From positions 1 to 41,508 of the IMG/VR virus record IMGVR_UViG_3300010371_000022: a DNA stretch of 41,508 nt. The stretch is one strand, 5' to 3'. The number at the start of each line of letters is the position of its first letter. Positions within the stretch are counted from its first letter, which is position 1. Below the pieces are notes generated by a model, which worked only from the letters and a program-made list of their open reading frames with translations, had not been told where the DNA came from and did no database searches. Below are positions 1 to 41,508 of the stretch, in pieces. Source of the stretch: a virus. The position numbers and the translations under genes were made by a program.

Positions 1-123
1 TCGAAATACCAAGTCGTCTAGCCTTCGGAACAATATTCCGATTTGTCCATTCCGAATCAAGGCGAAGCTGATAAGGGTTGAGAATAAAATCAACATCCCT
101 ACCTTGCTTGTCGGGAATGCGAA
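1..123. repeat. Terminal redundancy, left copy
   Basis: These 123 bases are identical to the last 123 bases of the window (41386-41508). The large terminase reading frame runs through both copies without a break, so the sequence closes into a circle of about 41,385 bp. The short exact length looks like an assembler overlap rather than a biological terminal repeat, but a short direct terminal repeat cannot be excluded from sequence alone. Confidence 0.95.
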
Positions 124-157
124 AAATGGATTCGATGATGATGCGTTCTTGGGACAT
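1..157 (-). CDS. Large terminase subunit, N-terminal end (continues at 41385)
   Basis: This is the start of the terminase ATPase/nuclease gene whose main body lies at 39974-41508; joined through the circle the protein is 522 residues. The ATG is at 155-157 and shares one base with the stop of the DUF551 gene (TAATG). The segment encodes the N-terminal adenine-recognition region (residues N-P-Y-Q) and, immediately after, the deviant Walker A motif with a K-A-R-R-L-G-I-S core. It is listed separately only because the window cuts the gene. Confidence 0.93.
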   Translation of the reverse strand, partial: MSQERIIIESIFRIPDKQGRDVDFILNPYQLRLDSEWTNRNIVPKARRLGIS

Positions 158-420
158 TATGAAATTGGCGGTCCGATAAAATCCAATGGGAGCCAATGCG
201 TATAATATTTCATCGGCAAATCCATTGCCCCAGTCCAGACAAATCCATTTTTATGCGAAGATACCTGTCCGATAGTAATTGTCGGTTTTTGTTTAAGCAA
301 CTTCTCCCCGTCACCGACCCACCAAAGAAAAACGGTTTTATCTAATGGTGCTGTAGAAATAGGACGCCAAGGCGGAGAAACGCCGTCGCTTCGTTCTTGC
401 GTCATTTTGGTGCAATCCAT
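157..420 (-). CDS. DUF551-like small phage protein
   Basis: The 87-residue product has the family signature: W-R-P-I-S-T-A-P-x-D near the N-terminus, a short beta-rich middle, and T-H-W-L-P-L near the C-terminus. DUF551 proteins are common in phages and have no established function. The gene sits between the methyltransferase and the large terminase in the leftward late operon. The ATG at 420 overlaps the methyltransferase by 19 bases and has an AAAGGAGA sequence rather far upstream (about 12 bases); an ATG at 405 forms a tidy ATGA overlap with the methyltransferase stop but has no visible ribosome site. Confidence 0.75.
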   Translation of the reverse strand: MDCTKMTQERSDGVSPPWRPISTAPLDKTVFLWWVGDGEKLLKQKPTITIGQVSSHKNGFVWTGAMDLPMKYYTHWLPLDFIGPPIS

Positions 421-923
421 TTCAATATCGTTTCTCCTTTATATGCAGCATCCCAAATAAACCAAGCAAATGCCATTGTGCCGGAACCGCCAGTGATTTT
501 ACCTTCGGGATACATTGTAATGCGTTTGCTGAATACTAATACTCTTGCTGGTGGTGTTATTGAGAATATCTCATTATATCGAGCTTGACTTTCTAAAAAC
601 GCCAAGCGAAGCAACATCGCGACTTTAGGCGCTTTTTTAAGCGCCGATGTAACAAACCAATCAGCTATGCTGAATGGCGGATTGGTAATAATATTGTCGG
701 CGGTTCTACTATCTTTAAGAAAATTGATTCCTGCAATTCCAAACCCGAAGTCGTTTACATCACACGAAATTACGTCATATCCTTTTGATAAAAGAACCTT
801 TGAAATAGCACCGGAACCACAAGCAGGTTCTAATATGGTTCCGTTAAATGGCTCATTTTCTAAAAGCGAAAGCGTAACCCATTTAGGAGTTGGGTAGAAT
901 TCTGCTCCTCTAGCATCAATCAT
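402..923 (-). CDS. DNA adenine methyltransferase-like protein
   Basis: The 173-residue protein has the class I methyltransferase layout. A SAM-binding motif I reads E-P-A-C-G-S-G, an acidic end to the second strand lies in I-S-C-D-V-N-D, and the catalytic motif IV reads N-P-P-F, which is typical of N6-adenine (D/N-P-P-Y/F/W) enzymes. It lacks a separate recognition domain, as is usual for short phage enzymes of this type. It may protect phage DNA from host restriction. ATG at 923 overlaps the upstream stop as ATGA and is preceded by GAGGGG; a GTG at 929 is the alternative. It is carried within the packaging operon rather than with replication genes. Confidence 0.85.
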   Translation of the reverse strand: MIDARGAEFYPTPKWVTLSLLENEPFNGTILEPACGSGAISKVLLSKGYDVISCDVNDFGFGIAGINFLKDSRTADNIITNPPFSIADWFVTSALKKAPKVAMLLRLAFLESQARYNEIFSITPPARVLVFSKRITMYPEGKITGGSGTMAFAWFIWDAAYKGETILKWIAPK

Positions 924-1276
924 GCCCACCCCTCAATCGACACATTCCCGGCCGCAGTTGTGAAGATTGAAATAACATCTCCAACAGTGACGGAGAAGAA
1001 GCGGGGATAGTTGACTGAAACGAAGAGAGAACCAATGCCGGTTGAAACATTCCCGCTCGGAATAGCGGCGGTTCCGCCATTCGTCTGAATCCAAAGATTC
1101 ACATCGCCTGAAATGCTAATCTTCGAAACGCCGGCCGGAACTGTATATGAATTCGCCGCTGCGCCGGAAGTATGTAAATTATCAACCCACTTCGGAAGGA
1201 CGTGGTAATCCGGCAGCACCTTCCCCTCGTTCCTCGCCGCCGGAATGTCCGTCACTACTGATGCTGTTGCTGCCAT
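920..1276 (-). CDS. Putative decoration or head-fibre protein
   Basis: The 118-residue, beta-rich protein has low lysine content in its second half. Alternating hydrophobic segments around A-N-S-Y-T-V-P-A-G, a V-N-L-W-I-Q strand and A-I-P-S-G-N-V resemble a family of small beta-sandwich virion proteins often found beside podovirus terminase genes. Role on the capsid surface is inference from that resemblance and from the late-operon position. The start is uncertain: the ATG at 1276 makes a 95-base out-of-frame overlap with the small terminase, and the only earlier-ending alternatives are GTG codons inside the overlap with poor ribosome sites. Confidence 0.65.
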   Translation of the reverse strand: MAATASVVTDIPAARNEGKVLPDYHVLPKWVDNLHTSGAAANSYTVPAGVSKISISGDVNLWIQTNGGTAAIPSGNVSTGIGSLFVSVNYPRFFSVTVGDVISIFTTAAGNVSIEGWA

Positions 1277-1766
1277 TGGAGTTTCCCGTATTTACATTGA
1301 CATTGACTTGAACGGCATTGACGAGCCGTTGAACGACATCTTCTAGGGATGCACTCTCAGCGCCGCCGCCTTTCTTCTCAAAATATCCATGCGCCTTAAG
1401 CCACTTATCGGCGGCGGAAAGGCGCACATCTATATCTTGATCGAAATCAAGCGCATCGGAGATTGCATCAATCGCCTTCCCTTTCAAAGCGAGAAAGCGA
1501 ATATCTAATTCATCAATCTTAGCCTTGGCATGTGCTTTGATAAGAGGATCATTCAAAATCTGGGAAACACGCTGCTCTGTTATTCCCATATTCCGAGCAA
1601 TCATCGTATTAGGAACGCCATTCATATGAAGTTGTAGAATTACTTCATACTTCGGTCGAAGCCGCTTCAACGGCATCGTTCCATTGGCATTCCTATAACC
1701 TGTTGCTTTCTGCAACAGATACTCTTGATGCCGCTCCTCACTTGTCGTCTTTAATGTATAAACCAC
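1182..1766 (-). CDS. Small terminase subunit
   Basis: The 194-residue protein has an N-terminal helix-turn-helix (about residues 40-75: V-I-L-Q-L-H, I-A-R-N-M-G-I-T, Q-R-V-S-Q-I-L) that would bind the packaging site. A charged helical oligomerisation region follows, then a low-complexity Asn/Gly/Ser tail. Size, order of domains and position upstream of the large terminase fit TerS. Translation begins at GTG 1764-1766, sharing a base with the nuclease stop (TAGTG), with GGAG seven bases upstream. The low-complexity tail is where the decoration-like gene overlaps in another frame. Confidence 0.75.
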   Translation of the reverse strand: MVYTLKTTSEERHQEYLLQKATGYRNANGTMPLKRLRPKYEVILQLHMNGVPNTMIARNMGITEQRVSQILNDPLIKAHAKAKIDELDIRFLALKGKAIDAISDALDFDQDIDVRLSAADKWLKAHGYFEKKGGGAESASLEDVVQRLVNAVQVNVNVNTGNSNGSNSISSDGHSGGEERGEGAAGLPRPSEVG

Positions 1767-2275
1767 TATCTCGCTCCACGGGGGCGGCAGATATAAACTG
1801 AAAATTGCCCCGGAATTGAATTCACAATACTAGAACGAACATAAGTGTTAGGAACGCGGATAGAATAATCATACCAACGCGTAACTTCGCAAGCCGCATA
1901 TTCCCAATTCTTCGTTCCAAGCACTTTCTGCAAAACAGGGAAATAAAGGTTGCTGATTTGGTTAAAAGCAACCTCAGTGTGTTTTAGTTTGATTTCACAT
2001 ATTATAACCTTACCTCGTTCAAGATCGAATAAAATTCCATCTGGTTGGCAATAGCGCCTTTGTCGCGAATAGCCGTCGAAGTAGGAAAACCAGGGCGCAG
2101 GGAGATATGAAACGCCGAACCTCTCACATAAATCTCGCTGCACGCAATATTCATATCGAAGCCCCCGCTGCTGCGCGGCGGTTGGCTTTTTTCCGCTCTT
2201 TGGGAAAGCGGAACTTGGCGGAGCCGGGATCAAAAAGGCATCGAGGGGTTCTATCCGACGAAGATAATCTGTCAT
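1766..2275 (-). CDS. PD-(D/E)XK nuclease-like protein
   Basis: The 169-residue protein has the core of a PD-(D/E)XK nuclease: Q-P-D-G-I-L-F, then a strand ending in C-E-I-K, with a C-terminal helix-rich part. An N-terminal block (L-R-Y-E-Y-C-V-Q-R) is typical of phage single-domain members. It is the first gene of the leftward late operon, about 100 bases after the proposed promoter, and directly precedes the small terminase. A role in trimming or resolving packaging intermediates is inference. ATG at 2275 has GGAGG about 12 bases upstream. Confidence 0.75.
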   Translation of the reverse strand: MTDYLRRIEPLDAFLIPAPPSSAFPKSGKKPTAAQQRGLRYEYCVQRDLCERFGVSYLPAPWFSYFDGYSRQRRYCQPDGILFDLERGKVIICEIKLKHTEVAFNQISNLYFPVLQKVLGTKNWEYAACEVTRWYDYSIRVPNTYVRSSIVNSIPGQFSVYICRPRGAR

Positions 2276-2380
2276 TCAATGCAAGCTCCTCCGCCCTCGC
2301 GGGGGCGAGCCGGGCCAAATCGGAAATCATGAGAAAGGAAAGCGTATCCATTGGAATGAACTACATAAATGCCTTCTCTC

Positions 2381-2409
2381 AATATAGGATAGAATAGCGA
2401 GAAAAGCAA
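2381..2409 (-). promoter_or_regulatory. Leftward late-operon promoter
   Basis: Reading the minus strand, TTGCTT (2404-2409) and TATATT (2381-2386) are separated by exactly 17 bases, a good sigma70 layout. It lies just after a leftward terminator and before the nuclease-terminase operon, so transcription would begin near 2374. The same hexamer pair (TTGCTC and TATATT) recurs at 7034-7062. Confidence 0.65.
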
Positions 2410-2430
2410 GGAACGCTGCGAAGCGGGCAA

Positions 2431-2454
2431 GAAAAAGCCCCGCCGGAGCGGGGC
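2431..2454 (-). terminator. Rho-independent terminator, leftward
   Basis: A perfect 7-bp GC stem (2437-2443 with 2448-2454) and a 4-base loop are followed on the minus strand by five T and further T-rich sequence. It would stop leftward transcripts from the control region and insulate the late promoter that starts 22 bases downstream. Confidence 0.85.
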
Positions 2455-2479
2455 TAGGATAGGGAGGATTAGCATGGAT

Positions 2480-2508
2480 ACTGTACCAAAAGCGCGAAGC
2501 GCTGTAAA
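2480..2508 (-). promoter_or_regulatory. Possible leftward promoter with hairpin spacer
   Basis: On the minus strand TTTACA (2503-2508) and TACAGT (2480-2485) are 17 bases apart. The spacer contains a 5-bp inverted repeat centred on TTC. A transcript from here would meet the terminator at 2431 within about 40 bases, so it would be a tiny RNA, or the match may be chance. Confidence 0.35.
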
Positions 2509-2617
2509 GCGGAGCTTAAATACTTTAGTTTTCCTTGAACTGCGAGGGTTTGGAAGGTCACTTATATAAAGCCGACACCCCCGCCGGGGGCTAGGGCCGG
2601 CGGGCATGGAACAACTA

Positions 2618-2764
2618 CTAATCGTATCGTTGCATAAACATCACGCCATTACTAGATCGCCGCCCGCTTCCGCCATAGGCAATGGCGGTAACTTCTGCCC
2701 TGGCGAGCGGCAGATATATGCGACTGCCTTCCATCAACATCACTACGTGGCGTCGGTTTTTCAT
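2618..2764 (-). CDS. Doubtful 48-residue ORF in the control region
   Basis: This short basic ORF (M-K-N-R-R-H start, G-G-S-G-R-R near the end) lies between the two leftward terminators. No ribosome site precedes it and no promoter is visible between it and the terminator at 2784-2819. It is included because it is the only open frame with any plausibility in the 2510-2780 interval, which otherwise holds an inverted repeat at 2670-2688 and nothing else recognised. Confidence 0.2.
   Translation of the reverse strand: MKNRRHVVMLMEGSRIYLPLARAEVTAIAYGGSGRRSSNGVMFMQRYD
2670..2688. repeat. Inverted repeat (CCGCCAT hairpin)
   Basis: CCGCCAT and ATGGCGG flank a 5-base loop (AGGCA). A closely similar hairpin, CGCCAT with loop GGGCG and ATGGCG, follows the integrase at 5911-5927. 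No T-run follows on either strand, so it is not an obvious terminator. Confidence 0.6.
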
Positions 2765-2783
2765 CAATCGATTCGGCCAACAT

Positions 2784-2819
2784 AAAAAGAAACGGCGAGC
2801 CGAAGCCCGCCGCTCTTTT
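2784..2819 (-). terminator. Terminator with UUCG loop, probably bidirectional
   Basis: An 8-bp stem with one mismatch (2793-2800 with 2805-2812) is closed on the minus strand by a C-UUCG-G tetraloop, followed by T-rich sequence. It begins about 20 bases after the stop of the 2835-3317 gene. On the plus strand the same stem is followed by CTCTTTTG, so it may also work rightward. Confidence 0.8.
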
Positions 2820-2834
2820 GAATTACAGTAGCGA

Positions 2835-3317
2835 TTAGAAATCGAGTGAAATCGCCGGCTGTTTCTTGGCTGCCTTCGCCGCTTCCTTCGCGCGATCCGC
2901 TGCCATACGAGCGAGAACAACAGCAACTTGAGGATGCTTGCGAAGCGCGGCCTTCTCCTTCCGTCCCATGCTCGAAAGCCGTTCCTCAACCACGTGCGTC
3001 GGTTTTGAAGTGACTTCGGCGAGAGCAAGAACAAGTTCCTTTGGCTCTTTCTCACTCTTCTCGCGCCCTGGCTTCCACTCGCCAGCCTTGAGCGCAGCAA
3101 TTGCCTTTTTCGTCGCTTCCTGCGGATCAGCGGCCTTGGCATATGCCTGTCCAACGATCCGAGAAACCCCAACACATTCCAAATTGACGCGCGTGGTGTC
3201 CGGGAGTTCCGACACATTCAATGCGATTTCGTCGCCATTGGCGAACTTGAATGTCACGGCGCCATCGCCGTTGATATGCGCTCGCGCCACACTCCGGCGC
3301 TTACCCTTATCGGCCAT
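2835..3317 (-). CDS. Uncharacterised protein divergent from the early operon
   Basis: The 160-residue protein has a beta-rich N-terminal third (A-V-T-F-K-F-A-N-G-D-E), a middle helix set and a strongly charged C-terminal tail rich in Ala and Lys. I recognise a similar layout in uncharacterised phage proteins of Alphaproteobacteria, but no function. The gene is a single-gene leftward unit with its own good promoter (3364-3392), AAAGGAAA ribosome site before ATG 3317, and a strong terminator. This is the position a repressor or other early regulator occupies in many temperate phages, yet no helix-turn-helix is evident. Confidence 0.85.
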   Translation of the reverse strand: MADKGKRRSVARAHINGDGAVTFKFANGDEIALNVSELPDTTRVNLECVGVSRIVGQAYAKAADPQEATKKAIAALKAGEWKPGREKSEKEPKELVLALAEVTSKPTHVVEERLSSMGRKEKAALRKHPQVAVVLARMAADRAKEAAKAAKKQPAISLDF

Positions 3318-3363
3318 TTTGAAATTTCCTTTCAGGTTTGAATCAGACAGACAAAACACTCTA

Positions 3364-3392
3364 TATATACGCGCTCGCGCGGCGAATTGCAA
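3364..3392 (-). promoter_or_regulatory. Leftward promoter of the 2835-3317 gene
   Basis: On the minus strand TTGCAA (3387-3392) and TATATA (3364-3369) are 17 bases apart. The spacer holds an inverted repeat, CGCGC-GA-GCGCG, adjoining the -10 box, which could be an operator. Confidence 0.7.
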
Positions 3393-3645
3393 TGGGAATT
3401 TTTGGGTTGTAGTTCCGGGCGGAAGTCCGTTTGACGGTTTGGCTTGGCACATAGACTGCCAAACTCGCTGAATGCGAGGGGGGCATCTCTAATTTAGGGG
3501 GTGTACTTCTCGTTGGTATACAAAATTTTTTATTCCTTAAACCAGACCAAAACCCCCTTACCGATACATCACCCCTTCGCTTACGGCGAGTTTAGCAGTT
3601 TATGTGACCCACAAGCAGGTCAAACCATTTTTCTCATTTTACCGC
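3393..3645. other. Divergent control region, non-coding
   Basis: No gene is supported here. The middle (about 3515-3545) is AT-rich with a run of T, flanked by G- and C-runs that are partly complementary (AGGGGGTG near 3500 and ACCCCCTT near 3555). It separates the leftward and rightward promoters and could hold operators or a replication origin. Neither is proven by the sequence. Confidence 0.5.
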
Positions 3646-3674
3646 TTGACGGGCTTCGCCCGCTGCCCTATATA
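3646..3674 (+). promoter_or_regulatory. Rightward early promoter
   Basis: TTGACG (3646-3651) and TATATA (3669-3674) are 17 bases apart. A 5-bp inverted repeat, CGGGC-TTC-GCCCG, lies at 3650-3662 between the boxes. It directly precedes the first gene of the long rightward operon and is the best promoter match in the window. Confidence 0.8.
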
Positions 3675-3722
3675 TAAAGTGTGTTCAGCCGCTCACGCGG
3701 CATTCGGAAGGAGCAAAGGGAT

Positions 3723-4031
3723 ATGGATATGAGCAAGGCCGCGATGCCAGCACGCTATGGCAGAGTCACAAAGGCAGATGAAGCGCACCCGCTATTCCCG
3801 CTCTATCGCCAATATCGTAGCAGCATGTCGCGGTTGATGGTTGATAGCAGCGATTTCCGCGATTGGCTCGGCCAATATGAACAAGAGCTAGTAAGCGTCG
3901 AATTCTCTAAACACCCGCGCATGTCCGAGTTCCTTCAATGGATGAAGGTCAATCAAGGCGGTGCGCGCAAATGTCCCGCAGGCGCATTCCCTCACAATTT
4001 CAAGTTCTGGCTAGAGGGAGGCCGCTGGTAA
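3723..4031 (+). CDS. Uncharacterised early protein, first gene of the rightward operon
   Basis: The 102-residue product is hydrophilic with several Tyr, Arg and Trp residues and no membrane segment. I do not recognise it. The start at 3723 is chosen because GGAAGGAG ends nine bases upstream; an in-frame upstream codon would place translation inside the promoter leader. As the first gene behind a strong promoter it is probably made early in infection. Confidence 0.75.
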   Translation: MDMSKAAMPARYGRVTKADEAHPLFPLYRQYRSSMSRLMVDSSDFRDWLGQYEQELVSVEFSKHPRMSEFLQWMKVNQGGARKCPAGAFPHNFKFWLEGGRW

Positions 4032-4049
4032 CGCCAACGCCACAACTCA

Positions 4050-4084
4050 CTTAAGCCCGCATGGATGATCCCAGCGGGCTTAAG
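4050..4084. repeat. Strong 11-bp inverted repeat between early genes
   Basis: Arms 4050-4060 and 4074-4084 are perfectly complementary (CTTAAGCCCGC) around a 13-base loop. The outer CTCA/TGAG can extend the stem after a small bulge. No T-run follows on the plus strand. It may be a transcript-stabilising or processing hairpin downstream of the first early gene. Confidence 0.8.
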
Positions 4085-4129
4085 GCAGTGAGAGACCATC
4101 AATTCTGGTACTCGGAAGGAGCAACCAAC

Positions 4130-4219
4130 ATGGACCCCAACAGCATCTCTTATCACTGGCCGCAACTCCTCCTTATCATCGCTGTTGGCGCGATTTTTGT
4201 GATTGCATCCCTGACTTGA
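4130..4219 (+). CDS. 29-residue membrane peptide
   Basis: GGAAGGAG lies eight bases before ATG 4130. The peptide has a short polar start (M-D-P-N-S) and one continuous hydrophobic segment (L-L-L-I-I-A-V-G-A-I-F-V-I-A) that would span the membrane. The ribosome site is nearly identical to that of the gene before it. Function unknown; early single-pass peptides can act on host membranes or as lysis regulators. Confidence 0.65.
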   Translation: MDPNSISYHWPQLLLIIAVGAIFVIASLT

Positions 4220-4243
4220 AATTGGAAAGAGGAGGGTTGAGCC

Positions 4244-4324
4244 ATGGAATACATTCTTTTCATGATCCTCCTCGCCTTCATCGGCGGGCATATTATTCAG
4301 AAGAATTGGATTGATGGGGAATAG
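4244..4324 (+). CDS. 26-residue membrane peptide
   Basis: GAGGAGGG precedes ATG 4244 by about seven bases. Residues 3-18 form one hydrophobic segment (Y-I-L-F-M-I-L-L-A-F-I-G-G) followed by a charged tail ending N-W-I-D-G-E. It follows a similar peptide gene by 24 bases, so two tiny membrane proteins are made in succession. Function unknown. Confidence 0.65.
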   Translation: MEYILFMILLAFIGGHIIQKNWIDGE

Positions 4325-4389
4325 CGCAGCGCGAAAGCGCGGCGTATCACTACTAGTCCTTCATCCCATTTTCATCAAGGATATTCAAA

Positions 4390-4503
4390 ATGCCCGACGG
4401 AATTTTAGAACCAACTTCATTAACTAGAGAAGCTTGGCTTGAGCTTTCTATCGAAAAGCTCCCTCATTGCCCCGAGCATGGGGAAATGGAGATTGCATCA
4501 TGA
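4390..4503 (+). CDS. Uncharacterised 37-residue protein
   Basis: The product is acidic, with L-T-R-E-A-W-L and C-P-E-H-G. The L-T-R-x-x-W-L segment recalls the start of phage SprT-like proteins, but no metallopeptidase core follows. AAGGA lies about nine bases before the ATG and the stop overlaps the next start as ATGA, which supports translation. Confidence 0.5.
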   Translation: MPDGILEPTSLTREAWLELSIEKLPHCPEHGEMEIAS

Positions 4504-4709
4504 CCAACAGCGAGCGCAGCGAGGACGGAATTGCTCGCATTGACCATATCACTGCCCGCAAACGGCTTACCGCTCGTTTCTATGATCAAAAACGTAAGTT
4601 TCCTGGAATGACGGTTCGATTAGACGATTACGTACAACAGAATTTATGGGCCGTTATGAATTTCGATTTATTGAAGGATTACGACGAGAATTATAAGAGG
4701 GGAATTTAA
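4500..4709 (+). CDS. Uncharacterised 69-residue protein
   Basis: ATG 4500 overlaps the preceding stop as ATGA and has GGAG eight bases upstream; an in-frame ATG at 4467 is less likely. The protein is charged and mainly helical, with no recognised motif. It is four bases from the next gene. Confidence 0.6.
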   Translation: MTNSERSEDGIARIDHITARKRLTARFYDQKRKFPGMTVRLDDYVQQNLWAVMNFDLLKDYDENYKRGI

Positions 4710-4712
4710 TCA

Positions 4713-5042
4713 ATGTCTCGCCCGCCGCAACGAAGTGACTATCGCCATTTCCCGCAAGAATACTTTGACTTGCTCGACCGCTTCGATTCCACCGGAACCG
4801 TCACCATTTCTGGCATAACCCGGAAGGAAGCAGTTTCAATGAGGAATGGATTATACTATTTCTTCAACTTCCTCCGGAACGCATATGAGATTGATGAATA
4901 TGCAAGGCGATATTCCGATATCGCGCGGAAGGCTGTTATTCGGATCACGCCAACCAGCGGCCCTGGCGATGCGCCAGCGCAATTCGAAATTGCAACAAAT
5001 CCCGTCGTTTCATTCTTTGAACGCGGAACCAAAACCGATTAG
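4713..5042 (+). CDS. Uncharacterised 109-residue protein
   Basis: The product has an acidic N-terminal part (Y-F-D-L-L-D-R-F-D), then T-R-K-E-A-x-S-M-R and an aromatic helix. This arrangement resembles uncharacterised small phage proteins that may bind DNA, but the match is weak. AGGGGA precedes the start. It lies directly upstream of the integrase. Confidence 0.7.
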   Translation: MSRPPQRSDYRHFPQEYFDLLDRFDSTGTVTISGITRKEAVSMRNGLYYFFNFLRNAYEIDEYARRYSDIARKAVIRITPTSGPGDAPAQFEIATNPVVSFFERGTKTD

Positions 5043-5081
5043 CCTTGTCTAACGAATGACATATATGGGAGTCGATTAGCT

Positions 5082-5879
5082 ATGACATTCTCACAAATCG
5101 CGGACCTTTTCATAAAATCTCGCACTCCCGCCCCGCGGGATATCCATCGAATAGGACGCCTATCTACGTGCCTCGGCTTCGGCGATCTTGACGTTTCGAT
5201 CATCAAGCCTATTCATGTCTATCAAGCAGCGCACGCGCTCTATCCGAATTGCAGCAATGAAACAAAAAATCGAGAATGTCTCGCAATGGCATCTGTTGTT
5301 CTCAACTTCGCCGCTGAGAATGATATTCGCCCACCTTTTCGGTTAAAACGCTTCAAACAGCGCGAACCGGAAACTCGCCGCCCCGCCGATGGCGTGCGGG
5401 AATTACTTCTCAAAAGCACTTACGGGAAGCATCATCTTCTCCTTGCCATCATCTTCTATCAAGGCTGGCGCATTTCTGAAACTCTCGGCTTGCAGGGCGA
5501 GCACATTGATTTACAGCAACGGACTCTTTCCATTTATATAAAGAAAGTTCAGAAGTGGAAAACCGTCCCGATGCATCAAGCTGTTTTCGCTGCAATGCAA
5601 GACGTGCAGATTCAGCGTGGGAATATATTCCCCTGGGAAACGCGGCAAGGGGTTTATAAGTGGTTATCGCCGCTCTGTGAGCGGCTCGGGGTACGCTTCA
5701 CGCCCCACATGGCCCGCCACGCCTTCGGGAGTGCCCTGCACGAGCAGGCGCACGCCACCACGCGCGATATACGTGACCTAGGCACCTGGACTAGCGAGCG
5801 CTCCGTATCGCGCTACGTGACCCCCACTGCTGCGCACATTCGCGGCCTACTCGATCGCTTGACAATCGAGCCGGTATAG
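5082..5879 (+). CDS. int: Tyrosine-family site-specific integrase
   Basis: The 265-residue protein has an N-terminal core-binding region (about 1-95) and a catalytic domain with the expected residues: Arg130 in G-W-R-I-S-E, Lys near 155-160, His209-x-x-Arg212 in H-M-A-R-H, Trp236 in L-G-T-W at the usual second-histidine position, and nucleophile Tyr245. All catalytic residues look intact, so the enzyme is probably active for prophage integration. The third quarter onward (about 5690-5870) is clearly richer in GC than the first half, suggesting recombination within the gene. GGGAG lies about ten bases before ATG. No excisionase is recognised nearby. Confidence 0.93.
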   Translation: MTFSQIADLFIKSRTPAPRDIHRIGRLSTCLGFGDLDVSIIKPIHVYQAAHALYPNCSNETKNRECLAMASVVLNFAAENDIRPPFRLKRFKQREPETRRPADGVRELLLKSTYGKHHLLLAIIFYQGWRISETLGLQGEHIDLQQRTLSIYIKKVQKWKTVPMHQAVFAAMQDVQIQRGNIFPWETRQGVYKWLSPLCERLGVRFTPHMARHAFGSALHEQAHATTRDIRDLGTWTSERSVSRYVTPTAAHIRGLLDRLTIEPV

Positions 5880-5910
5880 ACTAAAGTGTTAGCTGTTCAT
5901 CATTAATCCC

Positions 5911-5927
5911 CGCCATGGGCGATGGCG
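5911..5927. repeat. Hairpin following the integrase
   Basis: CGCCAT, loop GGGCG, ATGGCG. It resembles the hairpin at 2670-2688. It lies 32 bases after the integrase stop in an 82-base gap and could be part of an attachment site or a transcript-end structure; neither is shown. Confidence 0.5.
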
Positions 5928-5961
5928 CTATCACTCTGATTAACAAGAGCATTTACCACAA

Positions 5962-6216
5962 ATGACTAGCTCCCGCTCAACCCAGGATGTTCCAAAAATC
6001 CAACGCGACGTTGACAAGCTGCAACTCGCCTTCATCAAAGCGAGCCGGCGTTTGTCTCAACTAAACGAAGATTATCCGCCCTATTGGCGGAACCTGCGGG
6101 AGCGTGATCGGGCGGAGAAAGTCTTGCGGGATTTAGGCATTGAACCAATTAATCCCGCAAGCATTGAAGCGGAGAAGTTGCTCGCTGCGGAATTGCAGCA
6201 GAAATTGGAAATTTGA
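5962..6216 (+). CDS. Uncharacterised coiled-coil protein
   Basis: The 84-residue protein is highly charged, with heptad-like hydrophobic spacing (I-Q-R-D-V-D-K-L-Q-L-A-F-I-K-A) and a C-terminal helix rich in Glu, Ala and Leu. No ribosome site of good quality precedes ATG 5962. Not recognised. Confidence 0.55.
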   Translation: MTSSRSTQDVPKIQRDVDKLQLAFIKASRRLSQLNEDYPPYWRNLRERDRAEKVLRDLGIEPINPASIEAEKLLAAELQQKLEI

Positions 6217-6218
6217 AA

Positions 6219-6449
6219 ATGGGCGAAACTTTCCATGCGATTATCCGCACCACCGCTATGGAAAAGCCAATCTGTTCGGGTGGTGCCGAACAACAAATTA
6301 CATTTGATGGCGTTAGAAGCCACGAATGTATCGCCCATTCTCATATCAAGATTGCAATGACGAATGAATACTCTCAACTGCCGCGTCAAGTTCCTTCCAT
6401 TCATCGGGCGTCGGATCACGATTTGCGGCCTGCATATCAGAGATTTTAG
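6219..6449 (+). CDS. Doubtful ORF overlapping the leftward island
   Basis: The ORF starts two bases after the preceding stop. Its first 45 codons look protein-like, but its last 35 run antisense across the 6346-6555 gene, which is the stronger candidate. It contains the hairpin at 6273-6292. It may be real only in its first part or not at all. Confidence 0.3.
   Translation: MGETFHAIIRTTAMEKPICSGGAEQQITFDGVRSHECIAHSHIKIAMTNEYSQLPRQVPSIHRASDHDLRPAYQRF
6273..6292. repeat. Hairpin downstream of the leftward island
   Basis: TGTTCGG, six-base loop, CCGAACA. It lies 54 bases beyond the stop of the 6346-6555 minus-strand gene. Only a weak T-run follows on the minus strand, so termination is possible but not convincing. 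Confidence 0.4.
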
Positions 6450-6555
6450 CACTTACTGATTTTAGGTACTGATATGCAGGACTAGTAGCATCAAGCAAAG
6501 CAAGAGCGAGAGATAACACTTTCTGAGTCGTTGCGAGGATAGCGAGAACTTCCAT
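6346..6555 (-). CDS. Uncharacterised protein of the leftward island
   Basis: The 69-residue protein has a hydrophobic N-terminal helix (V-L-A-I-L-A-T-T-Q-K-V-L-S-L-A-L-A-L-L) and a polar second half with N-R-D-P-T-P-D-E-W, a segment frequent in small phage proteins of unknown function. It begins one base after the lipoprotein stop and would be translated from the same leftward transcript. Confidence 0.8.
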   Translation of the reverse strand: MEVLAILATTQKVLSLALALLDATSPAYQYLKSVSAKISDMQAANRDPTPDEWKELDAAVESIHSSLQS

Positions 6556-6556
6556 G

Positions 6557-6925
6557 TCACTTCACTCCGGCTTGAATAAGAATATTCTGCAAAGCTGTAA
6601 GCGCAACCTGCGCGGCTTGCAAGCTTGTCTCGATTTGATCCTGATTCGGCGCCGCCGAGTGAATTGCCGTCTCTGCATTCTTAATTGCAACATAAGCGCC
6701 CGCATCGGCGCTGCGGATATCCGCCACAATCGGATCACTACAAGACGAAGCCGGGCAAACTTGTTTCTTATAAGCAAGCGCAACCTGCCCCGCAGCATTG
6801 TATTCCGCTTCCAATTCAAAAACCGCCTGTGCGCTCGATTTCGGCGCTGGCAGCAGCAAGCTGCATCCTGTGATGGATATGCAGCAAATACTAATTGCTA
6901 TTTTATGTCTCAAATTTCTCTCCAT
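6557..6925 (-). CDS. Phage lipoprotein, possible lysis-associated protein
   Basis: The 122-residue product has a positively charged start, a short hydrophobic signal segment and a lipobox I-T-G-C at about residues 18-21, so it should be lipid-anchored. The mature part is helical with Q-A-V-F-E-L-E-A-E-Y-N-A and a Cys pair (C-P-A-S-S-C). Proteins of this layout occur in phages of Alphaproteobacteria; an outer-membrane role in lysis or exclusion is possible but unproven. It opposes the surrounding operon and has its own promoter at 7034-7062. Confidence 0.8.
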   Translation of the reverse strand: MERNLRHKIAISICCISITGCSLLLPAPKSSAQAVFELEAEYNAAGQVALAYKKQVCPASSCSDPIVADIRSADAGAYVAIKNAETAIHSAAPNQDQIETSLQAAQVALTALQNILIQAGVK

Positions 6926-6945
6926 TCAATAGAAGGAATTGCAAA

Positions 6946-7035
6946 ATGAGAGCACAAGAATTAGCGGATAATATCGCATCGTTTCTCGCTGGCGTATTGC
7001 TTACAAGTATTTTTTTCTACATTTTCATTGCGTAA
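6946..7035 (+). CDS. 29-residue membrane peptide
   Basis: AGAAGGA lies eight bases before ATG 6946. The second half is a single hydrophobic segment (F-L-A-G-V-L-L-T-S-I-F-F-Y-I-F-I). It is divergent from the lipoprotein gene by 20 bases, and the lipoprotein transcript would run antisense through it. Confidence 0.6.
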   Translation: MRAQELADNIASFLAGVLLTSIFFYIFIA

Positions 7036-7062
7036 TATAGCACAATCCCGTGGGGGGAGCAA
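7034..7062 (-). promoter_or_regulatory. Leftward promoter of the lipoprotein island
   Basis: On the minus strand TTGCTC (7057-7062) and TATATT (7034-7039) are 17 bases apart, with TG one base before the -10 (extended -10). The boxes match those of the late promoter at 2381-2409 at 11 of 12 positions, which suggests that the island is expressed together with late genes or from the same host sigma factor. Confidence 0.55.
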
Positions 7063-7403
7063 TGAATGATATTTTTGACAAGCTTCTCGCCGAAGCCGTT
7101 AAAAACAAGCCAATCGAACAAATCGACATACCCGTTCTTCCAAAAGAATACCCAATCGCTGTTGTTCTCTGTACTATCATAACTCGTTGCACTGCGTGTG
7201 CTGCGACATACGAGCATCCCAATATCCATCTTCTCCTTCAATACAAAAACATCCTCAAATGGTGCGGCGTGAATAATACGCTCTATTGGGATTTACCGAG
7301 GAAACGAATTCAAATCCGCCAAGAGGCACCAGCGTGCAATCATTGTTTCGGCGGGGAAGATTTGAAGGACGGAACCTATTTATTCGGAGGGAAGTATGAT
7401 TAG
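7062..7403 (+). CDS. Zinc-ribbon-like uncharacterised protein
   Basis: The 113-residue protein has two CxxC pairs, R-C-T-A-C in the middle and C-N-H-C near the C-terminus, spaced as in a zinc ribbon. The N-terminal region is helical. ATG 7062 follows a G-rich site (GGGGGGAG) at short spacing; a GTG at 7050 in the same frame is possible but would sit over the ribosome site. Function unknown. Confidence 0.7.
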   Translation: MNDIFDKLLAEAVKNKPIEQIDIPVLPKEYPIAVVLCTIITRCTACAATYEHPNIHLLLQYKNILKWCGVNNTLYWDLPRKRIQIRQEAPACNHCFGGEDLKDGTYLFGGKYD

Positions 7404-7599
7404 AGCAAAGAAAGTTTATCTCAACCGAGAAAACATCGGCGAAGCTCATTCGTGGAATGAAGTGTTCGCCTTGCTATCAGAGAAAGCAATTGCACAAGAT
7501 TCCATTCAATATCGAAGCGAAGGGCCGGATGGATTTTATCTCTTTCATCCTCTCTCGCGTCCCGATTTATTGGCCTTTGGAAAATCGGTGACGGGATGA
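7396..7599 (+). CDS. Uncharacterised 67-residue protein
   Basis: GGAGGG precedes ATG 7396, which overlaps the previous gene by eight bases. The protein is mixed alpha/beta, with W-N-E-V-F-A-L-L-S-E-K-A and G-F-Y-L-F-H-P-L. Not recognised. Confidence 0.65.
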   Translation: MIRAKKVYLNRENIGEAHSWNEVFALLSEKAIAQDSIQYRSEGPDGFYLFHPLSRPDLLAFGKSVTG

Positions 7600-7787
7600 A
7601 GATGGAAAATGAAACCTATCTCGGCGATGCAGTTTTTGCGTCATTCGACGGCTTCCAGATTTGGCTCCGTACCGGCGATGGCAACAATCAACGGATTGCG
7701 TTGGAGCCGAGCGTCTATTTCGCACTTACGCAATTTGCCCGTGCAATTTGGAATCCGAACCGCGAGACGGAGCATGACCATGACTAA
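7596..7787 (+). CDS. Conserved phage protein (DAVFASFDG family)
   Basis: The 63-residue protein contains T-Y-L-G-D-A-V-F-A-S-F-D-G-F-Q and I-A-L-E-P-S-V. I recognise this pattern from small uncharacterised proteins widespread in phages and prophages of Alphaproteobacteria. ATGA overlap with the preceding gene; a second ATG lies at 7602. Function unknown. Confidence 0.8.
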   Translation: MKMENETYLGDAVFASFDGFQIWLRTGDGNNQRIALEPSVYFALTQFARAIWNPNRETEHDHD

Positions 7788-8061
7788 CCCCGACATCGCC
7801 GGGCTGGTGCAGCGGCTGCGCGTATTCGCCCCAGGATACGCTACGTTGCACAAAGAAGCCGCCGACGCCCTCGAAGCCCTCTCCCAGCGCCTCGCCGCCG
7901 CCGAGGCGGCGCTGGCGGAGGACCGAGCCGAGCAGTGGGAAGCCGAGCGGCGCGTGATCGAGGCGGCGCGGGCGTGGCGTGCGTATGAAGATCATTCCGA
8001 AGAGAGATTAGTGCAAGCGGTAGAAGCCCTCGCCGCCCGCCAGCGCGGAGAGGAGGAGTGA
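7780..8061 (+). CDS. Coiled-coil protein, start of the GC-rich block
   Basis: The 93-residue protein has L-H-K-E-A-A-D-A-L-E-A-L near the front and a long Ala/Glu/Arg coiled coil. ATG 7780 is preferred over 7774 because GGAG is seven bases upstream. This gene begins the block to 9659 with much higher GC than its surroundings. It shares a 21-base identical segment with the gene at 8278-8826, encoding E-R-R-V-I-E-A in both. Confidence 0.7.
   Translation: MTNPDIAGLVQRLRVFAPGYATLHKEAADALEALSQRLAAAEAALAEDRAEQWEAERRVIEAARAWRAYEDHSEERLVQAVEALAARQRGEEE
7945..7965 (+). repeat. 21-bp direct repeat, copy 1
   Basis: Identical to 8668-8688; the similarity extends upstream to about 39 bases with few mismatches. 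It encodes the same heptapeptide in two coiled-coil genes and indicates a shared origin or domain exchange between them. Confidence 0.85.
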
Positions 8062-8062
8062 G

Positions 8063-8281
8063 ATGAGCTTGGAAGCTTGGGGCGACGAAGGCGACGTGCC
8101 GCAACGCGCCGAAGATACAGCGATGTTGCAAGAGTTTCGCGACGTGCTTGCCAAATATAAGCGTTGGCGGCAGCGTTTTGAGAGCGACGCGCCGAGCGAT
8201 GTGATCCTCGGCGGCATGAAGTCCCTCGCCGATACGCTCGACCATTTCGACGATCTGTTAAAAGAGGCGCTAGAACCATGA
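8063..8281 (+). CDS. Uncharacterised 72-residue protein
   Basis: GAGGAGGAG precedes ATG 8063. The product is acidic and helical (M-L-Q-E-F-R-D-V-L, L-D-H-F-D-D-L-L-K-E-A-L). Its stop overlaps the next start as ATGA. Not recognised. Confidence 0.7.
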   Translation: MSLEAWGDEGDVPQRAEDTAMLQEFRDVLAKYKRWRQRFESDAPSDVILGGMKSLADTLDHFDDLLKEALEP

Positions 8282-8826
8282 GTCCGGAACGAATTAAACA
8301 GCTCGTTGATCGCTTTCTGGCATGGTCCGTGCCGCCGAGTGAATGCGCCGATCCGTGCGCGTCTATGCCGAACTATCAATATCCACGCTCTGGCACCTGC
8401 TTTTTCTCGGCCGATGGCGCGCGGCAGATGATCGAACACTTGCTGAGCGATGACGAGTCGGCCGCCCTCCGCCGCGCCCTTGCCGACTCCCAGGCGCAAG
8501 CAGCGGCGATGCGGGAGGCGCTGGAGAAGGCGCGCGCTGTGATGGCGCAGAAGCGCTCTTGCCCTGACCCTGACTGCCGCATGAGCGCGAATTTTGTAAC
8601 GGCACTTTCATTCGTCGAAAACGCCCTCGCCGCTTCCCCCTCCGCCCTCGCCGAGCAGCGGGAGAAAGAGCGGCGCGTGATCGAGGCGTTGCGCTGGGCA
8701 CTTCCCTATGCAGAGAGCGAAGTGAAGAGGCGCGCATTCGCCAATGTCTCGAGCGCCATTGAGTTAGCGCGCAAAATCACAGAGGCGAAAGAAGCCCTCG
8801 CCGCGCTGGAGGAGAAGCCGAGATGA
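8278..8826 (+). CDS. Conserved phage protein with C-terminal coiled coil
   Basis: The N-terminal 60 residues (L-V-D-R-F-L-A-W-S-V-P, Y-P-R-S-G-T, A-R-Q-M-I-E-H-L-L) match a short domain often seen in phage accessory proteins of unknown role. The remainder of the 182 residues is a Glu/Ala/Arg coiled coil interrupted by C-P-D-P-D-C. ATGA overlaps on both sides show that it is part of a translationally coupled chain. Confidence 0.75.
   Translation: MSPERIKQLVDRFLAWSVPPSECADPCASMPNYQYPRSGTCFFSADGARQMIEHLLSDDESAALRRALADSQAQAAAMREALEKARAVMAQKRSCPDPDCRMSANFVTALSFVENALAASPSALAEQREKERRVIEALRWALPYAESEVKRRAFANVSSAIELARKITEAKEALAALEEKPR
8668..8688 (+). repeat. 21-bp direct repeat, copy 2
   Basis: Identical to 7945-7965 and in the same reading frame relative to its gene. 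Confidence 0.85.
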
Positions 8827-9017
8827 TCGAGATAGATGGCCGCTTGGTGAACCCCGAGCATGTCGTTACCGCGGAAATTGAGCGGCGCCATTATGTGAAC
8901 GGCTCGGGATCTTGGCTTGTCGTTCATCTTCTCGGCGGGGAAGTGATCCGCCGCGAACACGGCTTCGGCTTCGATGCTTATGCCGCATTCGACAAGTTGA
9001 AAGGCAAGCAGCCATGA
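8823..9017 (+). CDS. Small conserved phage protein, beta-rich
   Basis: The 64-residue protein opens with M-I-E-I-D-G-R-L-V-N-P and has W-L-V-V-H-L-L-G-G-E and a final helix D-A-Y-A-A-F-D-K-L. The layout resembles small prophage proteins of unknown function that fold as a single beta sheet with a helix. ATGA overlaps with both neighbours. Confidence 0.7.
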   Translation: MIEIDGRLVNPEHVVTAEIERRHYVNGSGSWLVVHLLGGEVIRREHGFGFDAYAAFDKLKGKQP

Positions 9018-9328
9018 CCGCGCCGATGCCGACGCTGGAGGAGATCGCCGAGGCCCAGCGCATCGCCAATTGGTGGCATACCGGCCGTCGTCCGCTCGGC
9101 CATCTGCACGATGAGATCGCCCGCGCCCTCGCCGCCCATCGCGTTGCTATAAGGCAAGTGACGATCGAAGAGTGCGAGACATGGCACGCTGACGAAGCGC
9201 AGTCGCATCATCATGACGGCCATTTTAATAGCTCGGATCACAGCGAACGCATCCGTCATCTCGATTGGGCCGAGTTCCACGCCGAATGTGCCGAGCACTT
9301 TCGCGCCCTCGCCCGGAGCGAGCCATGA
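9014..9328 (+). CDS. Histidine-rich uncharacterised protein
   Basis: The 104-residue protein has a helical front (M-P-T-L-E-E-I-A-E-A-Q) and a His/Asp-rich middle (S-H-H-H-D-G-H-F) that could bind metal. ATG 9014 is chosen for its ATGA overlap; a longer frame upstream runs antisense to the coupling pattern. Not recognised. Confidence 0.65.
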   Translation: MTAPMPTLEEIAEAQRIANWWHTGRRPLGHLHDEIARALAAHRVAIRQVTIEECETWHADEAQSHHHDGHFNSSDHSERIRHLDWAEFHAECAEHFRALARSEP

Positions 9329-9453
9329 CGCGCTTCTGGTGGGCCATGCAATGGGTGACTTATCCCCTCTATCGCATCGGGATTCGTCGGCCGTTTGGCT
9401 GGGCGCATGTCAACTGGCTGCGCACGCACTGTCGGAGCTTTGGCGAGCCATGA
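9325..9453 (+). CDS. 42-residue aromatic basic protein
   Basis: The product has five Trp and many Arg (T-R-F-W-W-A-M-Q-W start). ATGA overlaps with both neighbours support translation. No function recognised; too short for family assignment. Confidence 0.5.
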   Translation: MTRFWWAMQWVTYPLYRIGIRRPFGWAHVNWLRTHCRSFGEP

Positions 9454-9659
9454 CGCGCGGGCTGACAGAGCGGGAGCGGCGCGCAGTTGCAGTTGCAATG
9501 TTTGAGAAAGCGCATGAGCCGCAGGTGGCTCAACTTACGGCGGCGCGTCCCATGAAATGGACCGAGATAGGCGAGCAGTTCCAAGCCTACTGGAACGGCT
9601 TGTCAGACGCCGCCATCGCCGCCCTCACCAAACTCGGCTGGAGCGGGCCGAGTGCGTAA
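9450..9659 (+). CDS. Uncharacterised 69-residue protein, end of the GC-rich block
   Basis: The helical protein begins L-T-E-R-E-R-R-A-V-A-V-A-M and contains two Trp residues in its second half. It is the last gene of the ATGA-coupled chain; GC content drops directly after its stop. Confidence 0.6.
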   Translation: MTRGLTERERRAVAVAMFEKAHEPQVAQLTAARPMKWTEIGEQFQAYWNGLSDAAIAALTKLGWSGPSA

Positions 9660-9682
9660 AAATATTCAGAGGAAGTTCATAA

Positions 9683-9904
9683 ATGCCTGACGATTTATCC
9701 AAAGAAAACGCTCTGCGTTTTTGGGCCACCTTCCATCCATTTAAAACGAAATACGAGATAGCAAAGAAAATCGCCCTTGCTATCTCCACATTCGATAGAA
9801 GTGACCCCTTTATCCATAAACGCACTTTCTACCATCTCCTAAACAACGTCGTTTGCCCGGAGGATTTAGGCTTTCGGGGATTGAATGGGGATTTATTGAA
9901 ATAA
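9683..9904 (+). CDS. Uncharacterised 73-residue protein
   Basis: GAGGAAG precedes ATG 9683 by about eight bases. The protein has W-A-T-F-H-P-F-K and a helix with E-I-A-K-K-I-A-L-A-I. Not recognised. It starts the lower-GC region after the GC-rich block. Confidence 0.65.
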   Translation: MPDDLSKENALRFWATFHPFKTKYEIAKKIALAISTFDRSDPFIHKRTFYHLLNNVVCPEDLGFRGLNGDLLK

Positions 9905-9907
9905 GCA

Positions 9908-10123
9908 ATGAGACACAAAAATCTCGACCCGCCAGAAACGGTCACACTTAATATTCCTAGAAGTGTCATTCTAAAAACCCGAGTTATCCTAGCCGATCCT
10001 AGCAGCGGTAAAATCCGCTACGGAGCGATGGCGAAGCTTATCACGAATTTACTAGAGCAATGGCTTTCAAAGAATGCGACGAAATTGGAGAAAAGCGGAA
10101 GCGGCGGAGCTATTCCGTCTTAA
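9908..10123 (+). CDS. Ribbon-helix-helix-like protein
   Basis: The 71-residue product has one beta strand (T-V-T-L-N-I-P) followed by two helices with a basic turn (G-A-M-A-K-L-I-T-N-L-L), the order expected for a ribbon-helix-helix DNA-binding fold. This is a layout-based call. It may regulate early genes. Confidence 0.55.
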   Translation: MRHKNLDPPETVTLNIPRSVILKTRVILADPSSGKIRYGAMAKLITNLLEQWLSKNATKLEKSGSGGAIPS

Positions 10124-10331
10124 GAAACTAGGATATTCAATCAAGCGACTTTCGAAAATATTCGATAGAACAGCGAAATCAATAGAAGCAAAACTATATC
10201 CGAAGAAATATATTCCAATTGGGAGGGAGAACACTGTTATCAAAACATGCATTAAATGCAAACGGCAGAGAAGAATGTGGAAGCATCAGCGGTTCTGCCG
10301 GCATTGTAGGAGGTTGATAAATGGAAGTTGA
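10074..10331 (+). CDS. Helix-turn-helix and zinc-ribbon protein
   Basis: The 85-residue basic protein has a helix-turn-helix (L-G-Y-S-I-K-R-L-S-K-I-F-D-R-T) followed by a two-CxxC zinc ribbon (C-I-K-C and C-R-H-C). Both features point to DNA binding. It overlaps the previous gene by 50 bases, and no good ribosome site precedes the ATG, so the true start may be slightly later. Confidence 0.6.
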   Translation: MRRNWRKAEAAELFRLKKLGYSIKRLSKIFDRTAKSIEAKLYPKKYIPIGRENTVIKTCIKCKRQRRMWKHQRFCRHCRRLINGS

Positions 10332-10530
10332 TACTATAGCTCGATTGCAGGATTTGAGGATTAAGATTTTGAACAAAGAGCCGGTTTCGCCGGAAGAGAT
10401 GTTTCAAGTTTTGATGGATTTGCGGAAGGGTCGCCGCGCTGCGGCAGAAACCCGGAGCGCAAAGCGGAAAGACGCGAACCCTCTCCCGGAAGATTTGAAT
10501 TCTCTCTTTGACAAAGTAGTGGAGGAATAA
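10321..10530 (+). CDS. Uncharacterised 69-residue protein
   Basis: GGAGG lies six bases before ATG 10321. The protein is charged and helical (E-E-M-F-Q-V-L-M-D-L-R-K-G-R-R-A-A). Similar short proteins occur in phages without known role. Confidence 0.7.
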   Translation: MEVDTIARLQDLRIKILNKEPVSPEEMFQVLMDLRKGRRAAAETRSAKRKDANPLPEDLNSLFDKVVEE

Positions 10531-10595
10531 TGGATACGAACGGATTTATCATCGGATTTCTTTTGGTTGTCCTTGTTTTTATTATAATGAGGTAA
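10530..10595 (+). CDS. 21-residue membrane peptide
   Basis: GGAGG lies four bases before ATG 10530. The peptide has five polar residues and then a single membrane segment (F-L-L-V-V-L-V-F-I-I-M). It is the fourth tiny membrane peptide in the rightward operon. Confidence 0.6.
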   Translation: MDTNGFIIGFLLVVLVFIIMR

Positions 10596-10597
10596 CT

Positions 10598-10861
10598 ATG
10601 GTCGATTCTTTAGTCCATGCCAACACGCCAGTCTATAAATTTTCGAACGACGAACTATGCTTGGCGTTGGAAGTTTATTTGAACAATAAAGGGATTATAT
10701 TCCCCGCCGGGAAACGGACTTACTACGCTGGGCATGATCACCTTTATTTCTTCATCGACATTCCAAATCCGAATGAGAGATTGCCGCAGGAGGCGAATCC
10801 CGACCTTACTGCATCAGAACTCGCCGCAGATACCTACTACGATTCGGAGAAAGATATATGA
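10598..10861 (+). CDS. Uncharacterised 87-residue protein
   Basis: The product has L-A-L-E-V-Y-L-N-N-K-G and a beta strand Y-F-F-I-D-I-P. The acidic C-terminus ends D-S-E-K-D-I. ATGA overlap with the next gene. Not recognised. Confidence 0.65.
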   Translation: MVDSLVHANTPVYKFSNDELCLALEVYLNNKGIIFPAGKRTYYAGHDHLYFFIDIPNPNERLPQEANPDLTASELAADTYYDSEKDI

Positions 10862-11043
10862 GCGCATCCGGCAGAAGCGATTTAATAGACATAGCTCTCG
10901 ATAAGAAACATGAGACAAGCGCGGCCTTTTTAGTCTCAGATGGAGTTACAGAATGCTGGCTCCCGAAATCGCAATGTGAAATGAATGATGATGGCACTTT
11001 CACCATGCCGGAATGGCTGGCGAAGGAGAAGGGATTGATTTGA
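10858..11043 (+). CDS. Conserved small phage protein (WLPKSQ family)
   Basis: The 61-residue protein contains C-W-L-P-K-S-Q, D-D-G-T-F-T-M-P-E-W-L-A and ends in K-G-L-I, a pattern I recognise from phage proteins encoded directly before RecB-like nucleases and Sak4-type recombinases. Function unknown. Its stop overlaps the nuclease start as TGATG. Confidence 0.8.
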   Translation: MSASGRSDLIDIALDKKHETSAAFLVSDGVTECWLPKSQCEMNDDGTFTMPEWLAKEKGLI

Positions 11044-12005
11044 TGGCCGTTCGAAAACCCAAATTCGACTTCCCCGAAGTCATAGACAACACAATGCGAA
11101 GTGATTTCGTTTCCTGTCCGCGGCGCTTCTTCTATTCCCATATCAAGAACTTGAAAATCCCTTCTAAATCTCTCGACCTTCACTTTGGAGGCTGTTTTGC
11201 GAAAGGCATCGAAGTCACCCGGAAGGCGTTCTACGGCAATGACGCCCCTTCAACTTCTGATCTATCGCTTAAACGAATGGAGGGTGGAGGAACTATATCA
11301 AACGAAATTGCAGCTATCGCGCTTGGAGCAATCGCTATCATCCGCGAATGGGGAGATTTCGAAACTCCAGAAGATGCAACGAAGAATCTCATTTCATGCT
11401 TGGATGCTTTTCTATCTTACTTTATCCAATATCCTCTTGGGAGCGACAGCATTCGGCCTTTTTCTTCGCCTAACGGGCCGTTGGTAGAATGTAGTTTCGC
11501 GCTTCCAATTCCAGGCACAAAACACCCTCAAACCGGAAACCCGATCATCTACGCGGGCCGCTTCGACATGATCGGAGTTTTCAATGACGCCAATTTCGTT
11601 GTGGACGAGAAAACTACAAAAGCTCTTGGTCCGACTTGGGGGAATCAATGGAAACTGCGCGCGCAATTCACTGGATACGTATGGGGAGCGCAGGAATATG
11701 GCATCCCAATCCAAGGCGTCATTATTCGCGGCATCGCCATTCTCAAGAAAGACATCACCTTCGCCGAAGCAATCGAAACCCGTTCTAAATGGGAAATAGA
11801 GCGCTGGCTCACCCAACTACAGCGTGACGTAAAGAGGATGATCGCCAGTTACCGTAAACACTACTGGGATTTCAACCTTGACGCCAGTTGTAGCGCCTAC
11901 TTCGGTTGTCCTTACTTGCAGCTATGCGACAGCCAATTCCCGGAGCGGTGGGAGTCGAATTATGAAATTCGGAAGTGGAACCCTCTTAAAAGGAGTGAAG
12001 GATGA
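11043..12005 (+). CDS. RecB/Cas4-like PD-(D/E)XK exonuclease
   Basis: The 320-residue protein starts with the S-x-x-x-x-C-P-R-R-F-F-Y motif typical of RecB-family nucleases. It has an F-V-V-D-E-K-T-T motif (the D/E-x-K catalytic strand), then a Y-F-G-C-P-Y-x-x-L-C cluster near the C-terminus, as in Cas4/AddB-like members that bind an iron-sulfur cluster. In phages such proteins supply single-strand ends for recombination, and the Sak4-like ATPase two genes downstream fits this. Confidence 0.88.
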   Translation: MAVRKPKFDFPEVIDNTMRSDFVSCPRRFFYSHIKNLKIPSKSLDLHFGGCFAKGIEVTRKAFYGNDAPSTSDLSLKRMEGGGTISNEIAAIALGAIAIIREWGDFETPEDATKNLISCLDAFLSYFIQYPLGSDSIRPFSSPNGPLVECSFALPIPGTKHPQTGNPIIYAGRFDMIGVFNDANFVVDEKTTKALGPTWGNQWKLRAQFTGYVWGAQEYGIPIQGVIIRGIAILKKDITFAEAIETRSKWEIERWLTQLQRDVKRMIASYRKHYWDFNLDASCSAYFGCPYLQLCDSQFPERWESNYEIRKWNPLKRSEG

Positions 12006-12250
12006 AGCATTTGATTAATATCGAAAAGCACCTTTCGCAATTCACAGTAAGGCAAATGAAACCTGGCGATATAGGCGAGCTAAGAACGCAAACAACGGCG
12101 TTCGTTGATATTATTTTAAAGACCCTTGATGGTGCTGTGTCTCTTATTACCGGAGCATTTTATAGATTGGAAATTTATGAAGCCTATGATGTGAAGCTTA
12201 TTCCTGTTGGTTCTACGCTTACGTTAACGGTCGGAGGTCTAGAAAAGTGA
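12002..12250 (+). CDS. Uncharacterised 82-residue protein
   Basis: AAAGGAG lies seven bases before ATG 12002. The protein is mixed alpha/beta with a short hydrophobic stretch (A-V-S-L-I-T-G-A-F). It is coupled to both the nuclease and the ATPase by four-base overlaps, so it may be an accessory factor of recombination. Confidence 0.65.
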   Translation: MKHLINIEKHLSQFTVRQMKPGDIGELRTQTTAFVDIILKTLDGAVSLITGAFYRLEIYEAYDVKLIPVGSTLTLTVGGLEK

Positions 12251-13041
12251 AAATCAACGCCCTCCTCCTCGGTCCTATTGGAACAGGCAAGACCTATTCT
12301 CTTCGGACCTTTCTTGATGTTGGAATTGACGTGTTCATTTTGTCTCTAGAACCGGGCGTTGCAGCTACGCTTGAAGAGACGGACGAAGCCCATGTCCATT
12401 GGCATTACATTAAGCCCGCCAACGTCGATTGGGATACTCTCTCAGAGAGTGCTAGCTTGTTGAACCGGCTCCCCATCGACGCTGTTATCAAAACCAATTC
12501 AGCCAACAAACAGGAATACAATCAATTCCTTCAAATTTATTCCAGTTGCGCAGAATTCGAATGCGACCGCTGCGGGAAGAAATTCGGCGCGGTTGACAGT
12601 TGGGGAGAAAATCGTGCTTTTGCTATTGACGGCCTTACTAATCTTAGCCGCATGGCTATGCAGTGTGTTGCAGGTGCTTCTCCTATCCGGTCCCAGCCAC
12701 AATGGTATGCTGCGCAGGGACTTGTTGAAAATTTCTTGGTTAAATGCACTGGCGATCTCGGGTGCAGCTTTGTGCTTATCTCTCACGTTGACCGGGAAAT
12801 AGACCAAGTTCGCGGCGGGCAAATTCTGACCGTCTCAACGCTAGGCCGTGCCCTCGCTCCTAAAATCCCTCCCATGTTCGATGAAGTTATCTTCGCAAAA
12901 CGGGAGGGGAATAAGTTCAAGTGGAGTACGGCGGATGTTGACGTTGATCTAAAGGCCCGCCGGCTTCCTATCTCCGATGATCTCGAACCGTCCTTCGCGC
13001 AGATTTTTAAAAACGCCAAAAAGAATGGGAAGAAGAAATGA
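12247..13041 (+). CDS. Sak4-like RecA-fold ATPase
   Basis: The 264-residue protein has a Walker A at residues 9-16 (G-P-I-G-T-G-K-T), a central insertion with Cys residues (C-A-E-F-E-C-D-R-C-G) that could hold zinc, and S-F-V-L-I-S-H-V-D-R-E in the sensor region. This matches phage AAA ATPases of the Sak4 group, which promote single-strand annealing together with a phage SSB. The SSB-like gene lies three genes downstream. Translation starts at GTG 12247, after GGAGG. Confidence 0.85.
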   Translation: MKINALLLGPIGTGKTYSLRTFLDVGIDVFILSLEPGVAATLEETDEAHVHWHYIKPANVDWDTLSESASLLNRLPIDAVIKTNSANKQEYNQFLQIYSSCAEFECDRCGKKFGAVDSWGENRAFAIDGLTNLSRMAMQCVAGASPIRSQPQWYAAQGLVENFLVKCTGDLGCSFVLISHVDREIDQVRGGQILTVSTLGRALAPKIPPMFDEVIFAKREGNKFKWSTADVDVDLKARRLPISDDLEPSFAQIFKNAKKNGKKK

Positions 13042-13202
13042 ATACTGTCTACGTTCAAACCGCTTTGATGCGTATTAGAGAAGTGCAGGAAATGCCCGAT
13101 CGGAATACTAAAACCGCTGATAGCTTCCTATCCGAAGCCTACGAAGTCGTTGAGAATGTGATTAAGGATTTGAAAGGAGAATCGAATGACGGAACAGAAT
13201 GA
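13038..13202 (+). CDS. Uncharacterised 54-residue protein
   Basis: The short helical acidic protein is linked by ATGA overlap to the ATPase and overlaps the next gene by 17 bases. Heptad spacing is weak. Not recognised. Confidence 0.55.
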   Translation: MNTVYVQTALMRIREVQEMPDRNTKTADSFLSEAYEVVENVIKDLKGESNDGTE

Positions 13203-13422
13203 GGATACAGGTATCGACTTTTCCAAGACAGAAAATAAAACAAACATTCTCAGGCGACTTCTAGATGATCTAGAAAATGATTTAATAGAAATTGGCGAGC
13301 ATATCCACGCTGGGAATGTTAGAACCGCCAAGGAATGGATTGAGCAAGCAATCACTGCTGGGAAAGTTAAGGCACTGGAGCTTTTGTCGGACAATGAGCA
13401 TAAACCCGAAGCAAATTCGTAA
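13186..13422 (+). CDS. Uncharacterised 78-residue helical protein
   Basis: AAAGGAG precedes ATG 13186. The protein is highly charged, with L-R-R-L-L-D-D-L-E-N-D-L and E-W-I-E-Q-A-I-T-A-G-K, and probably forms a helical bundle. Not recognised. Confidence 0.65.
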   Translation: MTEQNEDTGIDFSKTENKTNILRRLLDDLENDLIEIGEHIHAGNVRTAKEWIEQAITAGKVKALELLSDNEHKPEANS

Positions 13423-13909
13423 CATCGTCATCAAGCCGCTGTTAGAAGATTTAGAACAATTCTCCCAAGTTCGTTACAGCGACTTTTCGGAGAATCTCCT
13501 AATCGCAACAGCGGCGCAAGAGACGCATTGTGGGGAATTCTTATCGCAAGAGAATGGGCCAGCCCGTGGCATTTACCAGATGGAACCAGCTACCGCTGTC
13601 GAGTTGGTTCACAACTTCATAATGCCGAAGTATCCCCGCTGGCAACAGATTTTCGAAAAGAATTCCGTATTCGTCTTACAAACCATCACTGCGGCGGATC
13701 AACTTTGTTGGAATCTCCGATTTGCAACTCTGATGGCTCGCCTTTTCTACTTCCGAGTTCCTGACCCACTTCCAATTGAAACCACAATGGAGACCCTTTG
13801 GGCATATTACAAACCACATTGGAATACATCGCTCGGGAAAGCGACTTTCGAAGAATTCGAAGCCAACATTACGAAACATTCAGACATTCAATTCCAACCG
13901 AAAGCATGA
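13394..13909 (+). CDS. Lysozyme-like endolysin / transglycosylase
   Basis: The 171-residue protein has the lysozyme-fold signature. A catalytic Glu lies in A-A-Q-E-T-H-C-G, followed by N-G-P-A-R-G-I-Y-Q-M-E-P, the glycine-rich turn seen in a phage family usually called endolysin or SLT-like. The C-terminal half is helical. No signal peptide is seen, so release needs a holin or other membrane lesion. ATG 13394 is chosen because the protein starts with the conserved region soon after it; it overlaps the preceding gene by 29 bases. Its place among recombination genes is unusual. Confidence 0.78.
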   Translation: MSINPKQIRNIVIKPLLEDLEQFSQVRYSDFSENLLIATAAQETHCGEFLSQENGPARGIYQMEPATAVELVHNFIMPKYPRWQQIFEKNSVFVLQTITAADQLCWNLRFATLMARLFYFRVPDPLPIETTMETLWAYYKPHWNTSLGKATFEEFEANITKHSDIQFQPKA

Positions 13910-13912
13910 AAC

Positions 13913-14404
13913 ATGTCAACCTTTGATCCGGAACAATTCCTCAACACGCAACATACCGAAGCGAATGATACGAAGGTTATTCCGGTTCCGCCGGGGGAAT
14001 ATCTAGCTCAGATTACTAAACTCACTCCCCGAAAGATCAAGACGAAGGACGGCGGGGAGCGTCTTGTTATGGATGTTCAATGGGAAATTCAGGACGAATC
14101 TGTTAAAAAGAAACTCGGATTGGAAAAGATGTTCGCCCGACAGTCAGTTTTCCTCGATTTGACAGAACAGGGCAGCATTGATTTCAGTAAGGGCCATAAC
14201 ATCCAACTCGGCCGGCTCCGCGAAGCTTGTGGGCAGAATAAAGCCGGGAAGAAATGGAGTCCTTCCATGCTTCTCCATTCCAGCGCTTATATCTTTGTTG
14301 AACAACAGCCTAATGAGAACGATCCCGAATCGCCCTATTCCAACGTCACGCGAGTTGCGAAGGAACAGGGCGGAACTCAAAACAAGAAATCGAAGGCAGC
14401 TTAG
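13913..14404 (+). CDS. SSB-like single-stranded-DNA-binding protein
   Basis: The 163-residue protein has V-P-P-G-E-Y-L-A-Q-I-T-K, a central beta region around V-M-D-V-Q-W-E-I-Q-D and a Lys-rich end. This is the layout of DUF669-type phage SSB proteins that accompany Sak4-type recombinases. No acidic SSB tail is present. The family assignment is by pattern. Confidence 0.7.
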   Translation: MSTFDPEQFLNTQHTEANDTKVIPVPPGEYLAQITKLTPRKIKTKDGGERLVMDVQWEIQDESVKKKLGLEKMFARQSVFLDLTEQGSIDFSKGHNIQLGRLREACGQNKAGKKWSPSMLLHSSAYIFVEQQPNENDPESPYSNVTRVAKEQGGTQNKKSKAA

Positions 14405-14541
14405 TTTTGTGAACCGCTAAGCCGCTTTCGATCGTGGCGGGACGGGGTTGGGGTTGTGCCTCTTTCACAACGCGATTACTAGCTAATCCCGGGTCATAGC
14501 GTAGGGGCGCCCCGCCATCTTCTCTTTTTGGAGGATTTAAC
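14405..14541. other. Non-coding gap with inverted repeats
   Basis: This 137-base gap is the longest in the middle of the rightward operon. TTGTGAA near 14407 and TTCACAA near 14463 are complementary, and a ten-base palindrome GGGGCGCCCC lies near 14510. The last part is a strong ribosome site (TTTTTGGAGG) for the next gene. A structured leader or weak attenuator is possible; no promoter is clear. Confidence 0.4.
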
Positions 14542-14781
14542 ATGGAACTCAAAATCGACAAAGAGACCTTTTTCCTTATCGTTAGTGAGGGTCTACGTCA
14601 GGTAATGCCAAAGTTGGTGTATGGGAGACGCATTACGATGATCGAAGGACCATCGAAATATGGAAGTAGAGACCTTGTTGAATTGGAATTTGAAGATTCA
14701 CCGAAATCGCAGGCGCTCATAGGCACCATGCAAACTCCCCCTACAACCGCCTTTGGAGGTCAAAACTATGCAAAAGATTGA
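14542..14781 (+). CDS. Uncharacterised 79-residue protein
   Basis: GGAGG lies seven bases before ATG. The product has an N-terminal helix and strand (L-V-E-L-E-F-E-D) and a Pro/Gln-rich tail. Not recognised. Confidence 0.65.
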   Translation: MELKIDKETFFLIVSEGLRQVMPKLVYGRRITMIEGPSKYGSRDLVELEFEDSPKSQALIGTMQTPPTTAFGGQNYAKD

Positions 14782-14965
14782 TTGGAACTGGCGCGATTTC
14801 GAAGCGCAAGATCGGGAAGCAACCAAGATGACGGATGATCTTGGAATTCCCGCGGAAGAAATGGCGCAAGTGGCAGGGTTTAAGCTGGTGGCTGTTTCAA
14901 CGCTCATCATGCTCCATCGTCGTCTCATTGCATTAGAAAAGCAAGTTGAGGAAATGAAGAAATGA
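14768..14965 (+). CDS. Uncharacterised 65-residue helical protein
   Basis: TTTGGAGG precedes ATG 14768, which overlaps the previous gene by 14 bases. The C-terminal helix ends in E-K-Q-V-E-E-M-K-K, suggesting a coiled coil. Its stop overlaps the next start as ATGA. Confidence 0.65.
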   Translation: MQKIDWNWRDFEAQDREATKMTDDLGIPAEEMAQVAGFKLVAVSTLIMLHRRLIALEKQVEEMKK

Positions 14966-15267
14966 AAGCTGGGGAGATTTGTGAAACCGCCGCGAAGCTG
15001 GTTTCCGGAGATAGAGAAAACACTCATGGGGATAAGGTTGAGAATCATCAGAACATTTCTCGTCTCTGGAATGCCTATCTAGGTTGGCGATTGAATACCG
15101 GATGCTATCTTAGTGCAAAAGATGTTGCCTTGATGATGGCGCTTGTCAAGATCGCCAGAACAAAGACTGGCGCATTTAATCCTGATGATTATGTCGATTT
15201 AGCCGGTTATGCCGGATGTGCTGGTGAGATAGCTCAGTTTGAACAGCAATTCGGATCGGGGAATTGA
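14962..15267 (+). CDS. DUF6378-like phage protein
   Basis: The 101-residue protein contains the family pattern: H-G-D-K-V-E-N-H-Q-N-I-S-R-L-W-N, then D-V-A-L-M-M-A-L-V-K-I-A-R-T-K and D-L-A-G-Y-A. Such proteins are frequent in phage replication modules and have no proven function; conserved His and Asp suggest metal binding. Coupled to the polymerase by a TGATG overlap. Confidence 0.85.
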   Translation: MKAGEICETAAKLVSGDRENTHGDKVENHQNISRLWNAYLGWRLNTGCYLSAKDVALMMALVKIARTKTGAFNPDDYVDLAGYAGCAGEIAQFEQQFGSGN

Positions 15268-16943
15268 TGATTTACTCCGGCCCTTTCGATGCGAAGATTG
15301 TGATTGTCGGCGAAGCGCCGGGAGCGGAGGAAGAACGCCACAAGCAACCCTTCATCGGGGAGAGTGGGAAGGAGCTTACAAAGATGCTGCACGAAGCCGG
15401 CATTGACCGGAATGAGTGCTTCATCACAAACGTAACTTCCCACCGCCCTCCCGGCAATAATATCGAACATTTCTTCTATTCGAAAAGGGAAGCAAAGCTT
15501 CTAGGAGAGGAGCCTTTCAATGGCCAATATCCGAAAGAGGAAATTAAGGAAGGGATTAGAGAACTCTTCCAAGCGCTCGAAACAATTAAGCCAAATGTCA
15601 TCCTCGCTCTTGGAAATACACCACTCTGGACTTTGTGTGGTGAGACAGGAATCACTAAATGGAGAGGCTCAATTCTTGTCTCTAGATGGGGGAAAATTGT
15701 CCCTACTTTTCATCCCGCTGATATTCTCCGACAATGGAACCATCGTTCGGTCGAAATACAGGATTTCCGTCGCGCAAAACGGGAAAGTGAGTTTCCAGAA
15801 ATCCGCAAGCCCAACTGGCAATTCCAAATACGCCCCAGCTTCAAAGAAGTCAAGGCATACGTAAATGACTTGGAACGCCGTGCAAAGCGCAATCCGATCC
15901 CGCTTGTATGTGACATCGAGACGCGAGATTGGCAGATTGCATGTTTGGGTTTGGCTTCGAACCAGACGGAAGCGATATGCGTTCCATTTATCACTAGAGA
16001 CATTCCAGACGGGTACTGGAATATTGAAGAGGAAGCGGAGATAGTTCAACTCCTTCGCCGACTTCTTACTAATCCCAACATCAAAGTCATCTTCCAAAAT
16101 GGTCTATTCGATTGCCAATATTTCGCAAAGCAGTGGGGCTATATTCCCAACTTCACCCACGATACGATGGTGATGCAACATGTCTGTTTCCCTGGAATGC
16201 TTGGCGGACGCATTGACAGCACAACAGGCAAAGTCGGTAAGAAAGGTAGTTCGCTCGCTCTTTCCTTTCTTTCATCCATGTACTGCGAATATCATAGATA
16301 TTGGAAAGATGATGGAAGATTATTCGATCCCTCAGTTGACGTTGAAGATACGTTGTGGAGATATAATTGTGAGGATTGCGTTAGAACATACGAATGTTTC
16401 GCCGCCTTGTGGAAAGCGCTTCAAGCTTATAAGCTCACCGAACAATATTTGTTCGAAATGAGTTTGTTTCAGCCTGTGTTTCAAATGATGATGCGGGGAG
16501 TGAGGATTGATGTTGGACGGCGAGCTAGTATTCAGCGAGAACTTCGAAGCCAAATGAAAGAGACAGGAACTTGGCTCGACTCCGCCGCCGGACATCCGTT
16601 CAATCCCCGCAGCGCTCCGCAGATGAAGGCATTTTTCTACAACGATCTTGGCGTTAAGCCCATTCTCCATCGAAAGACGAAACAACCAACGCTTGATGAT
16701 AAGGCACTCCAACAGATTAAAAAAAGCCAGCCTCTTCTAGAACCATTTATCGACAAGATTGAAGAATTTCGCTCCCTCGGCGTTTTCCTCTCAACCTTTG
16801 CGGAAGCGCCGCTTGATTTTGACGGCAGACTTCGTTGTGCCTTCAACATAGCAGGCGTTGAAACCTTCCGATTTTCCTCAAATGAAAGCGCATTTGGAAC
16901 TGGAACCAATTTACAGAACATACCGAAAGGAAGTGAAGATTGA
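15267..16943 (+). CDS. DNA polymerase A, N-terminal part (UDG-like, exonuclease, start of the polymerase domain)
   Basis: The 558-residue protein has three parts. Residues 1 to about 165 resemble a family 4 uracil-DNA glycosylase (G-E-A-P-G-A at 15-20 and His149-Pro150), as also seen fused to the polymerase of phage SPO1. Residues 210-380 form a 3'-5' exonuclease with Asp216 and Glu218, Asp282, and Tyr366 with Asp370. Residues 390-558 are the start of the family-A polymerase domain, ending in T-x-R-F-S-S and N-L-Q-N-I-P-K-G-S-E-D. The protein stops directly before the position of motif A. The rest of the enzyme is encoded at 18761-19513. ATG 15267 is preferred to TTG 15264. Confidence 0.9.
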   Translation: MIYSGPFDAKIVIVGEAPGAEEERHKQPFIGESGKELTKMLHEAGIDRNECFITNVTSHRPPGNNIEHFFYSKREAKLLGEEPFNGQYPKEEIKEGIRELFQALETIKPNVILALGNTPLWTLCGETGITKWRGSILVSRWGKIVPTFHPADILRQWNHRSVEIQDFRRAKRESEFPEIRKPNWQFQIRPSFKEVKAYVNDLERRAKRNPIPLVCDIETRDWQIACLGLASNQTEAICVPFITRDIPDGYWNIEEEAEIVQLLRRLLTNPNIKVIFQNGLFDCQYFAKQWGYIPNFTHDTMVMQHVCFPGMLGGRIDSTTGKVGKKGSSLALSFLSSMYCEYHRYWKDDGRLFDPSVDVEDTLWRYNCEDCVRTYECFAALWKALQAYKLTEQYLFEMSLFQPVFQMMMRGVRIDVGRRASIQRELRSQMKETGTWLDSAAGHPFNPRSAPQMKAFFYNDLGVKPILHRKTKQPTLDDKALQQIKKSQPLLEPFIDKIEEFRSLGVFLSTFAEAPLDFDGRLRCAFNIAGVETFRFSSNESAFGTGTNLQNIPKGSED

Positions 16944-17410
16944 GCACCTTGCGTCTATATCCAATTCACTTTGCCGATGCAAATGAATTTGTTCGCTTGC
17001 ATCACAGGCATCATCCTAAAGTAGTAGGATATAGATTTTGCGTTGGAGTAATGAATGCCCATAGACGGCTAGTTGGCGTGGCTATATGTAGTCGTCCGGT
17101 TGCCAGACATCTAGACGACGAAAAAATTATAGAAGTAACACGTTTATGCACCGACGGTACTAAAAATGCTTGCAGCAAACTTTACAGTGCGTGCGCCAGA
17201 ATCGCTGAAAATATGGGTTATGAACAAATAATCACGTATATTCTAGAAACTGAATCGGGACACTCTTTAAAAGTTTCTGGTTGGACTATCGACGGTGAAA
17301 CTCCGGGTAAACCGTGGGTTAGAACAAAATATGGAGAACAACACTATGGCACAAATTTACACGTGCTAGGAAAGAAAATTCGTTGGCGAAAGGATTTAAA
17401 GCCAAAATGA
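16940..17410 (+). CDS. XF1762-like GNAT-fold protein
   Basis: The 156-residue protein has H-R-H-H-P-K-V-V-G-Y and V-G-V-A-I-C-S-R-P-V-A-R, the pattern of the XF1762 family of GNAT-like phage proteins, whose substrate is unknown. It starts at TTG 16940, overlapping the polymerase stop, with AAAGGAAG upstream. Its base composition is visibly more AT-rich than its neighbours, suggesting separate acquisition. It is the first of five genes lying between the two polymerase parts. Confidence 0.8.
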   Translation: MSTLRLYPIHFADANEFVRLHHRHHPKVVGYRFCVGVMNAHRRLVGVAICSRPVARHLDDEKIIEVTRLCTDGTKNACSKLYSACARIAENMGYEQIITYILETESGHSLKVSGWTIDGETPGKPWVRTKYGEQHYGTNLHVLGKKIRWRKDLKPK

Positions 17411-17673
17411 GCAACAAAAGTCACCTCTCCCCGGCGGAAGTCGCGGCTATGGCACTCCACACAACACTAGTGGGGATTGCAGCTAATAACCAAGAACTCC
17501 CGCCAACCGTCGTTCTTCCAATGATTGCTCATATAATCGGGCATCATCTAAATTCCATAATCGAAAGCAGCCCGCCCGATTTGGAATTCCGCAGCGGCTT
17601 GCGGAAAGCAATACACGAAGCCTTCAACCGTGGCCTTCCTAACTACTCTCTCGTAGCTGAAAGGAAACAATAA
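17407..17673 (+). CDS. Uncharacterised 88-residue protein
   Basis: ATG 17407 overlaps the GNAT stop as ATGA and has AAAGGA upstream; a TTG at 17383 is the alternative. The protein is mostly helical, with M-I-A-H-I-I-G-H-H. Not recognised. It lies between the two polymerase parts. Confidence 0.65.
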   Translation: MSNKSHLSPAEVAAMALHTTLVGIAANNQELPPTVVLPMIAHIIGHHLNSIIESSPPDLEFRSGLRKAIHEAFNRGLPNYSLVAERKQ

Positions 17674-17966
17674 TGGATGCTAAGACAGTTGTGGAATGTT
17701 TCAACGACGATTGGCTTCAAGTGAGGGATGAAAGGGCGAATCTTATTGGTTTCGTTCATACAACCCTCTCCGAAGGACAGAGGATAGCAATGCGAATCGG
17801 AAAATTCCCTGTCCGCTTCCTCGCCCTGCCGTGCATCGTTTGTGAGGAAGGCATGAAGCCTCAAGAATTGCCCGGTTTCCATCCCGCCAATACCCCCGTT
17901 GTCGATCTAGGCCCCGATCCTAAGACAAAGGCGGATGCTGTCGCACAAGAACAGGAAGGTGAGTGA
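17673..17966 (+). CDS. Uncharacterised 97-residue protein
   Basis: AAAGGAAA precedes ATG 17673. The product has C-I-V-C-E-E-G and an acidic, Gln/Glu-rich tail. Not recognised. Its stop overlaps the exonuclease start as TGATG. Confidence 0.6.
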   Translation: MDAKTVVECFNDDWLQVRDERANLIGFVHTTLSEGQRIAMRIGKFPVRFLALPCIVCEEGMKPQELPGFHPANTPVVDLGPDPKTKADAVAQEQEGE

Positions 17967-18553
17967 TGTTGCTAGTATTTGACACAGAAACAACTGGGAA
18001 GTGGGATTTTCGCGGAACCATCGGTGAGCGGCATCAGCCGAGACTTGTTCAATTAGCTGCGATTCTCGTACAAAATACTGGGAACATATCTATAAATTAC
18101 ATAATCAAACCGAATGGTTTTACAATTCCAGATGAAGTTGCCAAAATTCATGGAATTACCAATGAACGGGCAATGGAGGAAGGTGTTCCGATAGAAGCTG
18201 TATTGAAACATTTTAATCTGTTAGCATATCAAGCCGATGAAGATAAAGACGGTTGGCTCATTGCCCACAACTTTAACTTCGACTTCAACATTTTGATGAA
18301 CGAACATTATCTCCGCCGGGAGGATAGTTCGTATCTCGGGCTATTGAAACCATATTGCACAATGCGCGCCGCGACGAAGCATTGTCGGCTTCCCAACCCG
18401 AACCCCCGTTTCTCTGCTTACAAATGGCCCACCTTGCAGGAAGCCTACCGCCATTTCTACGGAAAAGACTTCAAAGGCGCACATGATGCTCTTAATGATG
18501 TAAATGCCTGCCTCGCCGTCTATCATGCAATCCAAAAGGCGGAATCAGTATAA
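17966..18553 (+). CDS. DEDDh (DnaQ-like) 3'-5' exonuclease
   Basis: The 195-residue protein has all DnaQ-family catalytic motifs: Asp6-Thr-Glu8, N-F-N-F-Asp106, and His173 with Asp178 in H-D-A-L-N-D. It degrades DNA or RNA from 3' ends and could proofread. It is the fourth gene between the two polymerase parts although the polymerase N-terminal part already has its own complete proofreading domain. ATG 17966 follows AGGAAGG at good spacing; GTG 17963 is less likely. Confidence 0.92.
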   Translation: MLLVFDTETTGKWDFRGTIGERHQPRLVQLAAILVQNTGNISINYIIKPNGFTIPDEVAKIHGITNERAMEEGVPIEAVLKHFNLLAYQADEDKDGWLIAHNFNFDFNILMNEHYLRREDSSYLGLLKPYCTMRAATKHCRLPNPNPRFSAYKWPTLQEAYRHFYGKDFKGAHDALNDVNACLAVYHAIQKAESV

Positions 18554-18771
18554 TGCGTAAGCATACTTTTTTGAAGCATGAATCATGCACACATGTTAAT
18601 TGCCCCATTTGCGCTGGCGGTTTATCTTACTGCACGACTTGTAAAGGTGCAGAAGGATCACTTCCAACTCATTGTCCTGGCCGTCCCATGACAAACTCAG
18701 AGTGCTGCGCCGTATATGATGGCATAACAGATTACATAAACGGCAAGTGGATTTCTAGACATGGTTGCTAA
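18553..18771 (+). CDS. Cys-rich conserved phage protein
   Basis: The 72-residue protein has C-P-I-C, C-T-T-C-K-G-A-E-G-S-L-P-T-H-C-P-G and a final D-Y-I-N-G-K-W-I. This zinc-binding pattern is widespread in phage genomes and uncharacterised. It overlaps the second polymerase part by 11 bases. Confidence 0.8.
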   Translation: MRKHTFLKHESCTHVNCPICAGGLSYCTTCKGAEGSLPTHCPGRPMTNSECCAVYDGITDYINGKWISRHGC

Positions 18772-19513
18772 AACCATCAAACTCCCAAACATTCGGAAAA
18801 TGTTTCTGCCCGATCCCGGTTATGTGCTTGTTGATGCGGATTTAGAACGAGCCGACGCGCAAGTTGTGGCATGGGATGCGGGAGATGCGGATTTGAAAAA
18901 AATATTCCGCAGCGGAGCGGATATTCATACGGAGAACGCGAAGGCGATTTTTAAAACGGCTTCGCCAACACCAGTCCAGCGTCAAAAAGCGAAGGGCGGA
19001 GTTCACGCCGTTAACTATTTCGTTCAAGCAAGAACGCTCGCCGCGCAGTTGGAAATCACCATCCATGAAGCGCAGGAATTCATTGACCTATGGCTTCATG
19101 CGCACCCAGCGATCAAAAGATGGCATGAGAAAATCGAAACGCAATTGATGATGACTCGACAAGTTCAAAATGCTTGGGGCTTTCGGCGTTTCTATTTCGA
19201 TCGCATCGAACATCTATTGCCGGAAGCCCTTGCATGGATCGGGCAATCGACCGTAGGCATAACAATCAACAAAGCGATGATGAACATTTATCGAAATCTC
19301 CCCGAAGTCCAACTTCTCCTCCAAGTTCATGATTCCCTCGTCATGCAAGTTCCCGAAAAACTTTGCCCCGCCATCTTCTCCGAAATCCAATCCCAAATGC
19401 TAATTCCCATCCCCTATCCCGATCCGCTCATTATTCCAGTCTCGATTAAATATTCTGAGAAGTCATGGGGAGACCTGCGGGATTGGAAACCGAATGACAA
19501 GAAGGCAGCTTAA
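18761..19513 (+). CDS. DNA polymerase A, C-terminal part (motifs A, B and C)
   Basis: The 250-residue protein begins where the N-terminal part ends. After K-L-P-N-I-R-K-M-F comes motif A with Asp27 in V-D-A-D-L-E-R-A-D, motif B with Arg74, Lys78 and Tyr86, and motif C with His190-Asp191. All metal-binding and key nucleotide-binding residues are present, but Phe87 replaces the usual Gly after Tyr86. Removing the intervening DNA would restore one continuous frame (S-E-D followed by V-A-K-T-I-K-L-P-N). The ribosome site is weak, so expression may depend on coupling to the overlapping Cys-rich gene. Confidence 0.9.
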   Translation: MVAKTIKLPNIRKMFLPDPGYVLVDADLERADAQVVAWDAGDADLKKIFRSGADIHTENAKAIFKTASPTPVQRQKAKGGVHAVNYFVQARTLAAQLEITIHEAQEFIDLWLHAHPAIKRWHEKIETQLMMTRQVQNAWGFRRFYFDRIEHLLPEALAWIGQSTVGITINKAMMNIYRNLPEVQLLLQVHDSLVMQVPEKLCPAIFSEIQSQMLIPIPYPDPLIIPVSIKYSEKSWGDLRDWKPNDKKAA

Positions 19514-20753
19514 GGATTGGCTGGAAGCTTATCTTGAATATACCAATAATCTTGAATCACCTGAGATTTTCCATTTCTGGACGGGAGTATCAACCATAGC
19601 TGGTGCACTTCGGAAGAGGGTTTACATCCCTCAACGTCATTTCAAATGGTATCCTAATTTCTTCATCATCTTCGTTGGCCCACCCGGCATTGTTAAAAAA
19701 TCAACCACAATGGACGTTGGGAAGAAGCTATTAAAGGAACTTTCCTATATCCACTTCGGACCTGACATTGCAACTTGGCAGGAGCTTATAACGAGTCTAT
19801 CAGAAGCCCGCGATGATATTCCAACAGAAGACCCCAACAAGGCGGCGAATCCTCTCGAAGTAGAATTTGAACCAAGCTGCGCCATGACAATCTTTTCCTC
19901 CGAGCTAGGCAATTTCATTGACCCAGCCAACAAGGAACAAATCAACGTTCTAACCGACCTATGGGATGGGAGGAATGATGTTTTTGAGAAGAAAACGAAA
20001 ACGCAGGGGGATGATATTATTCCGAATCCATTTCTCAATTTATTAGGATGCACAACACCCGCTTGGATGCAGGATAATTTTAAGGGTCAATTCATTGGAT
20101 GGGGGTTTTCGAGTAGGACGATTTTGATTTATCGGGATCGGAAGAGGAAGAGGGTTGCGTACCCTGGCCTGGACGCGGAGACGGAGAGCGACCATGCCAT
20201 GCGCCGGGCGTTGGTGGCGGACCTAGACGCCATGGGCTACCTCGCCGGCCCTTACGCCCTTGCCCCTGATGCCATTGAGCTAGGCAAAGACTGGTACGAT
20301 GCTCATTGCGACCGCGAAGATGCCGTCAACGCCGACCCCTCCGGCGACCCCTACCTTCAACACTTCCTCGCCCGGAAGCAAGGCCATATTCACAAGCTCG
20401 CCATGATCCTCGCGGCGAGCCGAAGGAATGAACTAGTAATCACCCGCCTCGATTTGGAGGATGCGATAAAGCGCGTAGATGAAATAGAGACGGAGATGCA
20501 CAAACTCTTCAATCGCCACGTCCGAATACCGGAGAATGGCACGGCCAAGTACCTCGAAGATTTGTTAAAGCGCTATGGCCGGATGAAGGAACAGCACGTC
20601 TACGGCGCCTTGCTTCGGATGCACGTCACTTACAAAGACATCTCCGACGCTATTACACTCTGCTTGAAAGCGGAGTTGATAGAGCGTATATCAGAGGGAG
20701 GCGCGTTCTGGTTGAATCTTAGGGAGACGGACCATGGGGAGGATGCTGTTTAG
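19494..20753 (+). CDS. DUF3987-like P-loop helicase/primase
   Basis: The 419-residue protein has a variant Walker A at 62-71 (G-P-P-G-I-V-K-K-S-T), an acidic Walker B-like region around A-M-T-I-F-S-S-E-L-G and a C-terminal winged-helix-like end. This fits the DUF3987 group of phage replication ATPases that take the helicase or primase-helicase place. No other replicative helicase is seen in the window, which supports that role. The centre of the gene (about 20160-20430) is much richer in GC than its ends, suggesting a recombination event. It overlaps the polymerase by 20 bases. Confidence 0.75.
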   Translation: MTRRQLKDWLEAYLEYTNNLESPEIFHFWTGVSTIAGALRKRVYIPQRHFKWYPNFFIIFVGPPGIVKKSTTMDVGKKLLKELSYIHFGPDIATWQELITSLSEARDDIPTEDPNKAANPLEVEFEPSCAMTIFSSELGNFIDPANKEQINVLTDLWDGRNDVFEKKTKTQGDDIIPNPFLNLLGCTTPAWMQDNFKGQFIGWGFSSRTILIYRDRKRKRVAYPGLDAETESDHAMRRALVADLDAMGYLAGPYALAPDAIELGKDWYDAHCDREDAVNADPSGDPYLQHFLARKQGHIHKLAMILAASRRNELVITRLDLEDAIKRVDEIETEMHKLFNRHVRIPENGTAKYLEDLLKRYGRMKEQHVYGALLRMHVTYKDISDAITLCLKAELIERISEGGAFWLNLRETDHGEDAV

Positions 20754-20904
20754 CCTTTTGGCGCTTGCCAGTTTAGCAAGCTGCGACCTCCCCCGTCGCC
20801 GTCATGATGTTGTTTTCATCGTCCCGCCGCCATCCCGCGCTACAATATGCAGCCCCGCCGTTGTATCGGGCGGGGTTCCTACGGGACAGGTGATATGTCG
20901 ATGA
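20734..20904 (+). CDS. Small Rz1-like lipoprotein (possible outer-membrane spanin)
   Basis: The 56-residue product has an N-terminal signal with lipobox L-A-S-C (Cys17), then a basic segment and a P-P-P run. Small Pro-containing lipoproteins of this kind act as outer-membrane spanin subunits in phage lysis. AGGGAG lies seven bases before the ATG and it overlaps the helicase gene by 20 bases. No clear inner-membrane spanin partner is recognised; the next gene encodes a tiny membrane protein. Confidence 0.65.
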   Translation: MGRMLFSLLALASLASCDLPRRRHDVVFIVPPPSRATICSPAVVSGGVPTGQVICR

Positions 20905-20993
20905 ATTCAGAAGATAAATGGGATGAACTCAACAAGGGCTTCATCCTTGCGGCAATTATTGTTTTTGGCTTTATATTCCTCACGGTGCTATAG
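20895..20993 (+). CDS. 32-residue membrane peptide, last gene of the rightward arm
   Basis: The product has a polar N-terminal half and one hydrophobic segment (F-I-L-A-A-I-I-V-F-G-F-I-F-L-T-V-L) at its end. The start is either ATG 20895 or ATG 20901; the latter overlaps the lipoprotein stop as ATGA. Paired with a lipoprotein, it could contribute to lysis. Its stop overlaps the convergent late arm by 14 bases. Confidence 0.6.
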   Translation: MSMNSEDKWDELNKGFILAAIIVFGFIFLTVL

Positions 20994-22851
20994 CAGGCTC
21001 CGCAGCAACGCCAGCACGCTTCCCGAGGATCGCCGCTGTCTGTTCGATCAAGCTAACCATTTTAGGTGAATCAGGGTTTGTATGACTCGCCGCCGCTAAT
21101 AGCGTGCGACCGACGCGAGAGCCGAGAAGTGCATTAAAAGTTTTTGCCGCTCCGTAGGCTGCAATTCCGCTCCCCGCCAACTCCGCCCCGCTCTCAATAC
21201 TTCCCCGCATCGCATGTTCCAAGCCAATGAACAACAAAATAGACGGCGCGGGAGTATGAAACTTCGGTTCTTTCCCTGCCTTCGCCGCGGCATTTAGCAT
21301 ATTCGAGAAACCAATTAATTGATTCTTCTCTCCAGGAGTGGAAAGTTTATCCATTGCCAGTTTATTGTCGAATAGATATTTTTGCACCGCGCCTGGATTG
21401 AATTTTCCATCTTTCGTAACAGCATTCTCTAGAGCTTTCTTTATCAATACCATCTTCAAATCATTCTGCCCGCTTGGGCCGACGATTTTGATAAAGTTGG
21501 CAATCTTTTCAGGGTCTTTTGATTCGAGAATGGAAACAGATTTATCATATACATCTTTATGGGAGAGATTCGCCGTGAGGCTATCCGGATTGACGCCAAA
21601 CATCTTTCTAAATGGAATGATATTTTCCTTGAAAAACTTATTCGCTTCCTCATGTAGTGCGATCAAATCTTCCGGTTTCTTTCCCGCCTTGTTTGCGATA
21701 GTTTTTACTTCATCATACAGCGTATTCCGTAAATCTTTCAATTGCCGAATCTTCGCAACGTCTTTCGTACTTTTAAGTTGCTTATTGACTTCTGTAAGCG
21801 CATTGAAGAGTTGGCTTGGTTCAATTTCCTCCGCCTTTGGCCCGATGCCCTGTTCTTTCAAGCGCTGTAAAAGAATGCTATGAATTGGGTTATTCGGATC
21901 AAGTTCAACTCCGCCCGCTTTGACAGCGCCCGATTCGGAATCGGATGAAAGGATTTCCCTAACCTTCGAAACTGTCGCGCCGATGCGATTCGAAACAGTA
22001 GATTTCTTTAATTTCGCTTCCAATTCATCTAGCGCGTTATAAATAGGCTCCGATGGCTGCGGACCAAGTTTATCCCCTGCCGCATCCCTTAAATCATATT
22101 TCTCGGTCTTAATCTTATTCAGTCGATCGAAATTACCTTCAATTTTTTGTTTCAACGCGCTTGTGTGCGGTTCGAGAGACTTGACGGAATCAACTAACGT
22201 TTTGAGATATTTATCAATCCCAATAGCATTGACAATCTTCGTAACGCCCGCTGCGGCGCTTCTAGCGACTTGCCCACCGATAGTTCCGCCAGCGCTTCCT
22301 AGCAATGCATCCTTCAACCGATCTGCATTCTCGGGATTCTGGTAGAACTGCGTTGCGCCAAGAGTTCCGCCAAAGATCGCATCGCGGATCGGAGCCGGAA
22401 TTTTAGCGATAGCGGCGGGAATTTGCGGTGCTAGCGCCGTTGCGCCTCTCGCAAGCGCTCTGCCCTGTAAGACCGTCGTCCCAATATTTCCCAGCACTTG
22501 CCCCGTGCTAAATCCCGGCTGGCCTTGTGCTTGCGTCACAACGTCGGGCGTATTGACGAATTCTGTGAATTGCTTCGCTAGATCGGGAGAAATGAAGCCA
22601 AGCGCTGCCTGAATAGGTCCGGCGAAAGCATCGGAAGCGCCCTGTATCGCCCCCAGCGCTCCCGCCGTGATCCTCTGCCCCGCCTGGGGGTCAATCACCT
22701 GCCCCGTCATCGGATCAACGGATTCAGCATTCGATTTTACAATATCTTGATCCGATATCCCTAACTCATCCAAAACATCTTTTGTCGCCGGAATTGGCGA
22801 AGCGGATTTCGTAACTTGCTTAATTCCAAGCTGATCAAGAATATCAGCCAT
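20980..22851 (-). CDS. Internal virion (ejection) protein, large
   Basis: The 623-residue protein begins M-A-D-I-L-D-Q-L-G-I and has Gly/Ala-rich hydrophobic stretches near residues 65-200 and near the C-terminus, with charged helices between. Such proteins are carried inside podovirus heads and enter the host envelope with the DNA. No lytic domain is recognised. It is the last gene of the leftward arm and follows two other candidate internal proteins, which matches the order in podovirus genomes. Confidence 0.75.
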   Translation of the reverse strand: MADILDQLGIKQVTKSASPIPATKDVLDELGISDQDIVKSNAESVDPMTGQVIDPQAGQRITAGALGAIQGASDAFAGPIQAALGFISPDLAKQFTEFVNTPDVVTQAQGQPGFSTGQVLGNIGTTVLQGRALARGATALAPQIPAAIAKIPAPIRDAIFGGTLGATQFYQNPENADRLKDALLGSAGGTIGGQVARSAAAGVTKIVNAIGIDKYLKTLVDSVKSLEPHTSALKQKIEGNFDRLNKIKTEKYDLRDAAGDKLGPQPSEPIYNALDELEAKLKKSTVSNRIGATVSKVREILSSDSESGAVKAGGVELDPNNPIHSILLQRLKEQGIGPKAEEIEPSQLFNALTEVNKQLKSTKDVAKIRQLKDLRNTLYDEVKTIANKAGKKPEDLIALHEEANKFFKENIIPFRKMFGVNPDSLTANLSHKDVYDKSVSILESKDPEKIANFIKIVGPSGQNDLKMVLIKKALENAVTKDGKFNPGAVQKYLFDNKLAMDKLSTPGEKNQLIGFSNMLNAAAKAGKEPKFHTPAPSILLFIGLEHAMRGSIESGAELAGSGIAAYGAAKTFNALLGSRVGRTLLAAASHTNPDSPKMVSLIEQTAAILGKRAGVAAEPAIAP

Positions 22852-24227
22852 TATTTCGTTTCCTGCGTTTCATGCTGGCGGATTGTGGTAATAATATCCC
22901 GCACCGTCACGCCACGATTGATGGCGGCAGTGTTCAATTGATCGGACGTGAATTTTCGAGTTCCTATAGAAACTGTCTGCCCCGCTGGCATCAAATCAGA
23001 CGGAGAATATCCATTCTTTCCTTGAAGAATTTTTCCATCAAAAAATACATTCCCGCTCTTATCCACCTTCAACGTATTCGCTCTTTTTATAATATCCTGC
23101 ATCTGTTTGATGGAAGTGTCAAGCGAATCCGTCACAACTTTCGTTCCGGTGAAACGTTTTTTCTGCGCCATTAGATCGGAAAGCGTATCTTGCGCTATGA
23201 CAGCCGCAGAAAGAATATTCTGCGCTGGACCTTTTCTGAAATTAGGAAGAGTATCTTTAGAAATATTTATTTTCCACTGCCCGCCGAACCCACCGCCAGC
23301 AGTCGCACGATTATAAGTCAATTGATGCACAGCTTCGAGTGCGGAAGCTCTGTCCATGCCCGGTTTAATCCAGCCATGGTCTTGTGCATAAGCCAACATA
23401 TTGTCAATAGGGCCGCCCGTAATTTGCCCCTGCCCAACTGCATCCAAAACTTGCCCGAGATTATTTGCTGTCGCACTTGCATTCCCCGCAATCTTCGCCG
23501 CATCACCGGGGAGTGGTTTTGGTTGCTTAGCCGTTTCAATCTTCCCAAGAGTCTCCGCCACATTCTGTGGTTTCCCGCTCGCAGCGCTCATTCCTAATGC
23601 TAGCTTTTCCGCCGGGTTCATATCTCCCAATACGTCATTCATTGTCGGCACCGCCGGTTGCGGCGTTCCAGTCGTCGAAGCTTGCTGTGGCTTTCCTTGT
23701 TGATCCGCCGGAACCGTTCCTGTAAGCGCTTGAATAAGCGGTGCCATCATCGTCGCGGAATTCTTTAAATTCTGTGCCTCTACAGTCGCTTTTTCCGCTT
23801 CCGCCTGCAACTGCGCCCGTCTTGCCGGTTCCGTTGCGGCTTCGGCTTGAGCTTTGAGCGTAGTCGCCTGCGCTTCCGCCTGCTTCGCATGATTCAACGA
23901 AAGCTCGGATTGTGTTTTTAAAGAATCGAGCAAGAATTTCGGTTTGATAAGAGAAGCTTCTTCGTTGGTTTTTGCTGTTTCAGCCTGCGCCCTTTGCTGA
24001 GTTGCCTTAGCCGTTGCAAGTTGGGAAAGTACGCCAGCAAGCTGCGTTCCTTCCGGCCCTTGCGCAACAAGCTGCGGGAGTGCCTTCGAAATATCTCCGC
24101 CGGAGGTTTGCAGAATTTGTGCTAGCTGCGATTGCTTCTTCTTCTGCGCAAGCTTCCCAGCTAACGCTTGAATACCTTGCGATAGCGCCGTTTGGCGAGG
24201 ATCGGGGGGAAGATACACAACTGCCAT
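22851..24227 (-). CDS. Internal virion (ejection) protein
   Basis: The 458-residue protein has a central long Ala/Gln/Glu/Lys coiled coil (about residues 75-175) and a Gln/Thr-rich linker. The compact C-terminal part ends D-I-I-T-T-I-R-Q-H-E-T-Q-E. Composition, length and position between two other internal proteins support the call. The start shares no overlap but follows the preceding gene by seven bases. Confidence 0.7.
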   Translation of the reverse strand: MAVVYLPPDPRQTALSQGIQALAGKLAQKKKQSQLAQILQTSGGDISKALPQLVAQGPEGTQLAGVLSQLATAKATQQRAQAETAKTNEEASLIKPKFLLDSLKTQSELSLNHAKQAEAQATTLKAQAEAATEPARRAQLQAEAEKATVEAQNLKNSATMMAPLIQALTGTVPADQQGKPQQASTTGTPQPAVPTMNDVLGDMNPAEKLALGMSAASGKPQNVAETLGKIETAKQPKPLPGDAAKIAGNASATANNLGQVLDAVGQGQITGGPIDNMLAYAQDHGWIKPGMDRASALEAVHQLTYNRATAGGGFGGQWKINISKDTLPNFRKGPAQNILSAAVIAQDTLSDLMAQKKRFTGTKVVTDSLDTSIKQMQDIIKRANTLKVDKSGNVFFDGKILQGKNGYSPSDLMPAGQTVSIGTRKFTSDQLNTAAINRGVTVRDIITTIRQHETQETK

Positions 24228-24234
24228 AACACCC

Positions 24235-25044
24235 TCACACGAAAGCGGCTAGGAGCGGTAATAATTGTGATGCAAGCCCCGGACTGCCGGGATTAACTAC
24301 CGTATTTGTGTTCATTGTCTGCGGAGCAAATGCAGAAATCAAATCTGCTATTCTTTGTTGTGTTGCTTGAGCCTGTCCCGTTAATTGCGTTTGTTGCGTT
24401 GTTTGCGGCACGGACCCGGCAGACAATAATTTAATCAATTGATCTATTGGCGCTTCATTTGCAGCGGGAACAGAGTTAGCGGCAGTTACCAACTGTGCGT
24501 TATTTGCAAGTTGATATTGTGCCCCCGCTCCCGCGAGCGTTTCGGCGAGATTGGTTCCTGCTTGCTCTCTTGCCTTAAGGGCATCGCTAGAGAACGCGCC
24601 TCCTGCACTTCTCCCATATTGCCCTTCAATCGCTGGAATTACTTGTTCGTTGAAATTCTTGATAAGTGGCTGCGCAACGCCGGTTTCAAACGCATTCGTG
24701 GCGGGATTATTTCCCTGTGCTAGAATACTCGATAAAGTTGAATTAGCTTGGCCTTGGAGGGGATTATTCGTCGCGCCAGGAACTAGATTTTCCAATCCCG
24801 CTAGAGAAGTCAATTGTAGCGGCGAAAGCGGCGCACCGAATTGAGTCCCACTTACCCCAGCGGGACTTTGCCCATTCAATAGAATAGGCAGCAATCCGCC
24901 AAGTAATTCTTGTTGCTGCGGACTGATGGTTGAGAATGACGTGTTGCTAACGCTAGGACCACTACCGCCAAGCGCCCCGCTCGCCAACAAACCCGCTCCG
25001 GCTCCTAACGCAAGAGCAGTTCCGCCCGCAAAGGCAATAGGCAT
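24235..25044 (-). CDS. Internal virion protein, short
   Basis: The 269-residue protein starts with a Gly/Ala-rich hydrophobic segment, followed by a Gln/Asn/Ser-rich helical body. The middle block, with I-P-A-I-E-G-Q-Y-G-R and A-L-K-A-R-E-Q-A-G, is typical of the first internal protein in many podoviruses. Probably part of the ejected complex. Confidence 0.7.
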   Translation of the reverse strand: MPIAFAGGTALALGAGAGLLASGALGGSGPSVSNTSFSTISPQQQELLGGLLPILLNGQSPAGVSGTQFGAPLSPLQLTSLAGLENLVPGATNNPLQGQANSTLSSILAQGNNPATNAFETGVAQPLIKNFNEQVIPAIEGQYGRSAGGAFSSDALKAREQAGTNLAETLAGAGAQYQLANNAQLVTAANSVPAANEAPIDQLIKLLSAGSVPQTTQQTQLTGQAQATQQRIADLISAFAPQTMNTNTVVNPGSPGLASQLLPLLAAFV

Positions 25045-25376
25045 TAATATAGCTCCTCCGAAATAGCGGGATAACCTTCTCCCCGGAGATTATGAACGCA
25101 ACAAATTACAGAATCAATTATAGCCAGGAATTCATGTTTTTGTTGCGCTTTGATTGTAATGATTGAAGGCGAGAAAACAACACCTTGGTATTTTCCGTCA
25201 ATCCAAACCTTAATCGCTCCAGTCGCAACTATAGTTGGATGATCGAATTCATGAACATGCTGTTCTGCCTTCTCCCCTTTATTCAAAGAAATCAACTTCG
25301 TCCAAAGCCAATCATCTACATAAAGTTGAATACCGGGATTCTCTCTCTTCTCCCCGACGATTTCAGGAACCTGCAT
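25044..25376 (-). CDS. Cupin-like protein
   Basis: The 110-residue beta-rich protein has Q-H-V-H-E-F-D-H, later K-H-E-F, and C-C-V-H-N, giving a possible His-rich metal site as in single-domain cupins. ATG 25376 is chosen for its GAGG site and short overlap (14 bases) with the oxygenase; a longer frame exists. Function is unknown; it is coupled to the oxygenase gene and may act with it. Confidence 0.65.
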   Translation of the reverse strand: MQVPEIVGEKRENPGIQLYVDDWLWTKLISLNKGEKAEQHVHEFDHPTIVATGAIKVWIDGKYQGVVFSPSIITIKAQQKHEFLAIIDSVICCVHNLRGEGYPAISEELY

Positions 25377-25944
25377 TCCGGCGAACCTCGAATATAAGAT
25401 GGGCACGAGGAAAATCTCCCCAATTTCCGGCGCTATGATATTGACGCACATTCAGCCAAGTCAAAACGCCAGTCGGAATATGTCCTTGTTGATGGCCGCA
25501 ATAAAGCATTGCGCTTCCATTTGTGATAAGAGGAATATGAAAGCGGAGATGTTCTTGTGCATACGGTCCACGGTCGATATGCCAATTCATTGCACTATTC
25601 GCCTTGAGAATGGAAATAACCATCCTTCCGAGCGGTGCAGAGAAATTTATTAATTTTGAGATAATCGGATCACCTGCAATCTTCTCCCTCGCCTGCGCGA
25701 CTAACGCATTGAAGGAATCATATTTCTCCAACACTGGCCGATCAAACATCGGAAGATCATCAAACCAATTTTCTCTCGTCCAATTTTTCTGACATCGGAG
25801 AATAAGAGTTTTATGGGGCATATTTGAATCGGTCATTTCTTCACAATCGACTTCCAAGCCCCACAAATTGCCTCGCGTGATCTTCCACAAATCAACCACA
25901 CAGGCCGTTGTATCGAGTTGACCGATGATTCTAATGTTATCCAT
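25363..25944 (-). CDS. 2-oxoglutarate/Fe(II) oxygenase (Asp/Asn hydroxylase-like)
   Basis: The 193-residue protein has the aspartyl/asparaginyl beta-hydroxylase pattern: N-W-H-I-D-R-G with the metal-binding H-x-D, H-L-R-F-H-I-P-L, then V-R-Q-Y-H-S-A-G-N and P-R-A-H-L-I-F, with the second His and a basic residue for 2-oxoglutarate. The substrate is unknown; hydroxylation of a virion protein or a host protein is possible. ATG 25944 follows AGGAGG and lies nine bases after the tail nozzle gene. Confidence 0.82.
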   Translation of the reverse strand: MDNIRIIGQLDTTACVVDLWKITRGNLWGLEVDCEEMTDSNMPHKTLILRCQKNWTRENWFDDLPMFDRPVLEKYDSFNALVAQAREKIAGDPIISKLINFSAPLGRMVISILKANSAMNWHIDRGPYAQEHLRFHIPLITNGSAMLYCGHQQGHIPTGVLTWLNVRQYHSAGNWGDFPRAHLIFEVRRNAGS

Positions 25945-25952
25945 ATTTCCTC

Positions 25953-27701
25953 CTACCAATTTGATTCCTGATCCCATTCTATTTCCATCCAAGAGATGGC
26001 GAAAGCCGGGTCGGTTCCGCTAAACCTAAATCGAATGAATTCGGATACCGTTTGTTTATATAATTTCTGTCTAGAAAAAGAAGTCCCAAAATTTACAGCC
26101 CCCATTATACTATAACTATTTCCCTGATCAAGTGATATTTCAACCAAAACGTTATTCCCCCGCCCATTCAGGATAATTGCATTCAATCGGATAAAGAAAT
26201 CCCTCATTCCAAAGTCTTTTGTGACGAAGTACCAGTTTATCGCATTTCCATTATCATTCTGAGTGATGTAGTCGTAGTTGTAGACTTGAGAATTGACGGA
26301 ATCGCAGAGAAGCGTGATAGGCGCATTTGCTAGAGTAACTTTCGAATCCCATGTCCAAGTCTGCGCCGCCCAAGAGCCAACAAGAGAACTCCAAGTCCGG
26401 CTAAGTGCACTTAAATAAAACCCAAATCCGCTCATTGAGTTAAAGAACTTCCGCACAAACCAAGCATTATTTTCTAGCACAACCCGTAGCATCGTATCCG
26501 GTACATTAGAATTGGTGGATGGATAGAACATCCACACTTCATCCAACTCCCCGACATAGAAGGCAAAAACGCGATCTTTTTTCGTCGGATTTAGATCGCC
26601 AGTAATAGCAAGAGTTTTGTAATAGATAGAATTCCCTATTTCCGTTAAATCATATCCACCAACATATTGATAGATGCCTTGGTTTCCTATAACGATATGA
26701 GAACCGCCCGTCTCCGCAATTCCGCCGCTCGAAATCGCCCCCTCGCCTTCCAGCATGTATTCATAAAACATTATCTGTCCGGGATTGCCTAAAAAGCTCC
26801 CCCGCATGACGGTTGTTTCGCGATATATAATAATCCAAGGACCGAGGAGATTTAGGGAGAGAATGAAATCTTCTGTATCTAGGAGGTTATCGATTCCGGA
26901 AATTCCGGTATCCCAATTCGTCGGATCGCCCGCGTCACTGCGGCGGATTCGTTGTGGAAAGCGCGTTCCGTTCTCTGTCGTATCTCCGATGAATAGCATT
27001 TCATGGAAAACGCTAATCGCTCGACAACTAGTGTTCGTTGGTAGACCAGTTACGTCTTGCAGAATTCCGCCAATATAATATTTAAGATTATCAACTCCAT
27101 TAGTAAATATGAGCCAATTATTGGCAGGGAATGTAAGGAACTCGACTTGGAAATCGAGACTTCCAGAAAGAATAGGGGCGTGATTGACTGTCGCCCCATT
27201 CGCAACACTGCGCGAAGCGGGAACCGCTGGATTAATTCCAACCGACGCACCGATACTTGTAATTTGCGTCTTTAACTGCGTTCCATTATCGAGCGGAATG
27301 CCAAGCCAATCATTAACACTCCATCCCGTTGCGGAAGCGACGGAAATAGAAGTCGCCCCGCTCACGGCACTAGCTGTTGTCGTCGTTTGATGCTGGTCAG
27401 AAACAAAATCCCATTCCGTATTGACGGAGTTCCATGTATAAAAACTACCAGTCGTAGCTAGAATGAATTCATTAGAGCCATTCGTTAGAAATATTTGAAA
27501 TGCCCCTTGCGGAATTCCTAAAACGGCCTGCCCAAAGGTGCCATATCCGGTATCCGCCTGCAATTTCCCCTGCACATAATCCAAATTCAGCAAATCCGGG
27601 CTTTGACTCGGATCAATGTCTTCCGGGCGGACTTCTAAATTAAGTCCACCATCGAATTTCGGAATCTGCAATCGTTGCCAATCGGCTTGCTGGTCTGGCA
27701 T
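25953..27701 (-). CDS. Tail nozzle / tail tubular protein B-like
   Basis: The 582-residue, beta-rich protein starts with P-K-F-D-G-G-L-N and D-I-D-P-S-Q-S-P-D-L-L-N-L-D, the pattern of T7 gp12-type nozzle proteins of short-tailed phages. Many later strands contain Trp, Tyr and Gly. AAAGAG precedes ATG 27701. The T7 gp11-like partner is at 32640-33368. Confidence 0.75.
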   Translation of the reverse strand: MPDQQADWQRLQIPKFDGGLNLEVRPEDIDPSQSPDLLNLDYVQGKLQADTGYGTFGQAVLGIPQGAFQIFLTNGSNEFILATTGSFYTWNSVNTEWDFVSDQHQTTTTASAVSGATSISVASATGWSVNDWLGIPLDNGTQLKTQITSIGASVGINPAVPASRSVANGATVNHAPILSGSLDFQVEFLTFPANNWLIFTNGVDNLKYYIGGILQDVTGLPTNTSCRAISVFHEMLFIGDTTENGTRFPQRIRRSDAGDPTNWDTGISGIDNLLDTEDFILSLNLLGPWIIIYRETTVMRGSFLGNPGQIMFYEYMLEGEGAISSGGIAETGGSHIVIGNQGIYQYVGGYDLTEIGNSIYYKTLAITGDLNPTKKDRVFAFYVGELDEVWMFYPSTNSNVPDTMLRVVLENNAWFVRKFFNSMSGFGFYLSALSRTWSSLVGSWAAQTWTWDSKVTLANAPITLLCDSVNSQVYNYDYITQNDNGNAINWYFVTKDFGMRDFFIRLNAIILNGRGNNVLVEISLDQGNSYSIMGAVNFGTSFSRQKLYKQTVSEFIRFRFSGTDPAFAISWMEIEWDQESNW

Positions 27702-27702
27702 G

Positions 27703-28629
27703 TTAGCTCTTTATAATGTAGTTCATAATGAGAGTTGGCTGCACATTGTTATGCGCCGAACCACTGCCGGCGGAACCGGAAGTAACGTTAAAACTGTGTG
27801 TATGGTCGTTGTTATTGCTACCGACCGAAGCCGAAAATGGGGCAGTATTAGTACCGGCGAGAACTTGGGCTATAGTACTGGCACCGCCACCAGTAGTCCC
27901 AGGAACACTGACAGAGTGCGTATGGCTTACGCTCTCTCCACCAGTGTTGCCACTAACGCTATGATTATGTGAGGCTAACTCCGTTGAAGAAAGCGAATGC
28001 GCTTGCTCTCCGCCAGCGTTTCCAAGTGCACTAGCACTTACACCGCCTGTAGCACTACTCGTAAGCCTCCCGGTCGCATTTGCGCTGTCAAAACCAGCAA
28101 CGAGCCTGCCGCGTAAATCGGGAATATTGAAAGTAGTACTTCCATTCCCCGCACCGTAGGTTGTGCCGATTAGAGCGAAGAGAGTAGCGAAAGTCGTTCG
28201 AGAGATCGCGGAACCATCACAAATAATCCATCCACTTGGCGCAGTTGATCCTGCAAAGGGAATAACCGATCCGCTCGGGACAGCATTAGCCGGATTAAAT
28301 GCCTTTCCTGTCTCGTCAACGGTGCCGATTTCGATCCAAGCAGAATCAGCTTGGTCACGAAGCCAAATCGTATTAGTTCCCGTATCGTGCCAGAATACGC
28401 CTTTTGTATTTTGAAACCCTGTCGAAGCCGCTGTTGGTGCACTCGCACTAGCGAGCATCGTTGCCAGCGCATACAAGCTCTGATTCACATTACTCGCAAT
28501 CGTCTGCACCGCCTGCTGCGCAGCATTCACAATTCCGCTGACGGATTTGAATATATTTTTCTGATCCCCATAATCATCTTTTCTAACAGAAAGAGAGGGG
28601 AAGGAGACGGGAAGAGGGGAAAGTGCCAT
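27703..28629 (-). CDS. Tail-collar-domain fibre protein A
   Basis: The 308-residue protein has an N-terminal helical region and then a tail collar domain: I-P-F-A-G-S-T-A-P-S-G-W-I-I-C-D-G, I-P-D-L-R-G-R, and a Gly/Ser/His-rich end with H-N-N-V-Q-P-T-L-I-M. Collar domains occur near the receptor-binding end of short fibres. Its collar domain is closely similar to that of the next gene, so the two arose by duplication. Confidence 0.88.
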   Translation of the reverse strand: MALSPLPVSFPSLSVRKDDYGDQKNIFKSVSGIVNAAQQAVQTIASNVNQSLYALATMLASASAPTAASTGFQNTKGVFWHDTGTNTIWLRDQADSAWIEIGTVDETGKAFNPANAVPSGSVIPFAGSTAPSGWIICDGSAISRTTFATLFALIGTTYGAGNGSTTFNIPDLRGRLVAGFDSANATGRLTSSATGGVSASALGNAGGEQAHSLSSTELASHNHSVSGNTGGESVSHTHSVSVPGTTGGGASTIAQVLAGTNTAPFSASVGSNNNDHTHSFNVTSGSAGSGSAHNNVQPTLIMNYIIKS

Positions 28630-29438
28630 TAGGTTTTAATAATGTAAGCCATAATCAAAGTCGGTTGGACGTTGTTATGTGCAGCGCCGCCGCCAGTGGA
28701 GCCAGTGTTTGTAGTTCCTCCGATTGGCGAAGTGCCTGAGCCACCAATTGCACCCGCACTAACCCACGGTGTTGTATGCGTATGAGCGGGCATTTCATTG
28801 ATTGTGGTTGTATGCCCCTGCTCACCGCCAGAATTACCAAGTGCGGAAGCGGAAGCGCCGCCGGTTTGGGCAGCGGTTAATCTCCCACTAGCATTGCCAC
28901 TATCAAAACCCGCCGGAACCCTGCCCCGTAGATCGGGAACATTAAATGTAGTAGACCCATCCCCAGCGCCAAAAGTTGTTCCGATAACAGCAAACAGTGT
29001 AGCGAATGTCGTTCTAGAAAGGGCACTCCCATCGCAAAGTTGCCATCCGGCGGGCGCCGTTACAGTACTCCAAAGTCTCACTTCTCCCGTGATAGTATTG
29101 GAAGGAATGTTAAGCGCGCCGCCACTCGTTAATTGCAACGCTCCATTTACATCATCCTTCCAAAAAAGTTCAACATGGCTATTTACGAGCTTTGTATAAA
29201 CTGATCCTGCCAAACCACTTTCCGGCGCTGGCGTTGGATCACTGGCGCTTTGCAATAACGTAACTTGATTATGATATCCATCCGATGCATCGCCATTTAA
29301 AGAATGATCGACTTGAATTCTCTCTCTAGTATTAACCTTCAAATCTCTAATTCGATTTGCGCCCTGGGATGCATTTTCCGAATCAGCGGGCAAACCTTCG
29401 TATGTTCCGTTCCATACGTCAGTGAATGGGCCAGCCAT
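28629..29438 (-). CDS. Tail-collar-domain fibre protein B
   Basis: The 269-residue protein is a paralogue of the neighbouring fibre. It shares C-D-G-S-A, L-S-R-T-T-F-A-T-L-F-A, V-P-D-L-R-G-R and the H-N-N-V-Q-P-T-L-I-M end, but has a different N-terminal 100 residues (virion-attachment part) and a different loop region after the collar. Two fibres with separate receptor tips are a plausible reading. Confidence 0.88.
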   Translation of the reverse strand: MAGPFTDVWNGTYEGLPADSENASQGANRIRDLKVNTRERIQVDHSLNGDASDGYHNQVTLLQSASDPTPAPESGLAGSVYTKLVNSHVELFWKDDVNGALQLTSGGALNIPSNTITGEVRLWSTVTAPAGWQLCDGSALSRTTFATLFAVIGTTFGAGDGSTTFNVPDLRGRVPAGFDSGNASGRLTAAQTGGASASALGNSGGEQGHTTTINEMPAHTHTTPWVSAGAIGGSGTSPIGGTTNTGSTGGGAAHNNVQPTLIMAYIIKT

Positions 29439-29693
29439 TTATTCACTATGTTTACCTCTACTCATATGTTCGAGCATGTCTGCAACGCCAATTGTTTTCT
29501 TTCCAGCCGGTTTTTTCTTCCTTCGATTTGCTGCATTTGTTTTTCTAACTGATGCGTTTGCGACTTTGAATGCCGCTTTCTCATTCCCGTATCGCTTTAC
29601 GGCACTATTAAATGTCTCCGCAAATGCCCGCTTCGCCTTTCCCGATTTCGCACTGTGATTATGTTTATAAGCATCTTTCGCTGTGTATGGCAT
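29439..29693 (-). CDS. ChaB-like small protein
   Basis: The 84-residue basic protein has K-R-A-F-A-E-T-F-N-S-A and Y-G-N-E-K-A-A-F-K-V-A-N-A-S-V-R-K, the core of ChaB-like domains, with a Lys/Arg-rich second half. Function in phages is unknown. Confidence 0.7.
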   Translation of the reverse strand: MPYTAKDAYKHNHSAKSGKAKRAFAETFNSAVKRYGNEKAAFKVANASVRKTNAANRRKKKPAGKKTIGVADMLEHMSRGKHSE

Positions 29694-29694
29694 T

Positions 29695-29913
29695 TTACGG
29701 GTGTCCTAAATGACCGAATACCAAGGAATAAATAATGAAAGCCATCGCGCTAATTAAAGCTCCGGCAGACCATCCTACTACGTTTGTAAGTAGTTTGAGT
29801 TGTTTATTAAAAGCTTCATACTGCAATTTGCATTCTGCTAAATGTACGTCTAATCGAGCGTTTACTGTTTCAAGCTTCATTTCACCATTCTTATTGCTGC
29901 GGCGGCTTGGCAT
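29695..29913 (-). CDS. Holin-like protein with one membrane segment
   Basis: The 72-residue product has a coiled-coil helix (L-E-T-V-N-A-R-L-D-V-H) and then a C-terminal membrane segment (V-V-G-W-S-A-G-A-L-I-S-A-M-A-F-I-I-Y). This is the layout of XhlA-type lysis proteins. ATG 29913 is chosen within the overlap with the previous gene; 29934 is possible. Together with the next gene it forms a probable lysis pair within the late operon. Confidence 0.6.
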   Translation of the reverse strand: MPSRRSNKNGEMKLETVNARLDVHLAECKLQYEAFNKQLKLLTNVVGWSAGALISAMAFIIYSLVFGHLGHP

Positions 29914-30103
29914 TGTTTCCCGTATCCTTTGCATGAAGGAAATTCAGGGCGAAGATTTCGATAAGTTTATAAAGCTTCCCAATCGGCGAATTTGGATCGG
30001 GAGTTGGCGTCAACGCCGCGAAAGCGCCCGCGGTTGTAATAATATGCGTCGGATCGGCAAGTTCCCAATCGAGAACTTGATTGATGAAATCTAGGGTTGT
30101 CAT
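29891..30103 (-). CDS. Conserved small phage protein, holin-associated
   Basis: The 70-residue protein contains A-L-T-P-T-P-D-P-N-S-P and G-K-L-Y-K-L-I-E-I-F-A-L-N, a pattern I recognise from small phage proteins usually located next to holin or endolysin genes. The N-terminal part is mildly hydrophobic. It overlaps the holin-like gene. Confidence 0.65.
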   Translation of the reverse strand: MTTLDFINQVLDWELADPTHIITTAGAFAALTPTPDPNSPIGKLYKLIEIFALNFLHAKDTGNNAKPPQQ

Positions 30104-30550
30104 CTATGCAATCCTTATGAGAGAAGTTGCTGCGCCGGAAGCCGGCATTGAGAGGGTGAAAGTCTGCGCCGTGACGGTTTGAATTCCGCCAAAATCCCAC
30201 AATGCAATAGAATCCTTCCCAGCGACTGTATTATCATACATCATCGCACCATCCGTGCTGAATGATGCGGAAGTCCAACTAACATTTCCGAAATCAGCGA
30301 TGGCAGTTGTTCCACTGGCTGAAACGCCTGTATTAGTAGTTGCGTTTCCCCCGGCTGTATAACCAGTCCCGGTCACTTCATCACTGTTTCCAGTGATATT
30401 CGCATACGCAGTTGAAGCTGCCCCGTACGAACCAGTCGGGGTATGTTTAATCAAAGCGAACTTAAATGAATCTCCTCCAGAATCGAGATTATATAATTTC
30501 TTCAACAGTCCTGTTTTGAATGAAGTACAAATTGCAGTCGTAATTGCCAT
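30104..30550 (-). CDS. Putative minor virion protein
   Basis: The 148-residue Gly/Ser/Thr/Ala-rich beta protein has F-K-F-A-L-I-K, then I-T-G-N-S-D-E-V-T-G-T-G-Y-T-A-G-G and A-L-W-D-F-G-G-I. Proteins of this pattern are common near tail genes in phages and are probably structural. Start has no unusual features. Confidence 0.7.
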   Translation of the reverse strand: MAITTAICTSFKTGLLKKLYNLDSGGDSFKFALIKHTPTGSYGAASTAYANITGNSDEVTGTGYTAGGNATTNTGVSASGTTAIADFGNVSWTSASFSTDGAMMYDNTVAGKDSIALWDFGGIQTVTAQTFTLSMPASGAATSLIRIA

Positions 30551-30553
30551 ATT

Positions 30554-30847
30554 TTAATCCTCACGAATCATATCCGCTATTGCAGAATCTTTCTTTTGTG
30601 CGATATATGCGTCTCGAAAACGGCGATCATCGGCGGCGCTTCGAACTGCGTCTAGCACAACCTTATAGATCGCTTTTCGCACGGCTAGCGCTTGTTGCCT
30701 AATCGGCTCCGGCGCATTGTTTCCAACGGAAATAATCTTATTAACAGCAATATCCGCCCATAATTCGAGAGGTTGGCATTTCTCCGGCGGGGAAATGTCA
30801 ATTCTCAGCGCTCCAAGACCGCCTTGTAATATGATTGGCTTCAACAT
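30554..30847 (-). CDS. Uncharacterised 97-residue late protein
   Basis: ATG 30847 follows CAGGGA and overlaps the preceding stop region by seven bases; a longer frame upstream runs through the end of the repeat protein and is less likely. The product has a beta N-terminal part and a helical charged C-terminal part. Not recognised; probably a virion assembly factor. Confidence 0.65.
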   Translation of the reverse strand: MLKPIILQGGLGALRIDISPPEKCQPLELWADIAVNKIISVGNNAPEPIRQQALAVRKAIYKVVLDAVRSAADDRRFRDAYIAQKKDSAIADMIRED

Positions 30848-32292
30848 TGTGTTCCCTGTTTCGTCCATGAATTGGAAGGAGTATTGATTTTCGTCCATGT
30901 ATTTGCTGGTCCCGCCAATGGGGTCCATGTTACTGAGGCGGAGCTAGAAGAAACATATGGCTCGCCAATAAATATGCAACTATGCTGCCCTTCTAGGTTA
31001 AATAAAAGTTCTCCTATGATCCCCCCTAGGCTGGAAACAATAGATTGCCCGCTAAGATTTGGTGCGATTTCTGCCGACAATACACCAGCACTAGAGATTC
31101 CTGCCTGACCTAAAAGAGAAAAACTAACTGGCCCGCCTGGGACAATCGCTTGAATTAAACCTTGCCCGCTATTCCCGGCCTGCCCTGAAATTACGATTAT
31201 CGCTTTCGAGCTTAAAATTCCCTGCCCAGCGGAAGAACTTTGGCCTGAGAAGAGAAAGGAGAGAATTGTTTGTAAAATTCCCTGCCCCGCCGTACCGGCT
31301 TGCCCCGAAAGCTTCGGAGAAAGACTCGTTGTCAAACTTCCAATCGCGCTTGAGAGCCTTTGCCCCGTCAAATTGAAAAAAATAGTAGGGATTTGAATAA
31401 TTCCTTGCCCACTTATCATAGATTGACCTAAAAGATCAATCAATGCGACGGCGGTCAAAGTTCCTTGCTGTGTTTGAACTTGTTGCCCCGTAATGGAAGC
31501 AAGAATATCTGCAATTAAAGTTCCCTGCCCACTATTCCCAGCTTGTCCTGGGAGAGACGCGGTTTCAACAATTCCTAAAATACCTTGCCCCGAAGAATTT
31601 TGCTGGCCTGCTAGATTTACCGTAATACCTGCACCGCCGCCGGGCGTGAATGACAAACCACCCACGCCAACACTTCCACTAGTACCGAAAGTGAAAGTTA
31701 CATCGGCCGCGCCGCTTGCGGTCATCCACTCGGTCATGGATGAAAGATTGAAGAAATTGGGATCGCTCGTGTTGATTTTGTCAGCCGTGTATCCGGTGCC
31801 CGGAGTGAAGGCCGCTGCACTCGACCCATCTTCCTGCACGCAACCCCAGCGAAGATCGCCGCTAAGGCCAAAGGTCGTTCCCGTTTTCACTCCGTCAGTT
31901 GTCGTCGGCGGGCTGCTCTGCACAACCACTGTCCCGCCGCTGTTTGTCGCCGTTGATACGCCGGTGCTGGTGAACTCACTCACCAGCATTTGCAGATCGG
32001 CGATGGACGACGCCATGTTTTGCACAACGGTTTTGACGCCGCCGGGATGATTTATGAAATATCCGATCGCGAAGGTTTGTGTGTCGGCGGTATCAACCAC
32101 GCGCGCCTTGATCGTCGCTGTAGCACCACCGCTCGTCACCGAACTTAAATCAGTGGTAGTTGCGCTGCCCCAAGTGCATTGCCAGGGAACAAGGTTTCCG
32201 GCAGTGATATTCGCGCCGAATGTCGCAGTATTAGCGAGGCTCGCGCCAATGCTGTCTGCAACAACACCCGCTTGAACGCGCGACCAAGCCAT
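30841..32292 (-). CDS. Tail protein with about ten G-Q repeats
   Basis: The 483-residue protein has an N-terminal beta domain (about 1-225). It is followed by roughly ten imperfect repeats of about 20 residues with the core L-x-G-Q and S-G-Q-G-x-L, then a short C-terminal Trp-containing module (V-T-W-T-P). The repeats suggest a long beta structure such as a fibre shaft or beta-solenoid. The N-terminal coding half (31640-32290) has more GC than the repeat half. Similar G-Q repeats occur in other phage tail-associated proteins. Confidence 0.75.
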   Translation of the reverse strand: MAWSRVQAGVVADSIGASLANTATFGANITAGNLVPWQCTWGSATTTDLSSVTSGGATATIKARVVDTADTQTFAIGYFINHPGGVKTVVQNMASSIADLQMLVSEFTSTGVSTATNSGGTVVVQSSPPTTTDGVKTGTTFGLSGDLRWGCVQEDGSSAAAFTPGTGYTADKINTSDPNFFNLSSMTEWMTASGAADVTFTFGTSGSVGVGGLSFTPGGGAGITVNLAGQQNSSGQGILGIVETASLPGQAGNSGQGTLIADILASITGQQVQTQQGTLTAVALIDLLGQSMISGQGIIQIPTIFFNLTGQRLSSAIGSLTTSLSPKLSGQAGTAGQGILQTILSFLFSGQSSSAGQGILSSKAIIVISGQAGNSGQGLIQAIVPGGPVSFSLLGQAGISSAGVLSAEIAPNLSGQSIVSSLGGIIGELLFNLEGQHSCIFIGEPYVSSSSASVTWTPLAGPANTWTKINTPSNSWTKQGTQC

Positions 32293-32643
32293 TTAGACCG
32301 ACACCTGAACGAGTAGATTACCTGTATCATCAAAAATCTGGAAACTATCCGTTACCCCCGCGATCTTCCAGCCGGTGCCTTTGAGACCAAGCCCCGTTTG
32401 AACTGACATAGGCGGGTTGACGGGGAAAATGTGGTCAACGCCATTGTTAACCTTGCCGCTAAAAGCTTTGCCGTTCACAGTTGCGTTTACGGTGATGAAC
32501 GGAATGGTTGTCGGGCCGATAACATGAATGCCCGTCAGCATCGTTCCTGACGGCGGCATTTGCTCCGCCGATGCTGTATCGTTCAATATCAAAGCAAAAA
32601 ACCAACCATCGGAAGGGCTATCAGCAATGACACGTTCTGTCAT
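32293..32643 (-). CDS. Uncharacterised structural-type protein
   Basis: The 116-residue beta-rich protein has W-F-F-A-L-I-L-N-D, Gly/Val/Thr strands and a C-terminal strand pair. It lies between the adaptor and the repeat protein genes and ends next to the latter, so it is probably a virion component. Not recognised. Confidence 0.6.
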   Translation of the reverse strand: MTERVIADSPSDGWFFALILNDTASAEQMPPSGTMLTGIHVIGPTTIPFITVNATVNGKAFSGKVNNGVDHIFPVNPPMSVQTGLGLKGTGWKIAGVTDSFQIFDDTGNLLVQVSV

Positions 32644-33368
32644 GTATAAACCGCCCTAATGAAAGGATCGGCCCAATAATTGTTACTATCGCCGATGGGA
32701 TTGGTTGAAATATCCCTCGATACTTCCATATCCGGGCGTGTTCCCTCTCGTTTTATTGCTTCTTTCGTTGCATTGACGGCTTCTTGCATGTAGGGAGCCG
32801 CTTTTTCTGCCCGGCCTAGGCTGTTCCATAGATAAGCGAGGGAGAGATAAATTAGAATATCATCTTTATTATCAAAATCGCTCACTTGCGTTGTAGCACT
32901 AACAGAAAGTGCCGTAGGCCACGAAGTCCAACGAAGCTGAGCTTGAAATGTCGCCGATGGAACCGGCACCATGATCGCGATATTTCCCCAGCGGGTGTAG
33001 ATAGAAGGCCAGCCAGGGGAGAGATATTCCGGAACCGGAAATCTTTGATCAAACCATCGCCATGGTTTTTCCGTCATCTTCCTCGAATTCCCGAGGGAGC
33101 CGGGCGAGGCTGTATTATCAACTAAAACGAGGGAATGAATCGTCTTAATGCCAGTCGGAAGGGCGAGGAATTTATCATTCGCCCCCACTCCCGTAAACGG
33201 CACGGGAGTAGTTCCAATCTGCTGCATTTCTGTGAAATCGTAAGCCCGAGATAAGCGGGATTGGGATAGATTTAGAACATTAACAATTCTCTGTGTTGTA
33301 ATATCCGTTCTATTTCCCAGTCCCGCTATAATCTCAGATACGAAATCGGATTGAGCTAGAGAACCCAT
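32640..33368 (-). CDS. Head-tail adaptor / tail tubular protein A-like
   Basis: The 242-residue protein has an N-terminal helical part (V-L-N-L-S-Q-S-R-L-S-R), central strands with F-L-A-L-P-T-G-I-K and L-R-W-T-S-W-P, and a C-terminal helical bundle with Y-L-S-L-A-Y-L-W-N-S-L-G-R. This is the layout of T7 gp11-type adaptors that attach to the portal in short-tailed phages. Confidence 0.75.
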   Translation of the reverse strand: MGSLAQSDFVSEIIAGLGNRTDITTQRIVNVLNLSQSRLSRAYDFTEMQQIGTTPVPFTGVGANDKFLALPTGIKTIHSLVLVDNTASPGSLGNSRKMTEKPWRWFDQRFPVPEYLSPGWPSIYTRWGNIAIMVPVPSATFQAQLRWTSWPTALSVSATTQVSDFDNKDDILIYLSLAYLWNSLGRAEKAAPYMQEAVNATKEAIKREGTRPDMEVSRDISTNPIGDSNNYWADPFIRAVYT

Positions 33369-33374
33369 CCAAGA

Positions 33375-33716
33375 TCATCCCATTTGCCCAACCGCAATGA
33401 AATTCATAGTACCAACATTGACGGCATTAGCAACTTCAACATCGGCGTAGATAGTAGCGCCGGCAGTAGTAACTTGCGTACCATAAGCACGCAAGGAACC
33501 ATCCGCCGAGTTCCATCTAACTTTATAGCCATTGCTCGAAAGCGTATCAATAACAACCGTCACGCTAGCGAGATTGGCGAAATTATTCTCAATCCCTGCG
33601 CTTGGATGGGTATTATCATAAGAACTGACATTAATGGAGCCACTAATAAAACCATAATGGCTCGCACCAATAGCAGCGGCTTTGGGTTGATCATAAGTAA
33701 CAGTCGGCGCTGCCAT
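33375..33716 (-). CDS. Uncharacterised head-associated protein
   Basis: The 113-residue Ala/Val/Ser-rich beta protein lies directly after the decoration-like gene and before the adaptor in transcription order. It has alternating hydrophobic strands and no charged clusters. Probably a minor capsid protein. Confidence 0.6.
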   Translation of the reverse strand: MAAPTVTYDQPKAAAIGASHYGFISGSINVSSYDNTHPSAGIENNFANLASVTVVIDTLSSNGYKVRWNSADGSLRAYGTQVTTAGATIYADVEVANAVNVGTMNFIAVGQMG

Positions 33717-33730
33717 CTATTGCACTCCTC

Positions 33731-34192
33731 TTAGAAGGGGAAATCACAATTGATGACGCCCGTAGCAGCCGCACCCGTCTTTACAACCGTTCCGACTTGC
33801 GGACTTGAAGCTGCGGCCGAAACCGCTAGGGCAGGATAAGTCGCACCAACTGAGGTAAGAGCATTCCCAACAGCACCGGGAACGGTCCAACTCGTATTAA
33901 CTTGCTGAACGCCCTTAATCTGAATCCAGCCGTATTGAATGCCGCCAGCGGTTGCTACCGCTGCCATTGCCAAACCTGCCGCTTGCACTGTCTGCGCCCC
34001 GTCCACAGTTTGATTATTCGTATCCGTCGCAACGTAACAAACAGCATCACCCGCAGCGACGGCGTTGCTGCCACTAAACTTGACGTATTTAAAAACTGCA
34101 TTCAATTCAAACCGGATGGTGCCAAGAGGCTCCATCGGGCTTGTATCAATATCCGTCAACTGAGACTTGAAAATCTGCTTCAAACCAGCCAT
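33731..34192 (-). CDS. Capsid decoration protein-like
   Basis: The 153-residue protein has G-T-I-R-F-E-L-N-A-V-F-K-Y-V-K-F, then Ala/Val/Thr/Gly-rich strands (A-A-G-D-A-V-C-Y-V and V-G-N-A-L-T-S-V-G-A). Its place right after the major capsid gene and its beta-rich composition fit capsid decoration proteins of podoviruses. Confidence 0.65.
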   Translation of the reverse strand: MAGLKQIFKSQLTDIDTSPMEPLGTIRFELNAVFKYVKFSGSNAVAAGDAVCYVATDTNNQTVDGAQTVQAAGLAMAAVATAGGIQYGWIQIKGVQQVNTSWTVPGAVGNALTSVGATYPALAVSAAASSPQVGTVVKTGAAATGVINCDFPF

Positions 34193-34207
34193 TTCCCGAT
34201 ACTCCGA

Positions 34208-35182
34208 TTACTGCGTGTTCACATTCTTCAAAACGCCCTGCACCTTGCGGCGATTTGTGACGAAAGCGCACGCCGTCACAATCTGCGCCGCACGGTCGTT
34301 AGGCTGATCGGGAATCGGCTTCCACTCCGTCATATCGAAATACATAGCCGGATCATAGATGAATTCGAGGAAGCGAGTATTTAGGAAATACATGCGTTGA
34401 GAAATAGCGGGCGTCCAGACCATCGGAATTCCCTTGAAGGTCTGGTTTTCGAAACCCGCATCGGCGAGTTTCGTATTAGTCGTGCGATAGTAGGCAAGAA
34501 CCGTATCTTCGTAGAATTCGTAAGAACTCTGATCGCTGAGAATAATATCCGGCGCATCCATGCGGCGGTTGTTCATGCAATTATGAAGAAGGGTCCGCAT
34601 CTTCGCCACGCCATTCACGGCGAAGGAAAGATTATTCATATCAGTCACTTGGTTTTGCCACCAAGTATACTGACTCGGATCAATGCCGCCTGCATTGTTG
34701 GAGGAGGAAGCGGGACTATCAGGGACGAGGAATTGAAGGCCATCAATAGCGTTCGACGCTGCACCGCCAGCCGCAGCAAGCTGCGTTTCAAGAGTCGAAA
34801 TCAAACTTTCTTGGGTATTGTCAATCTTCTGCCGAACCCAATTGAGAATTTGATTCTTTCCTGAATTCTGTTGATCATCCACCCCAAAGCGGGTGATATT
34901 AGCGACAAGATAGCGCCAATTATACTGGCCGACAGTGAGGAACTTATAATCATTGAGGGAAACAGTACCGCCGCGGGTGATCCAGCCCACAGTCGCATTA
35001 GAAGCATAGGCTAGATTGACTTCAATAATACGCCCGCCTCGCACAGCGCGAAGCTTCCCTTTATCCTTCAACCAAAACCAAAATGGAGCGGCGGAAAAAA
35101 CGTTATCCGCAACTCCTTCCCGTCGATTCTGCCAAGTCGTAGTGTATAGATCGTCAAGTGCAAGGGTGATTGAATTTACCAT
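34208..35182 (-). CDS. Major capsid protein, HK97-fold
   Basis: The 324-residue protein follows the scaffold gene. It has an extended N-terminal part (D-L-Y-T-T-T-W-Q-N-R), an E-loop-like region, a helix with N-Q-I-L-N-W-V-R-Q-K-I-D-N-T-Q-E-S and a beta-rich end with A-A-Q-I-V-T-A-C-A-F-V-T-N-R. Length and order match capsid proteins of short-tailed phages. Confidence 0.85.
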   Translation of the reverse strand: MVNSITLALDDLYTTTWQNRREGVADNVFSAAPFWFWLKDKGKLRAVRGGRIIEVNLAYASNATVGWITRGGTVSLNDYKFLTVGQYNWRYLVANITRFGVDDQQNSGKNQILNWVRQKIDNTQESLISTLETQLAAAGGAASNAIDGLQFLVPDSPASSSNNAGGIDPSQYTWWQNQVTDMNNLSFAVNGVAKMRTLLHNCMNNRRMDAPDIILSDQSSYEFYEDTVLAYYRTTNTKLADAGFENQTFKGIPMVWTPAISQRMYFLNTRFLEFIYDPAMYFDMTEWKPIPDQPNDRAAQIVTACAFVTNRRKVQGVLKNVNTQ

Positions 35183-35188
35183 TGTCCT

Positions 35189-35893
35189 TTATCTCTCTGA
35201 AAATATATCCCCGTATTTGGCTGTAACTTCTTCAAAAGCAGCTTCCAAAGCCTGTTCCGTGCTCATATTGGCTTTCTTGGTCGAGGTAGTACTACCGGGA
35301 GCTAGCCCGCCAAAGCTCGGCTTTTTCGCTTGCTGTTTAGTGTCATCGCCAGGGTTATATTTCTTCGAGAGTTCCGCCGCCTTAGCGGGATTTTCTGCCT
35401 TAGCCAGTGCATAAACTCGGGCGGGAGATAGACCAGGACTTTCCTGCGCTATCTTCACCATCTCATCCTTCCAATCCCAATAATCTTTATTCTTGGAAGA
35501 AAGATCGGTGATTTGGGTGGAAAGTTGCTGCGCCCGAACGGTTTGATCGACTGTTTCAACCTTATCTGAAAGAGGCTTCGCGAAGGTTTTGTTAATTGCC
35601 TTCAATGTCTTGGAGACAATCATCTCCGCGAATTTGGAACGAGGCATCGTCTCAAGATCGACTTCGCCCGGTTCCTCTTCCTCTTCTTCTTCCTCATCGT
35701 CGGATTGAGAAGTCTTGGAAGATTCAACCTCACTGCGGCGTGCTTCGGCGAGAGAATTCAGCTTATTCACGCTCGCGGTAAAGGTTTCGATCCCTTTCAT
35801 AAGGTTTTGAATGGAGTCGGGAGTTAGCCCCGGAGTTGGATTTGCATTCGAGTTATCAGGATTCGGGGAATTCGCCCCATTTTCATCCGCCAT
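35189..35893 (-). CDS. Scaffold protein
   Basis: The 234-residue protein is helical, with an Asn/Pro-rich start, a run of Glu at about residue 70, and a Lys-rich C-terminal helix likely to bind the capsid protein. Composition and position directly before the capsid gene are typical for scaffolds. No protease domain is seen. Confidence 0.8.
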   Translation of the reverse strand: MADENGANSPNPDNSNANPTPGLTPDSIQNLMKGIETFTASVNKLNSLAEARRSEVESSKTSQSDDEEEEEEEEPGEVDLETMPRSKFAEMIVSKTLKAINKTFAKPLSDKVETVDQTVRAQQLSTQITDLSSKNKDYWDWKDEMVKIAQESPGLSPARVYALAKAENPAKAAELSKKYNPGDDTKQQAKKPSFGGLAPGSTTSTKKANMSTEQALEAAFEEVTAKYGDIFSER

Positions 35894-36082
35894 CTAAACT
35901 CGCTCCTTGTTGGCTTGGTTATCTTTCATCCTCTCCGCATTGCGTGCCATAGCCAACGAGCGGTAGATCATAGGCAATGTTTTTTCAATCATTGCCGGCG
36001 TTATATTTCCGAGAAGGGGGAATTTAATATCCGGTCCTTCATCGGTGAAGATGATAATGAGTTTTCCTAATTGCTTTGCCAT
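35894..36082 (-). CDS. Uncharacterised 62-residue late protein
   Basis: The product has a beta strand (K-L-I-I-I-F-T-D-E-G), a turn and two helices. It ends next to the scaffold gene. Not recognised. Confidence 0.65.
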   Translation of the reverse strand: MAKQLGKLIIIFTDEGPDIKFPLLGNITPAMIEKTLPMIYRSLAMARNAERMKDNQANKERV

Positions 36083-36086
36083 GCTC

Positions 36087-36395
36087 TTATATCCATTTAC
36101 CAGAATTCTTCTTCCACGTCAAGGAATCCTCGGCATAGATGGAACGAACGCCTCGTTTTTGGCATTCTTTTACTAAAGTGTTCATACTATCACAGTAGAC
36201 TGGCTCCAAATCTATATTTGGATACCATCCTTCCTTAAAGAAGATAAGAGCCGGGCGTCCGTATTGCTGAACGCCCTTCCCTTTCTTACAACTCGGACAC
36301 TTCGGCTTAGCTGTTTCTATCTCTGAAATAGATAGGAAATCTTCCCATCTATGCCCGCATTTCTGACGCGAGCATTGGAATTGGTAGAGGGGCAA
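36087..36395 (-). CDS. FmdB-like zinc-ribbon protein
   Basis: The 102-residue protein begins M-P-L-Y-Q-F-Q-C and has C-G-H and C-P-S-C in the positions of the FmdB zinc ribbon, then a basic tail. Proteins of this kind are found in phage head-gene clusters; their role is not known. Confidence 0.75.
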   Translation of the reverse strand: MPLYQFQCSRQKCGHRWEDFLSISEIETAKPKCPSCKKGKGVQQYGRPALIFFKEGWYPNIDLEPVYCDSMNTLVKECQKRGVRSIYAEDSLTWKKNSGKWI

Positions 36396-36398
36396 GTA

Positions 36399-36614
36399 TT
36401 ACCGCGGCTTAGGCTCAAACACTTCTGTTACTGTAATTGTGTCTGATGGTCCGATCCAGAATGCCTTACTTTCCCCAGGAGCAAGCGCAATACCCGTTTC
36501 TTCTACATGTTCCGGTTTATCTTCGTAAGCAGGAAAACGCCTCTGAAACGTCACTCGCGCGTGCTGTTGCGGATTAGAGTCAGATGAATTTACGATATGA
36601 ATTTGTGTGGTCAT
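36399..36614 (-). CDS. Uncharacterised 71-residue late protein
   Basis: AGGAG lies eight bases before ATG 36614; a start at 36632 would overlap the portal gene. The product is beta-rich with A-L-A-P-G-E-S-K-A-F-W-I-G-P, resembling small phage structural proteins. Not recognised. Confidence 0.65.
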   Translation of the reverse strand: MTTQIHIVNSSDSNPQQHARVTFQRRFPAYEDKPEHVEETGIALAPGESKAFWIGPSDTITVTEVFEPKPR

Positions 36615-36624
36615 TTTCAATCTC

Positions 36625-38316
36625 CTATTCAATCAAATTCGCATTTGGCATTTGTGCCTGCATTTGTTGCATAACCTGTTGAAGCTGGCCGAAATCCATT
36701 GGATTCTGCGGCGATGTTTCGGATATTTGCTTTATCATAAGGGAATCGAATTGAACGCCGTAGAGGGAATTCAAGAGGAATTGCGTTAGAGCGACGGGAT
36801 TAATGAGCGGGTTTTGTTTCAACAAACCATAGGTCTGAACTGCCTTCTGCTCCCGCAATTGCTTCGTCTCAGGAAGGGAGGAGTCAGGATCAACCTTAAC
36901 TTCATACCTCCCGCTCTTAAGCATCTCCGGCTTGAACTTGACCCAAATTTGCAAACCAGCCGGGCCGACAATATCAATAACTTGTTCCCCACTCCATCTT
37001 TCAAACATAACATGGTGCATATCGGAAGTCATGTTGACGAGCATGTCCGCTGCCGCATCGCGGCGTTCATCAACGCGGATTTGCGTTGCTTGATTGACAA
37101 TATTAGCTTCCGTTGCGCTTCGATCGGCGCTGCCTTTTGCATATTCCCCAAATTGATTAACGCCAAGGCCGAGAATTTCTTGCACTTCCTGATCCGTCAT
37201 TTGTTCAGATTGGATAAGCCCGGCAGGAATGGGTTGTGGCGGCATTTCCCGAACGTCTGCTAGTTCACCATCCACTTCCACAACCGCTTTAACTTCGGCT
37301 GAAACTAATTTATCCTCCTCATCGGGAGTGATAGCACCCTTCTTCGCTAGAATCTTTGCAATAGTAACACGCCTATGACGCATTATCAGTGTTCGAATTT
37401 CATTCGCTTCAAGCTGCATCGGCTCAATGATTTGCGAATCCGGCACGCCCCAAAATACTTTATCGTCTTGATTGAAGATTAGGGGATAGTAAGGAACGCC
37501 ACCATCAACCTGTAGATCATCATCTTCATCATAGAGAACTCGTTTATCCGGCTCGCCGTGGGGAGCCAACAACATAACCCGTTGCGTTTTTTTATCCCTC
37601 ACTTCCACAATGTCAACCAAATCGCCGGGGTCTTCGCCCTGCAACTTTTCGGTAAAGCTGGTTGTGCCGGATTTTAATGCGCCAGTGTTTTTAAGACGAG
37701 AATCTTCCTGTACATCGTATAAGGGCCGTCGCTCCCAATGAGCAACCCAGCGGGCGGAATGAATATCTTGCGCCCCTACCGGAACAATAAATTTTCCAGT
37801 ATGAACAGAGAGGAACCAAGGATTGTTGGCGGAGATTAGATCGTTGTATTCAAGATGTTTCGGATTTTTCGAACTTCCGCCCTGCGGCGATTCGGTTCCG
37901 AGCATATCCGGCGTGGGGGTGAATTCCGCTCCGAAGCCAAGTTTCCCAACACCCGTTCCGAACATAATTCCATTCTGAACAATCCGTTTCATCTGCTCCT
38001 TAACGCCCATGCGGACCATTAATTTATTATCGGCACGTTGGAGAATTTTCGCCAACAACATATTGTCATATCCCGGCATCGCCGGAATGATGGAAACGGA
38101 TGGATTTCGATAATAAACGCGAGGAACTAAAGTGCGGAGGGTTTTGAAATAGATATTCTTCGGCAGAACTCCCGGTTTCCACAAGCCACGGTAGAAGTTC
38201 CGCCACATGTCCCACTTTTCTTCGTAGGCATATTTTTTACGGTACTTAATGCCGGCGTAGATTTGCTGCATCCACCAGGAAACGTCCGGTTTCCCACGAG
38301 TATACCCGTCGCTCAT
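36625..38316 (-). CDS. Portal protein
   Basis: The 563-residue protein has W-R-N-F-Y-R-G-L-W-K-P, N-P-S-V-S-I-I-P and a long body with a C-terminal Gln/Met-rich end, as in portal proteins of short-tailed phages. It forms the DNA-packaging and ejection channel. It is followed by zinc-ribbon, scaffold and capsid genes in the usual order. Confidence 0.88.
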   Translation of the reverse strand: MSDGYTRGKPDVSWWMQQIYAGIKYRKKYAYEEKWDMWRNFYRGLWKPGVLPKNIYFKTLRTLVPRVYYRNPSVSIIPAMPGYDNMLLAKILQRADNKLMVRMGVKEQMKRIVQNGIMFGTGVGKLGFGAEFTPTPDMLGTESPQGGSSKNPKHLEYNDLISANNPWFLSVHTGKFIVPVGAQDIHSARWVAHWERRPLYDVQEDSRLKNTGALKSGTTSFTEKLQGEDPGDLVDIVEVRDKKTQRVMLLAPHGEPDKRVLYDEDDDLQVDGGVPYYPLIFNQDDKVFWGVPDSQIIEPMQLEANEIRTLIMRHRRVTIAKILAKKGAITPDEEDKLVSAEVKAVVEVDGELADVREMPPQPIPAGLIQSEQMTDQEVQEILGLGVNQFGEYAKGSADRSATEANIVNQATQIRVDERRDAAADMLVNMTSDMHHVMFERWSGEQVIDIVGPAGLQIWVKFKPEMLKSGRYEVKVDPDSSLPETKQLREQKAVQTYGLLKQNPLINPVALTQFLLNSLYGVQFDSLMIKQISETSPQNPMDFGQLQQVMQQMQAQMPNANLIE

Positions 38317-38328
38317 TTATTTTTGTCA

Positions 38329-38685
38329 TCAGTCATTAAAATAAACCCCTTGCGGCTTACCCTGAGCATTTAAGATTTGCTGAATAAACCTGTTTACTTG
38401 ATCTGTTTGTACTGGATCAACAATCGGTTTTTCGGGTAATTTATAAAATTGCTTTATAGAAGAAGGGGCGCTATCTGAATATGTAGGTACGTTGCTATTT
38501 TTAAGCAAAAGTGAAAGCAATGTATTCTGCTGATTCTGCTTATCAAGTGCTTTAACAGCGTAGTTAAGAAATAATTGATCTTGCGCCTTTCCTAGTAATT
38601 TTTTTTGTTCCTCCGGCGACACTTTCCCAACAAAATGTGGAAATAGCAATGCGAATAAATCTGGATCGTTTGAATAAGTTGGCAT
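38329..38685 (-). CDS. Uncharacterised 118-residue late protein
   Basis: ATG 38685 overlaps the ATP-grasp stop as TAATG; an upstream in-frame codon at 38700 is less likely. The protein is helical with Leu and Gln. Not recognised. Confidence 0.65.
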   Translation of the reverse strand: MPTYSNDPDLFALLFPHFVGKVSPEEQKKLLGKAQDQLFLNYAVKALDKQNQQNTLLSLLLKNSNVPTYSDSAPSSIKQFYKLPEKPIVDPVQTDQVNRFIQQILNAQGKPQGVYFND

Positions 38686-39974
38686 TACAACCAACCCCAT
38701 TCCTTCAATTTCGCAACATCATCATTAACTCTATCGCCGATGTCGATTCGATATTGCTTTGAACTCACCTTGATTCTATCGAGAGTACGATAGACCCGTC
38801 GCTGTGCTTCGCGCGTGTAATCTGTATACTTCTCTCCGCCGCTTCGCATTCTATCCTGTACACGTCCCCGTGCGGTAGCTTTAAGAAGAACGCCATCGCC
38901 GCCGGCTGTATAGTACTTTCCTCCCTCAAGATATAAGTCGGTAATAAAGGCATGTTTCAGCACTCCATCATCAATTCCGATGACAGGCTCGCCATATTCA
39001 TCATCCTTCGGCTTTGAAACGGGCCAGGGCGGGATAGAGAGGCGAACTGCCATCATCGTATCCCGCGTTAGCGCCATCTCCCGCTTAATTCCAACGGCAA
39101 CTTCAAAGAAAAAATCTCCAGCCGGCTCATCTAATCCTTCAAGCAAAGCTTCAATCGCATCGTATCCAAGACGGGAAGTGAACTCCAAAGCGAATGCGCC
39201 ATCCTTATTCACAATACAATTAACGTCAATCGGACCACGATATCCAACATGCCGAAGAAATGGGGTAAGTTTTTCAACAGTATTTCCAGTGAGTTTATTC
39301 CCGCTCCCAGCGTTGAGAACGATGTTCCCCATACAGCCTGTATTTTGCCCCAAATTTCCGGCGAGAAACCGCTTTTCTTCAAATGTATGGTTGAATGGCT
39401 TAATAAAATCCCGTCCGTTGAACCATCCTTCGGTGCTGATTTCAATTCCGTTCACTACCTTCTGCACTATTAGACTGGCAGTCGCGGGAATCTTATCGAG
39501 GGAATAATCCCAATCGGCTTTATCTTTGACAACCATTGTGGTTGCAGTATTTAAATTCCCATCTGGCTTAATGACAAGCCCAAGCCCCCAATCTGTTTTG
39601 GAGGGAAGATCGCGGGCTTCGTCGCGCTTTGAAAATTTGAAGGTCTCAGGAATAGAGATGCCGGCTTTTTCAAATAAGTCCATTCCAAGACGGCGGTTCA
39701 ATTCCACACTCTCGACCGCCTTATTGCACGAGATAACCGGCTTCCCCATTTTTCGGAAGAGTTCTTCCTTATCTCCGAAGCCGACCATATCACAAATGAT
39801 TAAATCCGCCTTCGCCAGCGGAGTTCGCCATGTCGAGACTCGATTACAAATTCCCTTCCCTGCCCGATCGAAGCGATTTTCCTTAATCCAAAGATCGACG
39901 GAATGGCCTTCCATCGAAAGCCGCTGCGCTACGCCAAGCCCATCGCCTTCGGCGGAGAGGATTAGAATTCGCAT
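38685..39974 (-). CDS. PurD-like ATP-grasp ligase
   Basis: The 429-residue protein starts M-R-I-L-I-L-S-A-E-G-D-G (pre-ATP-grasp Rossmann strand, like PurD). An ATP-grasp domain follows with V-I-K-P-D-G-N, E-G-W-F-N-G and the metal-binding I-D-V-N-C-I and F-T-S-R-L-G-Y. It then has a PurD-type C-terminal domain. ATP-grasp enzymes join a carboxylate to an amine; PurD joins ribosylamine and glycine. The substrate of this phage enzyme is unknown. ATG 39974 overlaps the terminase stop (TGATG), so it is translated from the packaging operon between terminase and portal. Confidence 0.82.
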   Translation of the reverse strand: MRILILSAEGDGLGVAQRLSMEGHSVDLWIKENRFDRAGKGICNRVSTWRTPLAKADLIICDMVGFGDKEELFRKMGKPVISCNKAVESVELNRRLGMDLFEKAGISIPETFKFSKRDEARDLPSKTDWGLGLVIKPDGNLNTATTMVVKDKADWDYSLDKIPATASLIVQKVVNGIEISTEGWFNGRDFIKPFNHTFEEKRFLAGNLGQNTGCMGNIVLNAGSGNKLTGNTVEKLTPFLRHVGYRGPIDVNCIVNKDGAFALEFTSRLGYDAIEALLEGLDEPAGDFFFEVAVGIKREMALTRDTMMAVRLSIPPWPVSKPKDDEYGEPVIGIDDGVLKHAFITDLYLEGGKYYTAGGDGVLLKATARGRVQDRMRSGGEKYTDYTREAQRRVYRTLDRIKVSSKQYRIDIGDRVNDDVAKLKEWGWL

Positions 39975-41508
39975 CAATTCAAATCCTGTCTTGGGATCGG
40001 CCAATTCCCATGGGATTTTTCAGTAAGCTCCTTCACAATAGACTCGAAGGAGAAAGGATTTTCCGTTTTCGCCGGTTCCCGTTTCTCCGCAATCGAAAGC
40101 GACGCCCGTTCAAAAACGAGCAACGCCAATGCAGTTGCCATCACTGTATCATCATGACATCCTTGTTCCGCTTCTATCTTCCCATCATCTTGTTCAGAAA
40201 ATGTTTGAATCTCACTATGAAGAACAGGCGAATGGATAGTTGCTTCTGCCTGCAACATCCTCCTCGCATTTCCTAACATATATCCTCGGGTAGTCTCTGA
40301 CGTATAAGTACCATATTGTGATAAGCGTATGATACCTGAGTCGCCAGTTTTTGAACTTCCTCTAGAATGATGGATACGTCCACTCGGATAAGCATCGGAG
40401 ACAATTTTGATTGTTGTAAGGCCATGATTATTTCGCTCAATGTTGAGGTAAGCGTTGTTGAATCTTCGGCCAATTTCAATGAGAGCATTTCCAAAGGCGT
40501 CAGGTTCTTTGCGATTGGAACGCCATTCTCCAACTTGCTCTCCTTTTTCGAGGCAATAGATTTCCGCTACGCTGTAATCCTTCCCAACTCCGCCGCCGAC
40601 ATCAGCGCCGATGACATAGTGTAATTGCGGGTGCGGATGTCCTTCGAGAAGCCAAAGGTCGAGCGATTCCCGTTTCCAGCTTTTGGTTGGAATATAATTG
40701 ACCTTCTGAAAGAACTGGTAATTAGTGGATTGGAAGCATTCATCAAGCGTGATTGGATATTCCGCCTTAAAGGCGCGAAGATCGGAATCGAATTCATCTA
40801 CGATCTTAGAACGGCGCCAGTGTAATTGTTCTGGCGTTAAACTTCGCTTCGCAAGTTCAACCTCTTCCAAATCTTCATCAAGATTTTCTAGGAAGAACTC
40901 CCGTTCATATTCATTGGCGAACCGTAACGCACAGTCGGACGAATCCAGCCAATTGTAGAAATGAAGTTTCCACAATCCGCCGCTGGCCGCGCGAAGGCAT
41001 TGTCTGTGATACCAATTGCCAACACCGTTGCCCGTAGATTCAACACATATTTCCCCCTGCTCCGCAGCCTGAAAAAGCCCTCTAACCAATTTTTCTGGAT
41101 TGGCCCAAAACGCGATTTCAGAACAATGCAAATCGGTGATAGTGTCACCTCGCCCAAAATTTCGCGAACCGGCGGTTCCAATATAAATATGTGAATTCGT
41201 CTTAGGGAATGTAATCTCGTTACGGTTGTCATACTTCGTAACCGCCTTTGCTCCTTTCGCATTCTCCAGCATATAATGAATGCGATCTAATAGTTTTTGC
41301 GTCGCTTCCGTGTCATGCGAGACGATAACTGCACTGCGATTACGATGGAGAAGACAACGGGCCAGAAAACGAGCCAACACATAACTCGAAATACCAAGTC
41401 GTCTAGCCTTCGGAACAATATTCCGATTTGTCCATTCCGAATCAAGGCGAAGCTGATAAGGGTTGAGAATAAAATCAACATCCCTACCTTGCTTGTCGGG
41501 AATGCGAA
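39974..41508 (-). CDS. Large terminase subunit (main part; start lies at 157)
   Basis: This is the packaging motor. The joined protein of 522 residues has a deviant Walker A (K-A-R-R-L-G-I-S) at about 43-50, a Walker B-like segment (I-T-D-L-H-C-S-E-I-A-F), and a C-terminal RNase H-type nuclease with Asp in G-A-D-V-G-G-G, Glu in N-I-E-R-N-N-H-G and Asp in C-H-D-D-T-V. All expected motifs are intact. Only the first 11 or so codons are missing at the right edge of the window; they are supplied by the copy at 1-157. Confidence 0.95.
   Translation of the reverse strand, partial: RIPDKQGRDVDFILNPYQLRLDSEWTNRNIVPKARRLGISSYVLARFLARCLLHRNRSAVIVSHDTEATQKLLDRIHYMLENAKGAKAVTKYDNRNEITFPKTNSHIYIGTAGSRNFGRGDTITDLHCSEIAFWANPEKLVRGLFQAAEQGEICVESTGNGVGNWYHRQCLRAASGGLWKLHFYNWLDSSDCALRFANEYEREFFLENLDEDLEEVELAKRSLTPEQLHWRRSKIVDEFDSDLRAFKAEYPITLDECFQSTNYQFFQKVNYIPTKSWKRESLDLWLLEGHPHPQLHYVIGADVGGGVGKDYSVAEIYCLEKGEQVGEWRSNRKEPDAFGNALIEIGRRFNNAYLNIERNNHGLTTIKIVSDAYPSGRIHHSRGSSKTGDSGIIRLSQYGTYTSETTRGYMLGNARRMLQAEATIHSPVLHSEIQTFSEQDDGKIEAEQGCHDDTVMATALALLVFERASLSIAEKREPAKTENPFSFESIVKELTEKSHGNWPIPRQDLN
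41386..41508. repeat. Terminal redundancy, right copy
   Basis: Identical to 1-123. See the left copy. Confidence 0.95.

Follow-up and report, generated by a model that had tools for sequence, protein, structure and literature searches.

The window analyzed here, a 41,508-base IMG/VR virus record, encodes a UDG-exonuclease-family-A polymerase in two separate genes on the plus strand, at positions 15264/15267-16943 and 18761-19513, with the cut falling in the loop that connects NLQNIP to motif A. The N part (15264-16943; 559 amino acids from a TTG at 15264, with the first ATG at 15267) comprises a UDG-like domain, a 3'-5' exonuclease, the thumb, and motif 1, and it gave family matches to UDG (1.2e-28), exonuclease (5.6e-8), and DNA_pol_A (9.3e-12). 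Its C terminus reads TNLQNIPKGSED followed by the stop codon, i.e., the protein ends in NLQNIPKGSED, and at this split point (16923-16943, plus strand) an SD-like AAAGGAAG is found within the PKGSED loop codons. The C part (18761-19513; 250 amino acids; DNA_pol_A, 2e-33) comprises the palm and fingers with motifs A, B, and C; its N terminus is MVAKTIKLPNIRKMFLPDPGYVLVDADLERAD (start also given as MVAKTIKLPNIRKMF), the start codons of C parts being predictions. Five ORFs on the same strand, with overlapping starts and stops, pack the region from 16940 to 18771 between the two polymerase parts. A preliminary description of this DNA had proposed a family-A polymerase carried by two frames around five same-strand ORFs, and the ORF and profile matches bear this out. 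The split of the window polymerase into two genes is real and clean, as first observed.

All five cargo ORFs are on the plus strand. The first (16940-17410) encodes a 156-amino-acid XF1762/Mom-like (GNAT-type) protein (NF045478, 1.1e-53; phrog_1384, 1.7e-35), and its TTG start overlaps the TGA stop of the N part (TTGA) at the split point. No family match was found in family searches for the second (17383-17673; 96 amino acids) or the third (17673-17966; 97 amino acids); the third resembles positions 55-429 of another locus, L020, by eye only. The fourth (17963-18553) encodes a 196-amino-acid DnaQ/DEDD-type exonuclease (RNase_T, 7.8e-12; phrog_192, 5.9e-33), relatives of which are encoded within the L073 gap, next to the L020 C part, and approximately 4.4 to 5.5 kb upstream in L035 and L008. 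The fifth (18553-18771) encodes a Cys-rich protein of 72 amino acids, and its last 11 nt are shared with the start of the C part. None of the gap genes of the window matched a homing endonuclease family in the family profile searches.

The N part covers positions 6-134 of the PF00476 profile and the C part covers positions 139-358, so that almost nothing is missing from the split polymerase. When the parts are joined, the loop from NIP to LPN is 12 residues long (KGSED plus MVAKTIK), compared to 5 to 19 residues (median, 13) in intact relatives. The two neighboring ORFs together thus make up a complete polymerase homologue with no essential piece lost, and the earlier statement that nothing is lost on joining holds. 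Family-A motifs 1, A, B, and C are all present across the two parts. The N part contains the Exo I (D217 and E219), Exo II (N279 and D283), and Exo III (Y367 and D371) residues as well as the motif 1 residues T534, R536, and NLQNIP, and every one of the numbered residues is invariant in the N alignment; in the 43-row C alignment, D27 (motif A), K78, H82, and Y86 (motif B), and H190 and D191 (motif C) are invariant. The second frame had been described as carrying motifs A, B, and C; all three are indeed there, but motif B is the variant R-x3-K-x3-H-x3-Y (R74, K78, H82, and Y86), in which H replaces the usual F. This variant is common to the relatives, and the residue after the motif B Tyr is F in the window versus G in most relatives. 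Alignment of both parts with unsplit homologues, which had been suggested as a check, showed that the catalytic positions are kept and that the loop length is typical.

Relatives were recruited by using the C part and its alignment as queries, which yielded about a hundred loci, and each locus was scored for frame continuity across the loop. Neither the N-part protein as a single query nor the N alignment as a query found any loci, and recruitment of the relatives therefore rests on the C part. Among the loci scored, 38 distinct loci, including the window, have the cut in this loop, and the frame runs through it uninterrupted in 51; since these loci came from the best 80 hits of a single scan and from smaller searches, the proportion of split to intact loci should not be read as a frequency in nature. 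In two further loci (L020 and L061), the start of the C part is present and the contig ends before any N part. The occurrence of the same-loop cut in 38 distinct loci indicates that the split is not due to chance. The preliminary description had regarded the split as a rarity and had proposed a search for it in other phages; that search returned these 38 related loci, and a family-A split in OM43 phages was published in 2023, so that the rarity was not borne out. The cut position is constant, in that the N parts end in D/E-rich NLQNIPKG-type loops and most C parts begin a few residues before LPNIR. Moreover, 12 split loci and 0 intact loci have a C part extended by MVAxT, in which the first residue is M, V, or I. 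The split loci include the cultured Vibrio phage VS-ABTNL-3 (L005), in which one 184-amino-acid gene lies between the parts, and contigs of bacterial MAGs (L105 and L106); the gap of L106 is 1.9 kb, and the ORFs inside it look broken. The window derives from an IMG/VR record, as would be expected if the split were an assembly artifact of a metagenome contig, but the identical junction is present in tens of independent contigs, in the MAG contigs, and in the cultured phage, and G+C content is even across both junctions of the window gap. We therefore regard misassembly as almost inconceivable for the window, and as a general explanation it is refuted by the recurrence that includes VS-ABTNL-3.

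The gap between the parts ranges across split loci from -8 nt (an overlap) to 1,918 nt. Ten split loci have a gap of less than 60 nt and no cargo, and in L013, L039, L040, L065, L072, L092, and L100 the zero-cargo split takes the form of a stop/start overlap (in L013 the junction reads GGAGGGTGGCTAATG), which excludes splicing in those loci. Indeed, the zero-cargo relatives have nothing to splice, and this argues against a self-splicing group I or group II intron that carries the ORFs and leaves a joined mRNA. Phage polA genes with group I introns are known, and the authors of the MEP401 study raised the possibility of an intron (PMC10580990). However, an Rfam search of the window region and ten additional loci detected no intron (the SPO1/Bastille-type core was not found), and the five overlapping ORFs leave little room in the gap, so that we consider an intron very unlikely. 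Joining of the two proteins through trans-splicing by a split intein, known from the fractured phage genes that carry split inteins and endonucleases (MIJ3; PMC6892783), is even less likely. A real intein does occur among the relatives, in the Exo III motif of L065 (YN-CLTGDTLIL...VVVHN-C), but in the window only 5 residues follow NLQNIP and 7 precede LPN, which is too short for intein halves, and intein families gave no match to either polymerase part. The packed ORFs, the lack of an Rfam or intein match in these searches, and the 5- and 7-residue tails uphold the earlier claim that the gap has no room for an intron core or an intein.

Other split loci carry endonuclease genes exactly at the cut, a clue to its possible origin that was missing from the preliminary description. 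The sole gap gene of L008 encodes an HNH_3 protein (7.8e-10), another HNH_3 protein is encoded in the L037 gap (1.5e-7), and the 146-amino-acid protein encoded in the L076 gap matches the phrog_374 HNH endonuclease (3e-36). A stretch of the L069 gap is 49% identical to the L008 HNH protein, and a free-standing HNH gene is probably present there as well. Loci L076 and L092 share 86 to 89% DNA identity over approximately 10 kb, but at the cut L076 carries a single clean HNH ORF that L092 lacks, placed exactly at the ATGA stop/start overlap; because both loci are split, this pair shows endonuclease gain or loss at an open site and not the opening itself. Relatives of the gap HNH proteins are encoded directly after intact polymerase genes in L059, L050, and L094, in agreement with the previous observation that HNH homing genes often adjoin phage DNA polymerase genes (PMC10448857).

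For the L076/L092 pair, dN/dS was 0.065 for the N part and 0.097 for the C part, indicating that both parts are under strong purifying selection. Other locus pairs were saturated at synonymous sites, and for want of a relative close to the window, these estimates of selection come from relatives alone. These values bear on the possibility that the polymerase gene is dead, having been broken by an insertion, and that a host or other polymerase is used instead. Although insertions usually inactivate genes, every catalytic position is kept, both frames are open, and the split state persists across very divergent phages; together with the selection on both parts in L076/L092, this makes a dead gene quite unlikely.

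In 33 of the 38 split loci, a frame of at least 50 amino acids starts no more than 15 nt from the stop of the N part, mostly at ATGA or TAATG, and such junctions are the usual sign of translational coupling, which the sequence arrangement thus suggests for these genes. An SD-like tetramer is found in the PKGxE loop codons of 95% of split loci and 84% of intact loci, compared to 30 to 34% in random windows of the same genes (30% for split and 34% for intact loci), and an SD-like pentamer is found in the loop of 51% of split and 30% of intact loci, against a background of 10 to 11%. The loop may be preadapted for reinitiation, but this enrichment is suggestive only because the K, G, and E codons contribute to it by composition.

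Rows from annotated phage records were left out of the input for the structure models. The AF2 model of the window C part alone had a pLDDT of 95.8 and a pTM of 0.89, and in Foldseek it matched KlenTaq, Bst Pol I, and Pol theta over their palm and fingers with a TM score of approximately 0.8; by this prediction, the C part folds on its own into palm plus fingers. In the AF2 model of the intact polymerase of L064 (pLDDT, 93.8), the cut-bearing residues 531-561 are modeled as coil, and the blocks of lowest confidence within the palm are among them. Alignment of a profile of intact relatives to Klenow (1.2e-54) located the cut upstream of motif A, after NLQNIPVRNEEG and ahead of RRIRQAF. The cut falls in an exposed loop of variable length (from motif 1 to motif A), so that no secondary-structure element is broken.

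On a tree of 89 rows and 783 columns, from which the loop columns had been dropped, the split and intact states required 10 changes, of which at least 3 are forced by well supported branches; the N-only and C-only trees gave 10 and 11 changes, respectively. Forcing all split rows together cost 227 log units (p-AU = 7e-12), and a single origin of the split is ruled out by this AU test. Since the splits are scattered on the tree and monophyly is rejected, the split state has arisen, disappeared, or been transferred on several occasions at this loop; the number of gains among the 10 changes is not fixed. Every member of the smallest well supported groups around the window is split; the first of these groups adds L073 and L075, and the next adds L008, L035, L014, and L072.

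The gap cargo varies from locus to locus. ThyX is encoded within the gap of L035 and outside the gap in L053, L045, and L044; a MazG-like protein is encoded within the gaps of L014 and L017 and outside in L072, L002, and L019; a methyltransferase is encoded within the gaps of L044 and L054 and outside in L043; and dUTPase is encoded within the gap of L097 and outside in L039 and L044. A DUF6378 protein is encoded within the L017 gap; the window encodes one as well, but ahead of the N part (14962-15267). As gap genes recur elsewhere around polA in relatives, the gap appears to be stocked from the phages' own replication and nucleotide neighborhood. We tentatively suggest, as a possible rather than a probable reading, that the loop ahead of motif A acts as a standing dock which, once opened, stays open for long and lets genes be exchanged through it, while the enzyme consists of two translationally coupled subunits. 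The genes exchanged through such a dock would include those for an endonuclease, thymidylate synthase, MazG, dUTPase, a methyltransferase, and a second exonuclease, and the cargo exonuclease of the window might then act together with the polymerase.

It is highly probable that the polymerase is a genuine gene in pieces, most likely a putative two-subunit family-A enzyme whose assembly, activity, and history we infer. The N part (UDG, exonuclease, thumb, and motif 1) and the C part (palm and fingers) would be translated separately from one operon and would come together noncovalently as a single family-A polymerase, the kind of assembly that the preliminary description had envisaged. The gene may have been opened by a free-standing HNH homing endonuclease or by a simple stop and restart beside the SD-like PKG codons; an endonuclease, if it was there, would later have been lost from the opened gap, and genes of the phage's own replication and nucleotide neighborhood would then have occupied it. 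The choice between these two origins is close to even, with the window counting against an endonuclease origin in that its own gap is without an endonuclease. According to the endonuclease-free alternative, a frameshift or stop in a tolerant, SD-like loop created two coupled genes (TAATG or ATGA) and insertions came afterwards. In its favor are the zero-cargo splits in several clades, which are compatible with splitting first and HNH genes later, the SD-like motif in intact loops (84% versus 34% background), and the L076/L092 pair, split both with and without an HNH gene; a similar ambiguity has been described for gp43 (PMC2988022). HNH genes of more than one family nevertheless recur at one site, and the zero-cargo state could equally remain after endonuclease loss, and we place the endonuclease-free origin somewhat short of an even chance. 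The protein outcome is the same for both origins, and only the history differs.

Among the closest known systems are the OM43 (Methylophilales) phages MEP401 and MEP402, for which a split family-A DNA polymerase was published in 2023 (PMC10580990). Their polymerase, like that of the window, is a family-A enzyme encoded by two ORFs that part between NLQN and motif A, and the split is recurrent within its group, as it is among the window-type loci; unlike the window polymerase, it has no UDG domain, and its cargo is one small ORF. An intron was considered possible by the authors, and no endonuclease link is reported in the passages covered. Their record places the cut after IKTLFLSRYGE, just before motif A and approximately 15 residues beyond that of the window, and this MEP401-type cut position was not found in the window. 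In the T4-like Aeromonas phages 25 and 44RR, gp43 is likewise a replicative polymerase made as two proteins, but of family B rather than family A; a homing endonuclease is present at the split in one phage, and the phage 25 halves copurify and polymerize (PMC2988022). In Aeh1, nrdA, a ribonucleotide reductase gene, is split by the free-standing HNH endonuclease gene mobE into two functional parts (PMC2988022), whereas the window gap holds five other genes and no endonuclease. The MIJ3 PolB polymerase is also split around an HNH gene (PMC6892783), but with intein halves, of which there are none at the window cut. The UDG-exo-PolA proteins of MW202489 and Microcystis phage Mel-JY34, approximately 41 to 43% identical to the window polymerase over both parts, have the same domain order in one uninterrupted gene. 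What appears to be new is that a single loop is cut so widely among UDG-exo-PolA phages, with graded gap states, an endonuclease link, and large, variable cargo; no earlier report of these features was found in the literature searched, which covered few subscription journals and makes this absence weak evidence. The graded states that occur naturally at this single site (uninterrupted, split but free of cargo, split around an HNH gene, and split around ordinary cargo) make directly testable how selfish endonucleases break and reshape essential genes, and the natural split points could serve in studying the assembly of Pol I-type enzymes. If the proposed reading is true, a widespread two-subunit family-A replicative polymerase joins the short list of split polymerases.

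The window polymerase is bordered directly upstream of its N-terminal part by a DUF6378 gene (14962-15267), a relative of which was found within the gap of a related polymerase locus, L017. At the other end, a gene for a DUF3987/primase-type protein (19494-20753) overlaps the end of the C-terminal part by 20 nt, and a DUF3987 protein is likewise encoded downstream of polA in locus L003.

Several of the related loci were interrupted at other positions. The polymerase of L053 (1850-5216) was in three pieces, in which the UDG-like domain (1850-2500) is followed by small ORFs, the exonuclease and thumb (3143-4153) are followed by a MazG-like gene, and the C-terminal part comes last. The exonuclease domain was additionally cut before Exo III in L059 (near 4277) and in L089 and L091, which represent one sequence type; at these cuts, stop and start codons meet as ATGA or TGATATG, with no cargo genes between them. 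In L024, L025, Caulobacter phage Kuura (L004), and MW202554 (L006), the cut separates the exonuclease from the polymerase part or lies close to that boundary, with small genes in the first three and a 150-nt gap in MW202554. The polymerase of L065 (3536-5986), which is also cut at the motif-A loop, carries an intein of approximately 254 aa in its Exo III motif (junctions YN-CLTGDTLIL...VVVHN-C).

Two loci had irregular reading frames. In L094 (2219-3880), the polymerase was continuous except for a single in-frame stop in the N-terminal region, which may reflect sequencing error, recoding, or decay. The gap in L106 (4061-5980) spans 1.9 kb, and its ORFs appear broken.

A family-A split has already been published for the Methylophilales (OM43) phage MEP401 (L108, gp13-gp15; PMC10580990). 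Its cut lies approximately 15 residues downstream of the window's cut, at a different position within the motif-1/motif-A region.
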